From NCBI RefSeq assembly GCF_004321985.1, contig NZ_SCQN01000022.1:1-64000 (forward strand): a stretch of DNA of 64,000 bases, given 5' to 3'. Numbering within the stretch: the stretch's first letter is position 1; every line of letters begins with the position of its first letter. The position numbers and the translations under genes were made by a program. Under the pieces are notes generated by a model. That model saw only the letters and a list, made by a program, of their open reading frames with translations, was not told the DNA's origin and made no database searches. Shown here in pieces: positions 1 through 64,000 of the stretch. The DNA comes from Castellaniella sp. GTDB taxonomy: Bacteria; Pseudomonadota; Gammaproteobacteria; Burkholderiales; Burkholderiaceae_B.

Positions 1-1829
1 TCGCGGTCGAGCTGAACCTGGATCCGCTCGATGTCATTCGCCGCAATCTGCTGACGCCGGACGTTTTTCCGTATCGTGCTCCGGCGGGGGCATTCATTGG
101 ATCGGGGAATTATCAGGAATCCATTGCTCTGGCGTGTTCACAGGGTAGGCTGGACGAGCTGCTGGAGAGGCGTGCGCAAGCGCGGGTCGAGGGGCGTCTC
201 TATGGAATAGGATATACCGCCGTCGTCGAGCCATCGATTTCAAACATGGGCTACATCACGACAGTGATGACGGCGGAAGACCGCGCAAAGGCGGGTCCAA
301 AGAACGGGGCCATCGCAAGCGCGACGGTCAGTGTGGATCCCCTGGGCAGCGTGACCGTCATCATCGATTCAGTCCCCGGCGGACAGGGGCACCGGACTGC
401 GGCCGCACAAGTCGTGGCGGACGTGTTGGGACTGGATACGGATGATGTGATCGTCAATACCGAACTCGATACCCAGAAGGATGCCTGGTCGATCGCGGCG
501 GGGAACTATTCGAGCCGGTTTGCCGGCGCGACGGCAGGCAGCGTGCATCTGGCAGCCGTGAAAATCCGCGAAAAGATGGCGGCCATCGCGGCCGATATCC
601 TGAAGCAGCCCGTCGATACGATCGAGTTTGCCGACCATTCCGTGTTCTCACGAGTCGACTCCGGGCATTCGCTTCGGTTTCACCGGGTGGCCGGAACGAC
701 GCACTGGTCTCCTGGCACGTTGCCAGAGGGCATGGCGCCGGGCCTGAGGGAAACCGTGTTCTGGACGCCACCCCATGCGGATGCGCCTGACGAGCACGAT
801 GTGATCAACAGTTCGGCGGCCTATGGTTTCATCTTCGATATCTGTGCCGTGGAGGTCGATCGTGTGACCGAGCAGGTGCGCATTGACCGGTATGTCACTT
901 CACATGATGCGGGCAGGATCCTGAATCCGGCTCTTGCGGACGGTCAGATTCGCGGTGGCTTTGCTCAGGGCATTGGGGCAGCGCTGCTCGAAGAATATGA
1001 CTACGCGGCGGATGGCAGCTTTCTGTCCGGCACGTTCGCGGACTATCTCGTGCCCACGGCTTACGAGGTTCCGGACCCCATCATTGTCCATCTGGAGACT
1101 CCTTCGCCCTTTACGCCGCTAGGGGCCAAAGGTCTGGGCGAGGGCAACAACATGAGCACGCCGGTGTGCATCGCCAATGCAGTTGCGGATGCGCTGGGCG
1201 TGGCGGATGTCCGGCTGCCGCTGACGCCTTCACGTATCCATGCGCTTCGAGGCATTCCTGATCCGCAGCCGTCCGGTACATCCAGACAAGTTGTCAATCA
1301 GGTTCCGCCGCCGGCCGGAGACAGCGCTCTGGTCATGTCGGGGGCAGTGGATCTTCCCGCGCCGCCTGAACGGGTCTTTGCCGTGTTGCTGGATCCCGAT
1401 GCGCTGGCCAGCGTGATTCCGGGCTGTCACCGTCTGGAGAGGATGGGTGAGAACCGCTTCAGTGCGGACATCACGATCGGTGTCGGTATCGTGAGGGCGC
1501 GTTACCGCGCCGAGATCGAGCTGGGCGATCTGAAGCCGCCTCATCAACTTTCGCTGGGCGGCAAGGGAATCAGTGCGCTGGGAAGTGCAGAGGGGCGTGG
1601 CACTGTTCGTCTGGTTCCGCTGGAAGGTGGAACCCGGCTGTCGTATGACTACGCAGTATCGGTCAGCGGCAAGGTGGCCGCCGTAGGTGGGCGGATGCTC
1701 GAAGGCGCGGCACGAATCATCCTGCGCCAGATGTTCGACCGCCTTGGCAGGATGGCCTCCACCGGCGGCGTGGCTCCACGTCTGTCCTGGTGGCGGCGTG
1801 TACTGGTGTGGCTGGGGATGCGTCCATGA
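1..1829 (+). CDS. Molybdenum hydroxylase large (Mo-binding) subunit fused to a CoxG-type SRPBCC domain, 5' partial
   Basis: The reading frame is open from base 3, so the N-terminus lies outside the window; 608 residues are visible. The first ~420 visible residues match the C-terminal half of xanthine dehydrogenase/CO dehydrogenase family large subunits: a GGQGHRT cofactor-binding motif, and GLGEGN near base 1140, whose Glu sits where the catalytic Glu of this family lies. From about base 1332 to 1790 a second domain follows, starting DLPAPPERVFAVL and containing IPGC, which is typical of the CoxG/SRPBCC fold. In CO dehydrogenase operons CoxG is a separate membrane-anchoring or maturation protein, so this is a fusion. 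The stop overlaps the next start (ATGA), so translation is probably coupled to the FAD and 2Fe-2S subunits. Substrate unknown; hydroxylation of an aromatic or N-heterocyclic acid is the likely type of reaction. Confidence 0.9.
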   Translation, partial: AVELNLDPLDVIRRNLLTPDVFPYRAPAGAFIGSGNYQESIALACSQGRLDELLERRAQARVEGRLYGIGYTAVVEPSISNMGYITTVMTAEDRAKAGPKNGAIASATVSVDPLGSVTVIIDSVPGGQGHRTAAAQVVADVLGLDTDDVIVNTELDTQKDAWSIAAGNYSSRFAGATAGSVHLAAVKIREKMAAIAADILKQPVDTIEFADHSVFSRVDSGHSLRFHRVAGTTHWSPGTLPEGMAPGLRETVFWTPPHADAPDEHDVINSSAAYGFIFDICAVEVDRVTEQVRIDRYVTSHDAGRILNPALADGQIRGGFAQGIGAALLEEYDYAADGSFLSGTFADYLVPTAYEVPDPIIVHLETPSPFTPLGAKGLGEGNNMSTPVCIANAVADALGVADVRLPLTPSRIHALRGIPDPQPSGTSRQVVNQVPPPAGDSALVMSGAVDLPAPPERVFAVLLDPDALASVIPGCHRLERMGENRFSADITIGVGIVRARYRAEIELGDLKPPHQLSLGGKGISALGSAEGRGTVRLVPLEGGTRLSYDYAVSVSGKVAAVGGRMLEGAARIILRQMFDRLGRMASTGGVAPRLSWWRRVLVWLGMRP

Positions 1830-2659
1830 AACCGGTTCCTTTTGATTATGTCAGGGTCGAAAAGATTTCAGAGATTTTCGATGCCTTCGACTCGTATGGA
1901 CAGGATGCGCGCATCCTCGCGGGTGGCCAGTCGCTGATGGCAATGCTGAATTATCGGTTGGCCAGGCCCAAGGCGCTGATCGACATTTCTCGGTGTCCGG
2001 AACTGGCGTATGTGCGGGTCGAAAAAGGCGCCCTTGTCGTTGGTGCGGCGGCCACCCAGGCTAGCGTGGAATGGCGCGAGTCGCTCGAGCGAGAAGTGCC
2101 TCTTCTCAAGCTTGCTTTCCCCTTCATCTCTCATTTTCAGATTCGTAATCGTGGAACAGTCTGCGGATCCATCGCGCATGCCGATCCCAGTGCGGAACTT
2201 CCGCTCTGCCTGACGGCGCTCCAGGGCGAGGTGGTGTTGCTGGCGCGGCATGGCCAGCGCATCTTGAAGCCGGATGAATTCTTTACCGGGATGCTTTCGA
2301 CGGCGGTGGAACCGGGCGAATTGGTGAAGGAAGTGCGCTTCCCGCTGGTAGCCGACGGACATCGGTACGCCTTTGATGAGGTTGCGATGCGACGGGGGGA
2401 TTTCGCGGTAGCCGGCGTAGCCCTTGATGCGTCTCCGCTGGAAATATCCCTGACCGTGGGCGGGGTCGCAGATCGGCCCGTGCGCCGCACGTGGCCGAGT
2501 TCCTTGGCTGAATCGGACGTCGATGACGCACTCAATGAGTTTGCCTGGGATTTGCAGGCACAGAGCGACAGCCACGCCAGCGCGGAATACCGGCGCCATC
2601 TGGTGCGGGAATTGGGACGGAAACTCATTTTTGGAACACGCCATGAAACGGTATCTTAA
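1826..2659 (+). CDS. Molybdenum hydroxylase FAD-binding medium subunit (CoxM/CutM type)
   Basis: Predicted 277-residue FAD subunit that passes electrons between the 2Fe-2S subunit and the external acceptor. The N-terminal FAD-binding motif AGGQSL and the second motif TVCGSIAHADP (usually TxGGxxAHxDP) are present. The start chosen is the ATG that overlaps the stop of the large subunit by 4 bp; an upstream in-frame start would only add 12 residues lying inside the large-subunit gene. The 4-hydroxybenzoyl-CoA reductase FAD subunit carries an extra cysteine-rich 4Fe-4S insertion. None is seen here (three scattered Cys only), which argues against a reductive dehydroxylase and for an oxidative hydroxylase. 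Confidence 0.93.
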   Translation: MKPVPFDYVRVEKISEIFDAFDSYGQDARILAGGQSLMAMLNYRLARPKALIDISRCPELAYVRVEKGALVVGAAATQASVEWRESLEREVPLLKLAFPFISHFQIRNRGTVCGSIAHADPSAELPLCLTALQGEVVLLARHGQRILKPDEFFTGMLSTAVEPGELVKEVRFPLVADGHRYAFDEVAMRRGDFAVAGVALDASPLEISLTVGGVADRPVRRTWPSSLAESDVDDALNEFAWDLQAQSDSHASAEYRRHLVRELGRKLIFGTRHETVS

Positions 2660-3167
2660 AGACAATCCGCACCTCGTCGCCCTGACTTTGAATGGCAGGG
2701 AAGCCAGCGGCTTGGCTGAACCTCGCACGCTACTGTCTGATTTCCTGAGGCACACGCTGGGGGCGACGGGAGTGCACGTGGGCTGCGAACATGGTGTCTG
2801 CGGGGCGTGCACGGTGAAGATCGACGGAGTCGCCATGCGTTCGTGCCTTCAATTGGCGGTCCAGGCAGAGGGGTCTGTCGTGGAGACCGTCGAGGGTCTG
2901 AATCGGGACTGCGGGCAGGAGCTCAATACCCTCCAGCTTTCCTTCAAGAACCATCATGCCTTGCAGTGCGGCTTTTGCACGGCGGGAATCCTCATGTCCT
3001 GCGACGATTATTTACGGCGTGTCCCCAATCCGACTCGGGAACAGGTCAGAGACATGTTGACCGGGCACCTGTGCCGTTGCACCGGCTACACGAATATCGT
3101 GGACGCGGTGGTGGATGCCGCTGTTTCACACGATGAACAGCAGAAGGGGGAGGTTTGGCATGCTTGA
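2643..3167 (+). CDS. Molybdenum hydroxylase 2Fe-2S small subunit (CoxS/CutS type)
   Basis: 174-residue iron-sulfur subunit. The plant-ferredoxin-like N-terminal cluster motif CEHGVCGAC plus a later Cys (RSCLQL), and the C-terminal cluster motifs QCGFC and CRCTGY, are all present, giving the eight Cys expected for two 2Fe-2S clusters. The ATG chosen starts MKRYLKD, 17 bp inside the end of the FAD subunit gene; the frame extends further upstream but that part is out-of-frame coding sequence of the neighbour. It completes an L-M-S trimer in the order large, medium, small. Confidence 0.95.
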   Translation: MKRYLKDNPHLVALTLNGREASGLAEPRTLLSDFLRHTLGATGVHVGCEHGVCGACTVKIDGVAMRSCLQLAVQAEGSVVETVEGLNRDCGQELNTLQLSFKNHHALQCGFCTAGILMSCDDYLRRVPNPTREQVRDMLTGHLCRCTGYTNIVDAVVDAAVSHDEQQKGEVWHA

Positions 3168-4683
3168 CCTGGGTCGTAGTTTCGTTGCTTCGGTGGAGAG
3201 GGACCCCGGCGCGCTGGCCATCGTGGATGCCGACCTGCATCTGTCTTATGGCGACTGGTTCGACCGTATCAGACGCATCGAAGGGGGGCTGGAGAAGCTG
3301 GGGATCGAGCATGGCGACCACGTGGTGGCCATCTTGCAGAACCGCTGGGAAATGGCGACCCTTCATTGGGCGTGCCAGTTGCTGGGTGCCATCATGACGC
3401 CGCTGAATTGGCGCGCAAAGGCCGACGAGGTGGATTATTGCTTGACCATTTCAGAGGCCAGGGCGGTCGTCTACCAGGACGTTTCCGAGGAAGCGGTACG
3501 CGCCGCGCCCGCCGCCGGTAAGCTTCCGAAGATATCCGTTGGCGATTTGTCGGGTGGAACGGTCCAGTTCGGGGAGCTGCTGTCGTCGAGCTACGCCGGG
3601 AATCTGGTCAATGCCGATGCCAGTGACTGGTCCCTGATGCTGTTCACTTCGGGGACGACGGGCCGGCCGAAGGGTGTTCCCCGACGCCATTGCCATGAGC
3701 GCTCCGCGGCACTTGCGCATATCGCCCAGAATCTGTACGGGCGCGGTGAGTGCACGCTTGGTGTCATGCCTCTCTATCACACGATGGGTGTGCGGTCGTT
3801 GTTGTCCATGGCCATGATCAACGGGTGCTTCGTTTGTGTTTCAAGATTTGATCCGGCGGCGGTGTTGCGGGTCATCGAGCAGGAGCGTGTCACCAACCTC
3901 TATCTGGTTCCGACCCTGTATCACGACATTCTCGCTCATCAGAATCTGCCGGCCACCGATATTTCTTCAGTGCGCAAGCTTGGTTTTGCCGGCGCTTCGA
4001 TGACGGCCTCGCTGCTCAAGCGGCTGAACGAGACTTTCAAGCCGAATCTCTTCGTCAACCATTATGGTTCTTCGGAGGTCTACACCTGCACGATCGACCA
4101 GAACGCGGTTGCGAAACCCGGCAGTGCCGGGAAGGCGGGGCTCAATCAGCGCATTCGGGTTATCAAATTGGACGCCCAGAGTGGCGACGAGGTTGCCGGC
4201 GTTCGGGAAGAGGGGCAGATCATCGCGGACCTCGTGGGCGACGAGGCGTTCGAAGGATACTGGAAGCGTCCGGACGCAAACGAGAAAGCATTGCATGGTG
4301 GCTGGTTCCTGACGGGAGACCTTGGCTACTTCGATGAGGATGGGGATCTGTTCGTGACCGGACGGGTCGACGACATGATCATCAGCGGTGGCGAGAACAT
4401 TTCTCCGACCGATATCGAGAGTCTGTTGTCCACGCACCCAGCTGTTGACGAGGTGGCTGTCGTCGGTTTGCCGGACCCCCGATGGGGTCAGAAGGTTGCG
4501 GCATTCATCAAGCTGAAGGCCGCTGCGACCAAGGATGATCTGGACGCGTATTGCCGGGAATCGGACCTGCCCAATTACAAAAGACCGCGTGAATACGTGT
4601 TTGTCGAAGAGTTGCCAAAGTCCGCCGTGGGAAAGATTCTACGCAGACTCATTGCAAAGGGAGCATCCGGAAAGCAGAGCTGA
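3160..4683 (+). CDS. AMP-dependent acyl/aryl-CoA ligase
   Basis: 507-residue ANL-superfamily adenylate-forming enzyme that activates a carboxylic acid to its CoA thioester with ATP. Visible motifs: TSGTTGRPKG (ATP-binding P-loop), YGSSE (A5), TGDLG and GRVDDMI (hinge), GGENISP, and the C-terminal PKSAVGKILRR with the adenylation Lys. The start is the ATG after a GGGGGAGG ribosome site at about 3146-3154; it overlaps the 2Fe-2S subunit gene by 8 bp. The overall look is that of 4-chlorobenzoate/cyclohexanecarboxylate-type ligases, but specificity cannot be assigned. Its place between a molybdenum hydroxylase and an importer suggests it activates the imported acid or its hydroxylated product. 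Confidence 0.92.
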   Translation: MLDLGRSFVASVERDPGALAIVDADLHLSYGDWFDRIRRIEGGLEKLGIEHGDHVVAILQNRWEMATLHWACQLLGAIMTPLNWRAKADEVDYCLTISEARAVVYQDVSEEAVRAAPAAGKLPKISVGDLSGGTVQFGELLSSSYAGNLVNADASDWSLMLFTSGTTGRPKGVPRRHCHERSAALAHIAQNLYGRGECTLGVMPLYHTMGVRSLLSMAMINGCFVCVSRFDPAAVLRVIEQERVTNLYLVPTLYHDILAHQNLPATDISSVRKLGFAGASMTASLLKRLNETFKPNLFVNHYGSSEVYTCTIDQNAVAKPGSAGKAGLNQRIRVIKLDAQSGDEVAGVREEGQIIADLVGDEAFEGYWKRPDANEKALHGGWFLTGDLGYFDEDGDLFVTGRVDDMIISGGENISPTDIESLLSTHPAVDEVAVVGLPDPRWGQKVAAFIKLKAAATKDDLDAYCRESDLPNYKRPREYVFVEELPKSAVGKILRRLIAKGASGKQS

Positions 4684-4745
4684 TTTGCCGTTGCATGACC
4701 CGGGCTGCCGTTCTCGTTCTCGTCTTTATTGTATGGAGGAGTGAC

Positions 4746-5954
4746 ATGAATCTTAAAAAATGCACATTGGCGGTTTTCGCCAGCAGCCTGTTGTTCGTTT
4801 CCGCGCAGGCGGTTTCAAAGGTTGGTTCCTGCAATGATCCCATCGTTTTCGGGACCACGATTTCGGAGTCCGGTGCGTTTTCGACGTTAACGGACAACTG
4901 GAGCAAGATGACGGAGGAGTTTGCGAAAGAGATCAACGCATCGGGTGGCATCGAGGTAAAGTCCTGCGGCAAGAAGTTGCCGCTGAAATTCGTGATCTAT
5001 GATGACCAGAGCATTCCATCGACAGCCGTGTCGTTGTATGAAAGGCTGGCGACGGTGGACAAGGTGGACTTCTTCGTTGGTCCGGACTGGTCCTCCATTG
5101 GTAACCCCGTGGCTGCCATTGCTGAGAAGCACAAGATCCCGATGGTGGCGGGGAATGTCGCCACACTGTCCATCTATCAGCACGGCTACAAATATCTCTT
5201 TGGGACACCTTACCCGGAAGTCCCGCTCTGGTCAGAGCGTTATTTCGATATGATTTCTAAGATGACGCCGAAGCCGAAGTCCATCTACTTCATCACGCAG
5301 GATAATCCGGTGATGCGGGCCATCACGGATACATGGTCCAAGAAGGCGGAAGAGCAGGGCTTGAAGGTCCTCTCGAAGGTCGTCTTTCCATCGGGCCTGA
5401 TGGATTTCACAGGGATGCTCGCCAAGGTGCGCGCAGCCAAGCCGGATATCCTTTATATCAGCTCCTTTGATGGCGCTTCAGTTCCACTCGTCCAGCAGAT
5501 TCGACAGCTCGGAATCCACGCGATGGATGTACATCACACGATGCTCACGGGATCGCTCTATCGGCAGGTGGGAAAGGACATCGAGGGTATGACCGGAGAA
5601 CTCCCCTGGTATCCTGGCGTGAAGGGTGATTACAGCGATTTGGTGGAGAGCGTGCTGAAAAGATCGAAAGTTGACATGTTCGACGACATCTTCACGTTTG
5701 CGCGGGTTGCCTCTTATCTCGTGATGGTACAGGCCATCGAGAAAGCTGGTGTGGTGGATCGCGAGGCCGTCCGTCAGGCTCTGTACAAGGGCACGTTCAA
5801 ATCACCGGCAGGGAATATCGTATTCTCGGACAATGGCTTCCCCGAGACCAACGGAGCTTTTACGCTTCAGATGCAACATGGCAAGCCTGTCGTCGTTTGG
5901 CCTTCCAGTGTGGCAACCGGCAAGGTGATCTGGCCTTCGCCTACTTGGCAATAA
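4746..5954 (+). CDS. ABC importer periplasmic substrate-binding protein (LivJ/aromatic-acid type)
   Basis: 402-residue type-I periplasmic binding protein (Peripla_BP_6 family). A signal peptide is seen at residues 1-22 (KK, hydrophobic core, then AQA). The mature part begins with DPIVFGTTISESGAFS, typical of the branched-chain amino acid/aromatic acid binding family, followed by INASGGI. A strong ribosome site GGAGGA at 4735-4740 lies 5 bp before this ATG and decides the start. It is followed by its two permeases and two ATPases, so it delivers the substrate of the catabolic operon. In this family proteins next to CoA ligases often bind aromatic acids; that is inference here. Confidence 0.92.
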   Translation: MNLKKCTLAVFASSLLFVSAQAVSKVGSCNDPIVFGTTISESGAFSTLTDNWSKMTEEFAKEINASGGIEVKSCGKKLPLKFVIYDDQSIPSTAVSLYERLATVDKVDFFVGPDWSSIGNPVAAIAEKHKIPMVAGNVATLSIYQHGYKYLFGTPYPEVPLWSERYFDMISKMTPKPKSIYFITQDNPVMRAITDTWSKKAEEQGLKVLSKVVFPSGLMDFTGMLAKVRAAKPDILYISSFDGASVPLVQQIRQLGIHAMDVHHTMLTGSLYRQVGKDIEGMTGELPWYPGVKGDYSDLVESVLKRSKVDMFDDIFTFARVASYLVMVQAIEKAGVVDREAVRQALYKGTFKSPAGNIVFSDNGFPETNGAFTLQMQHGKPVVVWPSSVATGKVIWPSPTWQ

Positions 5955-6026
5955 TCGGTGGAAACCGCCTCCGGTAATGCGGTCCGCTTCGGGGGCGCTC
6001 CATCCTGAAATCATGGGTGTACGGTA

Positions 6027-6902
6027 ATGCCTATCGAAGTCATCCTTCAGGTTCTAATAGGCGGTATTCTGCTGGGAGGCCTCTACGCGCTCATAGCGTT
6101 CGGGTTGTCTCTGATCTACGGGATCGTCAAGATCTTGAATTTCGCGCACGGGACCATGCTGGCGGTTTGCGGGATAGCCGCCAGCGTGTTGTATACCGGG
6201 CTTGGCCTGCACCCCTTGGTCATCGCGATCATCATCACGCCTCTCATGTTCCTTTTCGGGTATCTTTTTTACAGATCCCTGATCTACCCGCTGGAAAGCC
6301 GGAGTGAGTTCGAAAGCGTCGTTGGCAGCGTGCTGGTGACGGTCGGCGCCATGCTCATTTTGAGTGATGTCGCGACGTCTCTGGCGAGTGCGACACAACG
6401 GAATATCCAGCTTCCCTTCCATGCGATCAATCTGAACGGGATCGTGATATCCACGACTCAGATGTATGTCTTGCTGGGAATTGTGGTGCTAACGATTCTG
6501 GTGCAGCTTTTTCTGAGCAAGGCGTGGCTGGGCCGCGCAATCAGGGCGGTCACGCAGGATCGCGTTGGCGCGCAGATTTGCGGTGTGCATAGTATCAAGC
6601 TGAAAAGCATCACGTTTGCCTTCGGTTCAGCCACTGTCGCAATTGCCGCGATCCTGTACACCATGTCCTATCCGGTGAGCCCGTACATGGGGTTCCCTCT
6701 GACGGTCAAGGCATTCACGATCATCATATTGGGAGGTATCGGCAATCTTCGCGGGGCACTTTATGCCGGCGTTTTCCTTGGGGTGGCTGAGAGCATGACG
6801 AGCCTGTTCTGGGATGCCGAATGGGCCCCGGCGGTCAGCGTTGTCCTGATGTTGATGATTCTCATCATCTTTCCAAAGGCTAGCGGGCAGAGGCAGTCGT
6901 GA
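6027..6902 (+). CDS. Branched-chain-amino-acid-type ABC transporter permease (LivH family)
   Basis: 291-residue inner-membrane permease with about eight hydrophobic segments. The opening LLGGLYALIAFGLSLIYGIVKILNFAHG is the family signature of LivH, and GGIGNLRGALYAG near residue 235 is the conserved coupling region. It begins 72 bp after the binding protein and its TGA overlaps the next gene by 4 bp (GTGA). It should form the heterodimeric channel with the LivM domain of the next gene. Confidence 0.95.
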   Translation: MPIEVILQVLIGGILLGGLYALIAFGLSLIYGIVKILNFAHGTMLAVCGIAASVLYTGLGLHPLVIAIIITPLMFLFGYLFYRSLIYPLESRSEFESVVGSVLVTVGAMLILSDVATSLASATQRNIQLPFHAINLNGIVISTTQMYVLLGIVVLTILVQLFLSKAWLGRAIRAVTQDRVGAQICGVHSIKLKSITFAFGSATVAIAAILYTMSYPVSPYMGFPLTVKAFTIIILGGIGNLRGALYAGVFLGVAESMTSLFWDAEWAPAVSVVLMLMILIIFPKASGQRQS

Positions 6903-8662
6903 AAATAATCCATGGTAATCAGCTTCTGATCGCGGTCCCGGTAATATTGATCCTGGCCGCCGTGCCTATCTTTGGCAGTGTCTACGCTGTTTCCTTTTTG
7001 TTCAGTGTCCTGATATTTTATATATTGGCTGCCAGCTGGGACTGGGTCGCTGGCGAGATGGGCTACATCAATTTGGGGCATTATGTATTCTATGGTGTTG
7101 GCGCTTACCTTTTCTCGCTCTCTCTGGTGTCCGGCATTCCGATCTGGTTGTCCATACTGATCGCCTTGGTTGTGACGGGAGTCGTTGGGTTGTTGATTGC
7201 GTTTCCGCTGTTTCGCCTGCGAGGCGACTATTTTGCTTTTGCGACGCTGGCCCTTTTGCCCCTGTTCGAACTGATTGCCAGTAATCTCACCTCCATTACA
7301 AACGGCGTGGACGGTATCATTCTTCCGGCTGCCAATATTCTGACGCGGGCCTATTATCTGGCTGTCGTTCTGTGCGCGGTCACGTTCTTGACGACGCTCT
7401 GGTTGACGAAGCGCCGGTTCGGATACGAGCTCCGGAGCATCAGGAATGATGAGTCCATGGCGGAGATGGTTGGTGTCCGAATTACTCCTGTGAAGGTCTT
7501 GGTATTGGGGCTCAGCGCGAGTTTCGCGGCATTAGCCGGAGCCATTCAGGCTTGGCAGTTGAATTATATCGATCCCCGGACAGTGTTCGGTTTGGATATC
7601 GCACTCGTGCCGATTGCCATGGCGCTGTTTGGTGGCTCAGGGCTCCGTTGGGGCCCCGTCGTTGGCGTCGTGATTCTTGCCTTTATCCAGCAGTGGCTGC
7701 TGATCAACCTGCAGTTTCTTCATGTCGCGGTCTTTGGATTGATCATTCTTTTGATCGGCCGTTTCATGCCGGGTGGTTTGCTGCGGGCTACCTGGCTGAA
7801 GAGGATCCCGGCCTTGAATCCGTTGACCCGGGAGCATCATGAGTTTGTGGTTCAGGATGCGCTCATCGCAGCGCCCGCTGGTGCAAAGTTGCCTCTGGTG
7901 CGGGCGGCGGCGTCTGACAAGGCCGGACCTGTTCTGGAATGTCGGAACGTACGGATGGAGTTTGGTGGGAACATCGCGGTCAACGATGTGAGCCTGGTCG
8001 TGCAGCCTGGAGAGATCGTGGGGCTCATCGGACCCAATGGGTCGGGTAAGACGACGTTGTTCAACTGCATCTCCCGGGTTCTGACGCCTACTGCTGGAAC
8101 GATACGGTTGGATGGTCGTGGCCTGGCCGCGCTTCGCCGAGACGAAATTGCTCAGCTCGGCGTGGGACGGACAAATCAGATCCCGCGACCTTTTGGCGAT
8201 TTGACTGTCCGGGAGAACGTGGCGGTCCCACTGATGCATGGCAAGGGATGTCTGGAGCCTCGGGAAGCCCTTTCAAGGGCTGCCAGTTTTATTTCGTATG
8301 TCGGACTGGCCAATCGCATCGATGACAGAGCGGATGCGCTCTCCCTGCAGGAGAAGAAAGCACTGGAGTTTGCTAGGGCCATTGCGACACGCCCGCGCCT
8401 ACTTCTGGTTGACGAGGTTGCGTCAGGTCTGACGCCTGTCGAGATCGACCGGTTCGTGGAGCACATCCGCGGTATCCGCGATGATTTTGGAATAACGGTC
8501 ATCTGGGTCGAGCACATCTTTTCGGCGCTTGCAAAGGTTGTGGATCGGGTGGTGGTGCTCGAGCAGGGTACCTTGATCGCGGACGGGCCGTTGGAGTCGG
8601 TGATCCAGGACCAGCGTGTTCTGGACACGTACTTGGGCAGTGCCTTGAGGGAAGTCGCGTAA
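6899..8662 (+). CDS. ABC importer permease-ATPase fusion (LivM-LivG)
   Basis: 587 residues. Residues ~1-300 are a LivM permease (GEMGYINLGHY, LRGDYFAFATLAL, FGGSGLRWGPVVG). A linker at ~300-345 joins it to a LivG-type ATPase at ~346-585: Walker A GPNGSGKTT at 378-386, Walker B LLLVDE at 501-506, and a switch His in WVEHI. The ABC signature is off consensus (LSLQEKKALEFARA in place of LSGGQ), though LivG proteins are generally degenerate here. The start is a GTG overlapping the previous stop. Fusion fixes a 1:1 ratio of this permease to this ATPase. Its stop overlaps the next start (TAATG). Confidence 0.94.
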   Translation: MKIIHGNQLLIAVPVILILAAVPIFGSVYAVSFLFSVLIFYILAASWDWVAGEMGYINLGHYVFYGVGAYLFSLSLVSGIPIWLSILIALVVTGVVGLLIAFPLFRLRGDYFAFATLALLPLFELIASNLTSITNGVDGIILPAANILTRAYYLAVVLCAVTFLTTLWLTKRRFGYELRSIRNDESMAEMVGVRITPVKVLVLGLSASFAALAGAIQAWQLNYIDPRTVFGLDIALVPIAMALFGGSGLRWGPVVGVVILAFIQQWLLINLQFLHVAVFGLIILLIGRFMPGGLLRATWLKRIPALNPLTREHHEFVVQDALIAAPAGAKLPLVRAAASDKAGPVLECRNVRMEFGGNIAVNDVSLVVQPGEIVGLIGPNGSGKTTLFNCISRVLTPTAGTIRLDGRGLAALRRDEIAQLGVGRTNQIPRPFGDLTVRENVAVPLMHGKGCLEPREALSRAASFISYVGLANRIDDRADALSLQEKKALEFARAIATRPRLLLVDEVASGLTPVEIDRFVEHIRGIRDDFGITVIWVEHIFSALAKVVDRVVVLEQGTLIADGPLESVIQDQRVLDTYLGSALREVA

Positions 8663-9369
8663 TGCTTAAAGTCGAAGGTATTGCCGTCGATTACGGCAAG
8701 GTTCGGGCGCTGTGGGATGTCAGTCTCTTCGTGAGGGAGGGGGAACGTGTCGCGCTGTTGGGTGCCAATGGAGCGGGCAAGTCGACCACCGTCAATGCTA
8801 TCGTGGGGCTCGTGCCCACGAGCGCCGGACACATCGCCTTTCAGGGTCAGCCATTGGCTCACCAGGATACGTCCGACACGATCGCGAAAGGGATTTCGCT
8901 GGTTCCCGAAGGACGAAGACTCTTCCCGGCCATGAGTGTCTATGAGAATCTCGCCATGGGGGCGTTCAGCCCGCGTTCCCGCAAGGGGGTCGATCGCGAG
9001 ATGGAACGAGTCTTTGATCTGTTTCCGATTCTCAAGGAAAAAAGCTCGCAGAAGGCCGGCGAGTTGAGCGGCGGCCAGCAGCAACAGGTCGCCATCGGGC
9101 GCGCGCTGATGTCATCACCCAAACTGCTGCTTCTGGATGAGCCTTTCATTGGTGTCGCTCCCAAAGTTGTGGAAGAGATCCTCGACACGCTGAGGCATAT
9201 CGGCACCAGTGGGGTCACGGTATTGCTCGTCGAGCAGAATATTCATCGGGCCTTTGGTTTTGCATCTAGGGCGTATGTGCTCGAAAACGGACGCACGGTG
9301 CTAGAGGGCGACTGTGGTGATCTGGCGGACAATCCGGAGTTCACGCGGAAGTTCCTGGGACTCAATTGA
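8662..9369 (+). CDS. ABC importer ATPase (LivF family)
   Basis: 235-residue ATP-binding subunit: Walker [11 protein letters not shown]-loop region, LSGGQQQQVAIGRAL signature, Walker B LLLLDEP, and switch region LLVEQN. The ATG overlaps the stop of the fusion gene by one base. It pairs with the fused LivG domain to give the usual asymmetric ATPase dimer, completing the importer SBP-LivH-LivMG-LivF. Length is normal for the family. Confidence 0.95.
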   Translation: MLKVEGIAVDYGKVRALWDVSLFVREGERVALLGANGAGKSTTVNAIVGLVPTSAGHIAFQGQPLAHQDTSDTIAKGISLVPEGRRLFPAMSVYENLAMGAFSPRSRKGVDREMERVFDLFPILKEKSSQKAGELSGGQQQQVAIGRALMSSPKLLLLDEPFIGVAPKVVEEILDTLRHIGTSGVTVLLVEQNIHRAFGFASRAYVLENGRTVLEGDCGDLADNPEFTRKFLGLN

Positions 9370-9445
9370 TACCCTGAACGGAGCGGGGAATCCGAGCGGA
9401 GGCTGCCCAAGGGTGGTCGATTTCGTATGGCGAACAGGAGTGATG

Positions 9446-10213
9446 ATGGCTGGGAATAGCAGGATCAACGGTAGTGTGGCGATCGTGACTGGCGCCTCCC
9501 AGGGAATTGGCGCGCAGTACGCGAAGACTCTGGTGGCTGAAGGGATTTCAGTGGTGATTGCCGATGTACAGGACGGGGAACCGCTTGCCAAGGAACTGAT
9601 TGGGGTCGGTGGAGCGGCTTTGTACGTAAAGACAGATGTAACGAATCCGGATTCGGTCGGGGACATGGTGTCTGCCGCAGTCGCCAGGTTCGGTGGCGTG
9701 GACATTCTGGTCAATAATGCAGCGCTTTTTGGCAAGGTCGCGTTGAAGCCGTTTTCCGAGATCGATTCTCAGGAATGGGATCGCATGATGGCGGTCAATG
9801 TGCGCGGCAGTTTCGAGTGCGTTAAGGCCGTCTTCCCCGAAATGAAAAAGAAGAACTACGGGAAGATCATCAACATCGCTTCCGGCACGGTTTTCAAGGG
9901 TGCGCCCATGATGCTGCACTACGTGACATCCAAGGGCGCGATCGTGGCGATGACGCGCGCGCTGGCGCGCGAACTGGGTGCATATGGCATTCGAATCAAC
10001 ACACTGGCCCCCGGGCTGGTGATGAGCCAGAACGTGATGGAAAGCCCTTACTGGAAGGGGGACATCGTCGCACGAAACATTTCCAGCCGTGCGCTCCGTC
10101 GCGAGGCTACGCCAGAGGATATGTGCGGAACCCTCCTCTATCTGTGCAGTCGTGACAGTGACTTCGTGACCGGTCAGGTCCTGGTCGTGGATGGCGGGTC
10201 GGTCATGCATTAG
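9446..10213 (+). CDS. Short-chain dehydrogenase/reductase
   Basis: 255-residue classical SDR, NAD(P)-dependent. Visible: cofactor motif TGASQGIG, structural motif NNA, catalytic Ser in the ASG segment, catalytic YVTSK, and the APG turn. A GGAG at about 9437-9440 favours the second of two tandem ATGs (9446) over the first (9443). It lies 76 bp after the importer genes in the same direction, so it probably oxidises or reduces an alcohol/ketone intermediate of the same pathway. The exact reaction is not predictable from sequence. Confidence 0.9.
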   Translation: MAGNSRINGSVAIVTGASQGIGAQYAKTLVAEGISVVIADVQDGEPLAKELIGVGGAALYVKTDVTNPDSVGDMVSAAVARFGGVDILVNNAALFGKVALKPFSEIDSQEWDRMMAVNVRGSFECVKAVFPEMKKKNYGKIINIASGTVFKGAPMMLHYVTSKGAIVAMTRALARELGAYGIRINTLAPGLVMSQNVMESPYWKGDIVARNISSRALRREATPEDMCGTLLYLCSRDSDFVTGQVLVVDGGSVMH

Positions 10214-10263
10214 GGTTGCCGCCTGGAATATTGATGCTTGTGTTTTGATTCTTTTGGACTGTC

Positions 10264-11712
10264 ATGATGGATGCGCAGAATTTCATAAACGGTGGGTGGG
10301 TCGGTGCTGTCGGGCTCGCGAAATGCGAGAGTATCAATCCAGCCAACGGCGAGGTGATTGGGTCCTATCCCGACTCCACGATCGAGGATGCGCGCCAGGC
10401 GATTGCCTGTGCGGTGGATGCATTCAATCGGCCGGTCTGGTCCCATAGTCCTCGCCTGCGCCAGATGGTGTTGTTGCGCTGGGCCGACCGGCTCGAGTCC
10501 CGGATCGATGAGCTTACTCAGATCCTGACTCGTGAAAATGGAAAGGTCCTGGGCCAGTCGCGCGGCGAGATCGCCGGGGCGATTTCCGAGATCCGATACT
10601 ATGCGGGTGTGACGCGTTTCATTCCTGGCCGCGCGCTGGAAGTGGAGCCCGGGGCCTATTCGACCGTGTTGCGGGAACCTGCCGGTGTGGCTGGAATCAT
10701 CGTGCCCTGGAATGCGCCCGCGGTGTTGCTTGTCCGGGGATTGTGTCCGGCGCTAGCGGCGGGTTGTTCGACGGTGATCAAGGCCGCACCTCAGGCATCG
10801 CTGATCATGTACGAAATGATCAGGGATCTGTCCCTGGTCCAGGACCTTCCCGTCGGAGTAGTCAATATTCTTTTCGAGAAGGGGAGCGCGGTTGCGCACG
10901 GGCTGGTGGCGTCGCCGGATGTCGCCGTCATCTGTTTCACTGGGTCCAGCGCCGTAGGCCAGCAGATTATGGCAGCGGCGTCGTCGACGATGAAGAAATT
11001 GTCACTGGAGCTTGGCGGAAAGTCATGCGCCGTCGTCTTTCCCGACGCATCCATACCCGACGTGGCGGTCAAGTTGGCTCGGGCTTCCATGATCATTTCG
11101 GGCCAGCAGTGCACGGCTGCCAGGCGTGTGCTGGTGCATGCGTCCCGATATAACGAGATGAAGCGTGCGCTCTCGGAAGCCTTAAATGGCATGGTCGTCG
11201 GACCCGGCGTGGCTCCAGATTCCGATATCGGCCCACTTATCGATGAGGGCGCTCTGGCGCGCGTGACGGCGAGCGTAGCCAGGACGCTCGACGAATGCGA
11301 TGAGGTCATCCTTCGCGGCGAGCGTCTTCATGGTGCGCTGTCGAAGGGGTTCTTCCTGTCTCCGACGCTGGTTGGCCACGGTGACAGTTCAGCCTTCTTT
11401 TGCCAGGAAGAAATCTTCGGACCCTTGGTGGTACTGGAGAAATTTGAGGATGAGGCGGAGGCCGTTGCACGGGCGAATCACACGGTTTTCGGGCTGTCCG
11501 CGAGCGTATGGACGAATGATGCCGCTCGCGCGCTCAGAGTCGCCCGCGCGCTGCGTGATGGCACCGTCTGGGTCAACGATCACAACCGACTGTTTGCCGA
11601 GGCTGAAACGGGCGGATATCTTCGCAGCGGAGTGGGCCGCCTGCACGGGTATGACGCGATGGCGGATTTCATGGAGCAGAAGCATATCTACATCAATGCT
11701 GGCGTTCTTTGA
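10264..11712 (+). CDS. Aldehyde dehydrogenase family protein
   Basis: 482-residue NAD(P)-dependent aldehyde dehydrogenase. The fold is complete: PWNAP in the cofactor-binding region, FTGSSAVGQ, the general-base Glu in LELGGKS, the nucleophilic Cys in GQQCTAARR, and the EEIFGPL motif near the C-terminus. The first of two adjacent ATGs was taken as start; the ribosome site is weak. As last gene of the transcript that starts left of the window, it likely turns a pathway aldehyde into an acid. Substrate unknown. Confidence 0.93.
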   Translation: MMDAQNFINGGWVGAVGLAKCESINPANGEVIGSYPDSTIEDARQAIACAVDAFNRPVWSHSPRLRQMVLLRWADRLESRIDELTQILTRENGKVLGQSRGEIAGAISEIRYYAGVTRFIPGRALEVEPGAYSTVLREPAGVAGIIVPWNAPAVLLVRGLCPALAAGCSTVIKAAPQASLIMYEMIRDLSLVQDLPVGVVNILFEKGSAVAHGLVASPDVAVICFTGSSAVGQQIMAAASSTMKKLSLELGGKSCAVVFPDASIPDVAVKLARASMIISGQQCTAARRVLVHASRYNEMKRALSEALNGMVVGPGVAPDSDIGPLIDEGALARVTASVARTLDECDEVILRGERLHGALSKGFFLSPTLVGHGDSSAFFCQEEIFGPLVVLEKFEDEAEAVARANHTVFGLSASVWTNDAARALRVARALRDGTVWVNDHNRLFAEAETGGYLRSGVGRLHGYDAMADFMEQKHIYINAGVL

Positions 11713-11920
11713 AGATGTTTGCAGCAGTGTGGGCAAGTGATCCCGGGCTTGTTCGGGCGGGTAATTGGATGACCGGAGTCCGTCCACGGGACGCAGTGTG
11801 CCGCAGCCGTACCCGTAGCGGGAATGCACTAGGCCGCGCATCCAGAGCTCTAGCGTAGGAGGAGCCTGGTCGTGGCAGACGCGCAGGTTCGCACGTGTTG
11901 AAAAATGTTAAGTTACCGGG

Positions 11921-11949
11921 TTGGGGCTGTGCTCCAGGATCCGTATGAT
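11921..11949 (+). promoter_or_regulatory. Candidate sigma70 promoter for the MaoC-like gene
   Basis: TTGGGG (11921-11926), a 17-bp spacer, then TATGAT (11944-11949). It lies 53 bp before the MaoC-like start, in the otherwise empty 290-bp gap after the aldehyde dehydrogenase gene (11713-12002). No convincing terminator was seen in that gap. It suggests the hydratase can be transcribed separately. Confidence 0.45.
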
Positions 11950-12002
11950 GAATGACAAGTCACCTGCCACAATCGTGGTGGCGCGGCTGATTGGAGCATT
12001 GC

Positions 12003-12443
12003 ATGAAATTCAAAGATTTTGAAGTGGGCATGGTGATTCGCCATGAGCCGGTCACGGTGACCGAAGAGGAAATGCTGGAATTTGCGCGCAAATACGATCC
12101 GCAGTGGTTTCATGTGGATGCGAAGCGTGCAGAAGAAGGCCGCTGGGGTGGCTTGATTGCCAGCGGCTGGCTGACGGGCGGTATCGCCATGCGCATGGCG
12201 GTGGATGCAGCCCTGAGCGACTCTGATTCGTTCGGCTCGCCGGGGCTGGAGCGGTTGCGCTGGGTCAAGCCCGTGCGTGCCGGGGATCGCCTGCGGCTGG
12301 AAGCCACGGTGGATTCCAAGCGCGTGTCGTCTTCGCGCAGCGACCTAGGCATCGTCCGCTGGACGTGGCGGTTGCTCAATCAAGCTGACGAACTGGTCTT
12401 TGAAACCGAAGCCACCAATCTGTTCGAGATCGTGCCCTCGTAG
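12003..12443 (+). CDS. MaoC-like hot-dog dehydratase
   Basis: 146-residue single hot-dog domain. YDPQWFHVD corresponds to the catalytic Asp-x(4)-His motif of R-specific enoyl-CoA hydratases, and the segment RAGDRLRLEATV matches the second conserved block. ATG 12003 follows a GGAG; an upstream start would add only four residues. A CoA-thioester hydratase fits the upstream CoA ligase, but a role in polyhydroxyalkanoate precursor supply is also possible in an organism with a phasin. It stands 290 bp from the catabolic operon with its own promoter-like sequence. Confidence 0.85.
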   Translation: MKFKDFEVGMVIRHEPVTVTEEEMLEFARKYDPQWFHVDAKRAEEGRWGGLIASGWLTGGIAMRMAVDAALSDSDSFGSPGLERLRWVKPVRAGDRLRLEATVDSKRVSSSRSDLGIVRWTWRLLNQADELVFETEATNLFEIVPS

Positions 12444-12447
12444 GGCC

Positions 12448-13005
12448 TCAATTCCGCGACAGAGGCTCGCTGGCCGGGGTCAGGTCGAAGTCCCCGGCGT
12501 GATAGATCAGCGGTGCCTTGGGCTGGTAGTGGCAATGTTCCACCTGGCCCACGAAGATCGTGTGGTCGCCGGCGTCATGGTGCTGCGTGTTGCAGCATTC
12601 GAACCATGCCGCGCAGCGCGGGTCTTCCAGCATCAGGGTGCCGTTGGGCGCCCGTCCCAGCGCGAGCCCGGCAAATCGCTCGGCATGTGAACCCCGTGCA
12701 AAGCGCCGGGCCAGATTCACCTGACTGGCGGAGAGCACATGGATGACGTAGCGATCCAGTGCCAGAAAGGCGAGGCGCGAAGCGGCGGAATGCGTGAGCG
12801 TCCACAGCACCAGCGGCGGATCCAACGAAACCGAGCTGAACGAGCTGATGGTCAACCCCAGCGGCACGTGGGTTTCAGGGTGTTCCGCCGTGATGATGGT
12901 CACGCCGGTCGGAAACCGGCCCAGTGCCGAGCGGAAGTATCGGTCCTGGAAATCGGCAGCAGCTGCGGGGGTATGAGCCATGGTGGCGGTCGCCGGGATG
13001 GTCAT
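12448..13005 (-). CDS. Flavin reductase family protein (FMN-binding split barrel)
   Basis: 185-residue flavin reductase-like domain protein. The N-terminal block FRSALGRFPTGVTIITA and the later SFSSVSLDPPLVLW are hallmarks of the NADH:FMN oxidoreductase component of two-component monooxygenases (HpaC/RutF family). GDHTIFVGQVEH gives the conserved histidine-containing block. It is the distal gene of a - strand operon: its ATG overlaps the pdxH stop (ATGA). Because pdxH needs FMN, co-expression makes sense, but the monooxygenase it might serve is not in the window. Confidence 0.9.
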   Translation of the reverse strand: MTIPATATMAHTPAAAADFQDRYFRSALGRFPTGVTIITAEHPETHVPLGLTISSFSSVSLDPPLVLWTLTHSAASRLAFLALDRYVIHVLSASQVNLARRFARGSHAERFAGLALGRAPNGTLMLEDPRCAAWFECCNTQHHDAGDHTIFVGQVEHCHYQPKAPLIYHAGDFDLTPASEPLSRN

Positions 13006-13637
13006 GGAGCGATGCGCGTAATGGTCCAGGTCCCGTCACCGGCGGGGGTGTAGACCAGGCGGTCGTGCAGGCGCGAGGGCCGGCCTTGCCAGAATTCAAC
13101 GCGTTCGGCGCGTAGGCGGAACCCCCCCCAGAAGGGCGGACGTTCTGGGTGGTCCCCCAGTTGCAGGGTCAATTCGCGCACACGATCCGCCAGATCGTCG
13201 TGGTTGATCGGGCGGCTTTGCGGCGACGCCCAGGCGCCGATGCGCGAGCCCAGCGGCCGGCTGTCGTAGTAGGCGTCGGATTCAGTCTCCAGGATGCGGC
13301 TGACGCGGCCTTCAATGCGCACTTGCCGCTCCAGTGGTTCCCAGAAGAACAACAGGCTGGCTTGCGGGTTGGCCTCCAGTTCCTGGCCTTTCCTGGATTC
13401 GTAATTGGTGAAGAATACAAAGCCCTGGTGGTCGTAGCCCTTCAGCAGTACGGTGCGTGCCGATGGGCGCGCCTGTGTGTCGGCGGTGGCCAGCGTCATG
13501 GCCGTGGGTTCGGGAACCTCGCTGTGCAGGGCCTGCTGAAACCACCGGTCGAACTGTTCGTACGGATCTGCAGCTGCGGAAGACTCCAGCAGTTCGAACT
13601 TCTGGTAGGTTTGGCGGATGTCAGCGGTTGACGGCAT
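13002..13637 (-). CDS. pdxH: Pyridoxamine 5'-phosphate oxidase
   Basis: 211 residues, full length for PdxH, the FMN enzyme that oxidises pyridoxine or pyridoxamine phosphate to pyridoxal phosphate. Conserved blocks: MTLATAD, RTVLLKGYD, FFTNYESRKG, ASLLFFWEPLERQVRIEGRV, SRPLGSRIGAWASPQS (with one change), and the C-terminal FWQGRPSRLHDRL. The ATG chosen begins MPSTADIRQTYQ. It overlaps the 3' end of the upstream ChaC gene by 17 bp. Confidence 0.96.
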   Translation of the reverse strand: MPSTADIRQTYQKFELLESSAAADPYEQFDRWFQQALHSEVPEPTAMTLATADTQARPSARTVLLKGYDHQGFVFFTNYESRKGQELEANPQASLLFFWEPLERQVRIEGRVSRILETESDAYYDSRPLGSRIGAWASPQSRPINHDDLADRVRELTLQLGDHPERPPFWGGFRLRAERVEFWQGRPSRLHDRLVYTPAGDGTWTITRIAP

Positions 13638-14292
13638 GGTGAACGGTCTGGTCTGAAGAGGTGGAAAGCCGCAGTGCGCGGGCCAGCGTCCGCAGTCTTT
13701 GGTCATAGATGCCGGCCGCATCCAGAGCATCCGCAGTCTGCAGCACATAGTCCAGACAGGGGCCGTAGCGGCCGCGTCCCTGGCGGACGACGCCGACGGT
13801 CTGTTCCAGACTCAGGTCGGGTACGTAGCTGCTGTCGCTGCGGTCCATGGTGAAAACCAGTGCGGGAACGACGCCTTGTGGCGTGTGGCACTTCAGCCAG
13901 CGCGGGATGTAGGCGGCGCTGGGCATCTCGCGCACCCAGAGGGCGCGCATGATGTCCGGGACGCCATCGCTCGCGACGCGGTAGACCCGGCCGGCACACG
14001 ATCCGCCCAGTCCCAGGCTGAACACCAGCCCCGGCCGTTCGGGTGTGCCGCGATTCACGCGTGACCACAGGCAAAGGGCCCGGTGGTAGCCGTGGATACG
14101 CCCAAGCCGGGCTTCCTGGTAGGGGAATTCGGTGCGCCAGATCAAGGACCCATAGCCGAAGATCCACAGATCGGAATGGCCATCCCAGTGTTTCAGTGTC
14201 CGGGCGATCGATTCCTGGTGCCAGGCCGCGTCGCGTAGCTGCAGGGCCTCTGGGGGCGGCGGCAGTCGGTGGGGGCGGGCAGCGGCGTTCAC
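13621..14292 (-). CDS. ChaC-like gamma-glutamylcyclotransferase
   Basis: 223-residue member of the ChaC family, which cleaves glutathione to 5-oxoproline and Cys-Gly in characterised members. The N-terminal nucleotide-independent binding motif FGYGSLIW (residues ~45-52) and the catalytic Glu region LWVREM are present, and YGPCLDYVLQT near the C-terminus is typical. It starts the three-gene - strand operon ChaC-pdxH-flavin reductase and diverges from tcdA, with about 100 bp between the two starts. Confidence 0.9.
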   Translation of the reverse strand: MNAAARPHRLPPPPEALQLRDAAWHQESIARTLKHWDGHSDLWIFGYGSLIWRTEFPYQEARLGRIHGYHRALCLWSRVNRGTPERPGLVFSLGLGGSCAGRVYRVASDGVPDIMRALWVREMPSAAYIPRWLKCHTPQGVVPALVFTMDRSDSSYVPDLSLEQTVGVVRQGRGRYGPCLDYVLQTADALDAAGIYDQRLRTLARALRLSTSSDQTVHHAVNR

Positions 14293-14395
14293 GGGTTGTT
14301 CGGGAATCTGAATCGGATTGCTTCCTATTGTAGGGGAGTTCGCCGTCGGCGACTAAAATGAGGCCGAATACACTTTGCTGAGGCCTGCTCAAGCC

Positions 14396-15358
14396 ATGTC
14401 CGACGTTCCATCGTTTCCCCCTCTGCTGGTCGCGACGGGCGGCGGTGGTTGCGCGGCCGAGGGATGCCGCATCCCTTCAGCCGCCATTGGGGCGGATGAA
14501 GTAGACAGTGCCCGCCGGTTCGGCGGCCTGGATCGTCTGTATGGCGCCGGCGCTTTTGACGCGCTGTCGCGTCTGCATGTGGTGGTGGCCGGCATTGGCG
14601 GGGTGGGCACCTGGTGCGTGGAGGCCCTGGCCCGTTCGGGCGTTGGGGCCCTGACGCTGGTGGATCTGGACCACATTGCGGAGTCCAACGTCAATCGCCA
14701 GGTACACGCCCTGACCAGTACGCTGGGGCAGTCGAAGGTGCTCGCGATGGAGGCGCGGATCCGCGACATCGATCCCCTGTGCTGCGTGCGCTGTGTGGAT
14801 GATTTCGTGGATCCCGGCAATCTGGCCGATATTCTGGTGACGCCGCCGGCCCCGCCCGCTTTGCGCAGTGTGCTGGTGGACTGCACGGATCAGGCATCGG
14901 CCAAGATCGCGATGATCCTGCACGCCCGGGCACTCGGGTGGCCTCTGCTGGTGTGCGGAGGCGCCGGAGGCAAGACGGATCCCCTGGCCCTGCGCGCCGG
15001 GGATTTGGCGGACGCCGTGAATGACGCCCTGCTGGGCCGGATCCGTCAGGAATTGCGCAAGCGCCATGGTTACCCGAAAGGCGGCGCGGCGGGCGGTAAG
15101 CCCCATCATCGTCCACCGCGCATGGGAATCTCGTGTCTGTGGTTCGATCAGCCGGTGGTGTTGCCGGCTGCCTGGACACACGAGGCCGCAGTGCCCGGTC
15201 TGGGCGGCGCTCCGGCCGCGACCCCCGCCGTCGCCGCGCCGTCGGGTCCGCAGGGTCTGTCGTGCGCGGGGTATGGCTCGGTGGTGACGGTGACGGCAAC
15301 CATGGGCATGGCAGCCGCCGATTGGGCGATCCGCAAGGGGTTGTCTACCGCTTCATGA
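14396..15358 (+). CDS. tcdA: tRNA threonylcarbamoyladenosine dehydratase (TcdA/CsdL)
   Basis: 320-residue E1-like/ThiF-fold enzyme that cyclises t6A37 of tRNA using [20 protein letters not shown] is the nucleotide-binding motif; [13 protein letters not shown] carries the conserved Asp and Arg of the family. It has a ~45-residue N-terminal extension that is Gly- and Cys-containing, compared with the E. coli protein. ATG 14396 was preferred over an upstream TTG. Its 3' end overlaps the 3' end of uvrA by 14 bp, in convergent orientation. Confidence 0.9.
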
Positions 15359-18300
15359 ATTCCGCCAGGATCCGCCCGGTGTGTGTGGGGCTGGTGCACA
15401 GGTGTTCCGGGCTACCCTGGGCCACGACGCGGCCGCCCTGGTCGCCGCCTTCCGGACCTAGGTCCACAATCCAGTCGGCTTCGGCGATCACGTCCAGATT
15501 GTGCTCGATGACCACCACGGTATGACCGGCGTCCACCAGACGGTGCAGGACGTGGATCAGCTTTTCCACGTCAGCGGTGGACAGGCCGACGGTGGGCTCG
15601 TCCAGCACGTAGAGCGTGTGCGGGATGCGGGATGCGCGGCCCGTGCGCAGCACGCCTTCATCCAGATGGGCCTTGGTCAGCTCGGTCACCAGCTTGATGC
15701 GCTGGGCCTCGCCGCCGGACAGCGTGGGCGAGGGCTGTCCCAGCGTGAGGTATCCGAGGCCCACGTCCTGCATCAGTTGCAGGGCACGAGCAATTTTGCG
15801 GTGGGCCGCGAAATGCCCGACGGCCTCGTCGACTTCCATGCGCAGCACGTCGCCGGCACTGCGTTCGTGCCAGTGCACGTCCAGCGTTTCCTGATTGAAG
15901 CGCGCGCCATGGCACGCATCGCAGGGCACCTTCACGTCCGGCAGGAAGCTCATTTCGATGGTGCGCATGCCCTGGCCCTCGCACTCCGGGCAGCGGCCTT
16001 CACCGGTATTGAACGAGAACCGTGAGGCTGTCCAGCCGCGCAGGCGCGCCTCCCGGGTGCTGGCGTAGAGCTTGCGGATGTCGTCCCAGAATCCGATGTA
16101 GGTAGCCGGGCAGGAGCGCGGTGTCTTGCCGATGGGCGTCTGGTCCACTTCCAGCACCCGGTCCACAACGTCCCAGCCGCGAATCTGGCCGCATCCCCGC
16201 CAGTTTCCCGTGTCGACCCGGCCCACCTTGCCTGCCAGATTGTCCAGCAGGACTTCGCGCGCCAGCGTTGATTTGCCGGAGCCCGAGACCCCGGTGATCA
16301 CATTCAGCCGCCCCAGCGGAATACGGGCATCGGCATGGTTCAGGTTGTGCAGCGTGGCGTCCAGGATCTCCAGCGATGGGGTGTCGGGCAAGACTTCACG
16401 CCGTCCGTTCATGGGGTGCGCCAGCGGCTCCCGCAGGTAGCGGCCAGTCAGCGATGCGGGATTGTCGATGATGTCCTGGACAGTGCCCTGCGCCACCACC
16501 ATGCCGCCGCGTGTCCCGGCACCCGGGCCCACGTCGATGACGTGGCCGGCGCGGCGGATGGTGTCTTCGTCATGCTCGACCACAACCAGTGTGTTGCCAT
16601 TGCCTTCCAGGCGGGCCAGTGCATCCAGCAGGATTCGGTTGTCCCGTGGGTGCAGGCCGATGGTGGGTTCGTCCAGGACGTAGCAGACGCCCTGCAGATT
16701 GGAACCGAGCTGAGCCGCCAGGCGGATGCGCTGGGCTTCGCCACCCGACAGAGTGGGGGCGGCCCGGTCCAATGCCAGGTAGCCTAGCCCCACGTCCATC
16801 ATGAAGTTCAGGCGGCTGCGAATTTCGCTCAGGATGTCACGGGCGATCTCGGCCTCGCGGCCGCTCAAAGAAAGCCCCAGGAAGAAGCGCTGCGCGTCGC
16901 TTACGGGCAGCGCCGCCAGTTCGGCAATCGAGTGCTGGTGCCACTGGAAGGCGAGCGCCACGCGATTCAGCCGCTGGCCGTGACACTGCGGGCAGGTTTG
17001 CAGAGCCTGGCTGTCGTCTTCCAGCCAGGTGTTTTCTTCTCCTGTCTGGTCCTCCGTGAAGCCCAGCAGTTGTACGCCGGTGCCGAAGCATCCGGGGCAC
17101 CAGCCGTGGCGGGAGTTATACGAAAACAGACGGGGGTCTGGCTCCGGAAAGCTTGTCCCGCAATTCGGGCAGGCGCGCTTGATCGAGAAAGTCAGCAGCG
17201 TCTGGGCTGGCGCGGGACCCACTGTGCGCCGCGCCTCCAGCGTGGCGGCGCCCGGCCGGGTCAGCCCCGTCAGTACGCGGAAGGTCCCGTGGCCCAGGGT
17301 CAGCGCCGCGCGCACGGCGTCGCGCAGTCCCGCTTCGTCGCGCGCGTCCACCATCAGATCGCGCACTGGGAGCTCGATAGTGTGTTCCTGGAACCGGTTC
17401 AGGCGTGGCCAGGGGCTCACGGGGATGAAGTCGCCGTCCACCCGCAGATGGCTGTAGCCGTGCGAGCCCGCCCATTTGGCGATTTCTGTGTAGTAGCCCT
17501 TGCGCGCCACGACCAGCGGCGCCAGCAGCCCGATGTGGTCGCCCGCGTGATCGCGCAGCAATTGCGCGACGATCTGCTCCGGGCTCTGGGGTGCCACCGG
17601 GACGTGGCAGTCCGGGCACATCTGCGTGCCCAGGCGTACATAGAGCAAGCGCAGGAAATGGTGGATTTCCGTCATGGTGGCCACGGTGGACTTGCGCCCG
17701 CCCCGGCTGGTGCGCTGCTCGATGGCCACGGTGGGCGGGATTCCGTAGATGGCGTCCACGTCGGGCTTGCCGGCTGGCTGCACGATGGCGCGCGCGTAGG
17801 CGTTGAGTGATTCCAGGTAACGGCGTTGGCCTTCGTTGAAGAGAATGTCGAAGGCCAGCGTCGATTTGCCTGAGCCGGAAACGCCCGTGATGACGGTGAA
17901 TTCGTTGCGGGGGATGTGGACGTCGATGCCCTTCAGATTGTGTTCCCGGGCATTCAGGATGTGGATGTCGGGGCTGGCTGGCGTGTGCGGGCGGGCGACA
18001 GGTTCGTGCAGGGTCAACCCGTGGGTATCCATTTCGCGGGTGTAATCGCTCAGTGCGCGTCCTGTGTAGGAATCGGTGCAGTGCATCACATCGTCCGGGG
18101 TCCCCTGAACGATGATTTGGCCGCCCTGGTCGCCGCCTTCGGGGCCCAGGTCCACGATCCAGTCCGCAGCGCGGATCACGTCCAGATTGTGCTCGATGAT
18201 GAGCAGCGAATGGCCGGCCGTCAGCAATTTCCGGAAGGCGCGCATCAGCCGCGCGATGTCGTCGTAATGCAGCCCGGTGGTGGGTTCGTCGAACAACAGC

Positions 18301-20996
18301 AGGCTGCCCTTGCGCACGCCCTGTGGGGCTCGCGAGCGGGCTGCCTCGGCCAGGTGGCCGGCGAGCTTCAGGCGCTGGGCTTCGCCGCCCGAAAGTGTCG
18401 GGACGGGCTGCCCGAGGCGAACGTATTCCAGCCCCACGTCAGCCAGGGGCGCGAGACCCCACTGCACGTCACGCAGTCCCTTGAAGAATTCCAGGGCCTC
18501 GCTCACCGTCATGTCCAGGACTTCGTCGATGGACGCCGTGCGCCCCATGTGTTCGATACGGACTTCCAGGATCTCCGGCCGGTAGCGGTGGCCGTTGCAG
18601 TCCGGACAACGCAGGTAGACGTCCGACAGGAATTGCATCTCCACGTGTTCGAAGCCTGTGCCGCCGCAGGTCGGGCAGCGGCCGTCGCCGGTGTTGAAAC
18701 TGAAGGTGCCGGCGGTGTAGCCGCGCTCGCGAGACAGATCGGCGGCCGCAAACAGCTTGCGGATGGCGTCGAAGGCCCCCACGTAGCTGGCAGGGTTGGA
18801 TCGCGCCGTCTTGCCGATGGGTGTCTGGTCCACCAGCACAATGTCGGCGAGCCGCTCCGCGCCCAGCAAGGCGTCATGTTCCCCAGGCGCGTCCGTGGGC
18901 CGACCCAGACGCTTGCGCATGGCTGGGTACAGCACGTCCTGGACCAGCGTGGATTTGCCCGATCCCGAAACGCCGGTGAGGCAGACCAGGCGCCCCAGCG
19001 GGATAGCGAAGTCCACATTCTTCAGGTTGTTGGCTCTGGCGCCCTTCAGCAGCAGCCTGGGCGTGTTGTCGGCCACCGGCATGGGCCGCGGGGCTTCAAT
19101 GTGCCGGCGGCCGCCAAAGTATTCGCCAGTCAGCGTATGCGCGGATGCCAGCTCGGCCGGCGTGCCGTCGAACACGATTTGCCCGCCGCGTTCACCCGGC
19201 CCCGGGCCGATGTCCAGGATCCGATCGGCCGCCACCATGACCTGGGGGTCGTGTTCCACGACGACCAGGGTGTTCCCATGGTCGCGCAGCCGCTGCATGA
19301 CTTGCACGATGCGGTGGATATCCCGGGGATGCAGCCCGATCGAAGGCTCGTCCAGCACGAATAGCGTGTTGACCAGCGAGGTGCCTAGCGCGGTAGTCAG
19401 GTTGATGCGCTGGACTTCGCCGCCGGACAGGGTCCGGCTCTGGCGGTCCAGCGACAGATAGCCCAGCCCCACGTCGCACAGGAAGCGCAGCCGCGTGCGG
19501 ACTTCGGCCAGCAGCTCGGCCAGCGCTTCGTCCATGACCTGGCCCAGTTCGATGTGCTCGAACCAGTCCCGGACTCGTGCAATGGGAAGTTCCATCAGGT
19601 CGTGGATGCCCAGGCCCGGCAAGGCCGCCAACTGTTCGATTGTCCAGGACACCCCAGCCGGCAGGAACCGGGGGTGGCCGGCGATGGGTTCGGTGCTGCG
19701 GCCCAGGCGCCACAGAGTGGCGTCGGGCTTGAGCCGTGCTCCCCGGCAGTGCTGGCAGGGCGTGTAGCTGCGGTATTTGGACAGCAACACACGCACATGC
19801 ATGCGATAGGCCCGGGATTCCAGCCAGTCGAAGAACCGTTGTACGCCGTACCATTGGCGCTTCCAGGCCGAGGGACCGCCCTTCCAGTCGGGTGTGCCGT
19901 GTATGACCCAGTCTTTTTCCGTGGCGCTGAGCGTGTCCCAGGGGACGTCCAGGCGCACCCCGGCCTGGGGCGCATAGCGCTCCATGTCGTCCTGGCACTC
20001 TTTGTAGCTGGCGGTTTGCCAGGGTTTGATGGCGCCTTCGCCCAGGCTGCGTGTGCCGTCCGGAATCACCAGCCCATAGTCGATGCCGATGACGCGGCCG
20101 AATCCCTTGCAGTGCTCGCAGGCCCCGAGCGGCGAATTGAAGGAAAACGTGCTGGGTAGTGGAGTGGTGTAGGCGATGTCGCAGCGGGCACAGTGCAGCC
20201 CGGAGCTGAAGCGCCATTCTTCCTCGTGGTCCTCGAACAGCGCGTGCACACTGAGGTGGCCGTTACCCTGGCGCAGCGCGGTTTCCAGCGCTTCGTTCAC
20301 CCGGGCAGGTTCTGCGGTTCCCAGTCGGAAACGGTCCTGGATCACCTGGAGGACCCGCTTGCCGTTGCGGCCCGTGGATGGCCCTTCGTCCTCCGGTTCG
20401 GCGGGATCTTCGTCGGGGCCCTCCGTCGCGCCGGCGGTGACTGGTTGCCGATCATAGGTCCGGGTGTAGCCCTGTTGTTCCAGGAAACCTCGGACTTCGG
20501 CTTCGGTGAAATTGGCGGGCACGGTGATGGGGAAGCTCACCACCAGCCGGGGGTCGGCTTCAGCGCACAGAGTCTGGAGCTGTTGCTGGATGCTGGCCGG
20601 GTTGTCGCGGTGCACGGGACCCGCGCATTGCCGGCAGTACAGATGCCCGGCACGCGCATAAAGCAGCTTCAGGTGGTCGTTGAGTTCCGTCATGGTTCCC
20701 ACGGTGCTGCGCGAATTGCGCACCGGGTTCACCTGATCGATGGCGATGGCTGGCAGGATGCCGTCGATCCGGTCGACCTGTGGCTTGTCCATGCGGTCCA
20801 GAAACTGGCGCGCGTAGGGGGAGAAAGTCTCGACGTACCGGCGCTGACCTTCGGCATACAGCGTGTCGAAGGCCAGCGAGCTTTTGCCCGAGCCCGAGAC
20901 GCCCGTGACGACGGTCAGTTCTCCGGTCTGGAAGGTGATATCGAGGTTCTTGAGATTATTCTGGCGAGCGCCAAGGATACGGATGGGAGCGTTCAT
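15345..20996 (-). CDS. uvrA: Double-length UvrA (two UvrA units in one chain)
   Basis: 1883 residues, about twice the usual ~940. Four ABC ATPase domains are seen, with GVSGSGKS Walker A motifs near residues 32, 673, 1036 and 1567 and an LSGGE signature for each. The first UvrA unit spans about 1-990, the second about 1010-1883. Zinc-binding Cys motifs occur in both units ([24 protein letters not shown] then CPDCNG; and [27 protein letters not shown] then CDACHG). The second unit keeps a recognisable UvrB-binding-type region (RVDGDF, HTIEL). UvrA normally works as a dimer scanning DNA for lesions, so this chain may be a covalent dimer or a specialised paralogue. The ATG starts MNAPIRIL. No LexA box was recognised upstream. 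Confidence 0.95.
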
Positions 20997-21098
20997 GGCC
21001 TCATCATAATCCGGCCATTCGGATGTCAGGGTGCCCAGCAAAGTTTGTTAGAATGGTGTGTTTTGCTTTCATGCCCGCCCCCATTTCAGGAGATCCTC

Positions 21099-21227
21099 AT
21101 GGCCGAAATCAAACGCACCCGGCGCAATACGCTGGAGCGCCGCTGTCTTGGCAAGTCCTTCAAGCGCCTTTTCATCCATGCGCCGAAGAGCGTTTTCAAG
21201 ATGCTCGAGAAGGTCAAGCGCGTCTGA
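21099..21227 (+). CDS. Small, strongly basic 42-residue protein
   Basis: An ATG with a strong ribosome site (CAGGAGAT, 21088-21094) opens a 42-residue frame with 14 Lys/Arg and 3 Glu, net charge about +11; it starts MAEIKRTRRN and ends EKVKRV. A -10-like TAGAAT lies at 21049-21054, and a strong intrinsic terminator follows 47 bp after the stop, so it forms its own transcription unit between uvrA and a glycosyltransferase gene. No family recognised. The charge suggests binding to nucleic acid or membrane, which is inference. The alternative is a small RNA that happens to contain this frame. Confidence 0.6.
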   Translation: MAEIKRTRRNTLERRCLGKSFKRLFIHAPKSVFKMLEKVKRV

Positions 21228-21273
21228 CGACCCGCGCGGGACCGTATTGTTTTCATACAATTCGGTCTCAGGG

Positions 21274-21308
21274 AAACCACGGATCCAACGGTTCGTGGTT
21301 TTTTTTTG
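21274..21308 (+). terminator. Rho-independent terminator after the small basic gene
   Basis: Perfect 8-bp stem AAACCACG (21274-21281) / CGTGGTTT (21294-21301), with a 12-nt loop that can pair further, directly followed by a run of T to 21307. Confidence 0.85.
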
Positions 21309-21350
21309 CAGCTATCATGGGGGCTCGGAAATCGAAAGGAGCTGACCGGC

Positions 21351-22361
21351 ATGGCATGCTGGCGTCATTTGTTTTCCGTCGTTACCCCAACATACAACCG
21401 CGCCAGCACACTGGATCGGGTGTATCGGTCCCTCCAGGAGCAATCCTTCCAGGACTTCGAGTGGGTGGTGGTGGATGACGGGTCGACGGACCATACCCGT
21501 ACCTTGGTACAGGGGTGGCAACAGGAAGCCAGCTTTCCGATCCGTTACGTCTGGCAACCCAATCAACATAAGAAAACGGCTTTCAACAACGGCGTGCGCC
21601 ATGCGCGGGGCGAATGGCTGGTGGCCATCGACAGCGACGACGAACTGGATTCGAACGCGCTCTACCACATGTCCTGTGTCTGGGAACAGATCCCGCCGTC
21701 TGCGCGTGGACGATACGTGGCGATTACCGGCCTGTGCGCCGGGCCGGACGGCCGCATCGTGGGCGACATGTATCCTCAGGACGTGATGGACGTCAGTTCG
21801 CTGGACATGACCTTTCGCTACCATGTGCGTGGGGAAAAGTTCGGCTGCCTTCGTACCGATGTGCTGCGCCAGTTTCCGTTTCCCGAGGACATCCCCGGCT
21901 TCGTGCCCGAAAGCCTGGTCTGGAACGCGATTGCGCGGGCGGGCTATCTGACCCGCTTTGTCAATCAGGTCTTCCGGGTCTATCACGACAGCGCTGACAG
22001 TCTTTCCCGCCAGGGACGGGCTGCCGGTGGCGGGCGGCACGCACTGGGCCTGTGGCTGTTGGCGCAAGATACGCTGGAAAACTGCCTGCCCTGGTTCCGC
22101 TGCCAGCCGGCATCCTTTTTTGCCGCAGCGGCGCGCTATACGCGGTTTTCGCTGCACATGTGGCGCCGTGGCATCCGTCGCCCGCCCGGGCGGGCCCTGA
22201 CGCACTTGGGCGCGCGCCTGATGGTGGCTGGTTGTGCGCCGTTGGGTCTGGCGCTGTTCATCCGGGATCGTCTGCGGGAAGGCCCCGATGATCGGGAACG
22301 GAATCGCCCCAGCTGTCCCGCTGTTTCGGCTTCAAAGAGCCACGGGAAGCAGAAGACGTAG
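21351..22361 (+). CDS. Family 2 glycosyltransferase
   Basis: 336 residues, GT-A fold. Motifs: SVVTPTYNR at the N-terminus, VVVDDGSTD (nucleotide-sugar binding), and VAIDSDDEL (the metal-binding D-x-D equivalent). The start follows GAAAGGAG at about 21333-21340; upstream codons of the frame fall in the terminator. The C-terminal third is less conserved and not clearly membrane-spanning. It stands alone, not in a polysaccharide cluster, so the acceptor is unknown. Confidence 0.88.
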   Translation: MACWRHLFSVVTPTYNRASTLDRVYRSLQEQSFQDFEWVVVDDGSTDHTRTLVQGWQQEASFPIRYVWQPNQHKKTAFNNGVRHARGEWLVAIDSDDELDSNALYHMSCVWEQIPPSARGRYVAITGLCAGPDGRIVGDMYPQDVMDVSSLDMTFRYHVRGEKFGCLRTDVLRQFPFPEDIPGFVPESLVWNAIARAGYLTRFVNQVFRVYHDSADSLSRQGRAAGGGRHALGLWLLAQDTLENCLPWFRCQPASFFAAAARYTRFSLHMWRRGIRRPPGRALTHLGARLMVAGCAPLGLALFIRDRLREGPDDRERNRPSCPAVSASKSHGKQKT

Positions 22362-22407
22362 GAATCGCCTCATGCGGGTCGACTCGCCAGCAGGCGTGGC
22401 GACTCGT

Positions 22408-22875
22408 TCAGTGTGTTTCCGGTGGCCCCTGATCGTCGTCATCCTCCAGATCGTCACGACCGTCCTGTTCCGGCGCGGGCTCGTCTCCCAGCCCGAATGG
22501 CAGCAGTTCTTCCAGCGTCTCCGACCAGCCGATTTCTTCGCCTTGGGCGTCCACCTTCACGAAGCGTGCGTCTTTCTGATCCGACAACTGGATCGCCCAC
22601 AGGAACTTGCAATCCAGGGGGGTACCGTCGCTGAAGTTCAGCCCGCCCTGGCTGCCCAGGATGCGGGCATCGGGGCCACCTGCCTGGACGTGGGCGATGT
22701 CCTCATCCGTATCGGCGGGATCCAGCGGGATCGCGAAGAGAACCCACTCGAAGCCCTCGCCAGGTTCGGCAACGACCTCTGCAATCACGGGTTTGCCCAG
22801 GTAGGCACAGAGCGCGTCAGCGGTGCGGCCTAGCAGTGCGGTTTCGTCGGGGGTGAAGGCGAGAGGCAGAGGCAT
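22408..22875 (-). CDS. Conserved hypothetical protein, acidic C-terminus
   Basis: 155 residues, not assigned to a family with known function. It opens MPLPLAFTPDETALLGRTAD, has a central beta-rich stretch (FEWVLFAIPLD, CKFLWAIQLSD) and ends in a very acidic, Pro-containing tail (DDLEDDDDQGPPETH). No signal peptide or membrane segment. It diverges from ettA across 166 bp. The codon use and GC match its neighbours, so it looks like a resident gene. Confidence 0.7.
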   Translation of the reverse strand: MPLPLAFTPDETALLGRTADALCAYLGKPVIAEVVAEPGEGFEWVLFAIPLDPADTDEDIAHVQAGGPDARILGSQGGLNFSDGTPLDCKFLWAIQLSDQKDARFVKVDAQGEEIGWSETLEELLPFGLGDEPAPEQDGRDDLEDDDDQGPPETH

Positions 22876-22960
22876 CGTGCGGACTCATCGAAAAAGGGGG
22901 CGGCAAGAGTGATTTTACGGGTTTCGGCTGGATGTCGGCCAGTTGCCAGGAGCAGCCGGA

Positions 22961-22990
22961 TTGGGTTTTGCCCGGGTTGCAGCCTACAAT
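22961..22990 (+). promoter_or_regulatory. Candidate sigma70 promoter of ettA
   Basis: TTGGGT (22961-22966), 18-bp spacer, TACAAT (22985-22990), about 50 bp upstream of the ettA ATG, in the 166-bp divergent gap. Confidence 0.4.
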
Positions 22991-23041
22991 CGTCCTGTCG
23001 CGCGGTTGAATCCTTCGGCCCGCAGTTTTGACGGTTGCTTG

Positions 23042-24715
23042 ATGGCACAGTACGTATATTCCATGAACCGGGTCGGCAAGATCGTGCCGCCCAAACGCCA
23101 GATCCTGCGGGATATCTCCCTGTCTTTCTTCCCGGGCGCCAAGATCGGCGTGCTGGGCCTCAATGGCTCCGGCAAATCGACCCTGCTGAAGATCATGGCG
23201 GGGGTGGACACTGACATCGAAGGCGAGGCTATACCCATGCCGGGGCTGAAGATCGGCTATCTGCCCCAGGAACCGCAGCTGGATCCGGAACACACGGTTC
23301 GCCAGGCGGTCGAAGCCGGACTGGGCGAGGTCTTCGAAGCTCGCAAACGGCTCGACGAGGTGTATGCGGCGTATGCGGAACCCGATGCGGATTTCGATGC
23401 GTTGGCCGCTGAACAGGCTCGGCTCGAAGCCGTGATTGCAGCCTCCGCCACCAGTGGCAGCGATGACATCGAGACCCAAATGGAGATCGCGGCGGACGCT
23501 TTGCGTTTGCCGGCATGGGATGCCGTTGTCGGCCACTTGTCGGGCGGTGAAAAGCGCCGCGTGGCGCTTTGTCGGCTGCTGCTGTCCAAGCCGGACATGC
23601 TGCTCCTCGACGAGCCCACCAACCACCTGGATGCCGAATCGGTGGAATGGCTGGAGACTTTCCTGCACCAGTTTCCCGGTACCGTGGTGGCCGTGACCCA
23701 TGACCGGTATTTCCTGGACAATGTGGCCGAATGGATCCTGGAGCTGGACCGCGGCCACGGCATTCCCTGGAAGGGCAACTACAGCTCTTGGCTGGAGCAG
23801 AAGGAAGACCGGCTCAAGCACGAAGAGGCCGCCGAATCGGCGCGCCAGCGTACCATCAAGAAAGAACTCGAGTGGGTGCGGCAGAATCCCAAGGGCCGCC
23901 AGGCCAAGGCCAAGGCGCGCCTGGCTCGCTTCGAGGAATTGTCCTCGGTGGACTACCAGAAGCGCAATGAGACCCAGGAAATCTTCATTCCCGTGGCCGA
24001 GCGCCTGGGCAACGAGGTCATCGAATTCCGTGACGTCGCCAAGTCCTTCGGTGACCGCGTGCTGATGGATGGCCTGAGTTTCAAGGTTCCGGCCGGCGCG
24101 ATCATGGGCATCATCGGGGCGAACGGTGCGGGTAAGTCCACGTTGTTCCGCCTGATCACGGGCGCGGAAAAACCGGATTCCGGCGAAATCGTGCTGGGCC
24201 AGACCGTGAAACTGTCCCACGTGGATCAGTCGCGCGGCTCGCTGCCGGACGACAAGACAGTCTTCGAGGCCATCTCCGATGGCGCCGACTTGCTGACGGT
24301 CGGCCGCTTCGAGATGTCGTCGCGGGCTTATCTGGGGCGTTTCAACTTCAAGGGGGCCGATCAGAACAAGCGGGTGGGCAAGCTGTCCGGGGGCGAGCGT
24401 GGCCGCTTGCATCTGGCCAAGACATTGATCGCGGGCGGCAACGTCCTGTTGCTGGATGAACCCTCGAACGATCTGGATGTGGAAACCCTGCGCGCGCTGG
24501 AAGACGCGCTGCTGGAATTCGCCGGTTGCGTACTGGTGATCAGCCACGACCGCTGGTTCCTGGACCGGATCGCCACGCACATCCTGGCTTTCGAGGGGGA
24601 TTCCCGCATCGTGTTCTTTGATGGAAACTATCAGGAATACGAGGCCGACAAACGGGTGCGCCTGGGCGAGGAAGCGGCGCGGCCGCATCGCCTGCGGTAC
24701 AAGGCCCTGAAATAG
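23042..24715 (+). CDS. ettA: Energy-dependent translational throttle protein EttA (ABC-F)
   Basis: 557 residues, the usual EttA length. Two soluble ABC domains with no membrane segments: GLNGSGKST and GANGAGKST Walker A motifs, [11 protein letters not shown] and [11 protein letters not shown] signatures, [11 protein letters not shown] and [11 protein letters not shown] Walker B motifs. The region between them, rich in Lys/Arg/Glu ([10 protein letters not shown] to [12 protein letters not shown]), is the P-site tRNA interaction motif. EttA gates entry of 70S initiation complexes into elongation according to ATP/ADP. The start [11 protein letters not shown] is the conserved N-terminus of the family. 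Confidence 0.96.
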
Positions 24716-24728
24716 AGCAGGGGTTGCA

Positions 24729-25286
24729 ATGAAGGCGGTCACTGTTGATTCGGCGCTGTTGGCGGCTCATCGCAGCCTGTTGCTCATCGTGGACATGCAG
24801 GACAGGCTTTTGCCCGCCATCGATGATGCCCAGGCACTGGTGCGGCGCGTGGCGCGGTTGGCTCAGGCAGCTCGGCTGCTGTCCGTGCCGGTCTGGGCCA
24901 CCGAGCATTGTCCGGATAAGATTGGCCCGACGGAGCCATCGCTCGCGGTTCACGTGGACAGGGTCCGGGCCAAGACGCATTTCAACGCCTGCCGCGAGCC
25001 CGATTTTCTGGCGCAATGGCCTCGCGGGCGGACCCGCGTGTTGTTGACAGGCACCGAAGCCCACATTTGCGTGTTACAAACGGGGCTGGGCTTGGCTCAG
25101 GCAGGGTACCGGCCTGTCCTGGTGACGGATGGCGTGGGTTCGCGTCGGCCCGAGGATCAGTCGATCGCCTGTCAGCGCTGGCGGCACTACGGGCTTGAAA
25201 CGATCACAATCGAGATGGCCATCTACGAGTGGCAGGAAACCCCGGCGCACCCGGCGTTTCGGGATGTACTGAAGCTTGTGAAGTAG
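24729..25286 (+). CDS. Isochorismatase-family cysteine hydrolase (YcaC-like)
   Basis: 185 residues. The catalytic triad of the family is visible: Asp in LLIVDMQDRLL, Lys in AKTHFNA, and Cys in GTEAHICVLQT. The protein resembles YcaC-type hydrolases, whose natural substrates are poorly defined, more than true isochorismatases. It lies 13 bp after ettA and probably shares its transcript. Confidence 0.9.
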   Translation: MKAVTVDSALLAAHRSLLLIVDMQDRLLPAIDDAQALVRRVARLAQAARLLSVPVWATEHCPDKIGPTEPSLAVHVDRVRAKTHFNACREPDFLAQWPRGRTRVLLTGTEAHICVLQTGLGLAQAGYRPVLVTDGVGSRRPEDQSIACQRWRHYGLETITIEMAIYEWQETPAHPAFRDVLKLVK

Positions 25287-25417
25287 GCCATGGGCGCCCG
25301 GTGTCCGAAACAAATGTAGTGTCGGCTCACAGTTTCGGCGGGTGGGCTGGTATATAAAGGTATCGACGGTGCCTCTGTGGCATTCCGGACATCATTCCAT
25401 TCGAAAAGGAGAACTTC

Positions 25418-25645
25418 ATGACCCTCACGACATTCGGAAAACTGAGCGTGGCCGTGCTGCTGGCCACCGCCATGGCCGGGTGCTCCTCTTGGGACAACAT
25501 GAGCTATCGGCAAAAATCCACCGTCACAGGCGCTGGCCTGGGCGGTGTGGCGGGTGCCGTCATTTCCGGTGGCGGAATCCTGGGTACTGTGGGTGGCGCG
25601 GCCATTGGCGGCATCATCGGCGACCAGATCGGAAAAAATCGATGA
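25418..25645 (+). CDS. Glycine-zipper 2TM lipoprotein (OsmB-like)
   Basis: 75 residues. N-terminal lipoprotein signal with lipobox AMAGC (Cys ~22), then a Gly-zipper stretch GAGLGGVAGAV...GGAAIGGIIGDQIG forming two short membrane-inserting helices. Small outer-membrane lipoproteins of this type are often stress-induced. The strong ribosome site AAAAGGAGAA precedes the ATG; TATATAAA near 25351-25358 may be part of its promoter. An intrinsic terminator follows, so it is monocistronic. Confidence 0.88.
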   Translation: MTLTTFGKLSVAVLLATAMAGCSSWDNMSYRQKSTVTGAGLGGVAGAVISGGGILGTVGGAAIGGIIGDQIGKNR

Positions 25646-25680
25646 AGCGCAGCCCCGGTCCGGCGCTTTGATCGCCGCGG

Positions 25681-25705
25681 GCGCCCTTCGGGGCGCTTCT
25701 TTTTT
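25681..25705 (+). terminator. Rho-independent terminator after the glycine-zipper lipoprotein
   Basis: Stem GCGCCC (25681-25686) / GGGCGC (25691-25696) closed by a TTCG tetraloop, followed by TTCTTTTTT to 25705. Confidence 0.85.
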
Positions 25706-25809
25706 GCCTGGCGCGAACGCCGGGCCGGCCGTAGCGGGCGATCCAGGGTGCGGGCCGATGCCGCGCTGTACACTCCAAGCTTTGTGTCGATTGATCCCGC
25801 GGCCCCGCC

Positions 25810-26697
25810 ATGCTGCTCACCCTGCTGAACATCGTCCTGCCCGTGTTTGCAGTTGCCGCCCTGGGATCCGTTTTCGGACGCCGCCAGACGCGGCTCCCGG
25901 ATATGGGGTTCATCAACCACGCCAATGTGGTGGTGTTCTGCCCGGCGCTGGTGTTTTCAGCGTTGCTCGACAATCCGATGAATCTGTCGCAGGCCTGGCC
26001 GCTGGTCGCCGCGGCTGCCCTCATCATTCTCATCCCGGGGTTGCTGCTCGCACTGGTGCCGCCTCTGACGCGGACTCGTGCCGGGTTCCTGGTCCCCGGC
26101 ATGTTCCGCAACACGGGCAACATCGGTATTCCGATCATGATGCTGGCCTATGGCAAGGATCTGCTGGGCGACATTGTCATTCTGTTTGTGATCTCCAACC
26201 TGCTGCAGTTTTCCATCGGGCTGATGCTGTTGTCGCCGGGTGGCAATCGATGGTTGTGGCTGAAGAACCCCAATATCTGGGCGGCGGTGCTGGGGGTCGC
26301 GTTGGCGCCTTATCGGGCGTGGATTCCACAGTTCGTCACGACATCGGTGGATCTGACGGGGCAGATCGCCATCCCGCTGATGCTGTTTGGCCTGGGGGTG
26401 CGCCTGTCGCAGGACCGTATCGATCAGATCGGGCTGGCGCTGAAGGTCAATGGCCTGTATCTGCTGGCGGGGCTGATCACGCTGCCCATCGTGTTCTGGT
26501 TGCTGCCACTGACCCCGGAATGGATGCGGCTCGTGTCCCTGTCGGCGATGCTGCCGCCGGCGGTCCTGAATTACCTGCTCAGCGAGCAGTACCGGGTGGA
26601 GCCCCGGACAGTGGCCGGCGTGGTCCTGCTGGGCAACATCCTGTCGGTGGCGACGGTACCACTGGTCGTATGGGCCACACTGACTTGGTTGCAGTAG
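25810..26697 (+). CDS. AEC (auxin efflux carrier) family transporter
   Basis: 295 residues with about ten hydrophobic segments and no signal peptide. The first half contains the family-typical FRNTGNIGIPI motif with its helix-breaking Asn-Pro-like region; the second half repeats it with QIAIPLMLFGLGVRL. Bacterial members export or import small organic acids such as malate or malonate. Convergent with minE; no substrate clue nearby. Confidence 0.9.
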   Translation: MLLTLLNIVLPVFAVAALGSVFGRRQTRLPDMGFINHANVVVFCPALVFSALLDNPMNLSQAWPLVAAAALIILIPGLLLALVPPLTRTRAGFLVPGMFRNTGNIGIPIMMLAYGKDLLGDIVILFVISNLLQFSIGLMLLSPGGNRWLWLKNPNIWAAVLGVALAPYRAWIPQFVTTSVDLTGQIAIPLMLFGLGVRLSQDRIDQIGLALKVNGLYLLAGLITLPIVFWLLPLTPEWMRLVSLSAMLPPAVLNYLLSEQYRVEPRTVAGVVLLGNILSVATVPLVVWATLTWLQ

Positions 26698-26758
26698 GGA
26701 AGGCATGCCGCTCCACTGCGTGGAGGGGAGCCTGCGAAACAGGTGTGTCGGATCGCGT

Positions 26759-27031
26759 TCAGGCCGATGGCCGCGGCTGGGCTTGCGGCATCTCGATCTT
26801 GACTTCCAGGACTTCCAGCGAGTCCTGGCGGTCCAGGTTGACCTTGATGTCGTCGGGGTTGACGTTCACATACTTGGAGATTACAGCGATCAGTTCCTTC
26901 TGGAGCTGAGGCAGGAAGTCCGGACCGTTACTGCCACTGCCGCGCCGGTTGATCAGGATGAGCTGCAGCCGGTCCTTTGCGATGCTGGCGGACGATTTCT
27001 TCTCACCGCGTAGGAAATCCAGGAAAGACAT
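26759..27031 (-). CDS. minE: Cell division topological specificity factor MinE
   Basis: 90 residues. N-terminal membrane-targeting and anti-MinCD segment ([15 protein letters not shown], then AKDRLQLIL) followed by the dimerisation domain ([28 protein letters not shown]). Two in-frame ATGs exist; 27031 is favoured because the G-rich ribosome site lies ~8 bp before it and it gives the usual MinE start, while 27037 would overlap the minD stop. Last gene of glnS-minC-minD-minE. Confidence 0.95.
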
Positions 27032-27033
27032 GA

Positions 27034-27849
27034 TCATTTCCCCCCGAACAGGCGCTTGAACAGGCCGGGCTTCTCGTAGTCTACGAAACGCAGCGGTTTC
27101 TCTTCGCCGAGGTAGCGCGCCACGACGTCCTGGTAGGCGTCGGACACCTCGCTGTCGCGGATGTGAATGGCCGGGATCCCCTGGTTGGAGGCTTGCAGCA
27201 CGATCTCGGATTCGGGGATGACGCCGATCAGCCGGATGCGCAGGATGTCCTCGATGTCGTTCAGCGACAGCATCTCGCCCTCGGATACGCGCTTGGCGTT
27301 GTACCGCGTGAGCAGCAGGTGCTCCTTCACGGGGTCCTCGCCGCGCTCGGCCCGGCGTGATTTGGCCGACAGGATGCCCAGAATGCGGTCCGAATCGCGC
27401 ACCGATGAGACTTCAGGGTTGGTGACCACCAGGGCGTCATCCGCAAAATACGCGGCCATCAGCGCACCCGTTTCGATGCCGGCGGGGGAATCGCAGACAA
27501 TGTATTCGAAGTCCATTTCGGCCAGGTCTTCCAGAACCTTGCCTACGCCATCGCGGGTCAGGGCTTCCTTGTCGCGTGTCTGGGAGGCCGGCAAGATATA
27601 GAGGTTTTCGAGCTGCTTGTCGCGAATCAGGGCCTGGTTCAGCGAAGCCTCACCCTGGATCACGTTGACGAAGTCGTATACGACGCGACGCTCGCAACCC
27701 ATGATGAGGTCCAGGTTGCGGAGTCCGACATCGAAATCAATGACCACTGTCTTGTGACCGCGCATGGCCAGGCCGGCCGAAAAACTTGCGCTGGAGGTTG
27801 TCTTGCCCACGCCTCCCTTGCCGGAGGTGACTACAACGATGCGCGCCAT
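27034..27849 (-). CDS. minD: Septum site-determining ATPase MinD
   Basis: 271 residues. Deviant Walker A KGGVGKTT at residues 11-18, the conserved [16 protein letters not shown], and the C-terminal amphipathic membrane-targeting helix [11 protein letters not shown] are present. MinD binds membrane with ATP, recruits MinC, and is released by MinE, giving the pole-to-pole oscillation that keeps FtsZ at mid-cell. It lies 113 bp after minC; that gap holds a hairpin with a T-run. Confidence 0.97.
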
Positions 27850-27894
27850 GGTGAATGGTTTCCCCTCTGTTCAAAATTCATGACATCGTAAAGC

Positions 27895-27950
27895 AAAAAG
27901 CCGGATTCGATGAGAGCCTGCCTTCATCGCGTGTGACGGATGGTATCCGG
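27895..27950 (-). promoter_or_regulatory. Hairpin with T-run between minC and minD (attenuator-like)
   Basis: On the - strand an outer pair CCGGAT/ATCCGG (27950-27945 with 27906-27901) encloses an inner stem CGATGA/TCATCG (27929-27924 with 27913-27908), followed by CTTTTTG (27900-27894). This has the shape of a weak intrinsic terminator inside the operon and could lower or regulate minDE transcription. Confidence 0.3.
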
Positions 27951-27962
27951 TTCCCTTTGTGG

Positions 27963-28745
27963 TCAAAGTGATCCGTCCGATTCATCCAGCGTGCGGATGC
28001 GTAGTGTGTCGCCGTCCAGGGAAACCTGGGCAGGCCGGTTCTGCAGGCTGTCTGGCAGGCGCGTCTCGATCACGCGATAGACGCCAGCGATAGCCAGCAG
28101 CTCCGGATCCAGTTGGGTGGTGAGGATCATGGCATCGGTGCGCCCGTGGGCGCCTGCCATGGCCTTGCCCCGCAGCGGTCCGTAGACGTGGATATTGCCG
28201 TCGGCGATGACCTCGGCGCCCTGACTGACCATCCCCATGACGATCAGATCGGTGCCCTTGGCGTAGATGCGCTGGCCCGAGCGCAGCGGGTGGCGCACCA
28301 CCAGCGTCTCGCCGGTAGCGGCTGCGGAGGTAGCGCCGTCACGCTCGGCTGCTACGGGTTTCTCGGTTGATGCGGTCTTGCGGGCGGCCTGTGCAGGTTT
28401 TGAAGTTCTGCTGCCCGATCCTGCTGTGGCTGCCGGGCTCGCGGAAATGTCGAGCGGAGCCAGGCCCGATTGGGCAGCTTGTGCTTGCAATTCAGCGCTG
28501 GCGTGTACGCCGATGGGGTGCAGGTGGTGCCGGCGCAGCGCGGCAGCCAGCGCCTCCCAATCCGGGGATTCGGTCAGTCCCTGGGCGTCGATGACGACCG
28601 GTTCGTTCTCGTAAAACGCCCCCGCCTCGCGCATGCGGGCGTCCAACGCTGTTACCAGTGTGTCGGTATCCTGGTCGTGCAGGACGGCCCGCAGGGCGTA
28701 AAGGGTGGCGCTCTTGAAATCCAGGGCAGTGGATGTTTTGGCCAT
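27963..28745 (-). CDS. minC: Septum site-determining protein MinC
   Basis: 260 residues. N-terminal FtsZ-inhibiting domain ([13 protein letters not shown]..., ~1-105), a low-complexity Ala/Ser/Thr-rich linker (~120-165), and the C-terminal beta-helix that binds MinD ([35 protein letters not shown]). The ATG starts MAKTSTALD; upstream in-frame codons lie in the end of glnS. It starts 7 bp after the glnS stop, so it depends on glnS transcription or translation. Confidence 0.96.
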
Positions 28746-28752
28746 ATGCGTC

Positions 28753-30504
28753 CTATGCCCAGGTATCGCGCAGCGTGGCCGCACGGTTGAGAATGGGGTG
28801 ATCTGGCGATGACAGTTCCCGGTCGGCCACAAAGTAGCCCAGGCGTTCGAACTGCCAGCTGGCGCCAGGCTCGGCCCGGACGCCTGGCTCCAGCCAGGCC
28901 CGGACTGTACGGCAGGAATCCGGGTTCAGGGCCTCGAGGAAGTTTCGGTCGCCGCCGTCGGGGTGTGGGTCGGCGAACAGACGGTCATAGAGGCGGATCT
29001 CCGCCGGGACGGCGTGCGCGGTGCTGACCCAGGTGATGGCGCCCTTGACCTTCACACTGTCGGCACCGGGTGTGCCGCTACGCGTGTCAGGCAGGTATTC
29101 CGCGTGGACCTCGATGATCTCGCCTTGGGCGTTCTTGACGCAGCCGGTGCAGCGCACCACATAGCCGTATTTGAGCCGCACCAGATTGCCGGGGTACAGG
29201 CGGAAGTATTTCCGCGGCGGTTCCTCCCGGAAGTCGTCGCGTTCGATCCAGAGTTCACGCGTCAGCGGGAATTCGCGGCGCGTGCTCTGAGGGTCGTGGG
29301 GATTGCTGGGGGCCGAGCACATCTCGGTGCGGTCGGCCGGGAAATTGGTCAGGACCAGACGGATAGGATCCAGGACGGCCACGGCCCGAGTGGCGACCGG
29401 ATCCAGATCGTCCCGCAGGGCCTGTTCCAGGAGGCTGTAGTCGATGCGGGAGTCGGACTTGGAAACGCCCAGACGCTCGCAGAACAGGCGGATGGCGCCG
29501 GGCGTGTAACCGCGCCGACGTAGCCCGACCAGTGTGGGCATGCGCGGGTCGTCCCAGCCGCTGACGTGGCCTTCTTCGACGAGCTGGCGCAGCTTGCGCT
29601 TGCTCGTGACCACATAGCTCAGGTTCAGGCGGGCGAATTCGTGCTGGTGAGGCAACGGCTCCGCCAGTTCGCCCAGTTCGGCGAGTTTCCGCAGGATCCA
29701 GTCGTAGAACGGGCGCTGATCTTCAAATTCCAGCGTGCAGATGCTGTGGGTGATGCCCTCCAGTGCGTCTTCGACCGGGTGGGCCCAGGCGTACATGGGG
29801 TAGATGCACCAGGCATCGCCCGTACGGTGGTGGCTTGCATGGCGGATGCGGTACAGCACAGGGTCGCGCAGGTTGATGTTGGGTGAGCCCATGTCGATGC
29901 GCGCGCGTAGTGCCATGCTGCCGTCCGGATGCCGTCCGGCCCGCATTTCGCGCAGCAGTGCCAGTGACTCCGCCGCCGGGCGGTCACGCCACGGGGAGTT
30001 GATGCCGGGTTCGGTCAGCGTGCCGCGCGTGGCCCGCATTTCATCGGCCGATTGTTCGTCGACATAGGCGTATCCAGCCTGTACCAGCGATTCGGCGAAA
30101 CGGTACAGCGTCTTGAAGTAGTCGCTGGCGAAGTAGCGATGTTCCGTGCCATTCTGCGTCCAGTCGAAGCCTAGCCAGCGCACTATGTCGGCGATTGCCT
30201 GGACATATTCGTCCTCTTCTTTCTCGGGGTTGGTGTCGTCGAACCGCAGGTGGCAGATACCCTGGTAGTCGCGGGCCAGGCCAAAATTCAGGCAGATGCT
30301 TTTGGCGTGCCCGATGTGCAGGTAGCCGTTGGGTTCGGGCGGAAAGCGCGTGCGGATGCGGGCCGGGTCGATCTCGCCGGCCTGGCGGACTTCGGCCGGG
30401 CTGGGCGGCGGTGCCCAGCGCCGGTTCTGATACAGCCCCGAGCCCAGGTCATTGTCGATGATGGTGCGCAGGAAATTCGAGGCGGGCACGGTATCGGTGG
30501 TCAT
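28753..30504 (-). CDS. glnS: Glutamine--tRNA ligase
   Basis: 583 residues, class I aminoacyl-tRNA synthetase. The HIGH motif is in [10 protein letters not shown] and the KMSKS equivalent in [12 protein letters not shown], the anticodon-binding C-terminal beta-barrels and [11 protein letters not shown], typical of GlnRS rather than GluRS, are present. The start is 33 bp from the divergent bd-like operon, so the two promoters must overlap. It is the first visible gene of the glnS-minCDE unit. Confidence 0.97.
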
Positions 30505-30537
30505 ACTTCCGGGTCATAATCTAAACTAGCGCACATT

Positions 30538-31863
30538 ATGACGCAAACCGCATGGGTTCTGTCGTTGACCCAGTTTTACCTGAGTCTGGGGTTCGTGCTG
30601 TTTTTCCTCTCTCTGGAACTGGGCCTGGCTTGGGTGCTTTTTGGACTCAGGCTGCGTGCGCACCGCAGCACGGCGGCGCTGCTCGCCTATCGGTTCTGGG
30701 TGCGGGTGTTCGCCCTTACGCTGATGCTGGGCTTTGGTGCCAGTCTGCCGCTGCTGCTGCAGTTCGGCACCCTGTGGCCGCGCATCATGGATCGCGCTGG
30801 CGAGGTCGTGGGCCCGCTGGTGGCCATGACCGTGCTGACGGCTTTTGTCTTCAAGTCCTGTTTCCTGGGTGCCATGCTGTACGGACAGCGCTCGCTGTCG
30901 GACCGGACGCATACGCTGGTAGTGGCCATGGTGGCGGTGGGGACCTCGCTCACGGCTTACTGGATTGTGACGCTACTGGCCTGGATGCAGTGGCCGGTAG
31001 GCACGACACTGTCCGAGAACCACTATCAGATCTCGGATTGGTTCGCTGTGATGGGCGGTGCCGCGCCTGCGCTCTTCGGGGTGCTGCTGACGGGCGGCAT
31101 GGTTCTCGCGGCGACGCTGATGCTGGCAGTGACGGCCGTGCGGACCGATACTCGCCCCAGCGACGAGGGAGACCGCAGTGTCTACGCAGTCGGGCTGTGG
31201 CTGCTGCTGATCGCGCTGGTGCTGCAGGCACTTCTCGCAGCCAAGCTCGGCCTCGAGCTGCTGCCGGTCCAGCCGACGCGGCTGGCTGCGGTGATTCCTC
31301 AGTGGCGCAGCGGGTCGCCGGATCGCCTGACACTGCTGGCGTGGCTGGACCTGGATGCGCTGCGCAATGCATGGGCGCTGTATGGCCCGCAGGGCTCGGA
31401 CTGGATGCCGCAGGTGCCGGGCTGGTTGAAGGGGTTGAAGGACCTGGCCGGCGTCAGTCCGCCCGTCTGGCCGACCTACGTATCGGCCCGCCTGGCGGTC
31501 ATGCTGACGCTGCTGCTGGCAGTGGCGGCATTCTGGAGCCTCTGGCGCGGTTCCCGCCAGCATTACGAGCCGGACGTGCTGACCGCAGGTGGCCGCGTGC
31601 GCCTGCGCGTCATGATGTGGGGCGCCGTGGTCCTGCAGGCGGCGGGTTGGGCACATGTGCTGGTGGGCAGCCTACCCTATGCCGTCTACGGCACGATCAC
31701 ATTGCGTGAAGTCGGCACGACCCAGAACCAGGAGACCTTGTGGGGCGGCCTGGTGCTGCACCTGATCGTCTATGCGGTGCTCGCGCTGGGGTTTCATCAA
31801 CTGCTGCTGCACACCACCCGGTTTGGCGTGGTGCCAGTTGCCCGACATCGGGGGCGCGCATGA
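30538..31863 (+). CDS. Cytochrome bd subunit I-like protein lacking heme ligands
   Basis: 441 residues, about nine membrane helices, colinear with CydA (shared landmarks: QF near the N-terminus, FW, QFGT-W, VA-G--L-A-WI, WMQ-P, AGW----G--P--VYG). Compared with E. coli CydA from memory, the residues that bind hemes are gone. His19 is Val (SLGFVLFF). His186 has no His equivalent (the block reads APALFGVLLTGGM). Met393 is Ala (ARLAVML). Glu99 and Glu107 are Thr and Lys (VAMTVLTAFVFKS). GRQPW is GSLPY, and the quinol-loop TKLAAIEAEW is TRLAAVIPQW. No Cys-x2-Cys-His heme site was seen. It therefore probably cannot bind b558, b595 or d as known. Translationally coupled to subunit II (ATGA). Confidence 0.85.
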   Translation: MTQTAWVLSLTQFYLSLGFVLFFLSLELGLAWVLFGLRLRAHRSTAALLAYRFWVRVFALTLMLGFGASLPLLLQFGTLWPRIMDRAGEVVGPLVAMTVLTAFVFKSCFLGAMLYGQRSLSDRTHTLVVAMVAVGTSLTAYWIVTLLAWMQWPVGTTLSENHYQISDWFAVMGGAAPALFGVLLTGGMVLAATLMLAVTAVRTDTRPSDEGDRSVYAVGLWLLLIALVLQALLAAKLGLELLPVQPTRLAAVIPQWRSGSPDRLTLLAWLDLDALRNAWALYGPQGSDWMPQVPGWLKGLKDLAGVSPPVWPTYVSARLAVMLTLLLAVAAFWSLWRGSRQHYEPDVLTAGGRVRLRVMMWGAVVLQAAGWAHVLVGSLPYAVYGTITLREVGTTQNQETLWGGLVLHLIVYAVLALGFHQLLLHTTRFGVVPVARHRGRA

Positions 31864-32909
31864 TCGAATCGCTGGCAGCGGCGCTGGGCTTGGGTGCGCA
31901 GGACCCGGCGTTCTGGATGCCGCTGGCCCTGATGGCCGTGTTTTTTGCCACGGTGGTCGCCGGTGTGCTGCTGGACGGCTTCGACATCGGTGTGGGCTGT
32001 GTGTCGCTGGTGGCGCCGCGTGCCTTGCGCCCCCGCATGTTGTCGCTGCTCGTACCATGGCGGGATGCGAATGAATTCTGGCTCTTTCTGGGGGTCGGGT
32101 TGTTTGCGGGGGCATTTCCCTACGCCTGGTCTCAGACGCTGGGGCGCCTGTATGTGCCGTTGTCCCTGCTTGCCCTGGGTACGCTGTTGCGTTCGGCCTG
32201 CTTCGAGTGGCGGCTGCGGGCGCCCGAGCAGCGTCAGCGGCGCTGGCAACTGGGGTTTGGCGCCGGGTCGGTGCTCACGGCGTTCGCTCACGGGTACATG
32301 CTGGCGAGGATCAGCGTGGCCTATGAGAGCGGCCCCGGCTATACCGGGTTTGCGCTGCTCATGGGGGCTTGCTCGGTAGCGGGATACAGTCTGCTGGGAG
32401 CGACCTGGCTCATGATGCGTGAAGCAGGCGAACTGCGGATCCGGGCGCTGCATTGGGCGCGCCGCACTTTGCGCTGGAGCGCGGTGGGGGCGGTGGGGGT
32501 TGCCGTGGTGCTGGATTTCTCCAATGCCGGCGTTTTTCTCAAATGGGGCGACGGCGAGCATTGGCGTGCCGTGGGCTTCGTCTGGGGAACGCTGCTGCTG
32601 TGCTTCGTGCTGACGGAGATGACGCTTCAGCGGCTGATGAACCGTAGCTATCGAGCGTCGGCCGCGCCGTTTGCGCTGGTGCTGCTGATCTTCCTGGTGG
32701 TGCTGGGCGGCTTGGCCTACAGCTTCTTCCCCTATCTGGTGCTGGATGAGGTCACGCTGTGGGATGCGGCCGCCCCTGTGGCCACGCTGCGGTTGGCGCT
32801 GTCCGCCACGGTCGTGGCGTTGCCCGTGGCCCTGATCTTCAACCTCTGGGTGTACTGGCGCATGTTGGGTCTGTCGCGTCCGCCACGTCCACCGGATTTC
32901 CGGGGCTGA
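31860..32909 (+). CDS. Cytochrome bd subunit II-like protein
   Basis: 349 residues, eight or nine membrane helices. The CydB core is recognisable: VLLDGFDIGVG near residue 35, NEFWLFLGVGLFAGAFPYAW (CydB: GN-VWL-), and a C-terminal LWDAAAP followed by NLWVYWRMLG. The WDGN block reads WRDAN, one residue longer. The ATG overlaps the stop of subunit I. CydB normally carries no heme, so its better conservation fits with a complex that keeps its architecture but has lost cofactors from subunit I. No CydX-like small gene follows. Confidence 0.88.
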   Translation: MIESLAAALGLGAQDPAFWMPLALMAVFFATVVAGVLLDGFDIGVGCVSLVAPRALRPRMLSLLVPWRDANEFWLFLGVGLFAGAFPYAWSQTLGRLYVPLSLLALGTLLRSACFEWRLRAPEQRQRRWQLGFGAGSVLTAFAHGYMLARISVAYESGPGYTGFALLMGACSVAGYSLLGATWLMMREAGELRIRALHWARRTLRWSAVGAVGVAVVLDFSNAGVFLKWGDGEHWRAVGFVWGTLLLCFVLTEMTLQRLMNRSYRASAAPFALVLLIFLVVLGGLAYSFFPYLVLDEVTLWDAAAPVATLRLALSATVVALPVALIFNLWVYWRMLGLSRPPRPPDFRG

Positions 32910-32913
32910 CCTC

Positions 32914-34662
32914 GTGCACTTCCCCCGGGCCCTGCTGCGTGCGGATGGCGTGGTCGCCATGCTGTGCTGGGCTGCTCTGGCCGGAGCGGGCGGAGCGGTG
33001 GTCACCATTGCCTTTCATGCCGGCATCCATCTGATCCAGCAGCTTTACGCCGGGCAGTCCGGTTCCATCGTCCAGGTCACGCGAAGCCTGTCCTGGGGGA
33101 TGCGCCTGGTGATTCCGGCCGTGGGGGGGCTGTGCGCGGGGTTTCTGCTGCAGGCGGCGCACAAGGTCTCCCACGATCCACATTCGAGCTACATGGAGGC
33201 CGTCGCCATCGGTGATGGCCGCATGTCCATCCCGCAGGGGATCCTGCGGTCCCTGTCGTCGCTGTGTACCGTCGCCACAGGAGGCTCCATCGGGCGCGAA
33301 GGCGCGATGGTGCATCTGGCCTCGCTGGCTGCTTCCGGGCTGGGACGATTCCTGCACATCGATACGGCCCGTCTGCGCCTGCTGGTGGCCTGCGGGGCAG
33401 CGGCCGGGGTCTCAGCCGCATATGGCGCTCCCATCGCCGGTGCGGTGTTCGTGGGCGAGATCATCCTGGGATCCATGTCCTTCCAGAACTTCGGTCCGCT
33501 GCTCATGGCCGGCACAGTCTCCAGCCTGGTGATGCATCTGAGCGGCGAGTACGTCGCCCGCTACCCCATGCCGGACCTGCCGCCGGTCTCGGCTGAAATC
33601 ATTCTGCCTTGCCTGGCCCTGGGCATCATTGCCGGGGTGGGGGCCGCCCAGTTCCTGCGGTTCGTGCACGTCGTGAAGACGCTGTTCGAACGGACGAAGC
33701 TGCCGCTTTCGTTGCGCCTCGCGTTGGGTGGGCTGCTGCTCGGTGGCGTGCTTACCCAGGTACCCGAGATGGCCGGCAACGGCAACAGCGTGGTGGTGGC
33801 ATTGCTGCACGGCTCCTGGGTCTGGCAGACCGTCCTCTGGATGCTGTTGTTCAAGGTGCTGGCCACGGCACTGACGGCTGGGTCGGGCGCCATTGGCGGC
33901 GTGTTCACGCCCACCCTGTTCGTGGGGGCGGCATTGGGCATGTTGTTTGCTCAGGTGCTGACCGGTGCCTGGCCCGTGCTGGCCGGGCATGGCACTACGC
34001 TCGCTCTGGTGGGCATGGGGGCCTTTCTGGCAGCTGCCACCAGTGCGCCCTTCATGGCCATTCTGATGGTGTTCGAGATGACGCTGAGCTACCAGATGGT
34101 GCTGCCGCTGGTGCTCGCCTGCGTGGTGGCATATTTCGTGTCGCGCGGCCTGGCGCAGGCCGTGATGTATCAGGTGACTTTGCACCATGAAGAAAGCCAG
34201 GCCCTGCGCCAGCAGTTGCGAACGGCCCGGCTGGACAGCCTCATGCGGCCAGCGCAGACCGTGATTCACACGGATGCCCCGGTGCGTCGGGCACAGGAGA
34301 TGTTCCTGGATTATCCAGTGCGCTATCTGTATGTCACGGACGCCAGCGATGTCTGGCAGGGTGTGATTGCGCAGCAGGACCTCACCCGCATGATGCTGGG
34401 CGAGGTCGATGTGCAGTCCAAGACCTGCGGCGAGGTGCTGCGGCTGGATTTCGTCAAGCCGCTGTATCCCGATCTGAGCCTGGATGAGGCTCAGATGCAG
34501 TTCAGCGCCTTTCGCGGCGAACGCCTGCCGGTGGTGAGCCGTGAGGCACGGCCCCGATTGCTGGGCGTGGTGTACAAGTCCGAGCTTCTGGAACGCTATT
34601 CGGAATTGAAGCGGGCTGTCGATAGCGAGGATGATTTTGTCCTGTCGCCTCGGCGACGCTAG
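32914..34662 (+). CDS. CLC-family chloride channel/transporter with C-terminal CBS pair
   Basis: 582 residues. The membrane domain (~1-430) has the CLC motifs SIGREGAMV (gating Glu in GREG, residues 127-131), AAYGAPIAGAVFVGE and AIGGVFTPTLF; the first GSGIP motif is replaced by HSSYMEA, as in ClcB-like branches. Two CBS motifs follow (~445-570: VIHTDAPVRRAQEMF, RLPVVSREARPRLLG). GTG start, only 4 bp after the bd-like subunit II stop, so the three genes form one operon. Whether it is a channel or a Cl-/H+ exchanger cannot be decided from sequence. Confidence 0.9.
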   Translation: MHFPRALLRADGVVAMLCWAALAGAGGAVVTIAFHAGIHLIQQLYAGQSGSIVQVTRSLSWGMRLVIPAVGGLCAGFLLQAAHKVSHDPHSSYMEAVAIGDGRMSIPQGILRSLSSLCTVATGGSIGREGAMVHLASLAASGLGRFLHIDTARLRLLVACGAAAGVSAAYGAPIAGAVFVGEIILGSMSFQNFGPLLMAGTVSSLVMHLSGEYVARYPMPDLPPVSAEIILPCLALGIIAGVGAAQFLRFVHVVKTLFERTKLPLSLRLALGGLLLGGVLTQVPEMAGNGNSVVVALLHGSWVWQTVLWMLLFKVLATALTAGSGAIGGVFTPTLFVGAALGMLFAQVLTGAWPVLAGHGTTLALVGMGAFLAAATSAPFMAILMVFEMTLSYQMVLPLVLACVVAYFVSRGLAQAVMYQVTLHHEESQALRQQLRTARLDSLMRPAQTVIHTDAPVRRAQEMFLDYPVRYLYVTDASDVWQGVIAQQDLTRMMLGEVDVQSKTCGEVLRLDFVKPLYPDLSLDEAQMQFSAFRGERLPVVSREARPRLLGVVYKSELLERYSELKRAVDSEDDFVLSPRRR

Positions 34663-34747
34663 TGCCGGGTGGCACCGGCGCCTTTCAGTGCGCGGGCACA
34701 GGTGTTAGCATACCCCCCATCTACTGGATATCAGCACAGCATTTTCC

Positions 34748-35815
34748 ATGGCCATTCAAGCGGATTCCCTGTCGTCTTCCCCCCAGGACACCCGTCTGGT
34801 GGCGCCCGATATCGAATCGTTCACCGAAGATTCCATCGAGCGGGCGCTGCGCCCCAAGACCCTGTCCGATTATGTCGGCCAGCCGCGGGTGTGCGAGCAA
34901 CTGGGCATTTTCATCGCGGCGGCGCGCCAGCGCAGCGAGGCGCTGGATCATGTGCTGCTCTTTGGTCCGCCGGGGCTGGGCAAGACCACGCTGGCCCATA
35001 TCGTGGCCCACGAAATGGGCGTGCAGTTGCGCCAGACATCCGGGCCGGTGCTGGAGCGCCCAGGGGACCTGGCGGCGATGCTCACCAATCTGGAACGCAA
35101 TGATGTCTTGTTCATCGACGAGATCCACCGCCTGTCGCCGGTCGTCGAAGAAATTCTCTATCCGGCGCTGGAAGATTTCCAGATCGACATCCTGATCGGC
35201 GAGGGTCCGGCCGCCCGTAGCGTCAAGATCGACCTGCAGCCTTTCACGCTGGTGGGCGCCACGACCCGGGCCGGCATGCTCACCAATCCGCTGCGGGACC
35301 GCTTCGGCATCGTCTCGCGGCTGGAATTCTATTCGGCAGAAGACCTGACTCACATCGTCCGGCGCAGCGCGGGGCTGCTGGGGGCCGAGACTTCTCCGGA
35401 AGGGGCCGTCGAGATCGCTCGTCGTTCACGCGGGACCCCCCGCATTGCCAATCGCCTGTTGCGTCGCGTGCGCGACTACGCAGAGGTCAAGGCGGCGGGC
35501 CGCATCGACGTGAACACGGCCCAGGCCGCGCTGGCCATGCTCGAGGTCGACCCCGAAGGTCTGGACCTGATGGATCGCAAACTGCTCGAAGCCATCGTGC
35601 ACAAGTTCGATGGTGGGCCGGTGGGGGTGGACAGCCTGGCCGCCGCGATTGGCGAGGAACGCGACACCATCGAGGACGTCATCGAACCCTACCTGATCCA
35701 GAACGGCTATCTGCAGCGCACCCCGCGCGGCCGCGTGGCCACGCGCCGCTGCTGGGAACACCTGGGGCTGAAGGCGCCAGTGTCGGGTAACGCGCCCGAT
35801 CTGTTCCGCGGCTGA
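34748..35815 (+). CDS. ruvB: Holliday junction branch migration ATPase RuvB
   Basis: 355 residues, full length. AAA+ Walker [10 protein letters not shown], Walker [10 protein letters not shown], sensor 1 GATTRAGML, arginine finger region LRDRFG, and the C-terminal winged helix ([21 protein letters not shown]). RuvB hexamers pump DNA through RuvA-bound junctions. Unusually, it is on the + strand, convergent with recQ, and separated from ruvA and ruvC, which are together on the - strand about 2 kb away. Confidence 0.97.
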
Positions 35816-35826
35816 CCTCCGCTTAG

Positions 35827-35970
35827 CCCGGGCTGCGGTTCACACTGCTGTACCTGGGGGTGTTCTATTACGCACCGCCCAAGGCCATGAACCGGCCGAT
35901 CTACTCCTATTCGCAGGTGATCGTGGCGTGGTCGGTCTGGTATGTGGCAGCATCACTGGCCGTTGGTTGA
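35827..35970 (+). pseudogene. Remnant of a membrane-protein gene (3' end only)
   Basis: Forty-seven codons are open from a preceding in-frame TAG (35824) to a TGA at 35968-35970, translating to a hydrophobic segment (LLYLGVFYYAPP), a short polar link and a Trp-rich helix (QVIVAWSVWYVAA). No plausible start codon with a ribosome site is seen near the beginning. It looks like the C-terminal end of a lost gene, lying between ruvB and recQ and overlapping the recQ end by 18 bp antisense. The family was not recognised; a chance open frame cannot be excluded. Confidence 0.4.
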
Positions 35971-37821
35971 ATCCATCAGGCAGGCGACCACGTCGGGGCC
36001 GTAGGCTTCGCGCTTGCGTATCCCCACGCCGCTGATGGTGCCCAGTGCGTCCAGGGTCTGGGGCTGTTGCAGCGCGATGTCGCGCAGAGTCGCGTCGTGG
36101 AAGATCACATACGCAGGGACGCCGTGCGTCTTTGCGACTTGGGCGCGCCAGGCGCGTAGCCGCTCGAAGCGCTGCTGCGCGTCGGGTGGCAGCGCGGCGG
36201 CCAGGTCGGCGCTGCGGGCGGATCGCCGGCCGGACTTCGCGTGCGTTTCGTGTGCGACCGGCCGCAGCATCAGCGTGCGTTCGCCTTTCAGCACGTCCCG
36301 GCTGGCGGGGGTCAGTGCCAGCGTGCCATAGCCCTCCAGATCGACCGTCAGCAGGCCGAGAGCGAGGGCTTGGCGCAGGATGCCGCGCCACGCTTCGGTG
36401 GTCAGGTCGGCGCCTACCCCGAAGACCGTCAGTGACTGGTGGTCATGCTGTTTCACACGGTCCGTCATCTGGCCCCGCAGGATGTCGATGATATGTCCGC
36501 CGCCGAAGCGCTGGCCGCGTTCTCGCCAGAGCCGGTAGATCGCGGACAGCAGCTTCTGGACGGCGATGGTGCCGTCCCAAGTGGTGGGTGGCTCCAGGCA
36601 GGTGTCGCAGTTGCCGCAAGGTTCCACTGTCTGCCCGAAATAGGCCAGAAGCTGCTGCCGGCGGCAGGTGACGGCTTCGCAGAGGGCCAGCATGGCGTCG
36701 AGCTGCCGGACCTGTCGGCGCTGATGCAGGGCATCGCCTTCAGACGCGTCTATCATGCGCCGTTGCTGGACCACATCTTGCAGCCCGTAGGCGAGCCAGG
36801 CATCCGCCGGCAGGCTGTCGCGGCCTGCTCGTCCCGTTTCCTGGTAGTAGCCCTCGATGGACTTGGGCAAATCGATGTGGGCGACGAAGCGCACGTCGGG
36901 TTTGTTGACGCCCATGCCGAAGGCGATCGTCGCCACCATGATGATGCCGTCTTCGCGCAGGAATCGCGCCTGATGCTCGGCGCGTGTCGGTGCAGGGAGT
37001 CCGGCGTGATAGGGCAGCGCCGTGAGGCCGTTGCGATTCAGGAATTCGGCCGTGTCCTCGACTCGCGATCGCGATAGGGCGTAGACGATGCCGCAGTCCC
37101 CGCCGTGCTCTTCGCGGATGAAGTTCAGCAGCTGCCGCCGGACCTCGTGTTTTTCGACGATGCGATAACAGATATTGGGGCGATCAAAGCTGGCGATGAA
37201 CTGTGGCGAGTCCTGCAGGCTCAGGCAGGTGATGATGTCGGCGCGGGTAGCTTCGGTCGCTGTGGCAGTCAGCGCGACTCGCGGGACTGTGGGCCACCGT
37301 TGCGCGAGAATGTCCAGTTGCTGGTACTCGGGCCGGAAGTCGTGTCCCCATTGCGAGACGCAGTGCGCTTCGTCGATGGCAAAGAGCGCGATACGGCCGC
37401 GCGCGAGCAGCTCCAGACAGCGCGGCGTGAGCAGCCGTTCGGGGGCGATGTAGAGCAGATCGAGCTGGCCGCGCAGATAAGCCTGCTCGACTTCTCGGGC
37501 AACTCCCGGTGTTTGCGATGAATTCAGGAACGCGGCTCGCACGCCCAGCTCCTGCAGCGCGTCGACCTGATCCTGCATCAGCGCGATGAGGGGTGAGATC
37601 ACCACCCCCGTGCCTGGGCGCACCAGCGCCGGGATCTGGTAGCACAGCGACTTCCCGCCCCCCGTAGGCATCAGCACCAGCGCATTGCCACCGTCGATCA
37701 GTCGTTGGACGATGGCCTGTTGTTCGCCGCGGAATGACTCGTAGCCAAAGACCTGTTGGAGCGCATCCAACGCCGTGGCCAGGGGGGGGCGGTCCAGGTC
37801 GGCGTCGAAGAGGGTGGACAT
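35953..37821 (-). CDS. recQ: ATP-dependent DNA helicase RecQ
   Basis: About 622 residues. SF2 helicase motifs: [12 protein letters not shown] (I), [11 protein letters not shown] (Ia), [15 protein letters not shown] (II and aromatic loop), TATAT (III), HAGL (IV region), [16 protein letters not shown] (V), QETGRAGRD (VI). A Zn-binding CGNCDTC, a winged-helix RQC domain and a C-terminal HRDC domain ([14 protein letters not shown]) follow. ATG 37821 was chosen; a GTG at 37830 overlapping the ruvA stop by 4 bp is an alternative. It lies downstream of ruvA in the position where ruvB is often found. Confidence 0.95.
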
Positions 37822-37826
37822 TCGGG

Positions 37827-38408
37827 TCACGCGCGCGACAATGTCTTCAGCGCATGGCGGATGCTGTCGGAAATGCTCAGACCCGCCGGCAGCGTGGCCA
37901 TCGCCTTGCGGGCTTCAGGAGCCGAGTAGCCCAAGGCTTGCAGCGCGTGCAGCACGTCGTCATCGCCAGCGACCGAGGTTCCGTCGGCGCGCGGTGCGGG
38001 TGCGACCGGGCCCAGCTTGTCGCGCAGTTCCAGCAGCAGACGCTCGGCCGTTTTCTTGCCAATCCCCGGGACCTTCACGAGCCGTCCGGATTCCTGGCGC
38101 TCCACGGCGTCGGCCAGGTCCTCGACACTCAGTCCCGAGAGTACGGCCAGCGCCGTGCGGGCTCCGATGCCGGTGACCTTGATCAGCGCCCGGAACGCAC
38201 GCCGTTCCGCTGGCGTTGCGAACCCGTACAGGACATGGGCGTCTTCGCGGATCGCCAGGTGCGTGTGCAGGGTGACGGTCTGGCCCACGGCCGGCAGCTT
38301 GTAGAGCGTGCTCATGGGGACGTCGATTTCGTAGCCCAGGCCACCTGTTTCGACGCACAGCGTGGGCGGAGTGATTTCGCGCAGGATCCCGGTGATGCGG
38401 CCTATCAT
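37827..38408 (-). CDS. ruvA: Holliday junction-binding protein RuvA
   Basis: 193 residues. N-terminal OB fold ([27 protein letters not shown]), central helix-hairpin-helix motifs ([18 protein letters not shown] and [23 protein letters not shown]), and the C-terminal domain III that contacts RuvB ([19 protein letters not shown]). It follows ruvC by 16 bp. Upstream in-frame codons belong to ruvC sequence. Confidence 0.97.
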
Positions 38409-38424
38409 GGCGTCGTGTTTCCTT

Positions 38425-38973
38425 TCAGGAAATGAGCCGCCCGGTGCGCAGGCGCCGGGTGCGGGGTGAGAGGATTTCTGGGGCCAGCGCCTGGAGGCGC
38501 CCAGCCAGGGGTGCGCAGTGGGCGTGGCAGATCGCACAGGCCAGCGCATCGGCGGCATCAGGGGCGGGCGTGCCGTCCAGGGCCAGCAGGTGGCGCACCA
38601 TGACCTGAATCTGTTCCTTGCTGGCGTGGCCGGTACCCACCACGGCCTTCTTGATCTGCAGCGCGGTGTATTCCTGGACTGATAGCCCCGTGTCGGCCAG
38701 CGCGCACAGGGCGGCGCCGCGCGCTTGTCCCAGCAGCAGCGTGGAGGCGGGGTTCTTGTTCAGGAAGACCTTTTCCATGGCGGCCTGGTCGGGGTGTGCG
38801 TCGCGCGCCACCTCGCGCAGGTTGTCAAGAATCACCTTCAGGCGTTCGGACAGGGGCTGCCCGGCAGGCACCACGATGGTGCCGCTGGCGACGTACCACA
38901 GCCTCGCGCCGCTGGCTTCGATGACGCCGAAGCCGGTGCGCCGCAGACCAGGGTCGATCCCCAGAATGCGCAT
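38425..38973 (-). CDS. ruvC: Crossover junction endodeoxyribonuclease RuvC
   Basis: 182 residues, full length. The metal-binding acidic residues are visible: Asp7 in LGIDPGLR, Glu67 in AAMEKVF, and the Asp pair in [13 protein letters not shown]. RuvC resolves Holliday junctions as a dimer. Its ATG overlaps the purH stop by one base (TGATG), so purH-ruvC-ruvA is a tight operon. Confidence 0.97.
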
Positions 38974-40565
38974 CAGTGGCGGAAATGCCGTGTGCCGGTG
39001 AAGACCATCGCGATGCCGCGCTCGTCCGCTGCTGCAATGACTTCTCCATCACGGATGCTGCCGCCCGGCTGGATCACGCAGGTGGCGCCTGCTTCGGCCA
39101 CCACATCCAGCCCGTCGCGGAACGGGAAGAAGGCGTCGGAGGCTACAGCGGAGCCCTGCAGGCTCAGGCCGGCCTTCTCGGCCTTGATGGAGGCGATGCG
39201 GGCAGAGTCGATGCGGCTCATCTGGCCGGCACCCACGCCCAGCGTCATGCGCTGGCCGCAGAACACGATGGCATTGGATTTCACGAAGCGCGCCACGTTC
39301 CAGGCGAAGGACAGGTCCTGCATCTGGGCTGCGGTGGGTGCGGTGCGCGTCACGACCTTGAAGTCGGCCTCATGCGCCACCCGGCTATCGGGGTGCTGGA
39401 CCAGCCAGCCGCCGCCCACGCGCTTGACGTCGAATGGGTTTTGCGCCTGGCCAGGCTTGACTTGGAGGACGCGTACGTTCTTCTTTGCGGCCAGCACCGT
39501 GAGTGCGGCATCTGTGTAGGCAGGGGCGATCAGGACTTCCAGAAACTGTTTACCGACCGCCTGCGCGGTTGCTTCGTCCACGGCCTCATTGAAAGCGATG
39601 ATGCCGCCGAAAGCTGAGGTCGGGTCGGTCTTGAAAGCCTGCTGATAGGCCTGCAGCGGCGTGTCCCCCAGCGCGACGCCGCAGGGGTTGGCATGCTTGA
39701 CGATCACGCAGGTCGTGGTGGGGAAGCTGCGCACGCATTCCCAGGCGGCGTCGGCGTCGGCGATATTGTTGTAGGACAGTTCCTTGCCCTGGATCTGGTG
39801 GTAGCCGGCCAGCATCCCGTCGCCGACCTGCAGGTCGTGGTAGAACGCTGCGTCCTGGTGCGGATTCTCGCCGTATCGAAGCGCCTGTTCGCGCTGCATC
39901 TGTATCGTCAGGACACGTGGCCAGGTCTCGCGTTCGGGTACCGATTGTGGTGCTGGCTCACGGGATGCCAGACTACTCAGGTAGGCGGCGATGGCGCCGT
40001 CGTAGGCGGCCGTGTGAGCGAAGGCTTTGGTGGCCAGCTCCAGACGCAACGCGTAGGACGGTTGATGGGCGGGGCCGTCCATGTCGGCGAGTACGCGCGG
40101 GTAGTCGGCGGGGTCGATCACCACCGTGACGCCGCCTTGGGGCGATCCGTGGTTCTTGGCGGCCGAGCGCAGCATGGAAGGTCCGCCAATGTCGATGTTT
40201 TCGATGGCATCGGCCAGCACGCAGTCCGGGCGCGCGATGGTCTTCAGGAACGGGTACAGGTTCACGACCAGCAGGTCGATGGCCGGAATGTTTTGTTCCT
40301 TCAGTGTCTGCATGTGGGCCGGATCATCTCGGCGGGCCAGCAGTCCGCCGTGGATGCGCGGGTGCAGCGTCTTGACGCGGCCATCCAGGATTTCGGGGGA
40401 ACCGGTGTGGTCCGCGACTTCCGTGACTGCGAGCCCCGCTTCACGCAGTAGCCGGGCCGTGCCGCCGGTGGACAGCAGCGACACGCCGCGATTGGCGAGT
40501 TCCCGGGCAAATTCGACGATGCCCGATTTGTCGGACACGGAGATCAAGGCGGTCTGGATGGTCAT
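38973..40565 (-). CDS. purH: Bifunctional AICAR formyltransferase/IMP cyclohydrolase
   Basis: 530 residues. N-terminal IMP cyclohydrolase domain ([43 protein letters not shown]) and C-terminal AICAR transformylase domain ([24 protein letters not shown] with the catalytic Lys-His, and [12 protein letters not shown]). It catalyses the last two steps of purine synthesis to IMP. It lies 45 bp after fis in the dusB-fis-purH-ruvC order. Confidence 0.97.
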
Positions 40566-40610
40566 GTTGGCGAGGCGGAAGAAAGGAATGGAAGAAGGCG
40601 CGGTGGCTGG

Positions 40611-40847
40611 TCAGGCCGATATCTGGTGGGTCTGGAGCTTTTTTCGCAGGGTGCCGCGCGTGATCCCCAGCATGTCGGCGGCGCGTGTCTGGTTGCCGTC
40701 GCTGCGCTCCAGGGCGACCTGCAGCACCGCTCGCTCCACGCACAGGTTGACCATGGAGAGCAGATCGTGCGGGGCCGAGTCGCCGAGATCGGCAAAGTAG
40801 CGTTCCAGTTGGTTGCGGACGGCTTGTTCCAGAGGGGTGGTGCTCAT
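40611..40847 (-). CDS. fis: Nucleoid protein Fis
   Basis: 78 residues. The C-terminal helix-turn-helix (QTRAADMLGITRGTLRKKL) is the classic Fis recognition motif; the N-terminal part is shorter than the E. coli protein (98 residues), as is common in betaproteobacteria. It follows dusB by 17 bp; the dusB-fis operon is conserved across proteobacteria, which supports the identity. Confidence 0.95.
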   Translation of the reverse strand: MSTTPLEQAVRNQLERYFADLGDSAPHDLLSMVNLCVERAVLQVALERSDGNQTRAADMLGITRGTLRKKLQTHQISA

Positions 40848-40864
40848 GTCGAAAGGTCGGGGTT

Positions 40865-41878
40865 TCAGTGGAGTTCGGTCATTCGGGGTAGTACGGGGGC
40901 ATCCGAAGCGTGTTCGTCGAGCCAGTGGCCCAGCATCGACGTCTGTTCTGTGGTGCTGTCCACCGCCATGATATCTGCAAGCAAGGGCTCTGATCCGGGC
41001 AGGTCGCCCAGATACCAGCTGATATGCTTGCGGGCGCTGCGCACGCCGGTCTGTTCGCCGTAGAACGTGTAATGGTCTTCAAGGTGGCTGAGGAGGTGTT
41101 CGCGCAGTTCTCCGTAGGTGGGCGGCGGCAGGTGGGTTCCGTGTTCCAGATAGTGCGCGATCTCGCGGAAGATCCAGGGTTTTCCTTGGGCGGCGCGCCC
41201 CACCATGATCGCGTCAGCCCCGGTGTAATCCAGCACCTCGCGCGCCTTTTCGGGTGTCGTGATGTCACCGTTGGCGATCAGCGGGATGTGGATGGCGGCA
41301 CGGACCTCGCGCAACGTCTCGTACTCGGCTTCGCCAGTATACAGGTCGCAGCGCGTGCGGCCGTGCAGGGTGAGTGCTGCGATGCCGCACGCTTCCGCCA
41401 GCCGGGCGATCCGCACGGCGTTGCGGTTGCTGCGATCCCAGCCGGTGCGCGTCTTCAGCGTGACGGGGATGCCCAGCGGGCTGCACGCATCCACTACGCG
41501 GCTCAAGATGCGAGCGACCAGCGGTTCGTCGCGCAGCAGTGCCGAGCCGGAGGCGACATGGCAGACCTTCTTGACCGGACAGCCCATGTTGATGTCGATG
41601 ATCCGAGCGCCTTTGCGGACGTTGTAGAGCGCCGCCTCGGCGAGCATGTCCGGGTCGGCTCCCGCGATCTGGACGGCGACGGGGTCGGGTTCACCTTCGT
41701 GGTCGAGGCGGCGGGAGGTCTTCACGCTGTCCCACAGGGCCGGGTTGCTGGCGGCCATTTCCGAGACTGCGTACGCGGCACCCAGTGCCTTGCACAGGCG
41801 CCGGTAAGGCCGGTCGGTCACCCCTGCCATGGGGGCGACGCAGACGGCGTGGGGCAGGGTCCAGGTTCCGATTCGCAT
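40865..41878 (-). CDS. dusB: tRNA-dihydrouridine synthase B
   Basis: 337 residues, FMN-dependent TIM barrel. APMAGVTDRPYRRLC at the N-terminus, INMGCPVKKVC with the catalytic Cys, TLKTRTGWD, HGRTRCDLYTG and ANGDITT are family motifs. The ATG at 41878 (MRIGTWTLPHA) is the conserved start; the frame is open for 190 codons further upstream but that part is low-complexity antisense of the neighbouring hydroxylase gene. First gene of the dusB-fis unit. Confidence 0.95.
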   Translation of the reverse strand: MRIGTWTLPHAVCVAPMAGVTDRPYRRLCKALGAAYAVSEMAASNPALWDSVKTSRRLDHEGEPDPVAVQIAGADPDMLAEAALYNVRKGARIIDINMGCPVKKVCHVASGSALLRDEPLVARILSRVVDACSPLGIPVTLKTRTGWDRSNRNAVRIARLAEACGIAALTLHGRTRCDLYTGEAEYETLREVRAAIHIPLIANGDITTPEKAREVLDYTGADAIMVGRAAQGKPWIFREIAHYLEHGTHLPPPTYGELREHLLSHLEDHYTFYGEQTGVRSARKHISWYLGDLPGSEPLLADIMAVDSTTEQTSMLGHWLDEHASDAPVLPRMTELH

Positions 41879-41949
41879 AGTGGGGATTGTAGAACGCGTG
41901 GGTGTCCCGTTTGGTGGATCTGTGCTCGCGGGGTTGGCCAGGCGGGGCG

Positions 41950-43101
41950 CTAAAGCCGCTGGCCCTGCATCAGGTGGCGTGCGAGCGGCTTGCGCAGGAC
42001 CGGAAGGACGTCCAGGGCGAGCAGCGCCAGCCCGCAGGCGTGGCGCTGCAGCGGGTTGGCGGTGGCAAAGAGTCTTGGCAGACTGTCGGTGATCGCCAGT
42101 GTCAGGCTGCGGTCCAGCCGCCGCTGGTGGGCGTAGTGGTCCAGCAGATGCTGGACCGGCGTTCCCGCTGCTGCGAGCCATGGGTGCAGGATGGATGACA
42201 GCTGTGCCACATCGCGCAGGCCCAGGTTCAGGCCCTGGCCGGCCACCGGGTGCAGCGTCTGTGCGGCGTTGCCTACCGCCACGATTCCGGCGCCTTGCAG
42301 GCTGGGTCCGGCGTGCAGGGACAGCGGGAAGGTGTGGGTGCCGCTCAGTCGCTGCAGGCGCCCCAACCGCAGGCCGAATGCGATCTGCAGCTGGGCGTCG
42401 AAGGCAGTGGCTGAAAGCGCCGCCAGCTCCTCGGCGCGGGCGGGTGACACGCACCACACCACGTTGTAAAGATCCTGGCCAGCAGGGTGCGGCAGCAGCG
42501 CCAGCGGCCCGGTTTGGGTGAAGCGTTCGAAGGCGCGTCCGGCGATAGGTGTCTGGGCCCGGACGGTCGCCAGCACGGCGTGCTGGCCATATCCCCGCAT
42601 GAGTCCCTGCGGCTGCTCACCGTCCGAGAGCAGCACCACCGAGGCGGTGATGTCGCCGTCGGCTGCCCGCAGCTGGACAGGCTGGCCGGGCCTGGGACGC
42701 GCAGGGCGCTCGGTCAGACGCGTCAGCTTGCTGCGGGCGACAGCGGCGTGCAGCGCATCGAGCAAGTCATCGTAGGCCACCACGCTGCCCAGGCGCGGCG
42801 CGTCGAGTTCGGACTGGTCGATCAGCGTACGCCCCAAGTGCCCGGCTTGGGATACATGCACGGTCAGGATGTCCGCTGAGTGGGCGGGCCAGGCGCCGAG
42901 CTGTTCCAGCCATTGTCGGCTGCCGTGGTTGAGCGCCAGCGCACGTGGGTCCACGGACTTTCCCGGTGTGCGTGGCTTGGGGGCCGGCCCCATGAGCGCA
43001 ATGCGCGTCGGATCTGGCGCGTGCCGGGCCAGACTCAGCGCCAGCGCGCACCCGACCGGGCCACTGCCCAGGATTGCGATGTCGTAGGTGGTGTGAGCCA
43101 T
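41950..43101 (-). CDS. UbiH/COQ6-family FAD-dependent hydroxylase
   Basis: 383 residues. FAD-binding GSGPVGCALALSLA at residues 11-24, the SDG motif of aromatic hydroxylases, and the C-terminal AVGNAAQTLHPVAGQGLNLGLRD, which is the UbiH-family signature although GD is GN here, as in many UbiH proteins. It should hydroxylate the ring during ubiquinone synthesis; which ring carbon cannot be decided. It sits 71 bp upstream of dusB on the same strand and diverges from the CtaG-like gene. Confidence 0.9.
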   Translation of the reverse strand: MAHTTYDIAILGSGPVGCALALSLARHAPDPTRIALMGPAPKPRTPGKSVDPRALALNHGSRQWLEQLGAWPAHSADILTVHVSQAGHLGRTLIDQSELDAPRLGSVVAYDDLLDALHAAVARSKLTRLTERPARPRPGQPVQLRAADGDITASVVLLSDGEQPQGLMRGYGQHAVLATVRAQTPIAGRAFERFTQTGPLALLPHPAGQDLYNVVWCVSPARAEELAALSATAFDAQLQIAFGLRLGRLQRLSGTHTFPLSLHAGPSLQGAGIVAVGNAAQTLHPVAGQGLNLGLRDVAQLSSILHPWLAAAGTPVQHLLDHYAHQRRLDRSLTLAITDSLPRLFATANPLQRHACGLALLALDVLPVLRKPLARHLMQGQRL

Positions 43102-43216
43102 GGGGATGGTAACGGCGAAAAGCGTTCATTTTAGAATGCTTTAAACTAAGAATCCTTTGAAACGGGATCCCTGGCCCATCGCGGATCTCTGGGCCCAACT
43201 GGATACTGCTGTCATC

Positions 43217-44071
43217 ATGGATCTGCTCACCTGGCTGCAACCCTGGGAGTTTTCTCCCACCCTGGTGCTGGCGTTTCTCGTGTCGGGCTGGCTGTATGGG
43301 CGGGGCTGCAAGGCGCATCGTGTGGGGAAGGTTCGCCAGACACTGTTCTGGGTGGGGTGGGTCATCCTGTATCTGTCGCTGCACACCCAGCTGGACTACT
43401 ATGCCGAGCGCATGTTCTTCATCCACCGGCTGCAGCATTTGGTGCTGCATCATCTGGGGCCGCTCATCGTGATGAGCAGCTACCCCGGCCAGGTCATGCG
43501 GGCGGGTCTGCCACAATCCTGGCGTACGTGGCTCGCAACTGCTCGCCGGCGGCGCGGACCGATCCGTGTCCTGGAGTCGCTGGCAACCCATCCCATCCTG
43601 ATTCCGATGCTGTTCCTGGCGTATGTCCTGGTGTGGGTCGAGCCCACTGTGCAGTTCTACTCCATGCTGGATTGGCGCCTCTACCGCTTCATGAACTGGG
43701 GCGTGGTGGTCAGCGGCATGCTGTACTGGAACCTGATCATGGATCGCCGGCCACATCCGCCGGCGGCGATGGCGGCCGGCTGGCGGGTCTTTTCACCGAT
43801 CTTCACCATGGCGCCGCAGATGGCTGCCGGCGCCGTGATCGCGCTTTGTGGGCATGACCTGTACCCTGTCTTTGACCTGTGCGGCCGGGCGTTGCCCGGC
43901 TTCACCGCCATGGATGACCAGGTGCTGGGGGGGCTGATCATGTGGGTGCCGGCCGGCCTCATCGAGGCTTACGGGCTGCTGTATGCCCTGGGCACACTCA
44001 TGCGGCTGTCCGATCGCAATCGTCTGCCTCCGCCCCGGCGGCTGGCCAGACGGGTTGTCCACGGGGCCTGA
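43217..44071 (+). CDS. CtaG-like cytochrome c oxidase assembly membrane protein (caa3 type)
   Basis: 284 residues, about seven membrane helices. His-rich helix-end motifs typical of the family: SLHTQLDYYAERMFFIHRLQHLVLHHLGPL, where the multiple His and an early Met could bind copper. The ATG chosen starts MDLLTWLQPWEF; a TTG 60 bp upstream is an alternative. The related Bacillus CtaG is needed for caa3 oxidase assembly. No oxidase genes adjoin, so its partner is elsewhere. Followed after 9 bp by the M48 protease gene. Confidence 0.85.
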   Translation: MDLLTWLQPWEFSPTLVLAFLVSGWLYGRGCKAHRVGKVRQTLFWVGWVILYLSLHTQLDYYAERMFFIHRLQHLVLHHLGPLIVMSSYPGQVMRAGLPQSWRTWLATARRRRGPIRVLESLATHPILIPMLFLAYVLVWVEPTVQFYSMLDWRLYRFMNWGVVVSGMLYWNLIMDRRPHPPAAMAAGWRVFSPIFTMAPQMAAGAVIALCGHDLYPVFDLCGRALPGFTAMDDQVLGGLIMWVPAGLIEAYGLLYALGTLMRLSDRNRLPPPRRLARRVVHGA

Positions 44072-44080
44072 GGACGGACC

Positions 44081-45574
44081 GTGGACCATTGGGTCCGAAC
44101 CACCGGTTGCAGCCTGTGCCTGACGGCGGCGGTGGCGTTGTCCGCCCCGGCTTGGGGACAGCCCATCGGGCTGCCCTCGATGGGGGCCACGTCGGCGGCC
44201 GAGCTCTCTCCGGCAGTGGAACACATGCTGGGCGAAGCCATCATGGAGCAGGGGCGCCACGATCCCACCTATGTGGCTGCGCTCGACATCAACCAGTACC
44301 TGACCGGTGTCGGGCGTCGCCTGGCTGCGCACGCGCCCCAGGCGCTGAGCCAGCCCATCACGGTTTTCGCGATCCGCGATCCGTCCATCAACGCCTTTGC
44401 ATTGCCCGGCGGCTACATTGGTGTCAACAGCGGCCTGGTCGTGGGGGCTCAAAGCGAGTCCGAGCTTGCGAGCGTTCTGGCCCACGAGATCGGCCACGTC
44501 ATGCAGCGTCACATCGCACGTGGCATTGCCCACGAGTCCCAGGGCACTGGAATGATGGTTGCGAGCCTGGTCGGTGCACTGCTCGCGGCCCTGGCGGGCC
44601 AGGGCGATCTGGCGATGGGCGTGGCGGCCTTTGGCCAGGCGGCGACCATCGACCGGCAACTGGGTTTTTCGCGCAGCGCTGAGCAGGAGGCCGATCGGGC
44701 TGGTTTCCAGATGATGCGTGCCGCCGGCTTCGATCCGCGCGGGATGCTGGACATGTTTCGCCGCCTGATGAATGCAGCCAGCCTGAACGAAGGCACGGGC
44801 GGCGCCTATGCCTCCACGCACCCCTTGTCGATCCAGCGTCTGTCCGATATCGAGAATCGCCTGTCCGAATTGCCCCCCGTACAGGTCAGACCTGATCCGG
44901 AGTTCTGGTTCGTGCGCACCCGGCTGGCGTTGCTCCAGGCCGTTAGCGGCGACAGCCGCCGCAACCTTCAGCAATCTCTGCGCAACGAAGCCGGCACACA
45001 GCAGGGCATGCGCAAATCGGCCGCCCTGTATGGGCTTGCCATGCTGGACCGGCAATCTGGGGATATCGCCGGCGCCCGGTCCTATGTCGCTCAGGCGCAG
45101 GCGCTGCAGGACTCTCCACAGCTGGCCATGCTGGCCATCCAGCTGGCCGCTGCCCAGAGCCCCGCAGCTGCCGAGGAAGTCAGCGCGGCTGCCTGGAAGC
45201 GGTGGCCGGACAGCCAGGGTGTTGCCGATGGCCGGGCCCATGCTTTGCAGGCCGCCGGACGGGATCAGCAGGCCGTCGCCTTTTTGCAGGCCAGGATCCG
45301 CCAATGGCCTGATGTGCCCGAGTTCCAGAAGTCGTTGGCCGACGGGCTGAATCGCCTCGGCCGGATGGCCGAAGCACATGAGGCCATGGCTTCGTATTAT
45401 GAGCAGACCGGCGCGCTGCCGACAGCGGTCGAGCACCTGGAGCAGGCTCGCAAGCTCTCGCGGGATTTCTACGTCCAGTCAAAGCTGGATGCCCGGATCC
45501 GCCAGGTGCGGGAACACCTGAAGACGCAGCGGGCGCTGCTGGCCCCTTACAGGAACAAGTCTGACGGTCAGTGA
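44081..45574 (+). CDS. Periplasmic M48 metalloprotease with TPR region (BepA-like)
   Basis: 497 residues. A signal peptide is present (hydrophobic LTAAVALSAPAWG, cleavage near 26). The Zn-protease motif HEIGH (in VLAHEIGHVMQRH) with a downstream Glu in EQEADRAGFQMM marks the M48 active site; residues ~280-490 are TPR-like helices (LYGLAMLDRQSGDIAGARSYVAQA). This matches BepA/YfgC, which assists or degrades LptD and Bam-complex clients in the outer membrane. GTG start with GAGGACGG upstream. Confidence 0.92.
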   Translation: MDHWVRTTGCSLCLTAAVALSAPAWGQPIGLPSMGATSAAELSPAVEHMLGEAIMEQGRHDPTYVAALDINQYLTGVGRRLAAHAPQALSQPITVFAIRDPSINAFALPGGYIGVNSGLVVGAQSESELASVLAHEIGHVMQRHIARGIAHESQGTGMMVASLVGALLAALAGQGDLAMGVAAFGQAATIDRQLGFSRSAEQEADRAGFQMMRAAGFDPRGMLDMFRRLMNAASLNEGTGGAYASTHPLSIQRLSDIENRLSELPPVQVRPDPEFWFVRTRLALLQAVSGDSRRNLQQSLRNEAGTQQGMRKSAALYGLAMLDRQSGDIAGARSYVAQAQALQDSPQLAMLAIQLAAAQSPAAAEEVSAAAWKRWPDSQGVADGRAHALQAAGRDQQAVAFLQARIRQWPDVPEFQKSLADGLNRLGRMAEAHEAMASYYEQTGALPTAVEHLEQARKLSRDFYVQSKLDARIRQVREHLKTQRALLAPYRNKSDGQ

Positions 45575-45591
45575 TCCCGTCGTCGGGCGCG

Positions 45592-46014
45592 TCAATGAAT
45601 CGTGCGCGAAGAGCTGGGAATGTCCAGCAGCGCGGCCTCGCGCGGCGCGGGCGAAGCGTGATGCACGATCAGGCGCCAGCCGTCGGGCCCTTTCTGGTAA
45701 ACGTTGGTGGTGAAGAAGTTCAGGGTGTCCTTGCCGTGCGGTGTATCCACCGCGATCTGCTCGATCAGGATGTGTACGGCATTCATCACGCCCACGATGG
45801 CGTGGACTTGCGACGGGAAGGCGGCGACGGGGCCATTGGCGAAAATGTGTTCCCAGGCATCCTGGATGGCGCGCGGGCCCAGCGCGCGCAAGCCGCCCGG
45901 ATGGACGCATGCGACGTCTTCGTCGTCTCCCCAGACGCGCATCATGAGCGCCGTGTCACCTTGGCGCATGGCCTCGTAGAACGCGGCTTCAGCTTCCTCT
46001 GGCGAGGGGAACAT
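45592..46014 (-). CDS. NTF2/SnoaL-like domain protein
   Basis: 140 residues forming one NTF2-like cone: FPSPEEAEAAFYEAMRQGD, DEDVACVHPGG, a central FANGPVAAF, and a C-terminal LNFFTTNVYQKGPDGWRLIVHHAS. Conserved small proteins of this type are common in Burkholderiales and have no firm function. It lies 7 bp from the zinc-finger gene upstream, so it is probably co-transcribed with it and with ilvE. Confidence 0.85.
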   Translation of the reverse strand: MFPSPEEAEAAFYEAMRQGDTALMMRVWGDDEDVACVHPGGLRALGPRAIQDAWEHIFANGPVAAFPSQVHAIVGVMNAVHILIEQIAVDTPHGKDTLNFFTTNVYQKGPDGWRLIVHHASPAPREAALLDIPSSSRTIH

Positions 46015-46021
46015 GCGGGGC

Positions 46022-46234
46022 TCAGTGGTGTCCGTGGACTTTTTCGCCCTCGCGCAGCGCGTATTGCGCCCCGCAGTACTGGCAGCGTGCGACGTGGTTT
46101 TTCACGACTTCGATGTAGATGCGCGGGTGCATGCTCCAGAGCGGCGCCTTGGGGCCCGGGCAGTAGACCGGCAGGTCTTCGGCGCCGACGTAGATGATGT
46201 CCTGTTGTTTGGCGGATTCGGGAGCGCTGCTCAT
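46022..46234 (-). CDS. CHCC-type zinc-finger protein
   Basis: 70 residues. The zf-CHCC pattern is complete: CPGPKAPLWSMHPRIYIEV followed by ARCQYCGAQY, giving Cys, His, Cys and Cys ligands. The domain is homologous to the C-terminus of mitochondrial complex I subunit NDUFS6. In betaproteobacteria this gene commonly follows ilvE, as it does here after 51 bp; the function is unknown. Confidence 0.92.
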   Translation of the reverse strand: MSSAPESAKQQDIIYVGAEDLPVYCPGPKAPLWSMHPRIYIEVVKNHVARCQYCGAQYALREGEKVHGHH

Positions 46235-46285
46235 GAGGGATTCCTGAAAAAGAGGCGGCGGGCTGCCAGGCCCGCCTGAAAGCGT

Positions 46286-47206
46286 TCAGACTTTGAAGAG
46301 CCAGTAATGGTATTTGGGGGTCTTGCCGGACACTGCGTCGAAGAAGGCTTTTTGCAGTTGTCCCGTGATCGGGCCGCGTTCGCCGGCGCCGATCTGGCGC
46401 CCGTCGATTTCACGAATGGGCGTGACCTCAGCCGCTGTTCCCGTGAAAAAGACCTCGTCCGCGATGTACAGATCGTCGCGCGTCAGACGCCGCGAGACCA
46501 CCTTCAGGCCCATGTCCTCAGCCAGCTGGTGGATCGATGCGCGCGTGATCCCCGTCAGTGCACAGGCGATGTCCGGTTCGTAGAGCACGCCGTCACGCAC
46601 CATGAAAATATTTTCCCCCGAGCCCTCGGCGACGAAGCCTTCGGTATCCAGCAGGATGGCCTCATCGTAGCCGCTGTCCAGGGCCTCCGCGTTGGCCAGG
46701 ATGGAATTGGCGTAGGTGCTGGCGACCTTGGCACGCGGCATGGTGACGTTGACGTGCTGGCGAGCAAATGAGGAGATCTTCACCCGGATGCCCTGTTTGA
46801 GGGCTTCTTCGCCGAGGTATGCTCCCCATGGCCAAGCTGCGATGGCCACATGGACCGACGCGCCCTTGGGCGAGACCCCCATTTTTTCCGAGCCGTAGAA
46901 CACCAGTGGCCGGATGTAGCAGGATTCCAGTTCGTTGCGGCGCACGACCTCGATCTGCGCGTCCGAAATGGCTTCGCGAGAATAAGGGATCTTCATCTGA
47001 TAGATATGCGCTGAATTGAACAGGCGCCGCGTGTGGTCCTCGAGGCGGAAGATCGCCGTGCCGTGATCGGTCTTGTAGGCGCGGACCCCCTCGAAGACCG
47101 CCAATCCGTAGTGCAGGGAGTGGGTCAGGACGTGCGTGGTTGCCTCGCGCCAGGGCACGAGCTTGCCGTCATACCAGATGAAGCCGTCACGATCAGCCAT
47201 CGACAT
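46286..47206 (-). CDS. ilvE: Branched-chain amino acid aminotransferase
   Basis: 306 residues, class IV PLP aminotransferase. IWYDGKLVPW, the early block THSLHYGLAVFEGVRAY, the PLP Lys in MPRAKVASTYANS, EGFVAEGSGENIFMV, and the FTGTAAEVTPI block are all present, the standard IlvE pattern. A GGAG lies 7 bp before ATG 47206. It performs the last step of Leu, Ile and Val synthesis. Divergent from the DEAD-box helicase gene across 124 bp. Confidence 0.96.
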   Translation of the reverse strand: MSMADRDGFIWYDGKLVPWREATTHVLTHSLHYGLAVFEGVRAYKTDHGTAIFRLEDHTRRLFNSAHIYQMKIPYSREAISDAQIEVVRRNELESCYIRPLVFYGSEKMGVSPKGASVHVAIAAWPWGAYLGEEALKQGIRVKISSFARQHVNVTMPRAKVASTYANSILANAEALDSGYDEAILLDTEGFVAEGSGENIFMVRDGVLYEPDIACALTGITRASIHQLAEDMGLKVVSRRLTRDDLYIADEVFFTGTAAEVTPIREIDGRQIGAGERGPITGQLQKAFFDAVSGKTPKYHYWLFKV

Positions 47207-47330
47207 GGTCGTCTCCTAGGGTGCGATGCCGCCATTGTAGCAATTGCCCGGGCCACCGCGATGCACGTTAAAATAAGCGGTTCATGAACGCGCACCGCCG
47301 CTTTTTGAGGCTGCGCACCTTTTGATTCGA

Positions 47331-48704
47331 ATGACCGATTCCATCTCCCACGATTCCTCCGAACCCGCCGTGGCGTTCGCTCAGTTCGGCCTGCATGCCG
47401 GCATCATGCAGGCTGTGGCCGACGCCGGCTATACGTCGGCGACGCCGATCCAGGCGCGCGCCATTCCGGTCGTGATGGCCGGGCGCGACGTCATGGGCGC
47501 CGCCCAGACCGGTACCGGCAAGACGGCGGCGTTCGCGCTGCCCATCCTGCACCGGCTGATGCCGTTTGCCAACTCCAGCGCTTCGCCGGCCCGCCATCCG
47601 GTGCGTGCGCTGATCCTGACACCCACGCGTGAACTGGCCGATCAGATTCACGCCAACGTCGAGCAGTACAGCAGCCATGTGCCGCTGCGCACGACGGTGG
47701 TCTTCGGCGGGGTCGACATCCGCCCGCAGCGGGATGCGCTGCGCGAGGGTTGCGAGATCCTGATCGCCACGCCGGGCCGGCTGCTGGACCACGTCGAACA
47801 GCGCAACGTGAATCTGGGCCAGGTCGGGATTCTGGTGCTGGACGAAGCCGATCGCATGCTTGACATGGGGTTTCTCCCGGATCTGGACCGCATCTTGCGC
47901 CTGTTGCCGGCCGGGCATCAGGGCCTGCTGTTCTCGGCCACGTTCAGCCCGGAAATCCGCAAGCTGGGCCGCGGTTTTCTGCGTTCGCCGGTGGAAATCG
48001 AAGTCGCGCCGCCCAATGCCACCGCCGACACGGTCAGCCAGATTGCCTATCTGCTCGAGGGCGAGGCCAAGCGGCGGGCAGTGGTGCATCTGGTGAAATC
48101 CCGCCAGTTGACGCAGGTCATCGTTTTTTCCAACACCAAGATCGGCTGCAGCCGGCTGGCGCGCCAGCTCGAGCAGGACGGCGTACGCGCCGAATCCATT
48201 CATGGCAACAAGACCCAGATCGAGCGCATGAAGGCGCTGGACGCCTTCAAGGCTGGCACCCTCGAGGTTCTGGTGGCTACCGACGTGGCCGCGCGGGGCC
48301 TGGACGTGGCCGGCATCCCTTGCGTCATCAACTACGATCTGCCGCATAGCGCCGAAGACTATGTGCACCGCATCGGCCGCACGGGGCGGGCAGGTGCCCA
48401 GGGCGAAGCCATCGCGCTGTATACCGCCGAAGAAGAGCGGTACTTGTTGGGGATCGAGAAACTCATCAAGATCCAGATTCCGCGCGGCGAGCTGGACCTG
48501 CCCCGTGCTCCGCGGCGCAGTCCGGCACCTGTGCGGCGTGGCCATGGCGCAGGCTGGCGCCCGGCCGAGGTGCCCGTCGATGATTTGTTCACCAAACCTT
48601 ACGTGCCTTCGGTGGCCAGCCATCCCGCATCAGTCGGGGACTCGTCGCCCGCCTTGGTTCCGATGCGCCGAGCGGTAGGCGTGCTGCTCGGCGGAAAAAA
48701 ATAA
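47331..48704 (+). CDS. DEAD-box ATP-dependent RNA helicase (RhlE-like)
   Basis: 457 residues. Complete SF2 motif set: Q motif (ATPIQARAIP), AQTGTGKTAAF, PTRELADQI, GGVD, TPGRLLD, DEAD, SAT, VIVFSNT, ATDVAARGLDV and HRIGRTGRAG. The C-terminal ~70 residues are basic and Pro/Arg-rich, as in RhlE-type helicases of this order. ATG 47331 is taken over a TTG nine bases upstream. A TTGCCC/TAAAAT pair (47244-47249, 47269-47274, 19-bp spacer) may be its promoter. Confidence 0.93.
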   Translation: MTDSISHDSSEPAVAFAQFGLHAGIMQAVADAGYTSATPIQARAIPVVMAGRDVMGAAQTGTGKTAAFALPILHRLMPFANSSASPARHPVRALILTPTRELADQIHANVEQYSSHVPLRTTVVFGGVDIRPQRDALREGCEILIATPGRLLDHVEQRNVNLGQVGILVLDEADRMLDMGFLPDLDRILRLLPAGHQGLLFSATFSPEIRKLGRGFLRSPVEIEVAPPNATADTVSQIAYLLEGEAKRRAVVHLVKSRQLTQVIVFSNTKIGCSRLARQLEQDGVRAESIHGNKTQIERMKALDAFKAGTLEVLVATDVAARGLDVAGIPCVINYDLPHSAEDYVHRIGRTGRAGAQGEAIALYTAEEERYLLGIEKLIKIQIPRGELDLPRAPRRSPAPVRRGHGAGWRPAEVPVDDLFTKPYVPSVASHPASVGDSSPALVPMRRAVGVLLGGKK

Positions 48705-48724
48705 CTTTCTGTCCGCTGCGGGGT

Positions 48725-49099
48725 TTACTGACCCAGTTCGTCCAGTCTTCCGGGCCCAGCGTCCACGACAGGCAGTTGTGGGGCACGCTCGATGAGCCTT
48801 CTCAGATGTTCGATCTGCGGCAATTGCGTCCCCCAGAAGCGGGTGCCTTGGCGGTCCTGGATCAGGATGGTCGGAAAATTCTCAATGTCTTCGTCGCCCA
48901 GCCAGTCGGGACTGTCTTCCACGTCCACCCAGATGAAGGTCCATTGCGGGAGCTGGTCCGCCAGCGTTTCGAAGGCAGGCCGATACGCATCGCACGTCCG
49001 GCACCAGGCCGCGCAGTAGCACGCGACCCGGTTGCCGGAATCGGCCGCCATGCGTGCCTGAAGGGCGTCCGGTTCGGTTGCGGGATTGAACAATTTCAT
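48725..49099 (-). CDS. Thioredoxin-like protein
   Basis: 124 residues, thioredoxin fold with active-site motif AAWCRTCDAY (CxxC with Arg-Thr between the cysteines), the beta strand WTFIWVDVED and the cis-Pro in ENFPTILIQD. No signal peptide, so probably cytoplasmic. The CRTC motif is unlike thioredoxin 1 (CGPC) and suggests a less reducing or specialised function. Convergent with the helicase gene, divergent from the EI24-domain gene. Confidence 0.9.
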   Translation of the reverse strand: MKLFNPATEPDALQARMAADSGNRVACYCAAWCRTCDAYRPAFETLADQLPQWTFIWVDVEDSPDWLGDEDIENFPTILIQDRQGTRFWGTQLPQIEHLRRLIERAPQLPVVDAGPGRLDELGQ

Positions 49100-49155
49100 G
49101 CAGACAACACTCGAATGAATTTCGTAACATTGTAGATGTTTGCCTGGAGTGCCAG

Positions 49156-49947
49156 ATGACTCGTCAAGACCTTGCCCTGCGTGAATCCAGAACCCCCAAT
49201 GGCCTGACCCTGGTGGGGCAGGCCTTTCGCCGCGCGGTGGTCAGCCAGTTCCACCCGCGCATGATCGCCGCCTTGTTTCTGCCTTTCATCATCGCGTTTC
49301 TTGGTGCGGTCCTCCTGCTGTGGCTGTTCTGGACGCCGGTGACGGGCTGGATGGATCAGGAGGCCTCGTCATGGGGGCTCTTCAATACCGTTGATGGCTG
49401 GCTGGTGGCCGTAGGGCTTTTTTCGCTGAAGCTGTGGCTGATCCCGTTGCTGTCGGCCGGACTGCTGCTGCCGATGGCCGGGATCCTGGGCCTGGTGATC
49501 GCCGCCATTTTCGTCATGCCCATCGCCTTGCATCACCTGGAGGCACGTGACTATCGCGGGCTGTCGCGCCAGGGGGTTCATGCCACGGCGCTCGGAACCT
49601 GGAATGCGATCTGGGTGGGGGTGTTGTTCTGCCTGGGCTGGCTCTTCACCATGCCGCTCTGGCTGGTGCCGCCATTTGCCCTGGTGCTGCCGGTCTTCTG
49701 GTGGGCCTTTGCCTTGAATCGCATGCTGAGGGTGGACGCCATGGTGGAACACGCCAGCCTGGCCGAGCGCCGCCTCCTGTGGCGCCGCCATCGCCGCCAG
49801 CTTTGGCTGTTGGCCGCCGGCCTGGCGGTGTTGAACCTGATCCCGCTATTCTGGCTGGTCATGCCGGTGTATTCGGCGCTGGTCTACGCCCATTTCTGCC
49901 TGGATGCGCTGAGCCGGCTACGGGCGGAAACCGTGCTCGAGGTCTGA
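49156..49947 (+). CDS. EI24/CysZ-like integral membrane protein
   Basis: 263 residues with about six membrane helices. The N-terminal Arg-rich segment followed by HPRMIAALFLPFIIAFLG and the later VFWWAFALNRMLRVDAM match the EI24 domain, shared with the sulfate channel CysZ. Substrate and role unknown; no cysteine biosynthesis genes adjoin. Confidence 0.85.
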   Translation: MTRQDLALRESRTPNGLTLVGQAFRRAVVSQFHPRMIAALFLPFIIAFLGAVLLLWLFWTPVTGWMDQEASSWGLFNTVDGWLVAVGLFSLKLWLIPLLSAGLLLPMAGILGLVIAAIFVMPIALHHLEARDYRGLSRQGVHATALGTWNAIWVGVLFCLGWLFTMPLWLVPPFALVLPVFWWAFALNRMLRVDAMVEHASLAERRLLWRRHRRQLWLLAAGLAVLNLIPLFWLVMPVYSALVYAHFCLDALSRLRAETVLEV

Positions 49948-50081
49948 TCTACTCGATGTCCTGGTGTTGCGGCACGGTTCCCCTGCCTGCCGCTGCCGAG
50001 GCCCGGCGCACGCCACTGTGTTGGATGTAGGATGTGTCATCTTGCCCGCACGTGCGGGAGACCTTCAATGGAGTGGACTTC

Positions 50082-50900
50082 ATGGTCGTCGATACCCGGA
50101 ATGCCCCAGTGCCGCATGTTCGCCTGATCGCAATCGGTGATGAAATTCTTTCGGGACGTCGCCAGGACAAGCACTTTTCCAAACTGATCGAGCTGCTGCA
50201 GGCGCGCGGGATGAAGCTGCGGGCTGCGGAGTTCGTCTCCGATGACGAGGACGACATTGTCGAGTGCCTGATTCGCAGCTTCGCGACGACGGACATCGTG
50301 TTCTGCTGCGGCGGGATCGGCGCCACCCCTGATGATCGTACCCGCCAGGCCGCCGCCCGTGCCCTGGGCGTGCCACTGCAACTGCATCCCGAGGCCGAGC
50401 GCCTGATTGGCGAGCGGTGTGCGGAAATGGCGGCCAAGGGCCAGGGCAGCGCCGACATGACCACGTCCGAGAACCGGCAGCGCCTGCAGATGGGAGTATT
50501 CCCCCAGGGGGCGGAGATCATCCCTAACGCGTACAACCGGATTCCGGGGTTCTTCATTCGCAACCATAGCTTCATGCCGGGGTTCCCGGTCATGGCGCAC
50601 GAAATGATGGCCTGGACACTGGATACCCGCTATCCGCAATGGCATCACCACGATGCGTGGGTGGAGCATTCGTTCCTGGTGTTCGGACTTCCCGAATCGC
50701 GCATCACCCCCGCTCTGGAGTTGCTCGAGCAGCGCTGGCCGGGCATCCACATCTTCAGTCTGCCCAGCGTGGGCGAGGCGGGTGGTCACCCCCATATCGA
50801 GCTGGGCGTGAAAGGCGCTCCTGACGCAGCGGCCGAAGCGCTGGAATGGCTGCGCGCCCAAGTCCTCCAGGTAGGTGGTCGTCTCAACCCCCCCGCCTGA
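50082..50900 (+). CDS. Molybdopterin-binding domain protein (CinA N-terminal/MoaB-like)
   Basis: 272 residues. The N-terminal ~170 residues carry the MoCF_biosynth/CinA fold: AIGDEILSGRRQD, CCGGIGATPDDRTR (the GGxGxTxDD motif), and GFPVMAHEMM near the end. There is no C-terminal PncC deamidase domain, so it is the short CinA-like type common in betaproteobacteria, not full CinA. The ATG at 50082 has GGAG 8 bp upstream; a GTG 48 bp earlier is less likely. Function of stand-alone proteins of this kind is unsettled. Confidence 0.88.
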   Translation: MVVDTRNAPVPHVRLIAIGDEILSGRRQDKHFSKLIELLQARGMKLRAAEFVSDDEDDIVECLIRSFATTDIVFCCGGIGATPDDRTRQAAARALGVPLQLHPEAERLIGERCAEMAAKGQGSADMTTSENRQRLQMGVFPQGAEIIPNAYNRIPGFFIRNHSFMPGFPVMAHEMMAWTLDTRYPQWHHHDAWVEHSFLVFGLPESRITPALELLEQRWPGIHIFSLPSVGEAGGHPHIELGVKGAPDAAAEALEWLRAQVLQVGGRLNPPA

Positions 50901-50907
50901 AAAGTGC

Positions 50908-50936
50908 TTGCCATGTGCGCCAGAATTTCATAGTAT
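50908..50936 (+). promoter_or_regulatory. Sigma70 promoter of the IclR gene
   Basis: TTGCCA (50908-50913), exactly 17 bp, then TAGTAT (50931-50936), ending 30 bp before the ATG. The operator-like site described next begins 4 bp downstream of the -10 box. Confidence 0.6.
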
Positions 50937-50940
50937 GGAA

Positions 50941-50956
50941 TTGTGGCATTGCAACA
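50941..50956 (+). promoter_or_regulatory. Operator-like site in the IclR promoter
   Basis: TTGTGGCATTGCAACA, matching 14 of 16 bases of the site at 51802-51817 in front of phaP. It differs at one position from the PhbF/PhaR consensus TG-N-TGC-N3-GCAA that I recall for Herbaspirillum. Lying over the expected transcription start, it would suit repression. Confidence 0.5.
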
Positions 50957-50966
50957 TCGTTTCCTC

Positions 50967-51800
50967 ATGGCGCACATTCCGACTTCTTCCGCTTCTGCAT
51001 CGCTTGCGCACGCCCCCGGGATCGTGCCGCCTCACCATGACTCCGATGCGGTGACCATCCAGGTACTGGACCGGGCCATGCGCATTCTCGACGTCCTGGC
51101 CGGACAGCGGGACCCTGTGACGTTGAAGGAACTGTCGGCGGCTACGGGGCTTCATGCCTCCACGACCCACCGCATCCTGGCGGATCTGTCCGTCGGGCGG
51201 TATGTAGAGCGCGTGGACAGCGGCCTGTACCGGCTGGGCATGCGCCTGCTGGAACTGGGCTCGCTGGTAAAGGGGCGGCTGGACGTACGCGCCGCATCCC
51301 TGGTGCCCATGCGCGAATTGCACCAGAAGACCGGCCAGACGGTGAACCTTTCGCTCGCGCAGGGCGATGAGATCGTCTATATCGAGCGGGCCTGGAGCGA
51401 ACGCTCGGGCATGCAGGTGGTGCGTGCCATCGGTGGGCGCGCTCCTCTGCACCTCACCTCCACCGGCAAGCTGTTCCTGTCCACCTGGGATGCTCGAAGC
51501 ATCCGCAGCTATGCCATGCGCACGGGCCTGGCGGGTACTACCCGCAACAGCATCACGCAGGTTGATCCTCTCGATCGCGAGCTCGCCCTTGTGCGCCGCC
51601 ATGGCTATTCACGCGACAACGAAGAGCTCGAACTCGGGGTACGCTGCATTGCGGCCGGCGTGTATGACGACACGGGTGCGTTGCTGGCGGGGCTGTCACT
51701 GTCAGCGCCAGCAGAACGCATGCGCGATGAATGGATTCCCTTGCTCATGTCGACGGCTGCCAGGATTTCCGAAGCGCTGGGATACGAGCCCAGGCATTAA
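50967..51800 (+). CDS. IclR-family transcriptional regulator
   Basis: 277 residues. N-terminal winged helix-turn-helix (RILDVLAGQRDPVTLKEL, TGLHASTTHRILADL, GRYVERVDSGLYRLG) and a C-terminal GAF-like effector domain (VYIERAWSER, RAPLHLTSTGKLFLS, GVRCIAAGVYDDTGALLAGLS). ATG 50967 was preferred to a GTG 24 bp earlier that lies within the operator-like site. It sits directly upstream of phaP on the same strand, and both promoters carry near-identical sites, so it may regulate, or be regulated with, phaP. The effector is unknown. Confidence 0.92.
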   Translation: MAHIPTSSASASLAHAPGIVPPHHDSDAVTIQVLDRAMRILDVLAGQRDPVTLKELSAATGLHASTTHRILADLSVGRYVERVDSGLYRLGMRLLELGSLVKGRLDVRAASLVPMRELHQKTGQTVNLSLAQGDEIVYIERAWSERSGMQVVRAIGGRAPLHLTSTGKLFLSTWDARSIRSYAMRTGLAGTTRNSITQVDPLDRELALVRRHGYSRDNEELELGVRCIAAGVYDDTGALLAGLSLSAPAERMRDEWIPLLMSTAARISEALGYEPRH

Positions 51801-51801
51801 T

Positions 51802-51817
51802 TTGTTGCGTTGCAACA
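51802..51817 (+). promoter_or_regulatory. Operator-like palindrome upstream of the phaP -35 box
   Basis: TTGTTGCGTTGCAACA contains the inverted repeat TTGTTG/CAACAA and fits TG-N-TGC-N3-GCAA exactly at 51803-51815. It ends 7 bp before the -35 box. Confidence 0.6.
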
Positions 51818-51824
51818 AAAGTGC

Positions 51825-51852
51825 TTGACACGGCCGTTCAATCAGATAGAAT
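51825..51852 (+). promoter_or_regulatory. Sigma70 promoter of phaP
   Basis: Consensus TTGACA (51825-51830), a 16-bp spacer, and TAGAAT (51847-51852). The predicted start is near 51859, giving a ~90-nt leader to the phasin ATG. Confidence 0.75.
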
Positions 51853-51857
51853 TTCGT

Positions 51858-51872
51858 TTGTGCATTGCAGCA
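51858..51872 (+). promoter_or_regulatory. Second operator-like site at the phaP transcription start
   Basis: TTGTGCATTGCAGCA, a diverged copy of the 16-bp site (one base shorter, one substitution), placed over the predicted +1. Two sites flanking the promoter resemble the PhaR-phaP arrangement known from Ralstonia. Confidence 0.4.
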
Positions 51873-51945
51873 ATTCGCTGTGATCGAGAAGGTGCCAGGC
51901 GTCTTGCCTCAGAGGAAACCTTCTATTCATTGACAAGGAGTCATC

Positions 51946-52521
51946 ATGAGCGCAACCCCCCAAAACCTGCTGGCTGGTCAAAAGGCCATCATCGACAACC
52001 TGCTGGCTGTTCAAGGCACGTTCTTCGACGGCTTTGAAAAGCTGGTCGACCTGAACCTGAAGGCCACCCGTGCCGCGCTGGAAGATGCAGCGCAAAAGTC
52101 GCAGGAAGCCATCGAACTGAAGGACGCGCAGGAATTGCTGGCCTTCACTTCTTCGCTGGTGCGCCCCGAGCAGGCCGTCTCTTATGGCAAGGATTTCTAC
52201 GAGATCGTCTCCGGCATCCAGGGTGACCTGAGCAAGCTGACGGAATCGCAGCTGTCGCAGGGCCAGCAACAGGTCGCCGACGCGGTCGAACAGTTCGCCC
52301 GTAATGCCCCGACTGGTTCCGAAGGCGCAGTGGCGCTGCTGAAGTCCACGCTGGCCACGGCCACCAATGCGTATGAGTCTGCCGCCAAGGCTGCCCGCCA
52401 GGCTGCCAGCGCAGCGGAATCCAACATTGCCGCCGCGACCAACGCTACGCTGAAGGCTGCCGCTGACGTGAACAAGGCCACCAAGGCCACCACGCGTGCC
52501 CGCCGCACGGCCGCTAACTGA
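51946..52521 (+). CDS. phaP: Phasin (polyhydroxyalkanoate granule-associated protein)
   Basis: 191 residues, helical, no signal peptide. The N-terminal block QNLLAGQKAIIDNLLAVQGTFFDGFEKLVDLNL is the phasin_2 signature of Burkholderiales; the Ala-rich C-terminal third (AAKAARQAASAAESNIAAATNA) ends in a Lys/Arg-rich tail. Phasins coat PHA granules and control their size and number. Strong ribosome site AAGGAGTC, consensus promoter and strong terminator fit a highly expressed monocistronic gene. PHA synthase genes are not in the window. Confidence 0.95.
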   Translation: MSATPQNLLAGQKAIIDNLLAVQGTFFDGFEKLVDLNLKATRAALEDAAQKSQEAIELKDAQELLAFTSSLVRPEQAVSYGKDFYEIVSGIQGDLSKLTESQLSQGQQQVADAVEQFARNAPTGSEGAVALLKSTLATATNAYESAAKAARQAASAAESNIAAATNATLKAAADVNKATKATTRARRTAAN

Positions 52522-52603
52522 TCGTCTGAGTCCCGGCACTGGCACCCGGCTGGTTTCGCCGCCGGGTGATCCTGCCGGTGCACGGACCGGGTGACCGATT
52601 GAA

Positions 52604-52632
52604 CCCTGGAGCGTTCCGCTCCAGGGTTTTTT
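52604..52632 (+). terminator. Rho-independent terminator of phaP
   Basis: Perfect 10-bp stem CCCTGGAGCG (52604-52613) / CGCTCCAGGG (52617-52626), loop TTC, then six T (52627-52632). Confidence 0.92.
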
Positions 52633-52798
52633 CATGGGCGTTCACAAAAACCCTTCGGGGATGCCACATCGGCGGATTGTTCCTCGTATACTCGCTCAGG
52701 ACTCCGCACCGCGTTGCGCGTCAGTCCCGTCCGCGCGGCCTGATCTGGGCTCCGCGGATTTGTTCGTGGTGACCGTCGATCTGAGAGAGCCCTCGCCG

Positions 52799-54046
52799 AT
52801 GTCTTCCGTGCGCCGTTCCGTCCTGTTGTTTGGCCTGCCACTGTTTCTGCTGCTGTGCGCCGTGCTTTGGTGGCTGAGTCGGCCCGTGGCTTCGCCCACT
52901 TCGTCGGCGCCTCCCGCAGCGGATGCGGTTTTGGTCCATACGACGCAGGTTGCTGCGCGGAATGTTCCGGCCCGTGTTCTCGGGATCGGCGCAGTACAGG
53001 CCTGGTCCACGGTGACCGTGCGGTCCCGTATCGATGGCCAGCTCGAATCGGTGGGCTTCCACGAAGGTGACATGGTCCATCAGGGCCAGCTCCTGGCGCG
53101 GCTCGATGACCGCGTCCAGAAGGCCCAGCTGGCCCAGGCCCGTGCACAGCAGGCGCGTGATCAGGCGCAATTGGACAACGCGCACCGGGATCTGGCCCGC
53201 TACACTGAGCTGGTCCGCCAGTCGGCCATCCAGCGCCAGACCCTGGATACACAGCGGGCGCAGGTTGCCACGCTGGAGGCCACCGTACAGGCGGATCAGG
53301 CCCAGGTGCAGTATGCCCAAGTGCAGCTCGATTACACCCGCATCGTGTCACCCCTGACGGGGCGCACCGGCGTCCTGCAGGTGGACCCCGGCAATCTGGT
53401 GCATTCCACGGACGTCAACGGCCTGGTGGTCATCAATCAGATGGAACCCATCGCGGTGAGCTTCACCGTCCCGGACACCCTGTTTCCCGAGGTTCAGGCC
53501 GCCTCGCAAGCGACAGTAGCCTCGCCGGTTCCAGCAAGCTCGCAGGTTCCAGTTGCAGAGGCGGGCACGGGCCGGGGCAAGGATGCGCCAGCCGCGCATA
53601 CCAGGCCTCTGCCGGTCGAGGTCTACGTCCAGGGCAAGACGGATCTGCTCGGCAGCGGCACCCTGGTCCTGATCGACAACCAGATCGACAGCGCCAGCGG
53701 CACCCTGCGTCTGAAGGCGAAACTGGACAATCCTGCCTATCGGCTCTGGCCGGGTCAGACCGTGGATGTGCGCCTTATCCTGGGTGACAGGCCCGGCGCG
53801 TTGGTGGTGCCGGATGCGGCCATACAGCGTGGTGCCGAGGGCCTGTATGTGTATGTCGTCCAGGGCGACGATACGGTCAGCGTGCAGCCGGTCTCGGTGC
53901 TGGTGTCTCAGGATGGCCTGTCCGTGATCTCCAAGGGCCTGTCGGCCGGACAGCGTGTCGTGGTCGATGGTCAGTACAAGCTGCGGCCGGGCCTGAAGAT
54001 CGCCGAGGCTCCGGCTGAAACCGCTAAAGCCGGAGCGGCATCTTGA
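52799..54046 (+). CDS. RND efflux pump periplasmic adaptor (MdtA/AcrA-like)
   Basis: 415 residues. An N-terminal membrane anchor (VLLFGLPLFLLLCAVLWWL) is followed by the lipoyl-like halves (GQLESVGFHEGDMVHQGQLLARLD and DYTRIVSPLTGRTG), an alpha-hairpin rich in Gln/Ala, and the beta-barrel and membrane-proximal domains. A ~30-residue Ala/Pro-rich insert (VASPVPASSQVPVAEAG) sits in the beta-barrel region. ATG 52799 begins MSSVRRSVLL; earlier in-frame codons overlap the phaP terminator region. Its stop overlaps the pump start. Confidence 0.93.
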   Translation: MSSVRRSVLLFGLPLFLLLCAVLWWLSRPVASPTSSAPPAADAVLVHTTQVAARNVPARVLGIGAVQAWSTVTVRSRIDGQLESVGFHEGDMVHQGQLLARLDDRVQKAQLAQARAQQARDQAQLDNAHRDLARYTELVRQSAIQRQTLDTQRAQVATLEATVQADQAQVQYAQVQLDYTRIVSPLTGRTGVLQVDPGNLVHSTDVNGLVVINQMEPIAVSFTVPDTLFPEVQAASQATVASPVPASSQVPVAEAGTGRGKDAPAAHTRPLPVEVYVQGKTDLLGSGTLVLIDNQIDSASGTLRLKAKLDNPAYRLWPGQTVDVRLILGDRPGALVVPDAAIQRGAEGLYVYVVQGDDTVSVQPVSVLVSQDGLSVISKGLSAGQRVVVDGQYKLRPGLKIAEAPAETAKAGAAS

Positions 54047-57000
54047 GCATCTCCGCGCACTTCATCCGTCGCCCCATCGGGACGTCGTTGCTGGCGCTGG
54101 CGCTGTTCCTGGTGGGCGCGGCGGTCTTCAACCTGTTGCCGGTGGCACCCTTGCCCCAGGTGGATTTTCCGACCATCCAGGTGACGGCCAAGCTGCCCGG
54201 AGCCAATCCCGAGACCATGGCGACCAGCGTGGCGCAACCCCTAGAGCGGCAGTTCTCCACCATTCCCGGCCTGGTGCAGATGAGTTCCCAGAACGCACTG
54301 GGCTCCTCGAGCATCACCCTGCAGTTCGACCTGAATCGCAACATCGACGGGGCGGCCCTGGACGTACAGACCGCTATCAACTCGGCGGCCCGGCAGCTGC
54401 CGGCCAATCTGCCCAGTCCGCCTACCTTCCGCAAGATCAACCCGGCGGACTTTTCCATCCTGATCCTGTCGGTGCAGTCCGACGTGCTGCCCATTACGGT
54501 AGTCAACGACTATGCCGACAATATCCTGGCGCAACAGCTCTCGCGCGTGCAGGGCGTAGGCCAGGTCAATATTTTCGGGCAGCAGAAGCCCGCCATCCGC
54601 ATCCAGGTCGATCCGCGCAAGATCGCGGCGCTGGGTCTGGATCTGGAATCCATCCGTGGGGTGATCGCGACCATGACGGTCAGCCAGCCCAAGGGCACGA
54701 TCGACGGCCCGCAGCAAAGCTACACGGTCTATACCAATGACCAGATCCTGGACGCTTCCCCCTGGAATGACGCCATCATCGCCTGGCACAAGGGTGCGCC
54801 CGTCCAGGTTCGGGATATCGGGCAGGCCATTGCCGGGCCGGAGGACGCAAAGCAGGCGGCCTGGGCGTTTGCGGGAGCCGGAGCGGGTGTATCGGACCGG
54901 GTGATCGGCGGTCGCTCGCTGGTCGTGGGTGTGACCAAGGAACCAGGCGCCAACGTGATCGATACGGTGGCACGTATCCGCGCGGAGCTGCCCGGCATCA
55001 TGGCCTCCATGCCGGCCAGCGTCCACGTCAGCACGCTGATCGATCGCACGCAGAACATCCAGGCTTCGGTGCACGAGGTGGAGTTCACCCTGCTGCTGTC
55101 CATTGCCCTGGTGGTGGGCGTGATCTTCATGTTCCTGCGCAATGTGGCGGGGACGCTGATTGCGAGCGTGGCGGTGCCACTTGCGCTGATGGGGACTTTT
55201 GCCCTGATGTATGTGGTGGGCTATAGCCTGGACAATCTGTCGCTGATGGCGCTCACGATTTCGGTTGGGTTCATCGTCGACGACGCGGTCGTCATGCTGG
55301 AGAACATCTGGCGGCACATCGAGGAAGGGATGAAGCCCATGGAGGCGGCGCTGAAGGGCTCCGACGAAATCGGTTTCACCATCGTGTCCATTTCCGTATC
55401 GCTCATGGCGGTCTTCATTCCGTTGTTGCTCATGGGCGGGATCGTGGGGCGGCTGTTCCGTGAATTCGCCGTCACGGTCGTCATGACCATCGTGATCTCT
55501 GTGATCGTGACGCTGACGCTCACCCCGATGCTGTGCTCCAGATTCCTGCGGGATCTGCAACATGTGCAGCATGGCCGTGTGTATCGTGGTTTCGAGCGGG
55601 GTTTCGATCTTCTGCTGGGGGGCTACCGGCGAGGCCTGGACGTGGTGCTGAACCACTCGTTCGTCACGCTGCTGGTGTTTCTGGCAACGGTGGCGGCTTC
55701 GGCCGCCCTGTTCATCGTGATCCCCAAGGGCTTCTTTCCGCAGCAGGATACCGGGGCGATTTTCGGGATCGCGGAATCCTCGCAGGACAGCTCCTTCGAG
55801 GCCATGAACCAGCGCATGATGGCGCTTGCCGACATCCTGCGACAGGACCCGGACGTGGCCGCGTTCGGCATGACCAGCAATGCGCCGACCTTCAACAATG
55901 GGCGCTATTTCATCAGCCTGCGGGCGCGCGAACAGGGGCGCAAGGCTTCGGCCGATCAGGTGATCCGCCGCCTGCGGCCGAAACTGGACAAGGTTCCGGG
56001 CGTGCGGCTGTTCATGCAGGCCGGCCAGGACATCAATGTGGGCGGGCGCCTGTCACGCACGCAGTACCAGTACACGCTCACCAGCCCGGATCTGGACGAG
56101 CTCAACATCTGGGCGCCGCGTTTGCTGGAACGTTTCCATACGCTCGCGCCGCTCACGGATCTGGCGACTGACCAGCAGAATCACGCCAATACAGCGGTCG
56201 TCACCATCGATCGCGCGCGGGCCGCCATGTTCGGCATCACGCCAGCCATGATCGACGGAACGATCTACGATGCGCTGGGCCAGCGCCAAGTGGCGCAGTA
56301 TTTCACACAGGTCAACAGCTACAACGTGGTGCTGGAAATCACGCCTCAGTGGCAGCGGCAGCCCGACGTGTTCTCGCATCTGTACATCAAGTCGCCCCTG
56401 ACGGGCGAGCAGGTGCCGCTCTCCAGTCTGGTGAAGGTCGACACTTCGAAACCCGGCTATCTGTCGATCAATCACCAGGGGCAGTTCCCGGCCGTGACGA
56501 TTTCCTTCAACCTGTCGCCCGGCTATTCGCTGGGCCAGGCGGTTGATGCCATCAACAAGGCCGAGGCTTCCATGGCAGTGCCGTTGTCGATCCGTGGATC
56601 ATTTCAGGGCACAGCCCAGGCCTTCCAGGAATCGCTGGCCACCCAGCCCTATCTGATTGCGGCGGCGCTGGTCGCGGTCTATATCGTGCTGGGGTTGCTG
56701 TACGAAAGCTACATCCACCCCCTCACCATTCTGTCCACGCTGCCGGCGGCGGGGGTGGGTGCTTTGCTGATCCTGATGGGGAGCGGATTCGACCTGAGCG
56801 TGATCGCGCTCATCGGCATCCTGCTGCTCATCGGTATCGTGAAGAAGAACGGGATTCTGCTCATCGACTTTGCCATCGTCGCCGAGCGCGAGCAGGGCCT
56901 TTCGCCGCGCGAAGCCATCTACCAGGCGTGCCTGCTGCGGTTTCGGCCCATCCTGATGACGACGCTGTGCGCACTGTTTGCCGGCGTGCCGCTCATGCTG

Positions 57001-57204
57001 GGCAGCGGCGCGGGATCGGAACTGCGCCAGCCCCTGGGCTACACCATGGTGGGTGGGCTCATCCTGTCGCAGGTACTCACCCTGTTCACCACACCGGTGG
57101 TTTACCTCTATCTGGATCGCCTGCACCACCGCTATGTCCGGGGGAGGGCGCTGAAACAGGCCCGCAAGCTGCGGCGGCTGCGGGCGGTCCAGCGCTCGGC
57201 CTGA
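54043..57204 (+). CDS. RND multidrug efflux pump (HAE1 family, MdtB/MdtC-like)
   Basis: 1053 residues, 12 membrane helices in two repeats with large periplasmic loops. FIRRPIGTSLLALAL at the N-terminus, PLPQVDFPTIQV, the proton-relay Asp pair in GFIVDDAVVMLENI (TM4), and the second-half GIVKKNGILLIDFA and RFRPILMTTLCA are standard. The start is a TTG overlapping the adaptor stop (TTGA). Unlike mdtABC there is only one pump gene here and no outer-membrane factor follows, so it must recruit a TolC-like channel encoded elsewhere. Substrates unknown. Confidence 0.95.
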   Translation: MSISAHFIRRPIGTSLLALALFLVGAAVFNLLPVAPLPQVDFPTIQVTAKLPGANPETMATSVAQPLERQFSTIPGLVQMSSQNALGSSSITLQFDLNRNIDGAALDVQTAINSAARQLPANLPSPPTFRKINPADFSILILSVQSDVLPITVVNDYADNILAQQLSRVQGVGQVNIFGQQKPAIRIQVDPRKIAALGLDLESIRGVIATMTVSQPKGTIDGPQQSYTVYTNDQILDASPWNDAIIAWHKGAPVQVRDIGQAIAGPEDAKQAAWAFAGAGAGVSDRVIGGRSLVVGVTKEPGANVIDTVARIRAELPGIMASMPASVHVSTLIDRTQNIQASVHEVEFTLLLSIALVVGVIFMFLRNVAGTLIASVAVPLALMGTFALMYVVGYSLDNLSLMALTISVGFIVDDAVVMLENIWRHIEEGMKPMEAALKGSDEIGFTIVSISVSLMAVFIPLLLMGGIVGRLFREFAVTVVMTIVISVIVTLTLTPMLCSRFLRDLQHVQHGRVYRGFERGFDLLLGGYRRGLDVVLNHSFVTLLVFLATVAASAALFIVIPKGFFPQQDTGAIFGIAESSQDSSFEAMNQRMMALADILRQDPDVAAFGMTSNAPTFNNGRYFISLRAREQGRKASADQVIRRLRPKLDKVPGVRLFMQAGQDINVGGRLSRTQYQYTLTSPDLDELNIWAPRLLERFHTLAPLTDLATDQQNHANTAVVTIDRARAAMFGITPAMIDGTIYDALGQRQVAQYFTQVNSYNVVLEITPQWQRQPDVFSHLYIKSPLTGEQVPLSSLVKVDTSKPGYLSINHQGQFPAVTISFNLSPGYSLGQAVDAINKAEASMAVPLSIRGSFQGTAQAFQESLATQPYLIAAALVAVYIVLGLLYESYIHPLTILSTLPAAGVGALLILMGSGFDLSVIALIGILLLIGIVKKNGILLIDFAIVAEREQGLSPREAIYQACLLRFRPILMTTLCALFAGVPLMLGSGAGSELRQPLGYTMVGGLILSQVLTLFTTPVVYLYLDRLHHRYVRGRALKQARKLRRLRAVQRSA

Positions 57205-57249
57205 AGGTCGGCCCGTGGCGGCCGCAGCTGCTGCGGTGGCGTGGCAGTC

Positions 57250-57270
57250 GCCCGGCCTTTGCGGCCGGGC
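57250..57270. terminator. GC-rich hairpin between convergent efflux and ABC operons
   Basis: GCCCGGCC (57250-57257) / GGCCGGGC (57263-57270) with a 5-nt loop, preceded by a second stem CCGCAG/CTGCGG at 57222-57236. There is no T-run on either side, so if it terminates it is weak or bidirectional. Confidence 0.35.
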
Positions 57271-57281
57271 CAAGTGGATGC

Positions 57282-58148
57282 TCAGTCCCGCGCCACGGCG
57301 GTCAGGCCGGCCACGAGCTGGTCGATGAAGAAGGTGTACAGCACCGCGATCGGGATGCTCGCGATCAGTGCGCCCGCGAGCAGCGGTCCCCAGTGGAAGA
57401 CGTCGCCTCGGATCAGTTCGGTCGGCACCGCGATGCTGATGGTCTTGTCGGCCGAGCGGGTCACAAACGCGAGCGCGTAGATGAATTCGCTGGTGGACAG
57501 GGTAAAGGCAAACACGATGACTGTCAGGATCCCGGGGATGGCCAGCGGCAGCACTACATGCAGGAAGGCGCTGAAGCGGTTGTGGCCGTCGATCATGGCC
57601 TGTTCTTCGATGTCACGTGGGATGCCTTTGAAGAAACCCATGAGCAGCCAGGTACAGAACGGCACGGTGAAGGTTGGGTACGCCACGATGAGTGCGCCCA
57701 TGGAATTCTGCAGCCCGAGGAAGGCGATGACCTTGGAGAACGGGATGAACAGTAGCGTGGGCGGAATCAGGTACGTCAGAAAAATGCCGATCCCCAGTGT
57801 TTCCCCCCAGCCGCCAGCGATCCTGGCCAGCCCGTAGGCGGCCGGCACCGACAGCACGAGGGTGATCAGGACGACAGCAACCCCCACGTAAACGGTGTTC
57901 AACAGCCATTGGACGTATTGCGTCTGTTCAAAGAGCAGCCGCAGGTTGTCTAGGGTGGGCAGATGGTGGAACCAGAAAGGGTTGACGGACGGCGTGAAGA
58001 CATCGGCCTGGGTCTTGAAGGTCGTGATGAGCATCACGTAGAAAGGTAGCGCCGAGAAGATCACGAACAGCAGCGTTCCGACATAGAGGGCGCTCTTGCG
58101 CCCCAGATGGCGGGCAGGCTGCGTCGCGGCGGCAGATGTGGATGACAT
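57282..58148 (-). CDS. Sugar-type ABC transporter permease (MalG family)
   Basis: 288 residues, six membrane helices. The EAA loop that contacts the ATPase is visible as IEEQAMIDGHNRFSAFLHVVLPLAIPGI; FIYALAFVTRSADKTI follows. It starts 2 bp after the stop of the other permease gene, so the pair is tightly coupled. Last gene of the importer operon. Confidence 0.94.
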   Translation of the reverse strand: MSSTSAAATQPARHLGRKSALYVGTLLFVIFSALPFYVMLITTFKTQADVFTPSVNPFWFHHLPTLDNLRLLFEQTQYVQWLLNTVYVGVAVVLITLVLSVPAAYGLARIAGGWGETLGIGIFLTYLIPPTLLFIPFSKVIAFLGLQNSMGALIVAYPTFTVPFCTWLLMGFFKGIPRDIEEQAMIDGHNRFSAFLHVVLPLAIPGILTVIVFAFTLSTSEFIYALAFVTRSADKTISIAVPTELIRGDVFHWGPLLAGALIASIPIAVLYTFFIDQLVAGLTAVARD

Positions 58149-58150
58149 GG

Positions 58151-59074
58151 TCAGATCTCCCGGCGGCGGATCAGGGACAGAATCAGAATGGATATGGCGG
58201 CCAGCACTGGCAGCAGGAAGAGTGCCGTTGCCGCACCACGGCCCAGCGCGCCACCCTGCACACCGGTGAAGAAGGCAAGGGATGGCAGCACCTGGGTGGC
58301 GTTGGCTGGTCCGCCACGCGTCAGGATGAAGACCGTGATGATGTCGGAGAACACGAACACGAACGTGAACAGGATGGCGACTCCGAACACCGGAATCAGC
58401 ATGGGCAGAATGATGTGGAACAGTCTCCGGAAGTAGCCGGCGCCATCAATTTCGGATTGCTCGAGAATGTCGCGCGGTACGCCGTTCAGCCCCGCCAGGA
58501 TGATGACCGTCGCCAGCGGCAGTAATCGCCAGACGTTCACCAGGATGATGGAAAAGAGCGCGTAACCGCTGCGTCCCAACCAATAAGTATTGGGAAAGTC
58601 TCCGAACAAGGCGCCCGGGTGACCGAGTAGGCCCAGTCCGCGCAGGATCCAGTCCAGCGGGCTGAATGTGGAATCCAGCATCCACAGCCAGGCGATGGCT
58701 GACAGCGATGCCGGCGCGGTCCAGGGCAACAGGATCAGGAACCGGATCAGCCACTTGCCGCGCACGGGGCGCACCAGCAGTTCGGCCTGGATGGTGCCCA
58801 GCACCAGCACGCCGATCACTGTGCTGGTCGTGATGACGAAGGTATTGCTGATCGAGCGTAGAAAGTCTGGTGTGCTGAGCAGTGCGGTGAAATTTTCCAG
58901 CCCCACGAAACGCATGACCGGGCTGCCGGTCGTCACGTCGTTCAGGCTGTAGACGATCGCAAGGATTACCGGAACGCCCAGCAGCAAAACGATATACAGG
59001 ATGGCGGGCAGGACCATGCCCATGGCCAGCAGCGTATCCCGCTGGTCCAGAGTCAGGCGGCGTGTAGTTCCCAT
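58151..59074 (-). CDS. Sugar-type ABC transporter permease (MalF family)
   Basis: 307 residues, six membrane helices. PVILAIVYSLNDVTTGSP and FVGLENFTALL near the N-terminus are typical of MalF/UgpA permeases; the EAA loop is DILEQSEIDGAGYFRRLFHIILPML. It follows the ATPase gene by 3 bp. It forms a heterodimer with the MalG-type permease. Confidence 0.94.
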   Translation of the reverse strand: MGTTRRLTLDQRDTLLAMGMVLPAILYIVLLLGVPVILAIVYSLNDVTTGSPVMRFVGLENFTALLSTPDFLRSISNTFVITTSTVIGVLVLGTIQAELLVRPVRGKWLIRFLILLPWTAPASLSAIAWLWMLDSTFSPLDWILRGLGLLGHPGALFGDFPNTYWLGRSGYALFSIILVNVWRLLPLATVIILAGLNGVPRDILEQSEIDGAGYFRRLFHIILPMLIPVFGVAILFTFVFVFSDIITVFILTRGGPANATQVLPSLAFFTGVQGGALGRGAATALFLLPVLAAISILILSLIRRREI

Positions 59075-59077
59075 GGC

Positions 59078-60100
59078 TCAACCCTTTGCGCGCAGACCGC
59101 TGCGCGGGTCGAAGCGACGGATCTTGTCGTTGGGCACGTAGAAGGTAACCGACTGGCCGGCTGCCAGCCCCTGGGACAGACGTTCCCGCATCTTCAGGAT
59201 GAGATCAGTTTTGGTCGCGTCCAGGGTGCTGTAAATGAGGGCATCCGCGCCCAGGGCTTCGACCTGCTGGATGGTGATGGCGAGCGGATGCTGCCCCGTA
59301 AGATCCGCGCCAGCCGGCGGCAGCCAGGCGTCCTCAGCGTGGAATCCTACCCGCCAGTCTCCTTCCGGGATCAGGTTCATCGGGGGCGACCCCATGAATT
59401 GCGCCACATAGGTGTTGGCCGGTTCGTGGTAGATCTCGTGGGGTGTTCCGATTTGCTGCAACTCGCCGTGATTCATGACGGCGATGCGTTGACCCAACCC
59501 CATCGCCTCGACCTGGTCGTGGGTGACATACAGCGTGGTGATGCCGGTCTGTTGGTGCAGGCGCCTGAATTCACGGCGCGCCGAATGGCGCAGTTTTGCG
59601 TCCAGGTTGGAAAGCGGCTCATCCATCAGGAACAGGCTGGGCGTGCGCACCAGCGCCCGGGCCAGGGCGACACGCTGACGCTCACCGCCCGAGAGCGCTC
59701 GGGGCTTACGGTTCAGGTAGGCCTCGATGTGGAACAGCTTGGCGGCCCATTCGACCTTTTCCTTGATCTGTGCGGCCGGCATGTTGCTGGCTTCAAGCGG
59801 AAAGGAAATGTTGCGCCCAACTGTTTTGTGCGGGTAGAGCGCGTAGCTCTGAAACACCATGGAGATGTTACGGCTGCGTGGGGGTTCTTCGTTGGCTACA
59901 CGGCCATCGATGCGGATGATCCCGCTCGTGGGGCGTTCCAGCCCCGCGATGGTCCGCATCAGCGTGGATTTGCCTGAGCCCGAGGCTCCCAGCAATACCA
60001 GAAACTCCCCGTCGGGAACCTCGATGTTGACGTCATTGACGGCTTTGACCCGACCGTGGTCGTAAGTGGTGCATAGGTGCTCGATGCTCAGGCTGGCCAT
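59078..60100 (-). CDS. Sugar-type ABC transporter ATPase (UgpC/MsmK family)
   Basis: 340 residues. Walker A GASGSGKST, Q-loop MVFQSYALYPH, LSGGERQRVALARAL signature, Walker B LFLMDEPLSNLDAKLR, switch VTHDQVEAM, then a C-terminal TOBE region (GFHAEDAWL). At 340 residues it is slightly shorter than UgpC. ATG 60100 has AGGAGACC upstream; an earlier in-frame start lies in the binding-protein gene. It lies 20 bp after the substrate-binding protein gene. Confidence 0.94.
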   Translation of the reverse strand: MASLSIEHLCTTYDHGRVKAVNDVNIEVPDGEFLVLLGASGSGKSTLMRTIAGLERPTSGIIRIDGRVANEEPPRSRNISMVFQSYALYPHKTVGRNISFPLEASNMPAAQIKEKVEWAAKLFHIEAYLNRKPRALSGGERQRVALARALVRTPSLFLMDEPLSNLDAKLRHSARREFRRLHQQTGITTLYVTHDQVEAMGLGQRIAVMNHGELQQIGTPHEIYHEPANTYVAQFMGSPPMNLIPEGDWRVGFHAEDAWLPPAGADLTGQHPLAITIQQVEALGADALIYSTLDATKTDLILKMRERLSQGLAAGQSVTFYVPNDKIRRFDPRSGLRAKG

Positions 60101-60120
60101 TTGGTCTCCTTTTCTGTGGT

Positions 60121-61590
60121 TCAGGCTTTCTTGCCGCCGATCATGCCGCGGCCGCGCCATTGGGCGTAAATCGCCTCGGCTTGTTTGGCTGCTTCTTCCA
60201 CGGCCTGTTCGGGCTTGAGATCACCACGTGCTGCCTTGGCCATCATGTTGGGCAGGATGAAGGTGTTGAAGACTTCGCCCACGGCCGGGTTCGAGTAGCC
60301 CGGGTGCCCCAGATTCGTGGTCCATTTCTCGGCCGGGATGAGTGGCTTGAGTTTGCCGTCGGCCTCGCCCGGCAGCTTGAACGGATCGTTGGTGAACCAG
60401 GCGTCGTTCAGTTCCTTTGTCGTCTTGGCTCCGGGCACGGCAGGGTACCCGCGGTCCCCGGATGGGACGGGAGTGCCGATGTAGCTGGGTGTGTTGTAGA
60501 GCTTGCTGTGGTACATGGCCTGGTCGTAGTTGGCCGCCAGGTGCAGGATGAACTGCTTGGAAAGGTCTTCGCGCGCCTTGGCGAACTTCGGGATGATGTA
60601 GTTGTAGAGCACGTGTACGTTTGCCCAGCGGTCGCCGTAGGGCCCGGCCAGCGGCCCGAGGAAGAAGACGTCCTTCGCGATGTCCGGCTTGGTGGCCTGT
60701 GCGGAGCGGTAGGCCGAGATCGAGTTCACGATGTACGAGGCCTTCCCGGCAATCAGGTCCTGATTGTTTGACGCTGCGTTCCAGGCAAAGACAGCCGGCG
60801 TCATGGTCCGGTGATACAGATCGGCCATGTATTTCACGGCCTCAATGGCGCGTTCGCGATTCTTGCCGACGTTCAAAATGACGTTGTCGTCGGCGTCTTG
60901 AACCGAGGCGCCCCAGGACCACAGGATGGAGCGTGCCACCATGTTCGAGTCGAGTTCCTGAGACATGCCGATGCCGACCTGGACGCCTTGTTCCTTGCGG
61001 ATTTTTTCGCCCACGTCGAGCAGTTGTTGATAGGTGTCGGGACCGTTGGCCATTCCGGCCTTTTCCCACAGGCTCTTGCGATAGTCCCCGCAGTCGATCG
61101 TCCAGCCGTGGCAGAATGCATACCACTGTTTCATGGTGGGGTTGTAGGACACCCGCTTGATGACGTCGAAGATGGCGCCGAATTTCTTGGCGGCTTCCTG
61201 GTTCACGTCGGCCATGTCCACGACGTTTGGCGTGAACTGCGCGGCCTCTGGTCCCAACTCGATGATGTCGTGGCCTGAATTGGCAGACATTTCCGAGGTG
61301 GTCGTGGTCACCAGGTCAGCAATATTGATGTGATCTACCGTGACCTTCACGCCGTTGGCGTCGCCCCAGGCTTTGGCGAAGGCGTCGAACCACTTGTCGT
61401 AGGTCGGAACGAAGTGGCTCCATTGCAGGATCTTCAGCGTCTTGTCCGCCGCAAAGGCGTTCAGCGGGAAAAGCGGTGCGCCGATGGCGGCGAGGCCGGC
61501 CATCCCGCCGGCCTTGAGCACACGTCGCCGGCTGGCGGAATGGCGGGAAGTGGGGTGGTCCTGACCGGGCTTGTGAGAAAGATACGACAT
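60121..61590 (-). CDS. Tat-exported ABC substrate-binding protein (extracellular solute-binding family 1)
   Basis: 489 residues. N-terminal twin-arginine signal SRRRVLKAGGMAGLAAIGAP with cleavage near AFA-AD (~48). The mature part starts with KTLKILQWSHFVPTYDKWF and contains the conserved GHDIIELGP and GKASYIVNSISAY regions of family 1 binding proteins. A Tat route implies folding before export. It heads the operon SBP-ATPase-MalF-MalG. The strong ribosome site AAGGAGG lies before the ATG. No sugar or polyol dehydrogenase adjoins, so the ligand is open. Confidence 0.92.
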   Translation of the reverse strand: MSYLSHKPGQDHPTSRHSASRRRVLKAGGMAGLAAIGAPLFPLNAFAADKTLKILQWSHFVPTYDKWFDAFAKAWGDANGVKVTVDHINIADLVTTTTSEMSANSGHDIIELGPEAAQFTPNVVDMADVNQEAAKKFGAIFDVIKRVSYNPTMKQWYAFCHGWTIDCGDYRKSLWEKAGMANGPDTYQQLLDVGEKIRKEQGVQVGIGMSQELDSNMVARSILWSWGASVQDADDNVILNVGKNRERAIEAVKYMADLYHRTMTPAVFAWNAASNNQDLIAGKASYIVNSISAYRSAQATKPDIAKDVFFLGPLAGPYGDRWANVHVLYNYIIPKFAKAREDLSKQFILHLAANYDQAMYHSKLYNTPSYIGTPVPSGDRGYPAVPGAKTTKELNDAWFTNDPFKLPGEADGKLKPLIPAEKWTTNLGHPGYSNPAVGEVFNTFILPNMMAKAARGDLKPEQAVEEAAKQAEAIYAQWRGRGMIGGKKA

Positions 61591-61925
61591 GACCTTGCCT
61601 CCTTAGGAAGGGCGGGAGCATGTCGTCAGGAAAACACAATCGACGGCGCTACTCCCTGAACAGGAAGAGAGCTTGATGCGATGTGAACAACCAGTCTCGT
61701 TACCTTGGGAGGCCTGTCTCGGCCCCTCTGAAACTTGGGGGAAGTGTAACGCCAATTTTTCAGAACACAAGCAATGGAGACCCTGAGCGGCTGGCCCTCT
61801 CCAGGGAGTGACAGGGTTTTCCCCTAATAAAATCGAGGATTGGCAAAGAGGGGTTTGGTAATCTCCAGATTTGGCGCCAGCCTGCAGACCATAGCCTTTG
61901 AAAAGTCGTGCTCCCTATAGGGTCT
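61591..61925. other. Long intergenic region upstream of the Tat-exported binding protein
   Basis: 335 bp without a gene, visibly more AT-rich in 61740-61860 than its surroundings. Read on the - strand it is the leader of the ABC operon. Near its end a two-part hairpin can form: GGGAG/CTCCC (61656-61652 with 61618-61614) around GTCG/CGAC, 15 nt before the ribosome site. On the other side it lies behind the pyrD stop. No open frame with a ribosome site was seen. Confidence 0.5.
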
Positions 61926-62972
61926 TTAGGCCGATGCCAGTGCCCGCACGCATTCCCGCACGAGTTCCGGGCCACGGTAGATCAGCCCGGTGTAGATCTG
62001 CACCGCGTCGGCGCCCGCCTGGATCTTTTCGCAGGCCTGTTGTCCGGATTCGATTCCGCCCACACCGATGATGGCGGTAGTGGTCCCCAGGCGGCTGCGC
62101 AGCCGGCGGATGACTTTGAGCGACATTTCGTGGACGGGCGGACCCGACAGCCCCCCTGGTTCGCTTTCGTGAGGCAGGCCAGTCACGGCCGCGCGCGACA
62201 GCGTCGTGTTGGTGGCGATGATGCCGTCGATTCCATGGCGTGGAACGATGTCGGCGATGGCGTCTACCGCAGCGTCGTCCAGGTCGGGGGCGATCTTGAC
62301 GACCAATGGTGTGCGCCGGCCATGCTGGTCGGTCAGCGCCTCGCGCCGTTCGCGCAAGGCATCAAGCAGCACGTCCAGTGCCTCGTGATGCTGCAGGCTG
62401 CGCAGGTCGCGGGTGTTGGGCGACGAGATGTTCACGGTAACGTAGTCGGCGTGCGGGTAGACGGCATCCAGACAGGTCAGGTAGTCGTCGACGGCACGGT
62501 CTATCGGCGTGTCCGCATTCTTACCGATATTCAGCCCGAGGATTCCCCCGTCCTGGCGCCAGTGGCTGCGCTGCACGTTGGCAACGAAGGTATCCAGCCC
62601 TGCATTGTTGAAACCCATGCGGTTGATCAGGGATCGGGCGCGAGGCAGCCGGAACAGGCGCGGGGCTGGATTTCCAGGCTGTGCCAGCGGCGTTACCGTG
62701 CCGACCTCGATGAACCCGAACCCCAGCATGGCCAGGCCGTCGATGTAGGCGCCGTTCTTGTCCAGCCCGGCGGCCAGCCCGACGGGGTTGCGCAGCGGCA
62801 GGCCCATGACGGTGCGCGGCAGCAGCAGTTGACGATGGCGGGCGAGGGCGCGCGTGGCGGCGCAATCGTTCAAGCGTTTGAGAGCGCTCAGTGTCCACTC
62901 GTGGGCCTGTTCGGGATCCATGGAAAATAGCGCGCTGCGCACCACGGGGTAGGCCTGGAAGAGAAGCGACAT
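61926..62972 (-). CDS. pyrD: Dihydroorotate dehydrogenase (quinone), class 2
   Basis: 348 residues. The N-terminal membrane-associating helix ([12 protein letters not shown]) and FMN barrel motifs [29 protein letters not shown], the catalytic Ser in [19 protein letters not shown] and GVGGIESG are all present. The membrane-bound class 2 enzyme passes electrons to ubiquinone in pyrimidine synthesis. It follows bpt after 50 bp in the order aat-bpt-pyrD. Confidence 0.97.
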
Positions 62973-63022
62973 GAATGGATTCCCTGGGGTCCCCGCTCCC
63001 CCGGGAGTACGAAGGCGCGGCG

Positions 63023-63787
63023 CTACGCGGCCGGTGACTTCGCCGTCGCGTTGCCTGGTGGATATGCCGGCTCCATCCAGACGCCCCCACGCAGGATCTG
63101 GTGCGGACGGAACCGCGATTTGTACGCCATTTTACGGCTTTCGCCGATCCAGTATCCGAGGTACAGCCAGGGCAGGTCCAGCGTGCGGCAGTAGTCGAGC
63201 TGCCACAGAATACCGTAGGTGCCCAGGCTGCCGTGGAAGTCCGGATCGTAGAAAGTGTAGACCGCCGAGACTCCGGTATCCACGCGATCCATGATGGAGA
63301 CCATGCGCAGGACCCCGTCCGTATCGTGGAATTCTGCCATCTCGGAACGGACCCGGCTGGTGAGCAGGAACTGGGTGTATTGCTCTTGGTCATCCTGGTC
63401 CATGCCGGCGCCAGGGTGGCGCTTGTGCTGATAGCGCTGATAGAGCTGGAAATGCTCCGGGTCCCAGTGCAGTGGTGAGCATCGGGCGGTCAGCCGGGGC
63501 TGCATGTGATGCCAGAGCTTGCGCTGTGTGCGGTCGCGCTGGAATCGTTGTGCATCGACCCGGATGGGAATGCAGGCCTGACAGTCGCCGCAGGACGGCC
63601 GGTAGGTGAATAGGCCGCTGCGGCGGAAGCCCCGTTCGATCAGGCGCGAATAGGCTGCTTCATCGACCAGATGCGCAGGTGCCGCGACCTCGGATCGGGC
63701 CATGCGTCCTGGGAGATAGCTGCAGGGGTACGACGCAGTGGTGTAGAACTGCAAGTGGCGGAAGATCGATTCGCTAGGTTTGCTCAT
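63023..63787 (-). CDS. bpt: Aspartate/glutamate leucyltransferase (N-end rule)
   Basis: 254 residues, ATE-related aminoacyl-tRNA-protein transferase. The N-terminal Cys cluster region [13 protein letters not shown] and [17 protein letters not shown], and the C-terminal GNAT-like block [21 protein letters not shown] and YLGYWI, match Bpt. It adds Leu to N-terminal Asp or Glu, marking proteins for ClpAP/ClpS. It stands between aat and pyrD, the two leucyl/phenylalanyl transferases being adjacent. Confidence 0.95.
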
Positions 63788-63870
63788 GGCCGCAGTCCAT
63801 CCGGTGGGCTCGCTTCATTGTGACACCCGCGTCGCGAGGATGCCAGCGGCCTGTGTGGTTGCCGGACGGT

Positions 63871-64000
63871 CTACCCGGATGGCAGCAGCGTTCCATCAGG
63901 CATCAGACGCCCCGCCCCCCAGGGCGGCATGGGGCCGTCCAGGCCTTGCGCGAGCATGGACAGGAACTGGTGGCGCGAGACGGGACGGGCTCCCAGGCTG
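63871..64000 (-). CDS. aat: Leucyl/phenylalanyl-tRNA--protein transferase, C-terminal fragment
   Basis: The last ~42 codons of a - strand gene running off the right edge. The frame reads SLGARPVSRHQFLSMLAQGL, then GPMPPWGAGRL, ending at a TAG (complement of 63871-63873). SLGA--V-R--FL is the C-terminal pattern of Aat, and aat-bpt-pyrD is the usual order in this group. The identification rests on this short tail and on context. Confidence 0.7.
   Translation of the reverse strand, partial: SLGARPVSRHQFLSMLAQGLDGPMPPWGAGRLMPDGTLLPSG

Follow-up and report, generated by a model that had tools for sequence, protein, structure and literature searches.

A family-wide variant of the cytochrome bd fold in Burkholderiales with a CydA-like subunit that has lost its heme ligands

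The locus and the gene pair

The window, by which we mean the whole 64,000-nucleotide stretch of DNA that was analysed, carries a pair of overlapping genes of the cytochrome bd type between a divergent glnS and a gene for a chloride channel homologue, with the following features:

28753..30504, minus strand: glnS (glutaminyl-tRNA synthetase, a name read by eye), divergent neighbour of subunit I
30538..31863, plus strand: subunit I, 441 aa, CydA fold without heme ligands (PF01654, ligand alignment, AF2 model, Foldseek)
30595..30597, plus strand: Val20 codon of subunit I, at the position of E. coli H19 (alignment)
30853..30855, plus strand: Lys106 codon of subunit I, at the position of E. coli E107 (alignment; Lys in 104 and Arg in 3 of 107 clade sequences)
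31081..31083, plus strand: Val182 codon of subunit I, at the position of E. coli H186 (alignment; His in 0 of 107, one gap)
31495..31497, plus strand: Ala320 codon of subunit I, at the position of E. coli M393 (alignment)
31660..31662, plus strand: Leu375 codon of subunit I, at the position of E. coli E445 (alignment)
31860..32909, plus strand: CydB-fold partner, 349 aa (PF02322; in the clade more conserved than subunit I)
32061..32063, plus strand: Arg68 codon of the CydB partner, at the position of E. coli W57 and adjoining Asp69 (E. coli D58) (alignment)
32914..34662, plus strand: ClcB-like chloride channel with a CBS domain (NF002505 at 676 bits against a cut-off of 482, PF00654, PF00571)

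Both frames of the pair are intact, and the stop codon of subunit I overlaps the start codon of its partner in the motif ATGA. The CydA fold (PF01654) and the CydB partner (PF02322) of a bd oxidase are both present, subunit I matching Pfam Cyt_bd_oxida_I (E = 1e-77, positions 1-415 of 418 covered) and the partner Cyt_bd_oxida_II (E = 1.4e-53). The retention of the fold that the original prediction had claimed is borne out by the AlphaFold model of subunit I (pLDDT 78.9), whose best PDB match in Foldseek is 7ose_A, a subunit of E. coli bd-II (TM 0.81), and which matches bd subunit I chains first and CydB chains as well; the model of the CydB partner was poor (pLDDT 53.2) and was set aside.

In the CydA subunit of bd oxidases, H19, H186 and M393 are heme ligands. 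According to the available parts of PMC6853902, E99 and E445 are heme ligands too. Alignment of the window subunit I with E. coli CydA (L043) places V20 at H19, T98 at E99, K106 at E107, V182 at H186, A320 at M393 and L375 at E445, with Val and Ala in place of the axial ligands of b558 (H186/M393) and Val, Thr and Leu in place of the b595/d ligands (H19/E99/E445). The claim that subunit I lacks every heme ligand is confirmed, and E445 is added to the list first given. Furthermore, K252 and E257 of the quinol loop are replaced by R248 and I253, R448 by S378, and the GRQPW motif by GSLPY, but R391 is kept. In the same alignment, H19, E99, E107, H186, M393 and E445 are all present in 21/21 canonical rows (L044-L061, L062, L063 and L043); a 22nd canonical row, the actinobacterial L042, has Gln at E107 and keeps the other five, and the nearest relatives outside the family carry all six in each of the eight cases read. 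Misalignment was considered as a cause of the ligand loss and rejected, as few gaps interrupt the alignment of the landmarks flanking each site with the E. coli and CIO-like references.

Distribution and genomic context

A search profile built from 30 sequences of the clade was run on 268 genomes of the family, and in 170 of them, spanning 30 genera, the best match reached 429 bits (1.4e-128) or better (range 429-718 bits). The other 98 comprise 12 genomes without a match and 86 with lower-scoring ones, which are canonical-type, fragments or divergent copies, some of which were read. Genera g179, g180, g53, g189 and g8 gave no full-scoring clade match (absent, canonical only, or diverged), and G007, of the same genus as the window, has a canonical match only. 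Outside the family, the searches were samples of larger groups, and the large profile searches scored four to six candidates per genome. Across the order (399 genomes), all eight matches of at least 599 bits lie inside the family, and the next, L090 at 415 bits, has all ligands and is the best canonical match; across the phylum (398 genomes), nothing exceeds 412 bits apart from the match of the window itself. A CydB profile run on 369 genomes of the class recovered its own match at 594 bits and the next at 286. Eight of the best-scoring outsiders from the class and phylum searches (L259-L266) have all six residues together with Trp57 of CydB. The ligand-less subunit I sought in other Burkholderiales was found among the genomes searched, though only within one family. 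The ligand loss is a family-wide clade rather than a single decayed gene. The literature searched yielded no description of such a clade, although the main bd phylogeny (Murali 2021) might mention it.

In the window genome, a single gene matches PF01654 (all four candidates were scored), six matches belong to the COX1 family, and the best CydD match (277 bits, cut-off 435) may be another ABC transporter. Five other genomes (G015, G533, G597, G633 and G641) likewise yielded no CydA homologue apart from the clade gene, which in G633 retains H19 and E445; the six assemblies are drafts, 93-99% complete. In none of these six genomes was a canonical CydA found, which makes it unlikely that the pair helps to assemble a canonical bd oxidase there and slightly narrows the functions first proposed for the pair (transporter, sensor, assembly factor or other redox protein).

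The setting is equally constant. A glnS homologue lies divergently beside the pair in 58/58 clade loci (57 genomes) and beside canonical cyd genes in 0/2 control loci. The CydB partner is kept, as originally claimed, in 57 of the 58 loci, the exception ending at a contig end. In the window, the ClcB-like gene starts four bases past the CydB stop; a ClC-type gene lies near the pair in 17/58 clade loci, many stretches being too short to tell. A histidine kinase and an OmpR-like regulator stand near the pair in 27/63 loci scanned, usually tail-to-tail with it.

Several copies depart from this picture. In G504 (L184, within 3985-5909), the reading of the CydB-like gene breaks off and resumes in another frame, with subunit I intact, and in G572 (L154/L165), the subunit I homologue contains an in-frame TAG and is probably a broken copy. 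Subunit I is extremely divergent in G474 (L194, 5223-7480; 402 aa) and G489 (L195, 2240-4029; 378 aa), where Lys is present at the E107 position and CydB is still recognisable; since these extreme copies share the glnS neighbour, they are indicated to be the same gene.

Heme and quinol positions across the clade

The residues were surveyed in 107 sequences, made up of members of the 170 and of loci with divergent or fragmentary copies, among them G474, G489, G530, G480, G512, G036 and G572. E99, E107 and H186 occur in 0/107 (one sequence has a gap at H186), and Lys (104) or Arg (3) stands at E107 throughout. H19 reads His in six sequences, including L041, where a truncated start makes the reading an artefact; six sequences have Met at M393 and five have Glu at E445. 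H19 and E445 survive together in G017, G640, G643 and G633, whereas single survivors are H19 in G623, E445 in G530 and M393 in G532, G529, G528, G024 and G522. Lineages that keep H19 and/or E445 may, to judge from their residues, still hold heme. L198/L075 (G017) and L189-L192 (genus g27) have lost H186, E99 and E107 and keep H19 and mostly E445, as possible one- or two-heme forms.

The claim that the quinol-site residues had been lost holds in part: E257 is gone from all clade rows read and D239 from most of 29 rows, but W260 of the Q-loop is kept in 99/107 sequences and the K252 position is Lys or Arg in 99/107. R391 is kept in 103/107. In total, 23 positions conserved in the 21 canonical sequences are lost in the 29 clade rows, and Leu is the commonest replacement at nine of them, including H186, E445, N80, N148 and G395. 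These 29 rows show no conserved substitute for the axial ligands: a single His of subunit I, H125, is nearly invariant in them and is conserved in canonical oxidases too, and the CydB partner has no nearly invariant His.

Origin and order of loss

In a tree of 62 sequences, 30 of them clade rows, the clade forms one branch among the canonical CIO-like oxidases with support of 100/100 and a stem of 1.13 changes per column. By this tree, and in the genomes searched, it has a single origin within one family of Burkholderiales. Rows with a remaining H19 or E445 group weakly (85/59), with the ligand-free L031, L161 and L168 inside the group, L161 and L168 being long branches of unsure placement. 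On this topology, the losses of H19 and E445 would have followed those of H186, E99 and E107 and would have happened at least twice. A stepwise loss is suggested because a few lineages still carry H19 and/or E445, and the earlier disappearance of H186, E99 and E107 because no member has any of them.

Selection and the shift of constraint

In the two genera for which it was measured, selection on both genes is purifying. Median Nei-Gojobori dN/dS, calculated for the pair and glnS from trimmed genes, is 0.132 for the CydA-like gene, 0.059 for the CydB-like gene and 0.073 for glnS in genus g4 (n = 15), and 0.279, 0.098 and 0.121, respectively, in the window's genus (n = 6). These values agree with the claim that selection maintains the pair and remove the prospect of decay at a dN/dS near 1; together with the intact frames, they rule out a pseudogene for the window pair. 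Canonical CydA in g4 genomes gave 0.069 (15 sequences) and 0.074 (12 sequences), values taken from stop-to-stop frames, a procedure that overstated the clade subunit I. The CydA-like value of 0.28 in the window's genus, above those of its neighbours, and that in g4, about twice canonical CydA there, indicate weaker constraint on subunit I.

The relative constraint on the two subunits has moreover been inverted. CydA is the more identical subunit in 59/76 canonical pairs (15/15, 38/55 and 6/6 in the three sets) and in only 1/253 pairs formed by 23 members of the clade, where the heavier constraint now falls on CydB instead of CydA.

The probable counterpart in Bordetella

Published work on Bordetella concerns what is almost certainly the same pair. 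In the available parts of PMC11257404, BB4012-4011 of B. bronchiseptica is named cydAB3 and listed as a predicted high-affinity bd oxidase, and in those of PMC12914433, bp3224-3225 of B. pertussis is called a second cytochrome bd that is not expressed in laboratory conditions; one table row of PMC1891110 equates BP3224 with BB4011. BP3222 (OmpR-like) and BP3223 (RisK), which form an operon according to the text seen of PMC5020355, adjoin the pair by number, and, on the assumption of an ATGA overlap, arithmetic on the published cyd3 deletion gives about 446 aa for subunit I, the usual length in the clade (PMC11257404, in part). G504 has two CydA homologues, of which the clade one lacks all ligands, and its interrupted CydB-like frame beside a ligand-less subunit I fits the decay of cydB3 published for B. 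pertussis strains, cydB3 being interrupted in strain 18323 (PMC11257404, in part). The identification of the clade pair with cydAB3 (BB4012-4011; BP3225-3224) is strong though circumstantial, through numbering, length and G504. The parts of PMC11257404 and PMC12914433 available to us do not mention the loss of ligands.

As far as the same parts of PMC11257404 report, deletion of cyd3 in B. bronchiseptica leaves growth in air and persistence in mice unchanged, cyd3 transcripts are low, and no strain with cyd3 alone could be obtained, nor any with cco, cio, ctaD2 or cyo2 alone. These data fit a pair that is unable to respire but do not prove it, and they do not single the pair out, because cco, cio, ctaD2 and cyo2 alone failed too and the deletion had no phenotype.

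Proposed function and alternative explanations

A different job for the complex is probable because the residues that hold heme have been lost, yet the pair has been kept across much of the family. Most likely, it is a repurposed and conserved complex that is not an oxidase, and on residue content the pair probably binds no heme. The core of the original prediction, namely a bd fold and CydB partner that would not work as an oxidase by the known mechanism, is supported at the level of sequence.

As for what the complex might do instead, the positively charged residues offer a lead. The accessible parts of PMC6853902 describe a water chain that runs from the cytosol by way of CydA K57 and CydB K109/D105 to CydB D58 and on to the heme d propionate, and titles cited there place E107 in a proton pathway. 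Outsiders keep Glu at E107 and Trp at CydB W57. In the clade, the E107 position is cationic and CydB carries Arg at the W57 position in 29/29 rows and in all intermediate and divergent loci read. D58 is kept in the 29/29 rows and lost in L193 and L195, which are among the most divergent loci; in the 29 rows, Glu stands at D105, a residue shared with most canonical CIO-like rows, and Arg at K57 and K109. Arg68, Arg205, Asn222 and Trp242 are among the CydB residues fixed in 29/29 rows, unlike the canonical consensus.

A mechanism can be sketched on this basis. A bd oxidase paralogue of the CIO-like group would have been repurposed with the CydA/CydB fold and pairing retained; at least in the ligand-less lineages, the complex would be heme-free and would reduce no oxygen. 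A putative cationic site at the subunit interface, formed by CydA Lys106 and CydB Arg68, whose closeness we infer from the published pathway, would replace the heme end of that pathway and, sitting where the heme d propionates were, could conduct protons or anions, bind an anionic ligand or seal the path. Tentatively, then, the pair might be a CydAB-type complex without a redox role, in which this Lys/Arg site serves to transport or sense protons or an anion. The loss of CydB Asp58 in L193 and L195 weakens the proton-path version and, for the same reason, Arg68 and Lys106 rather than D58 are suggested as the core.

Among the alternatives, a scaffold or an assembly or stability factor of another respiratory complex, such as a heme-copper oxidase, is unlikely, though several observations agree with it. 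CydB itself is a heme-less subunit with the same fold as CydA, and the subunit I model also matches CydB chains; moreover, the pair is present without canonical CydA in six genomes, and the window genome has its six COX1-family matches. However, none of the neighbours read could be recognised as an oxidase gene, part of the recurrent ones having been identified, and the B. bronchiseptica cyd3 deletion showed no growth phenotype in air in the parts seen of PMC11257404.

Quite unlikely is an enzyme that is still redox-active, holding one or two hemes on non-canonical ligands and acting on peroxide, NO or another substrate. The retention of R391 (103/107), W260 and Lys or Arg at K252 (99/107 each), together with relatives that keep H19 and E445, would suit it, whereas H186 is missing throughout, no invariant His occupies a heme-ligand place, several lost pocket positions are Leu, and E257 is gone from all rows read and D239 from most.

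Slowly decaying baggage, constrained at the level of the fold only, could account for a CydA dN/dS two to three times that of CydB, for the very divergent copies in G474 and G489 and for the broken ones in G504 and G572. We regard this as very unlikely, given dN/dS values of 0.06-0.28, occurrence in 30 genera at the same locus (58/58), no stop among the matches listed (150 of the 170 clade-scoring genomes), Lys or Arg at E107 in 107/107 sequences and CydB Arg68 in all rows read. Least probable of all is a role in membrane sensing or as a partner of the RisK-type histidine kinase nearby, for although kinase and regulator accompany the pair in 27/63 loci scanned and BP3222-BP3223 (RisK) precede BP3224-3225 by number in B. 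pertussis (PMC5020355 and PMC12914433, both in part), the genes are usually convergent rather than one operon, and the loci inspected in the genus of the window showed none of them.

If the tentative reading of a Lys/Arg site is true, an oxidase fold emptied of all its hemes would have become a non-redox membrane machine, taken for an oxidase in work on respiration. Family models label the clade genes as subunits of an oxidase, and the ligand-less pair has probably been included in at least one published tally of Bordetella oxidases. If heme-free, the complex would be a case in which nature has parted the bd fold from its cofactors, and would show what CydB and the former proton path do alone, while the lineages with remaining ligands show the order in which an oxidase may lose its hemes.

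Comparison with known systems

The closest known relatives are the cytochrome bd oxidases of the CIO-like group (CydAB/CioAB), which have the fold, the gene order, the CydB partner, R391 and W260 in common with the clade. In contrast to them, the clade lacks the heme ligands, has Lys or Arg for E107 and Arg for CydB W57, and has its constraint shifted to CydB. A second likeness is to archaeal CydAA', which, reportedly in the work of Murali, Gennis and Hemp (2021), is a bd subunit with lost heme sites in a complex that reduces oxygen. The lost heme sites recall the clade, but the partner in CydAA' is a second CydA paralogue, whereas the clade pairs with CydB (PF02322) and needs no heme-bearing copy; no second CydA paralogue was found in the window genome, with its one PF01654 match. 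The bd-like proteins of Nitrospira, compared here by description from the available parts of PMC6606698, are likewise diverged CydA homologues of unclear function; they occur several per genome, some clustered with c-type cytochromes. The pair represents a variant of the bd fold that occurs family-wide.
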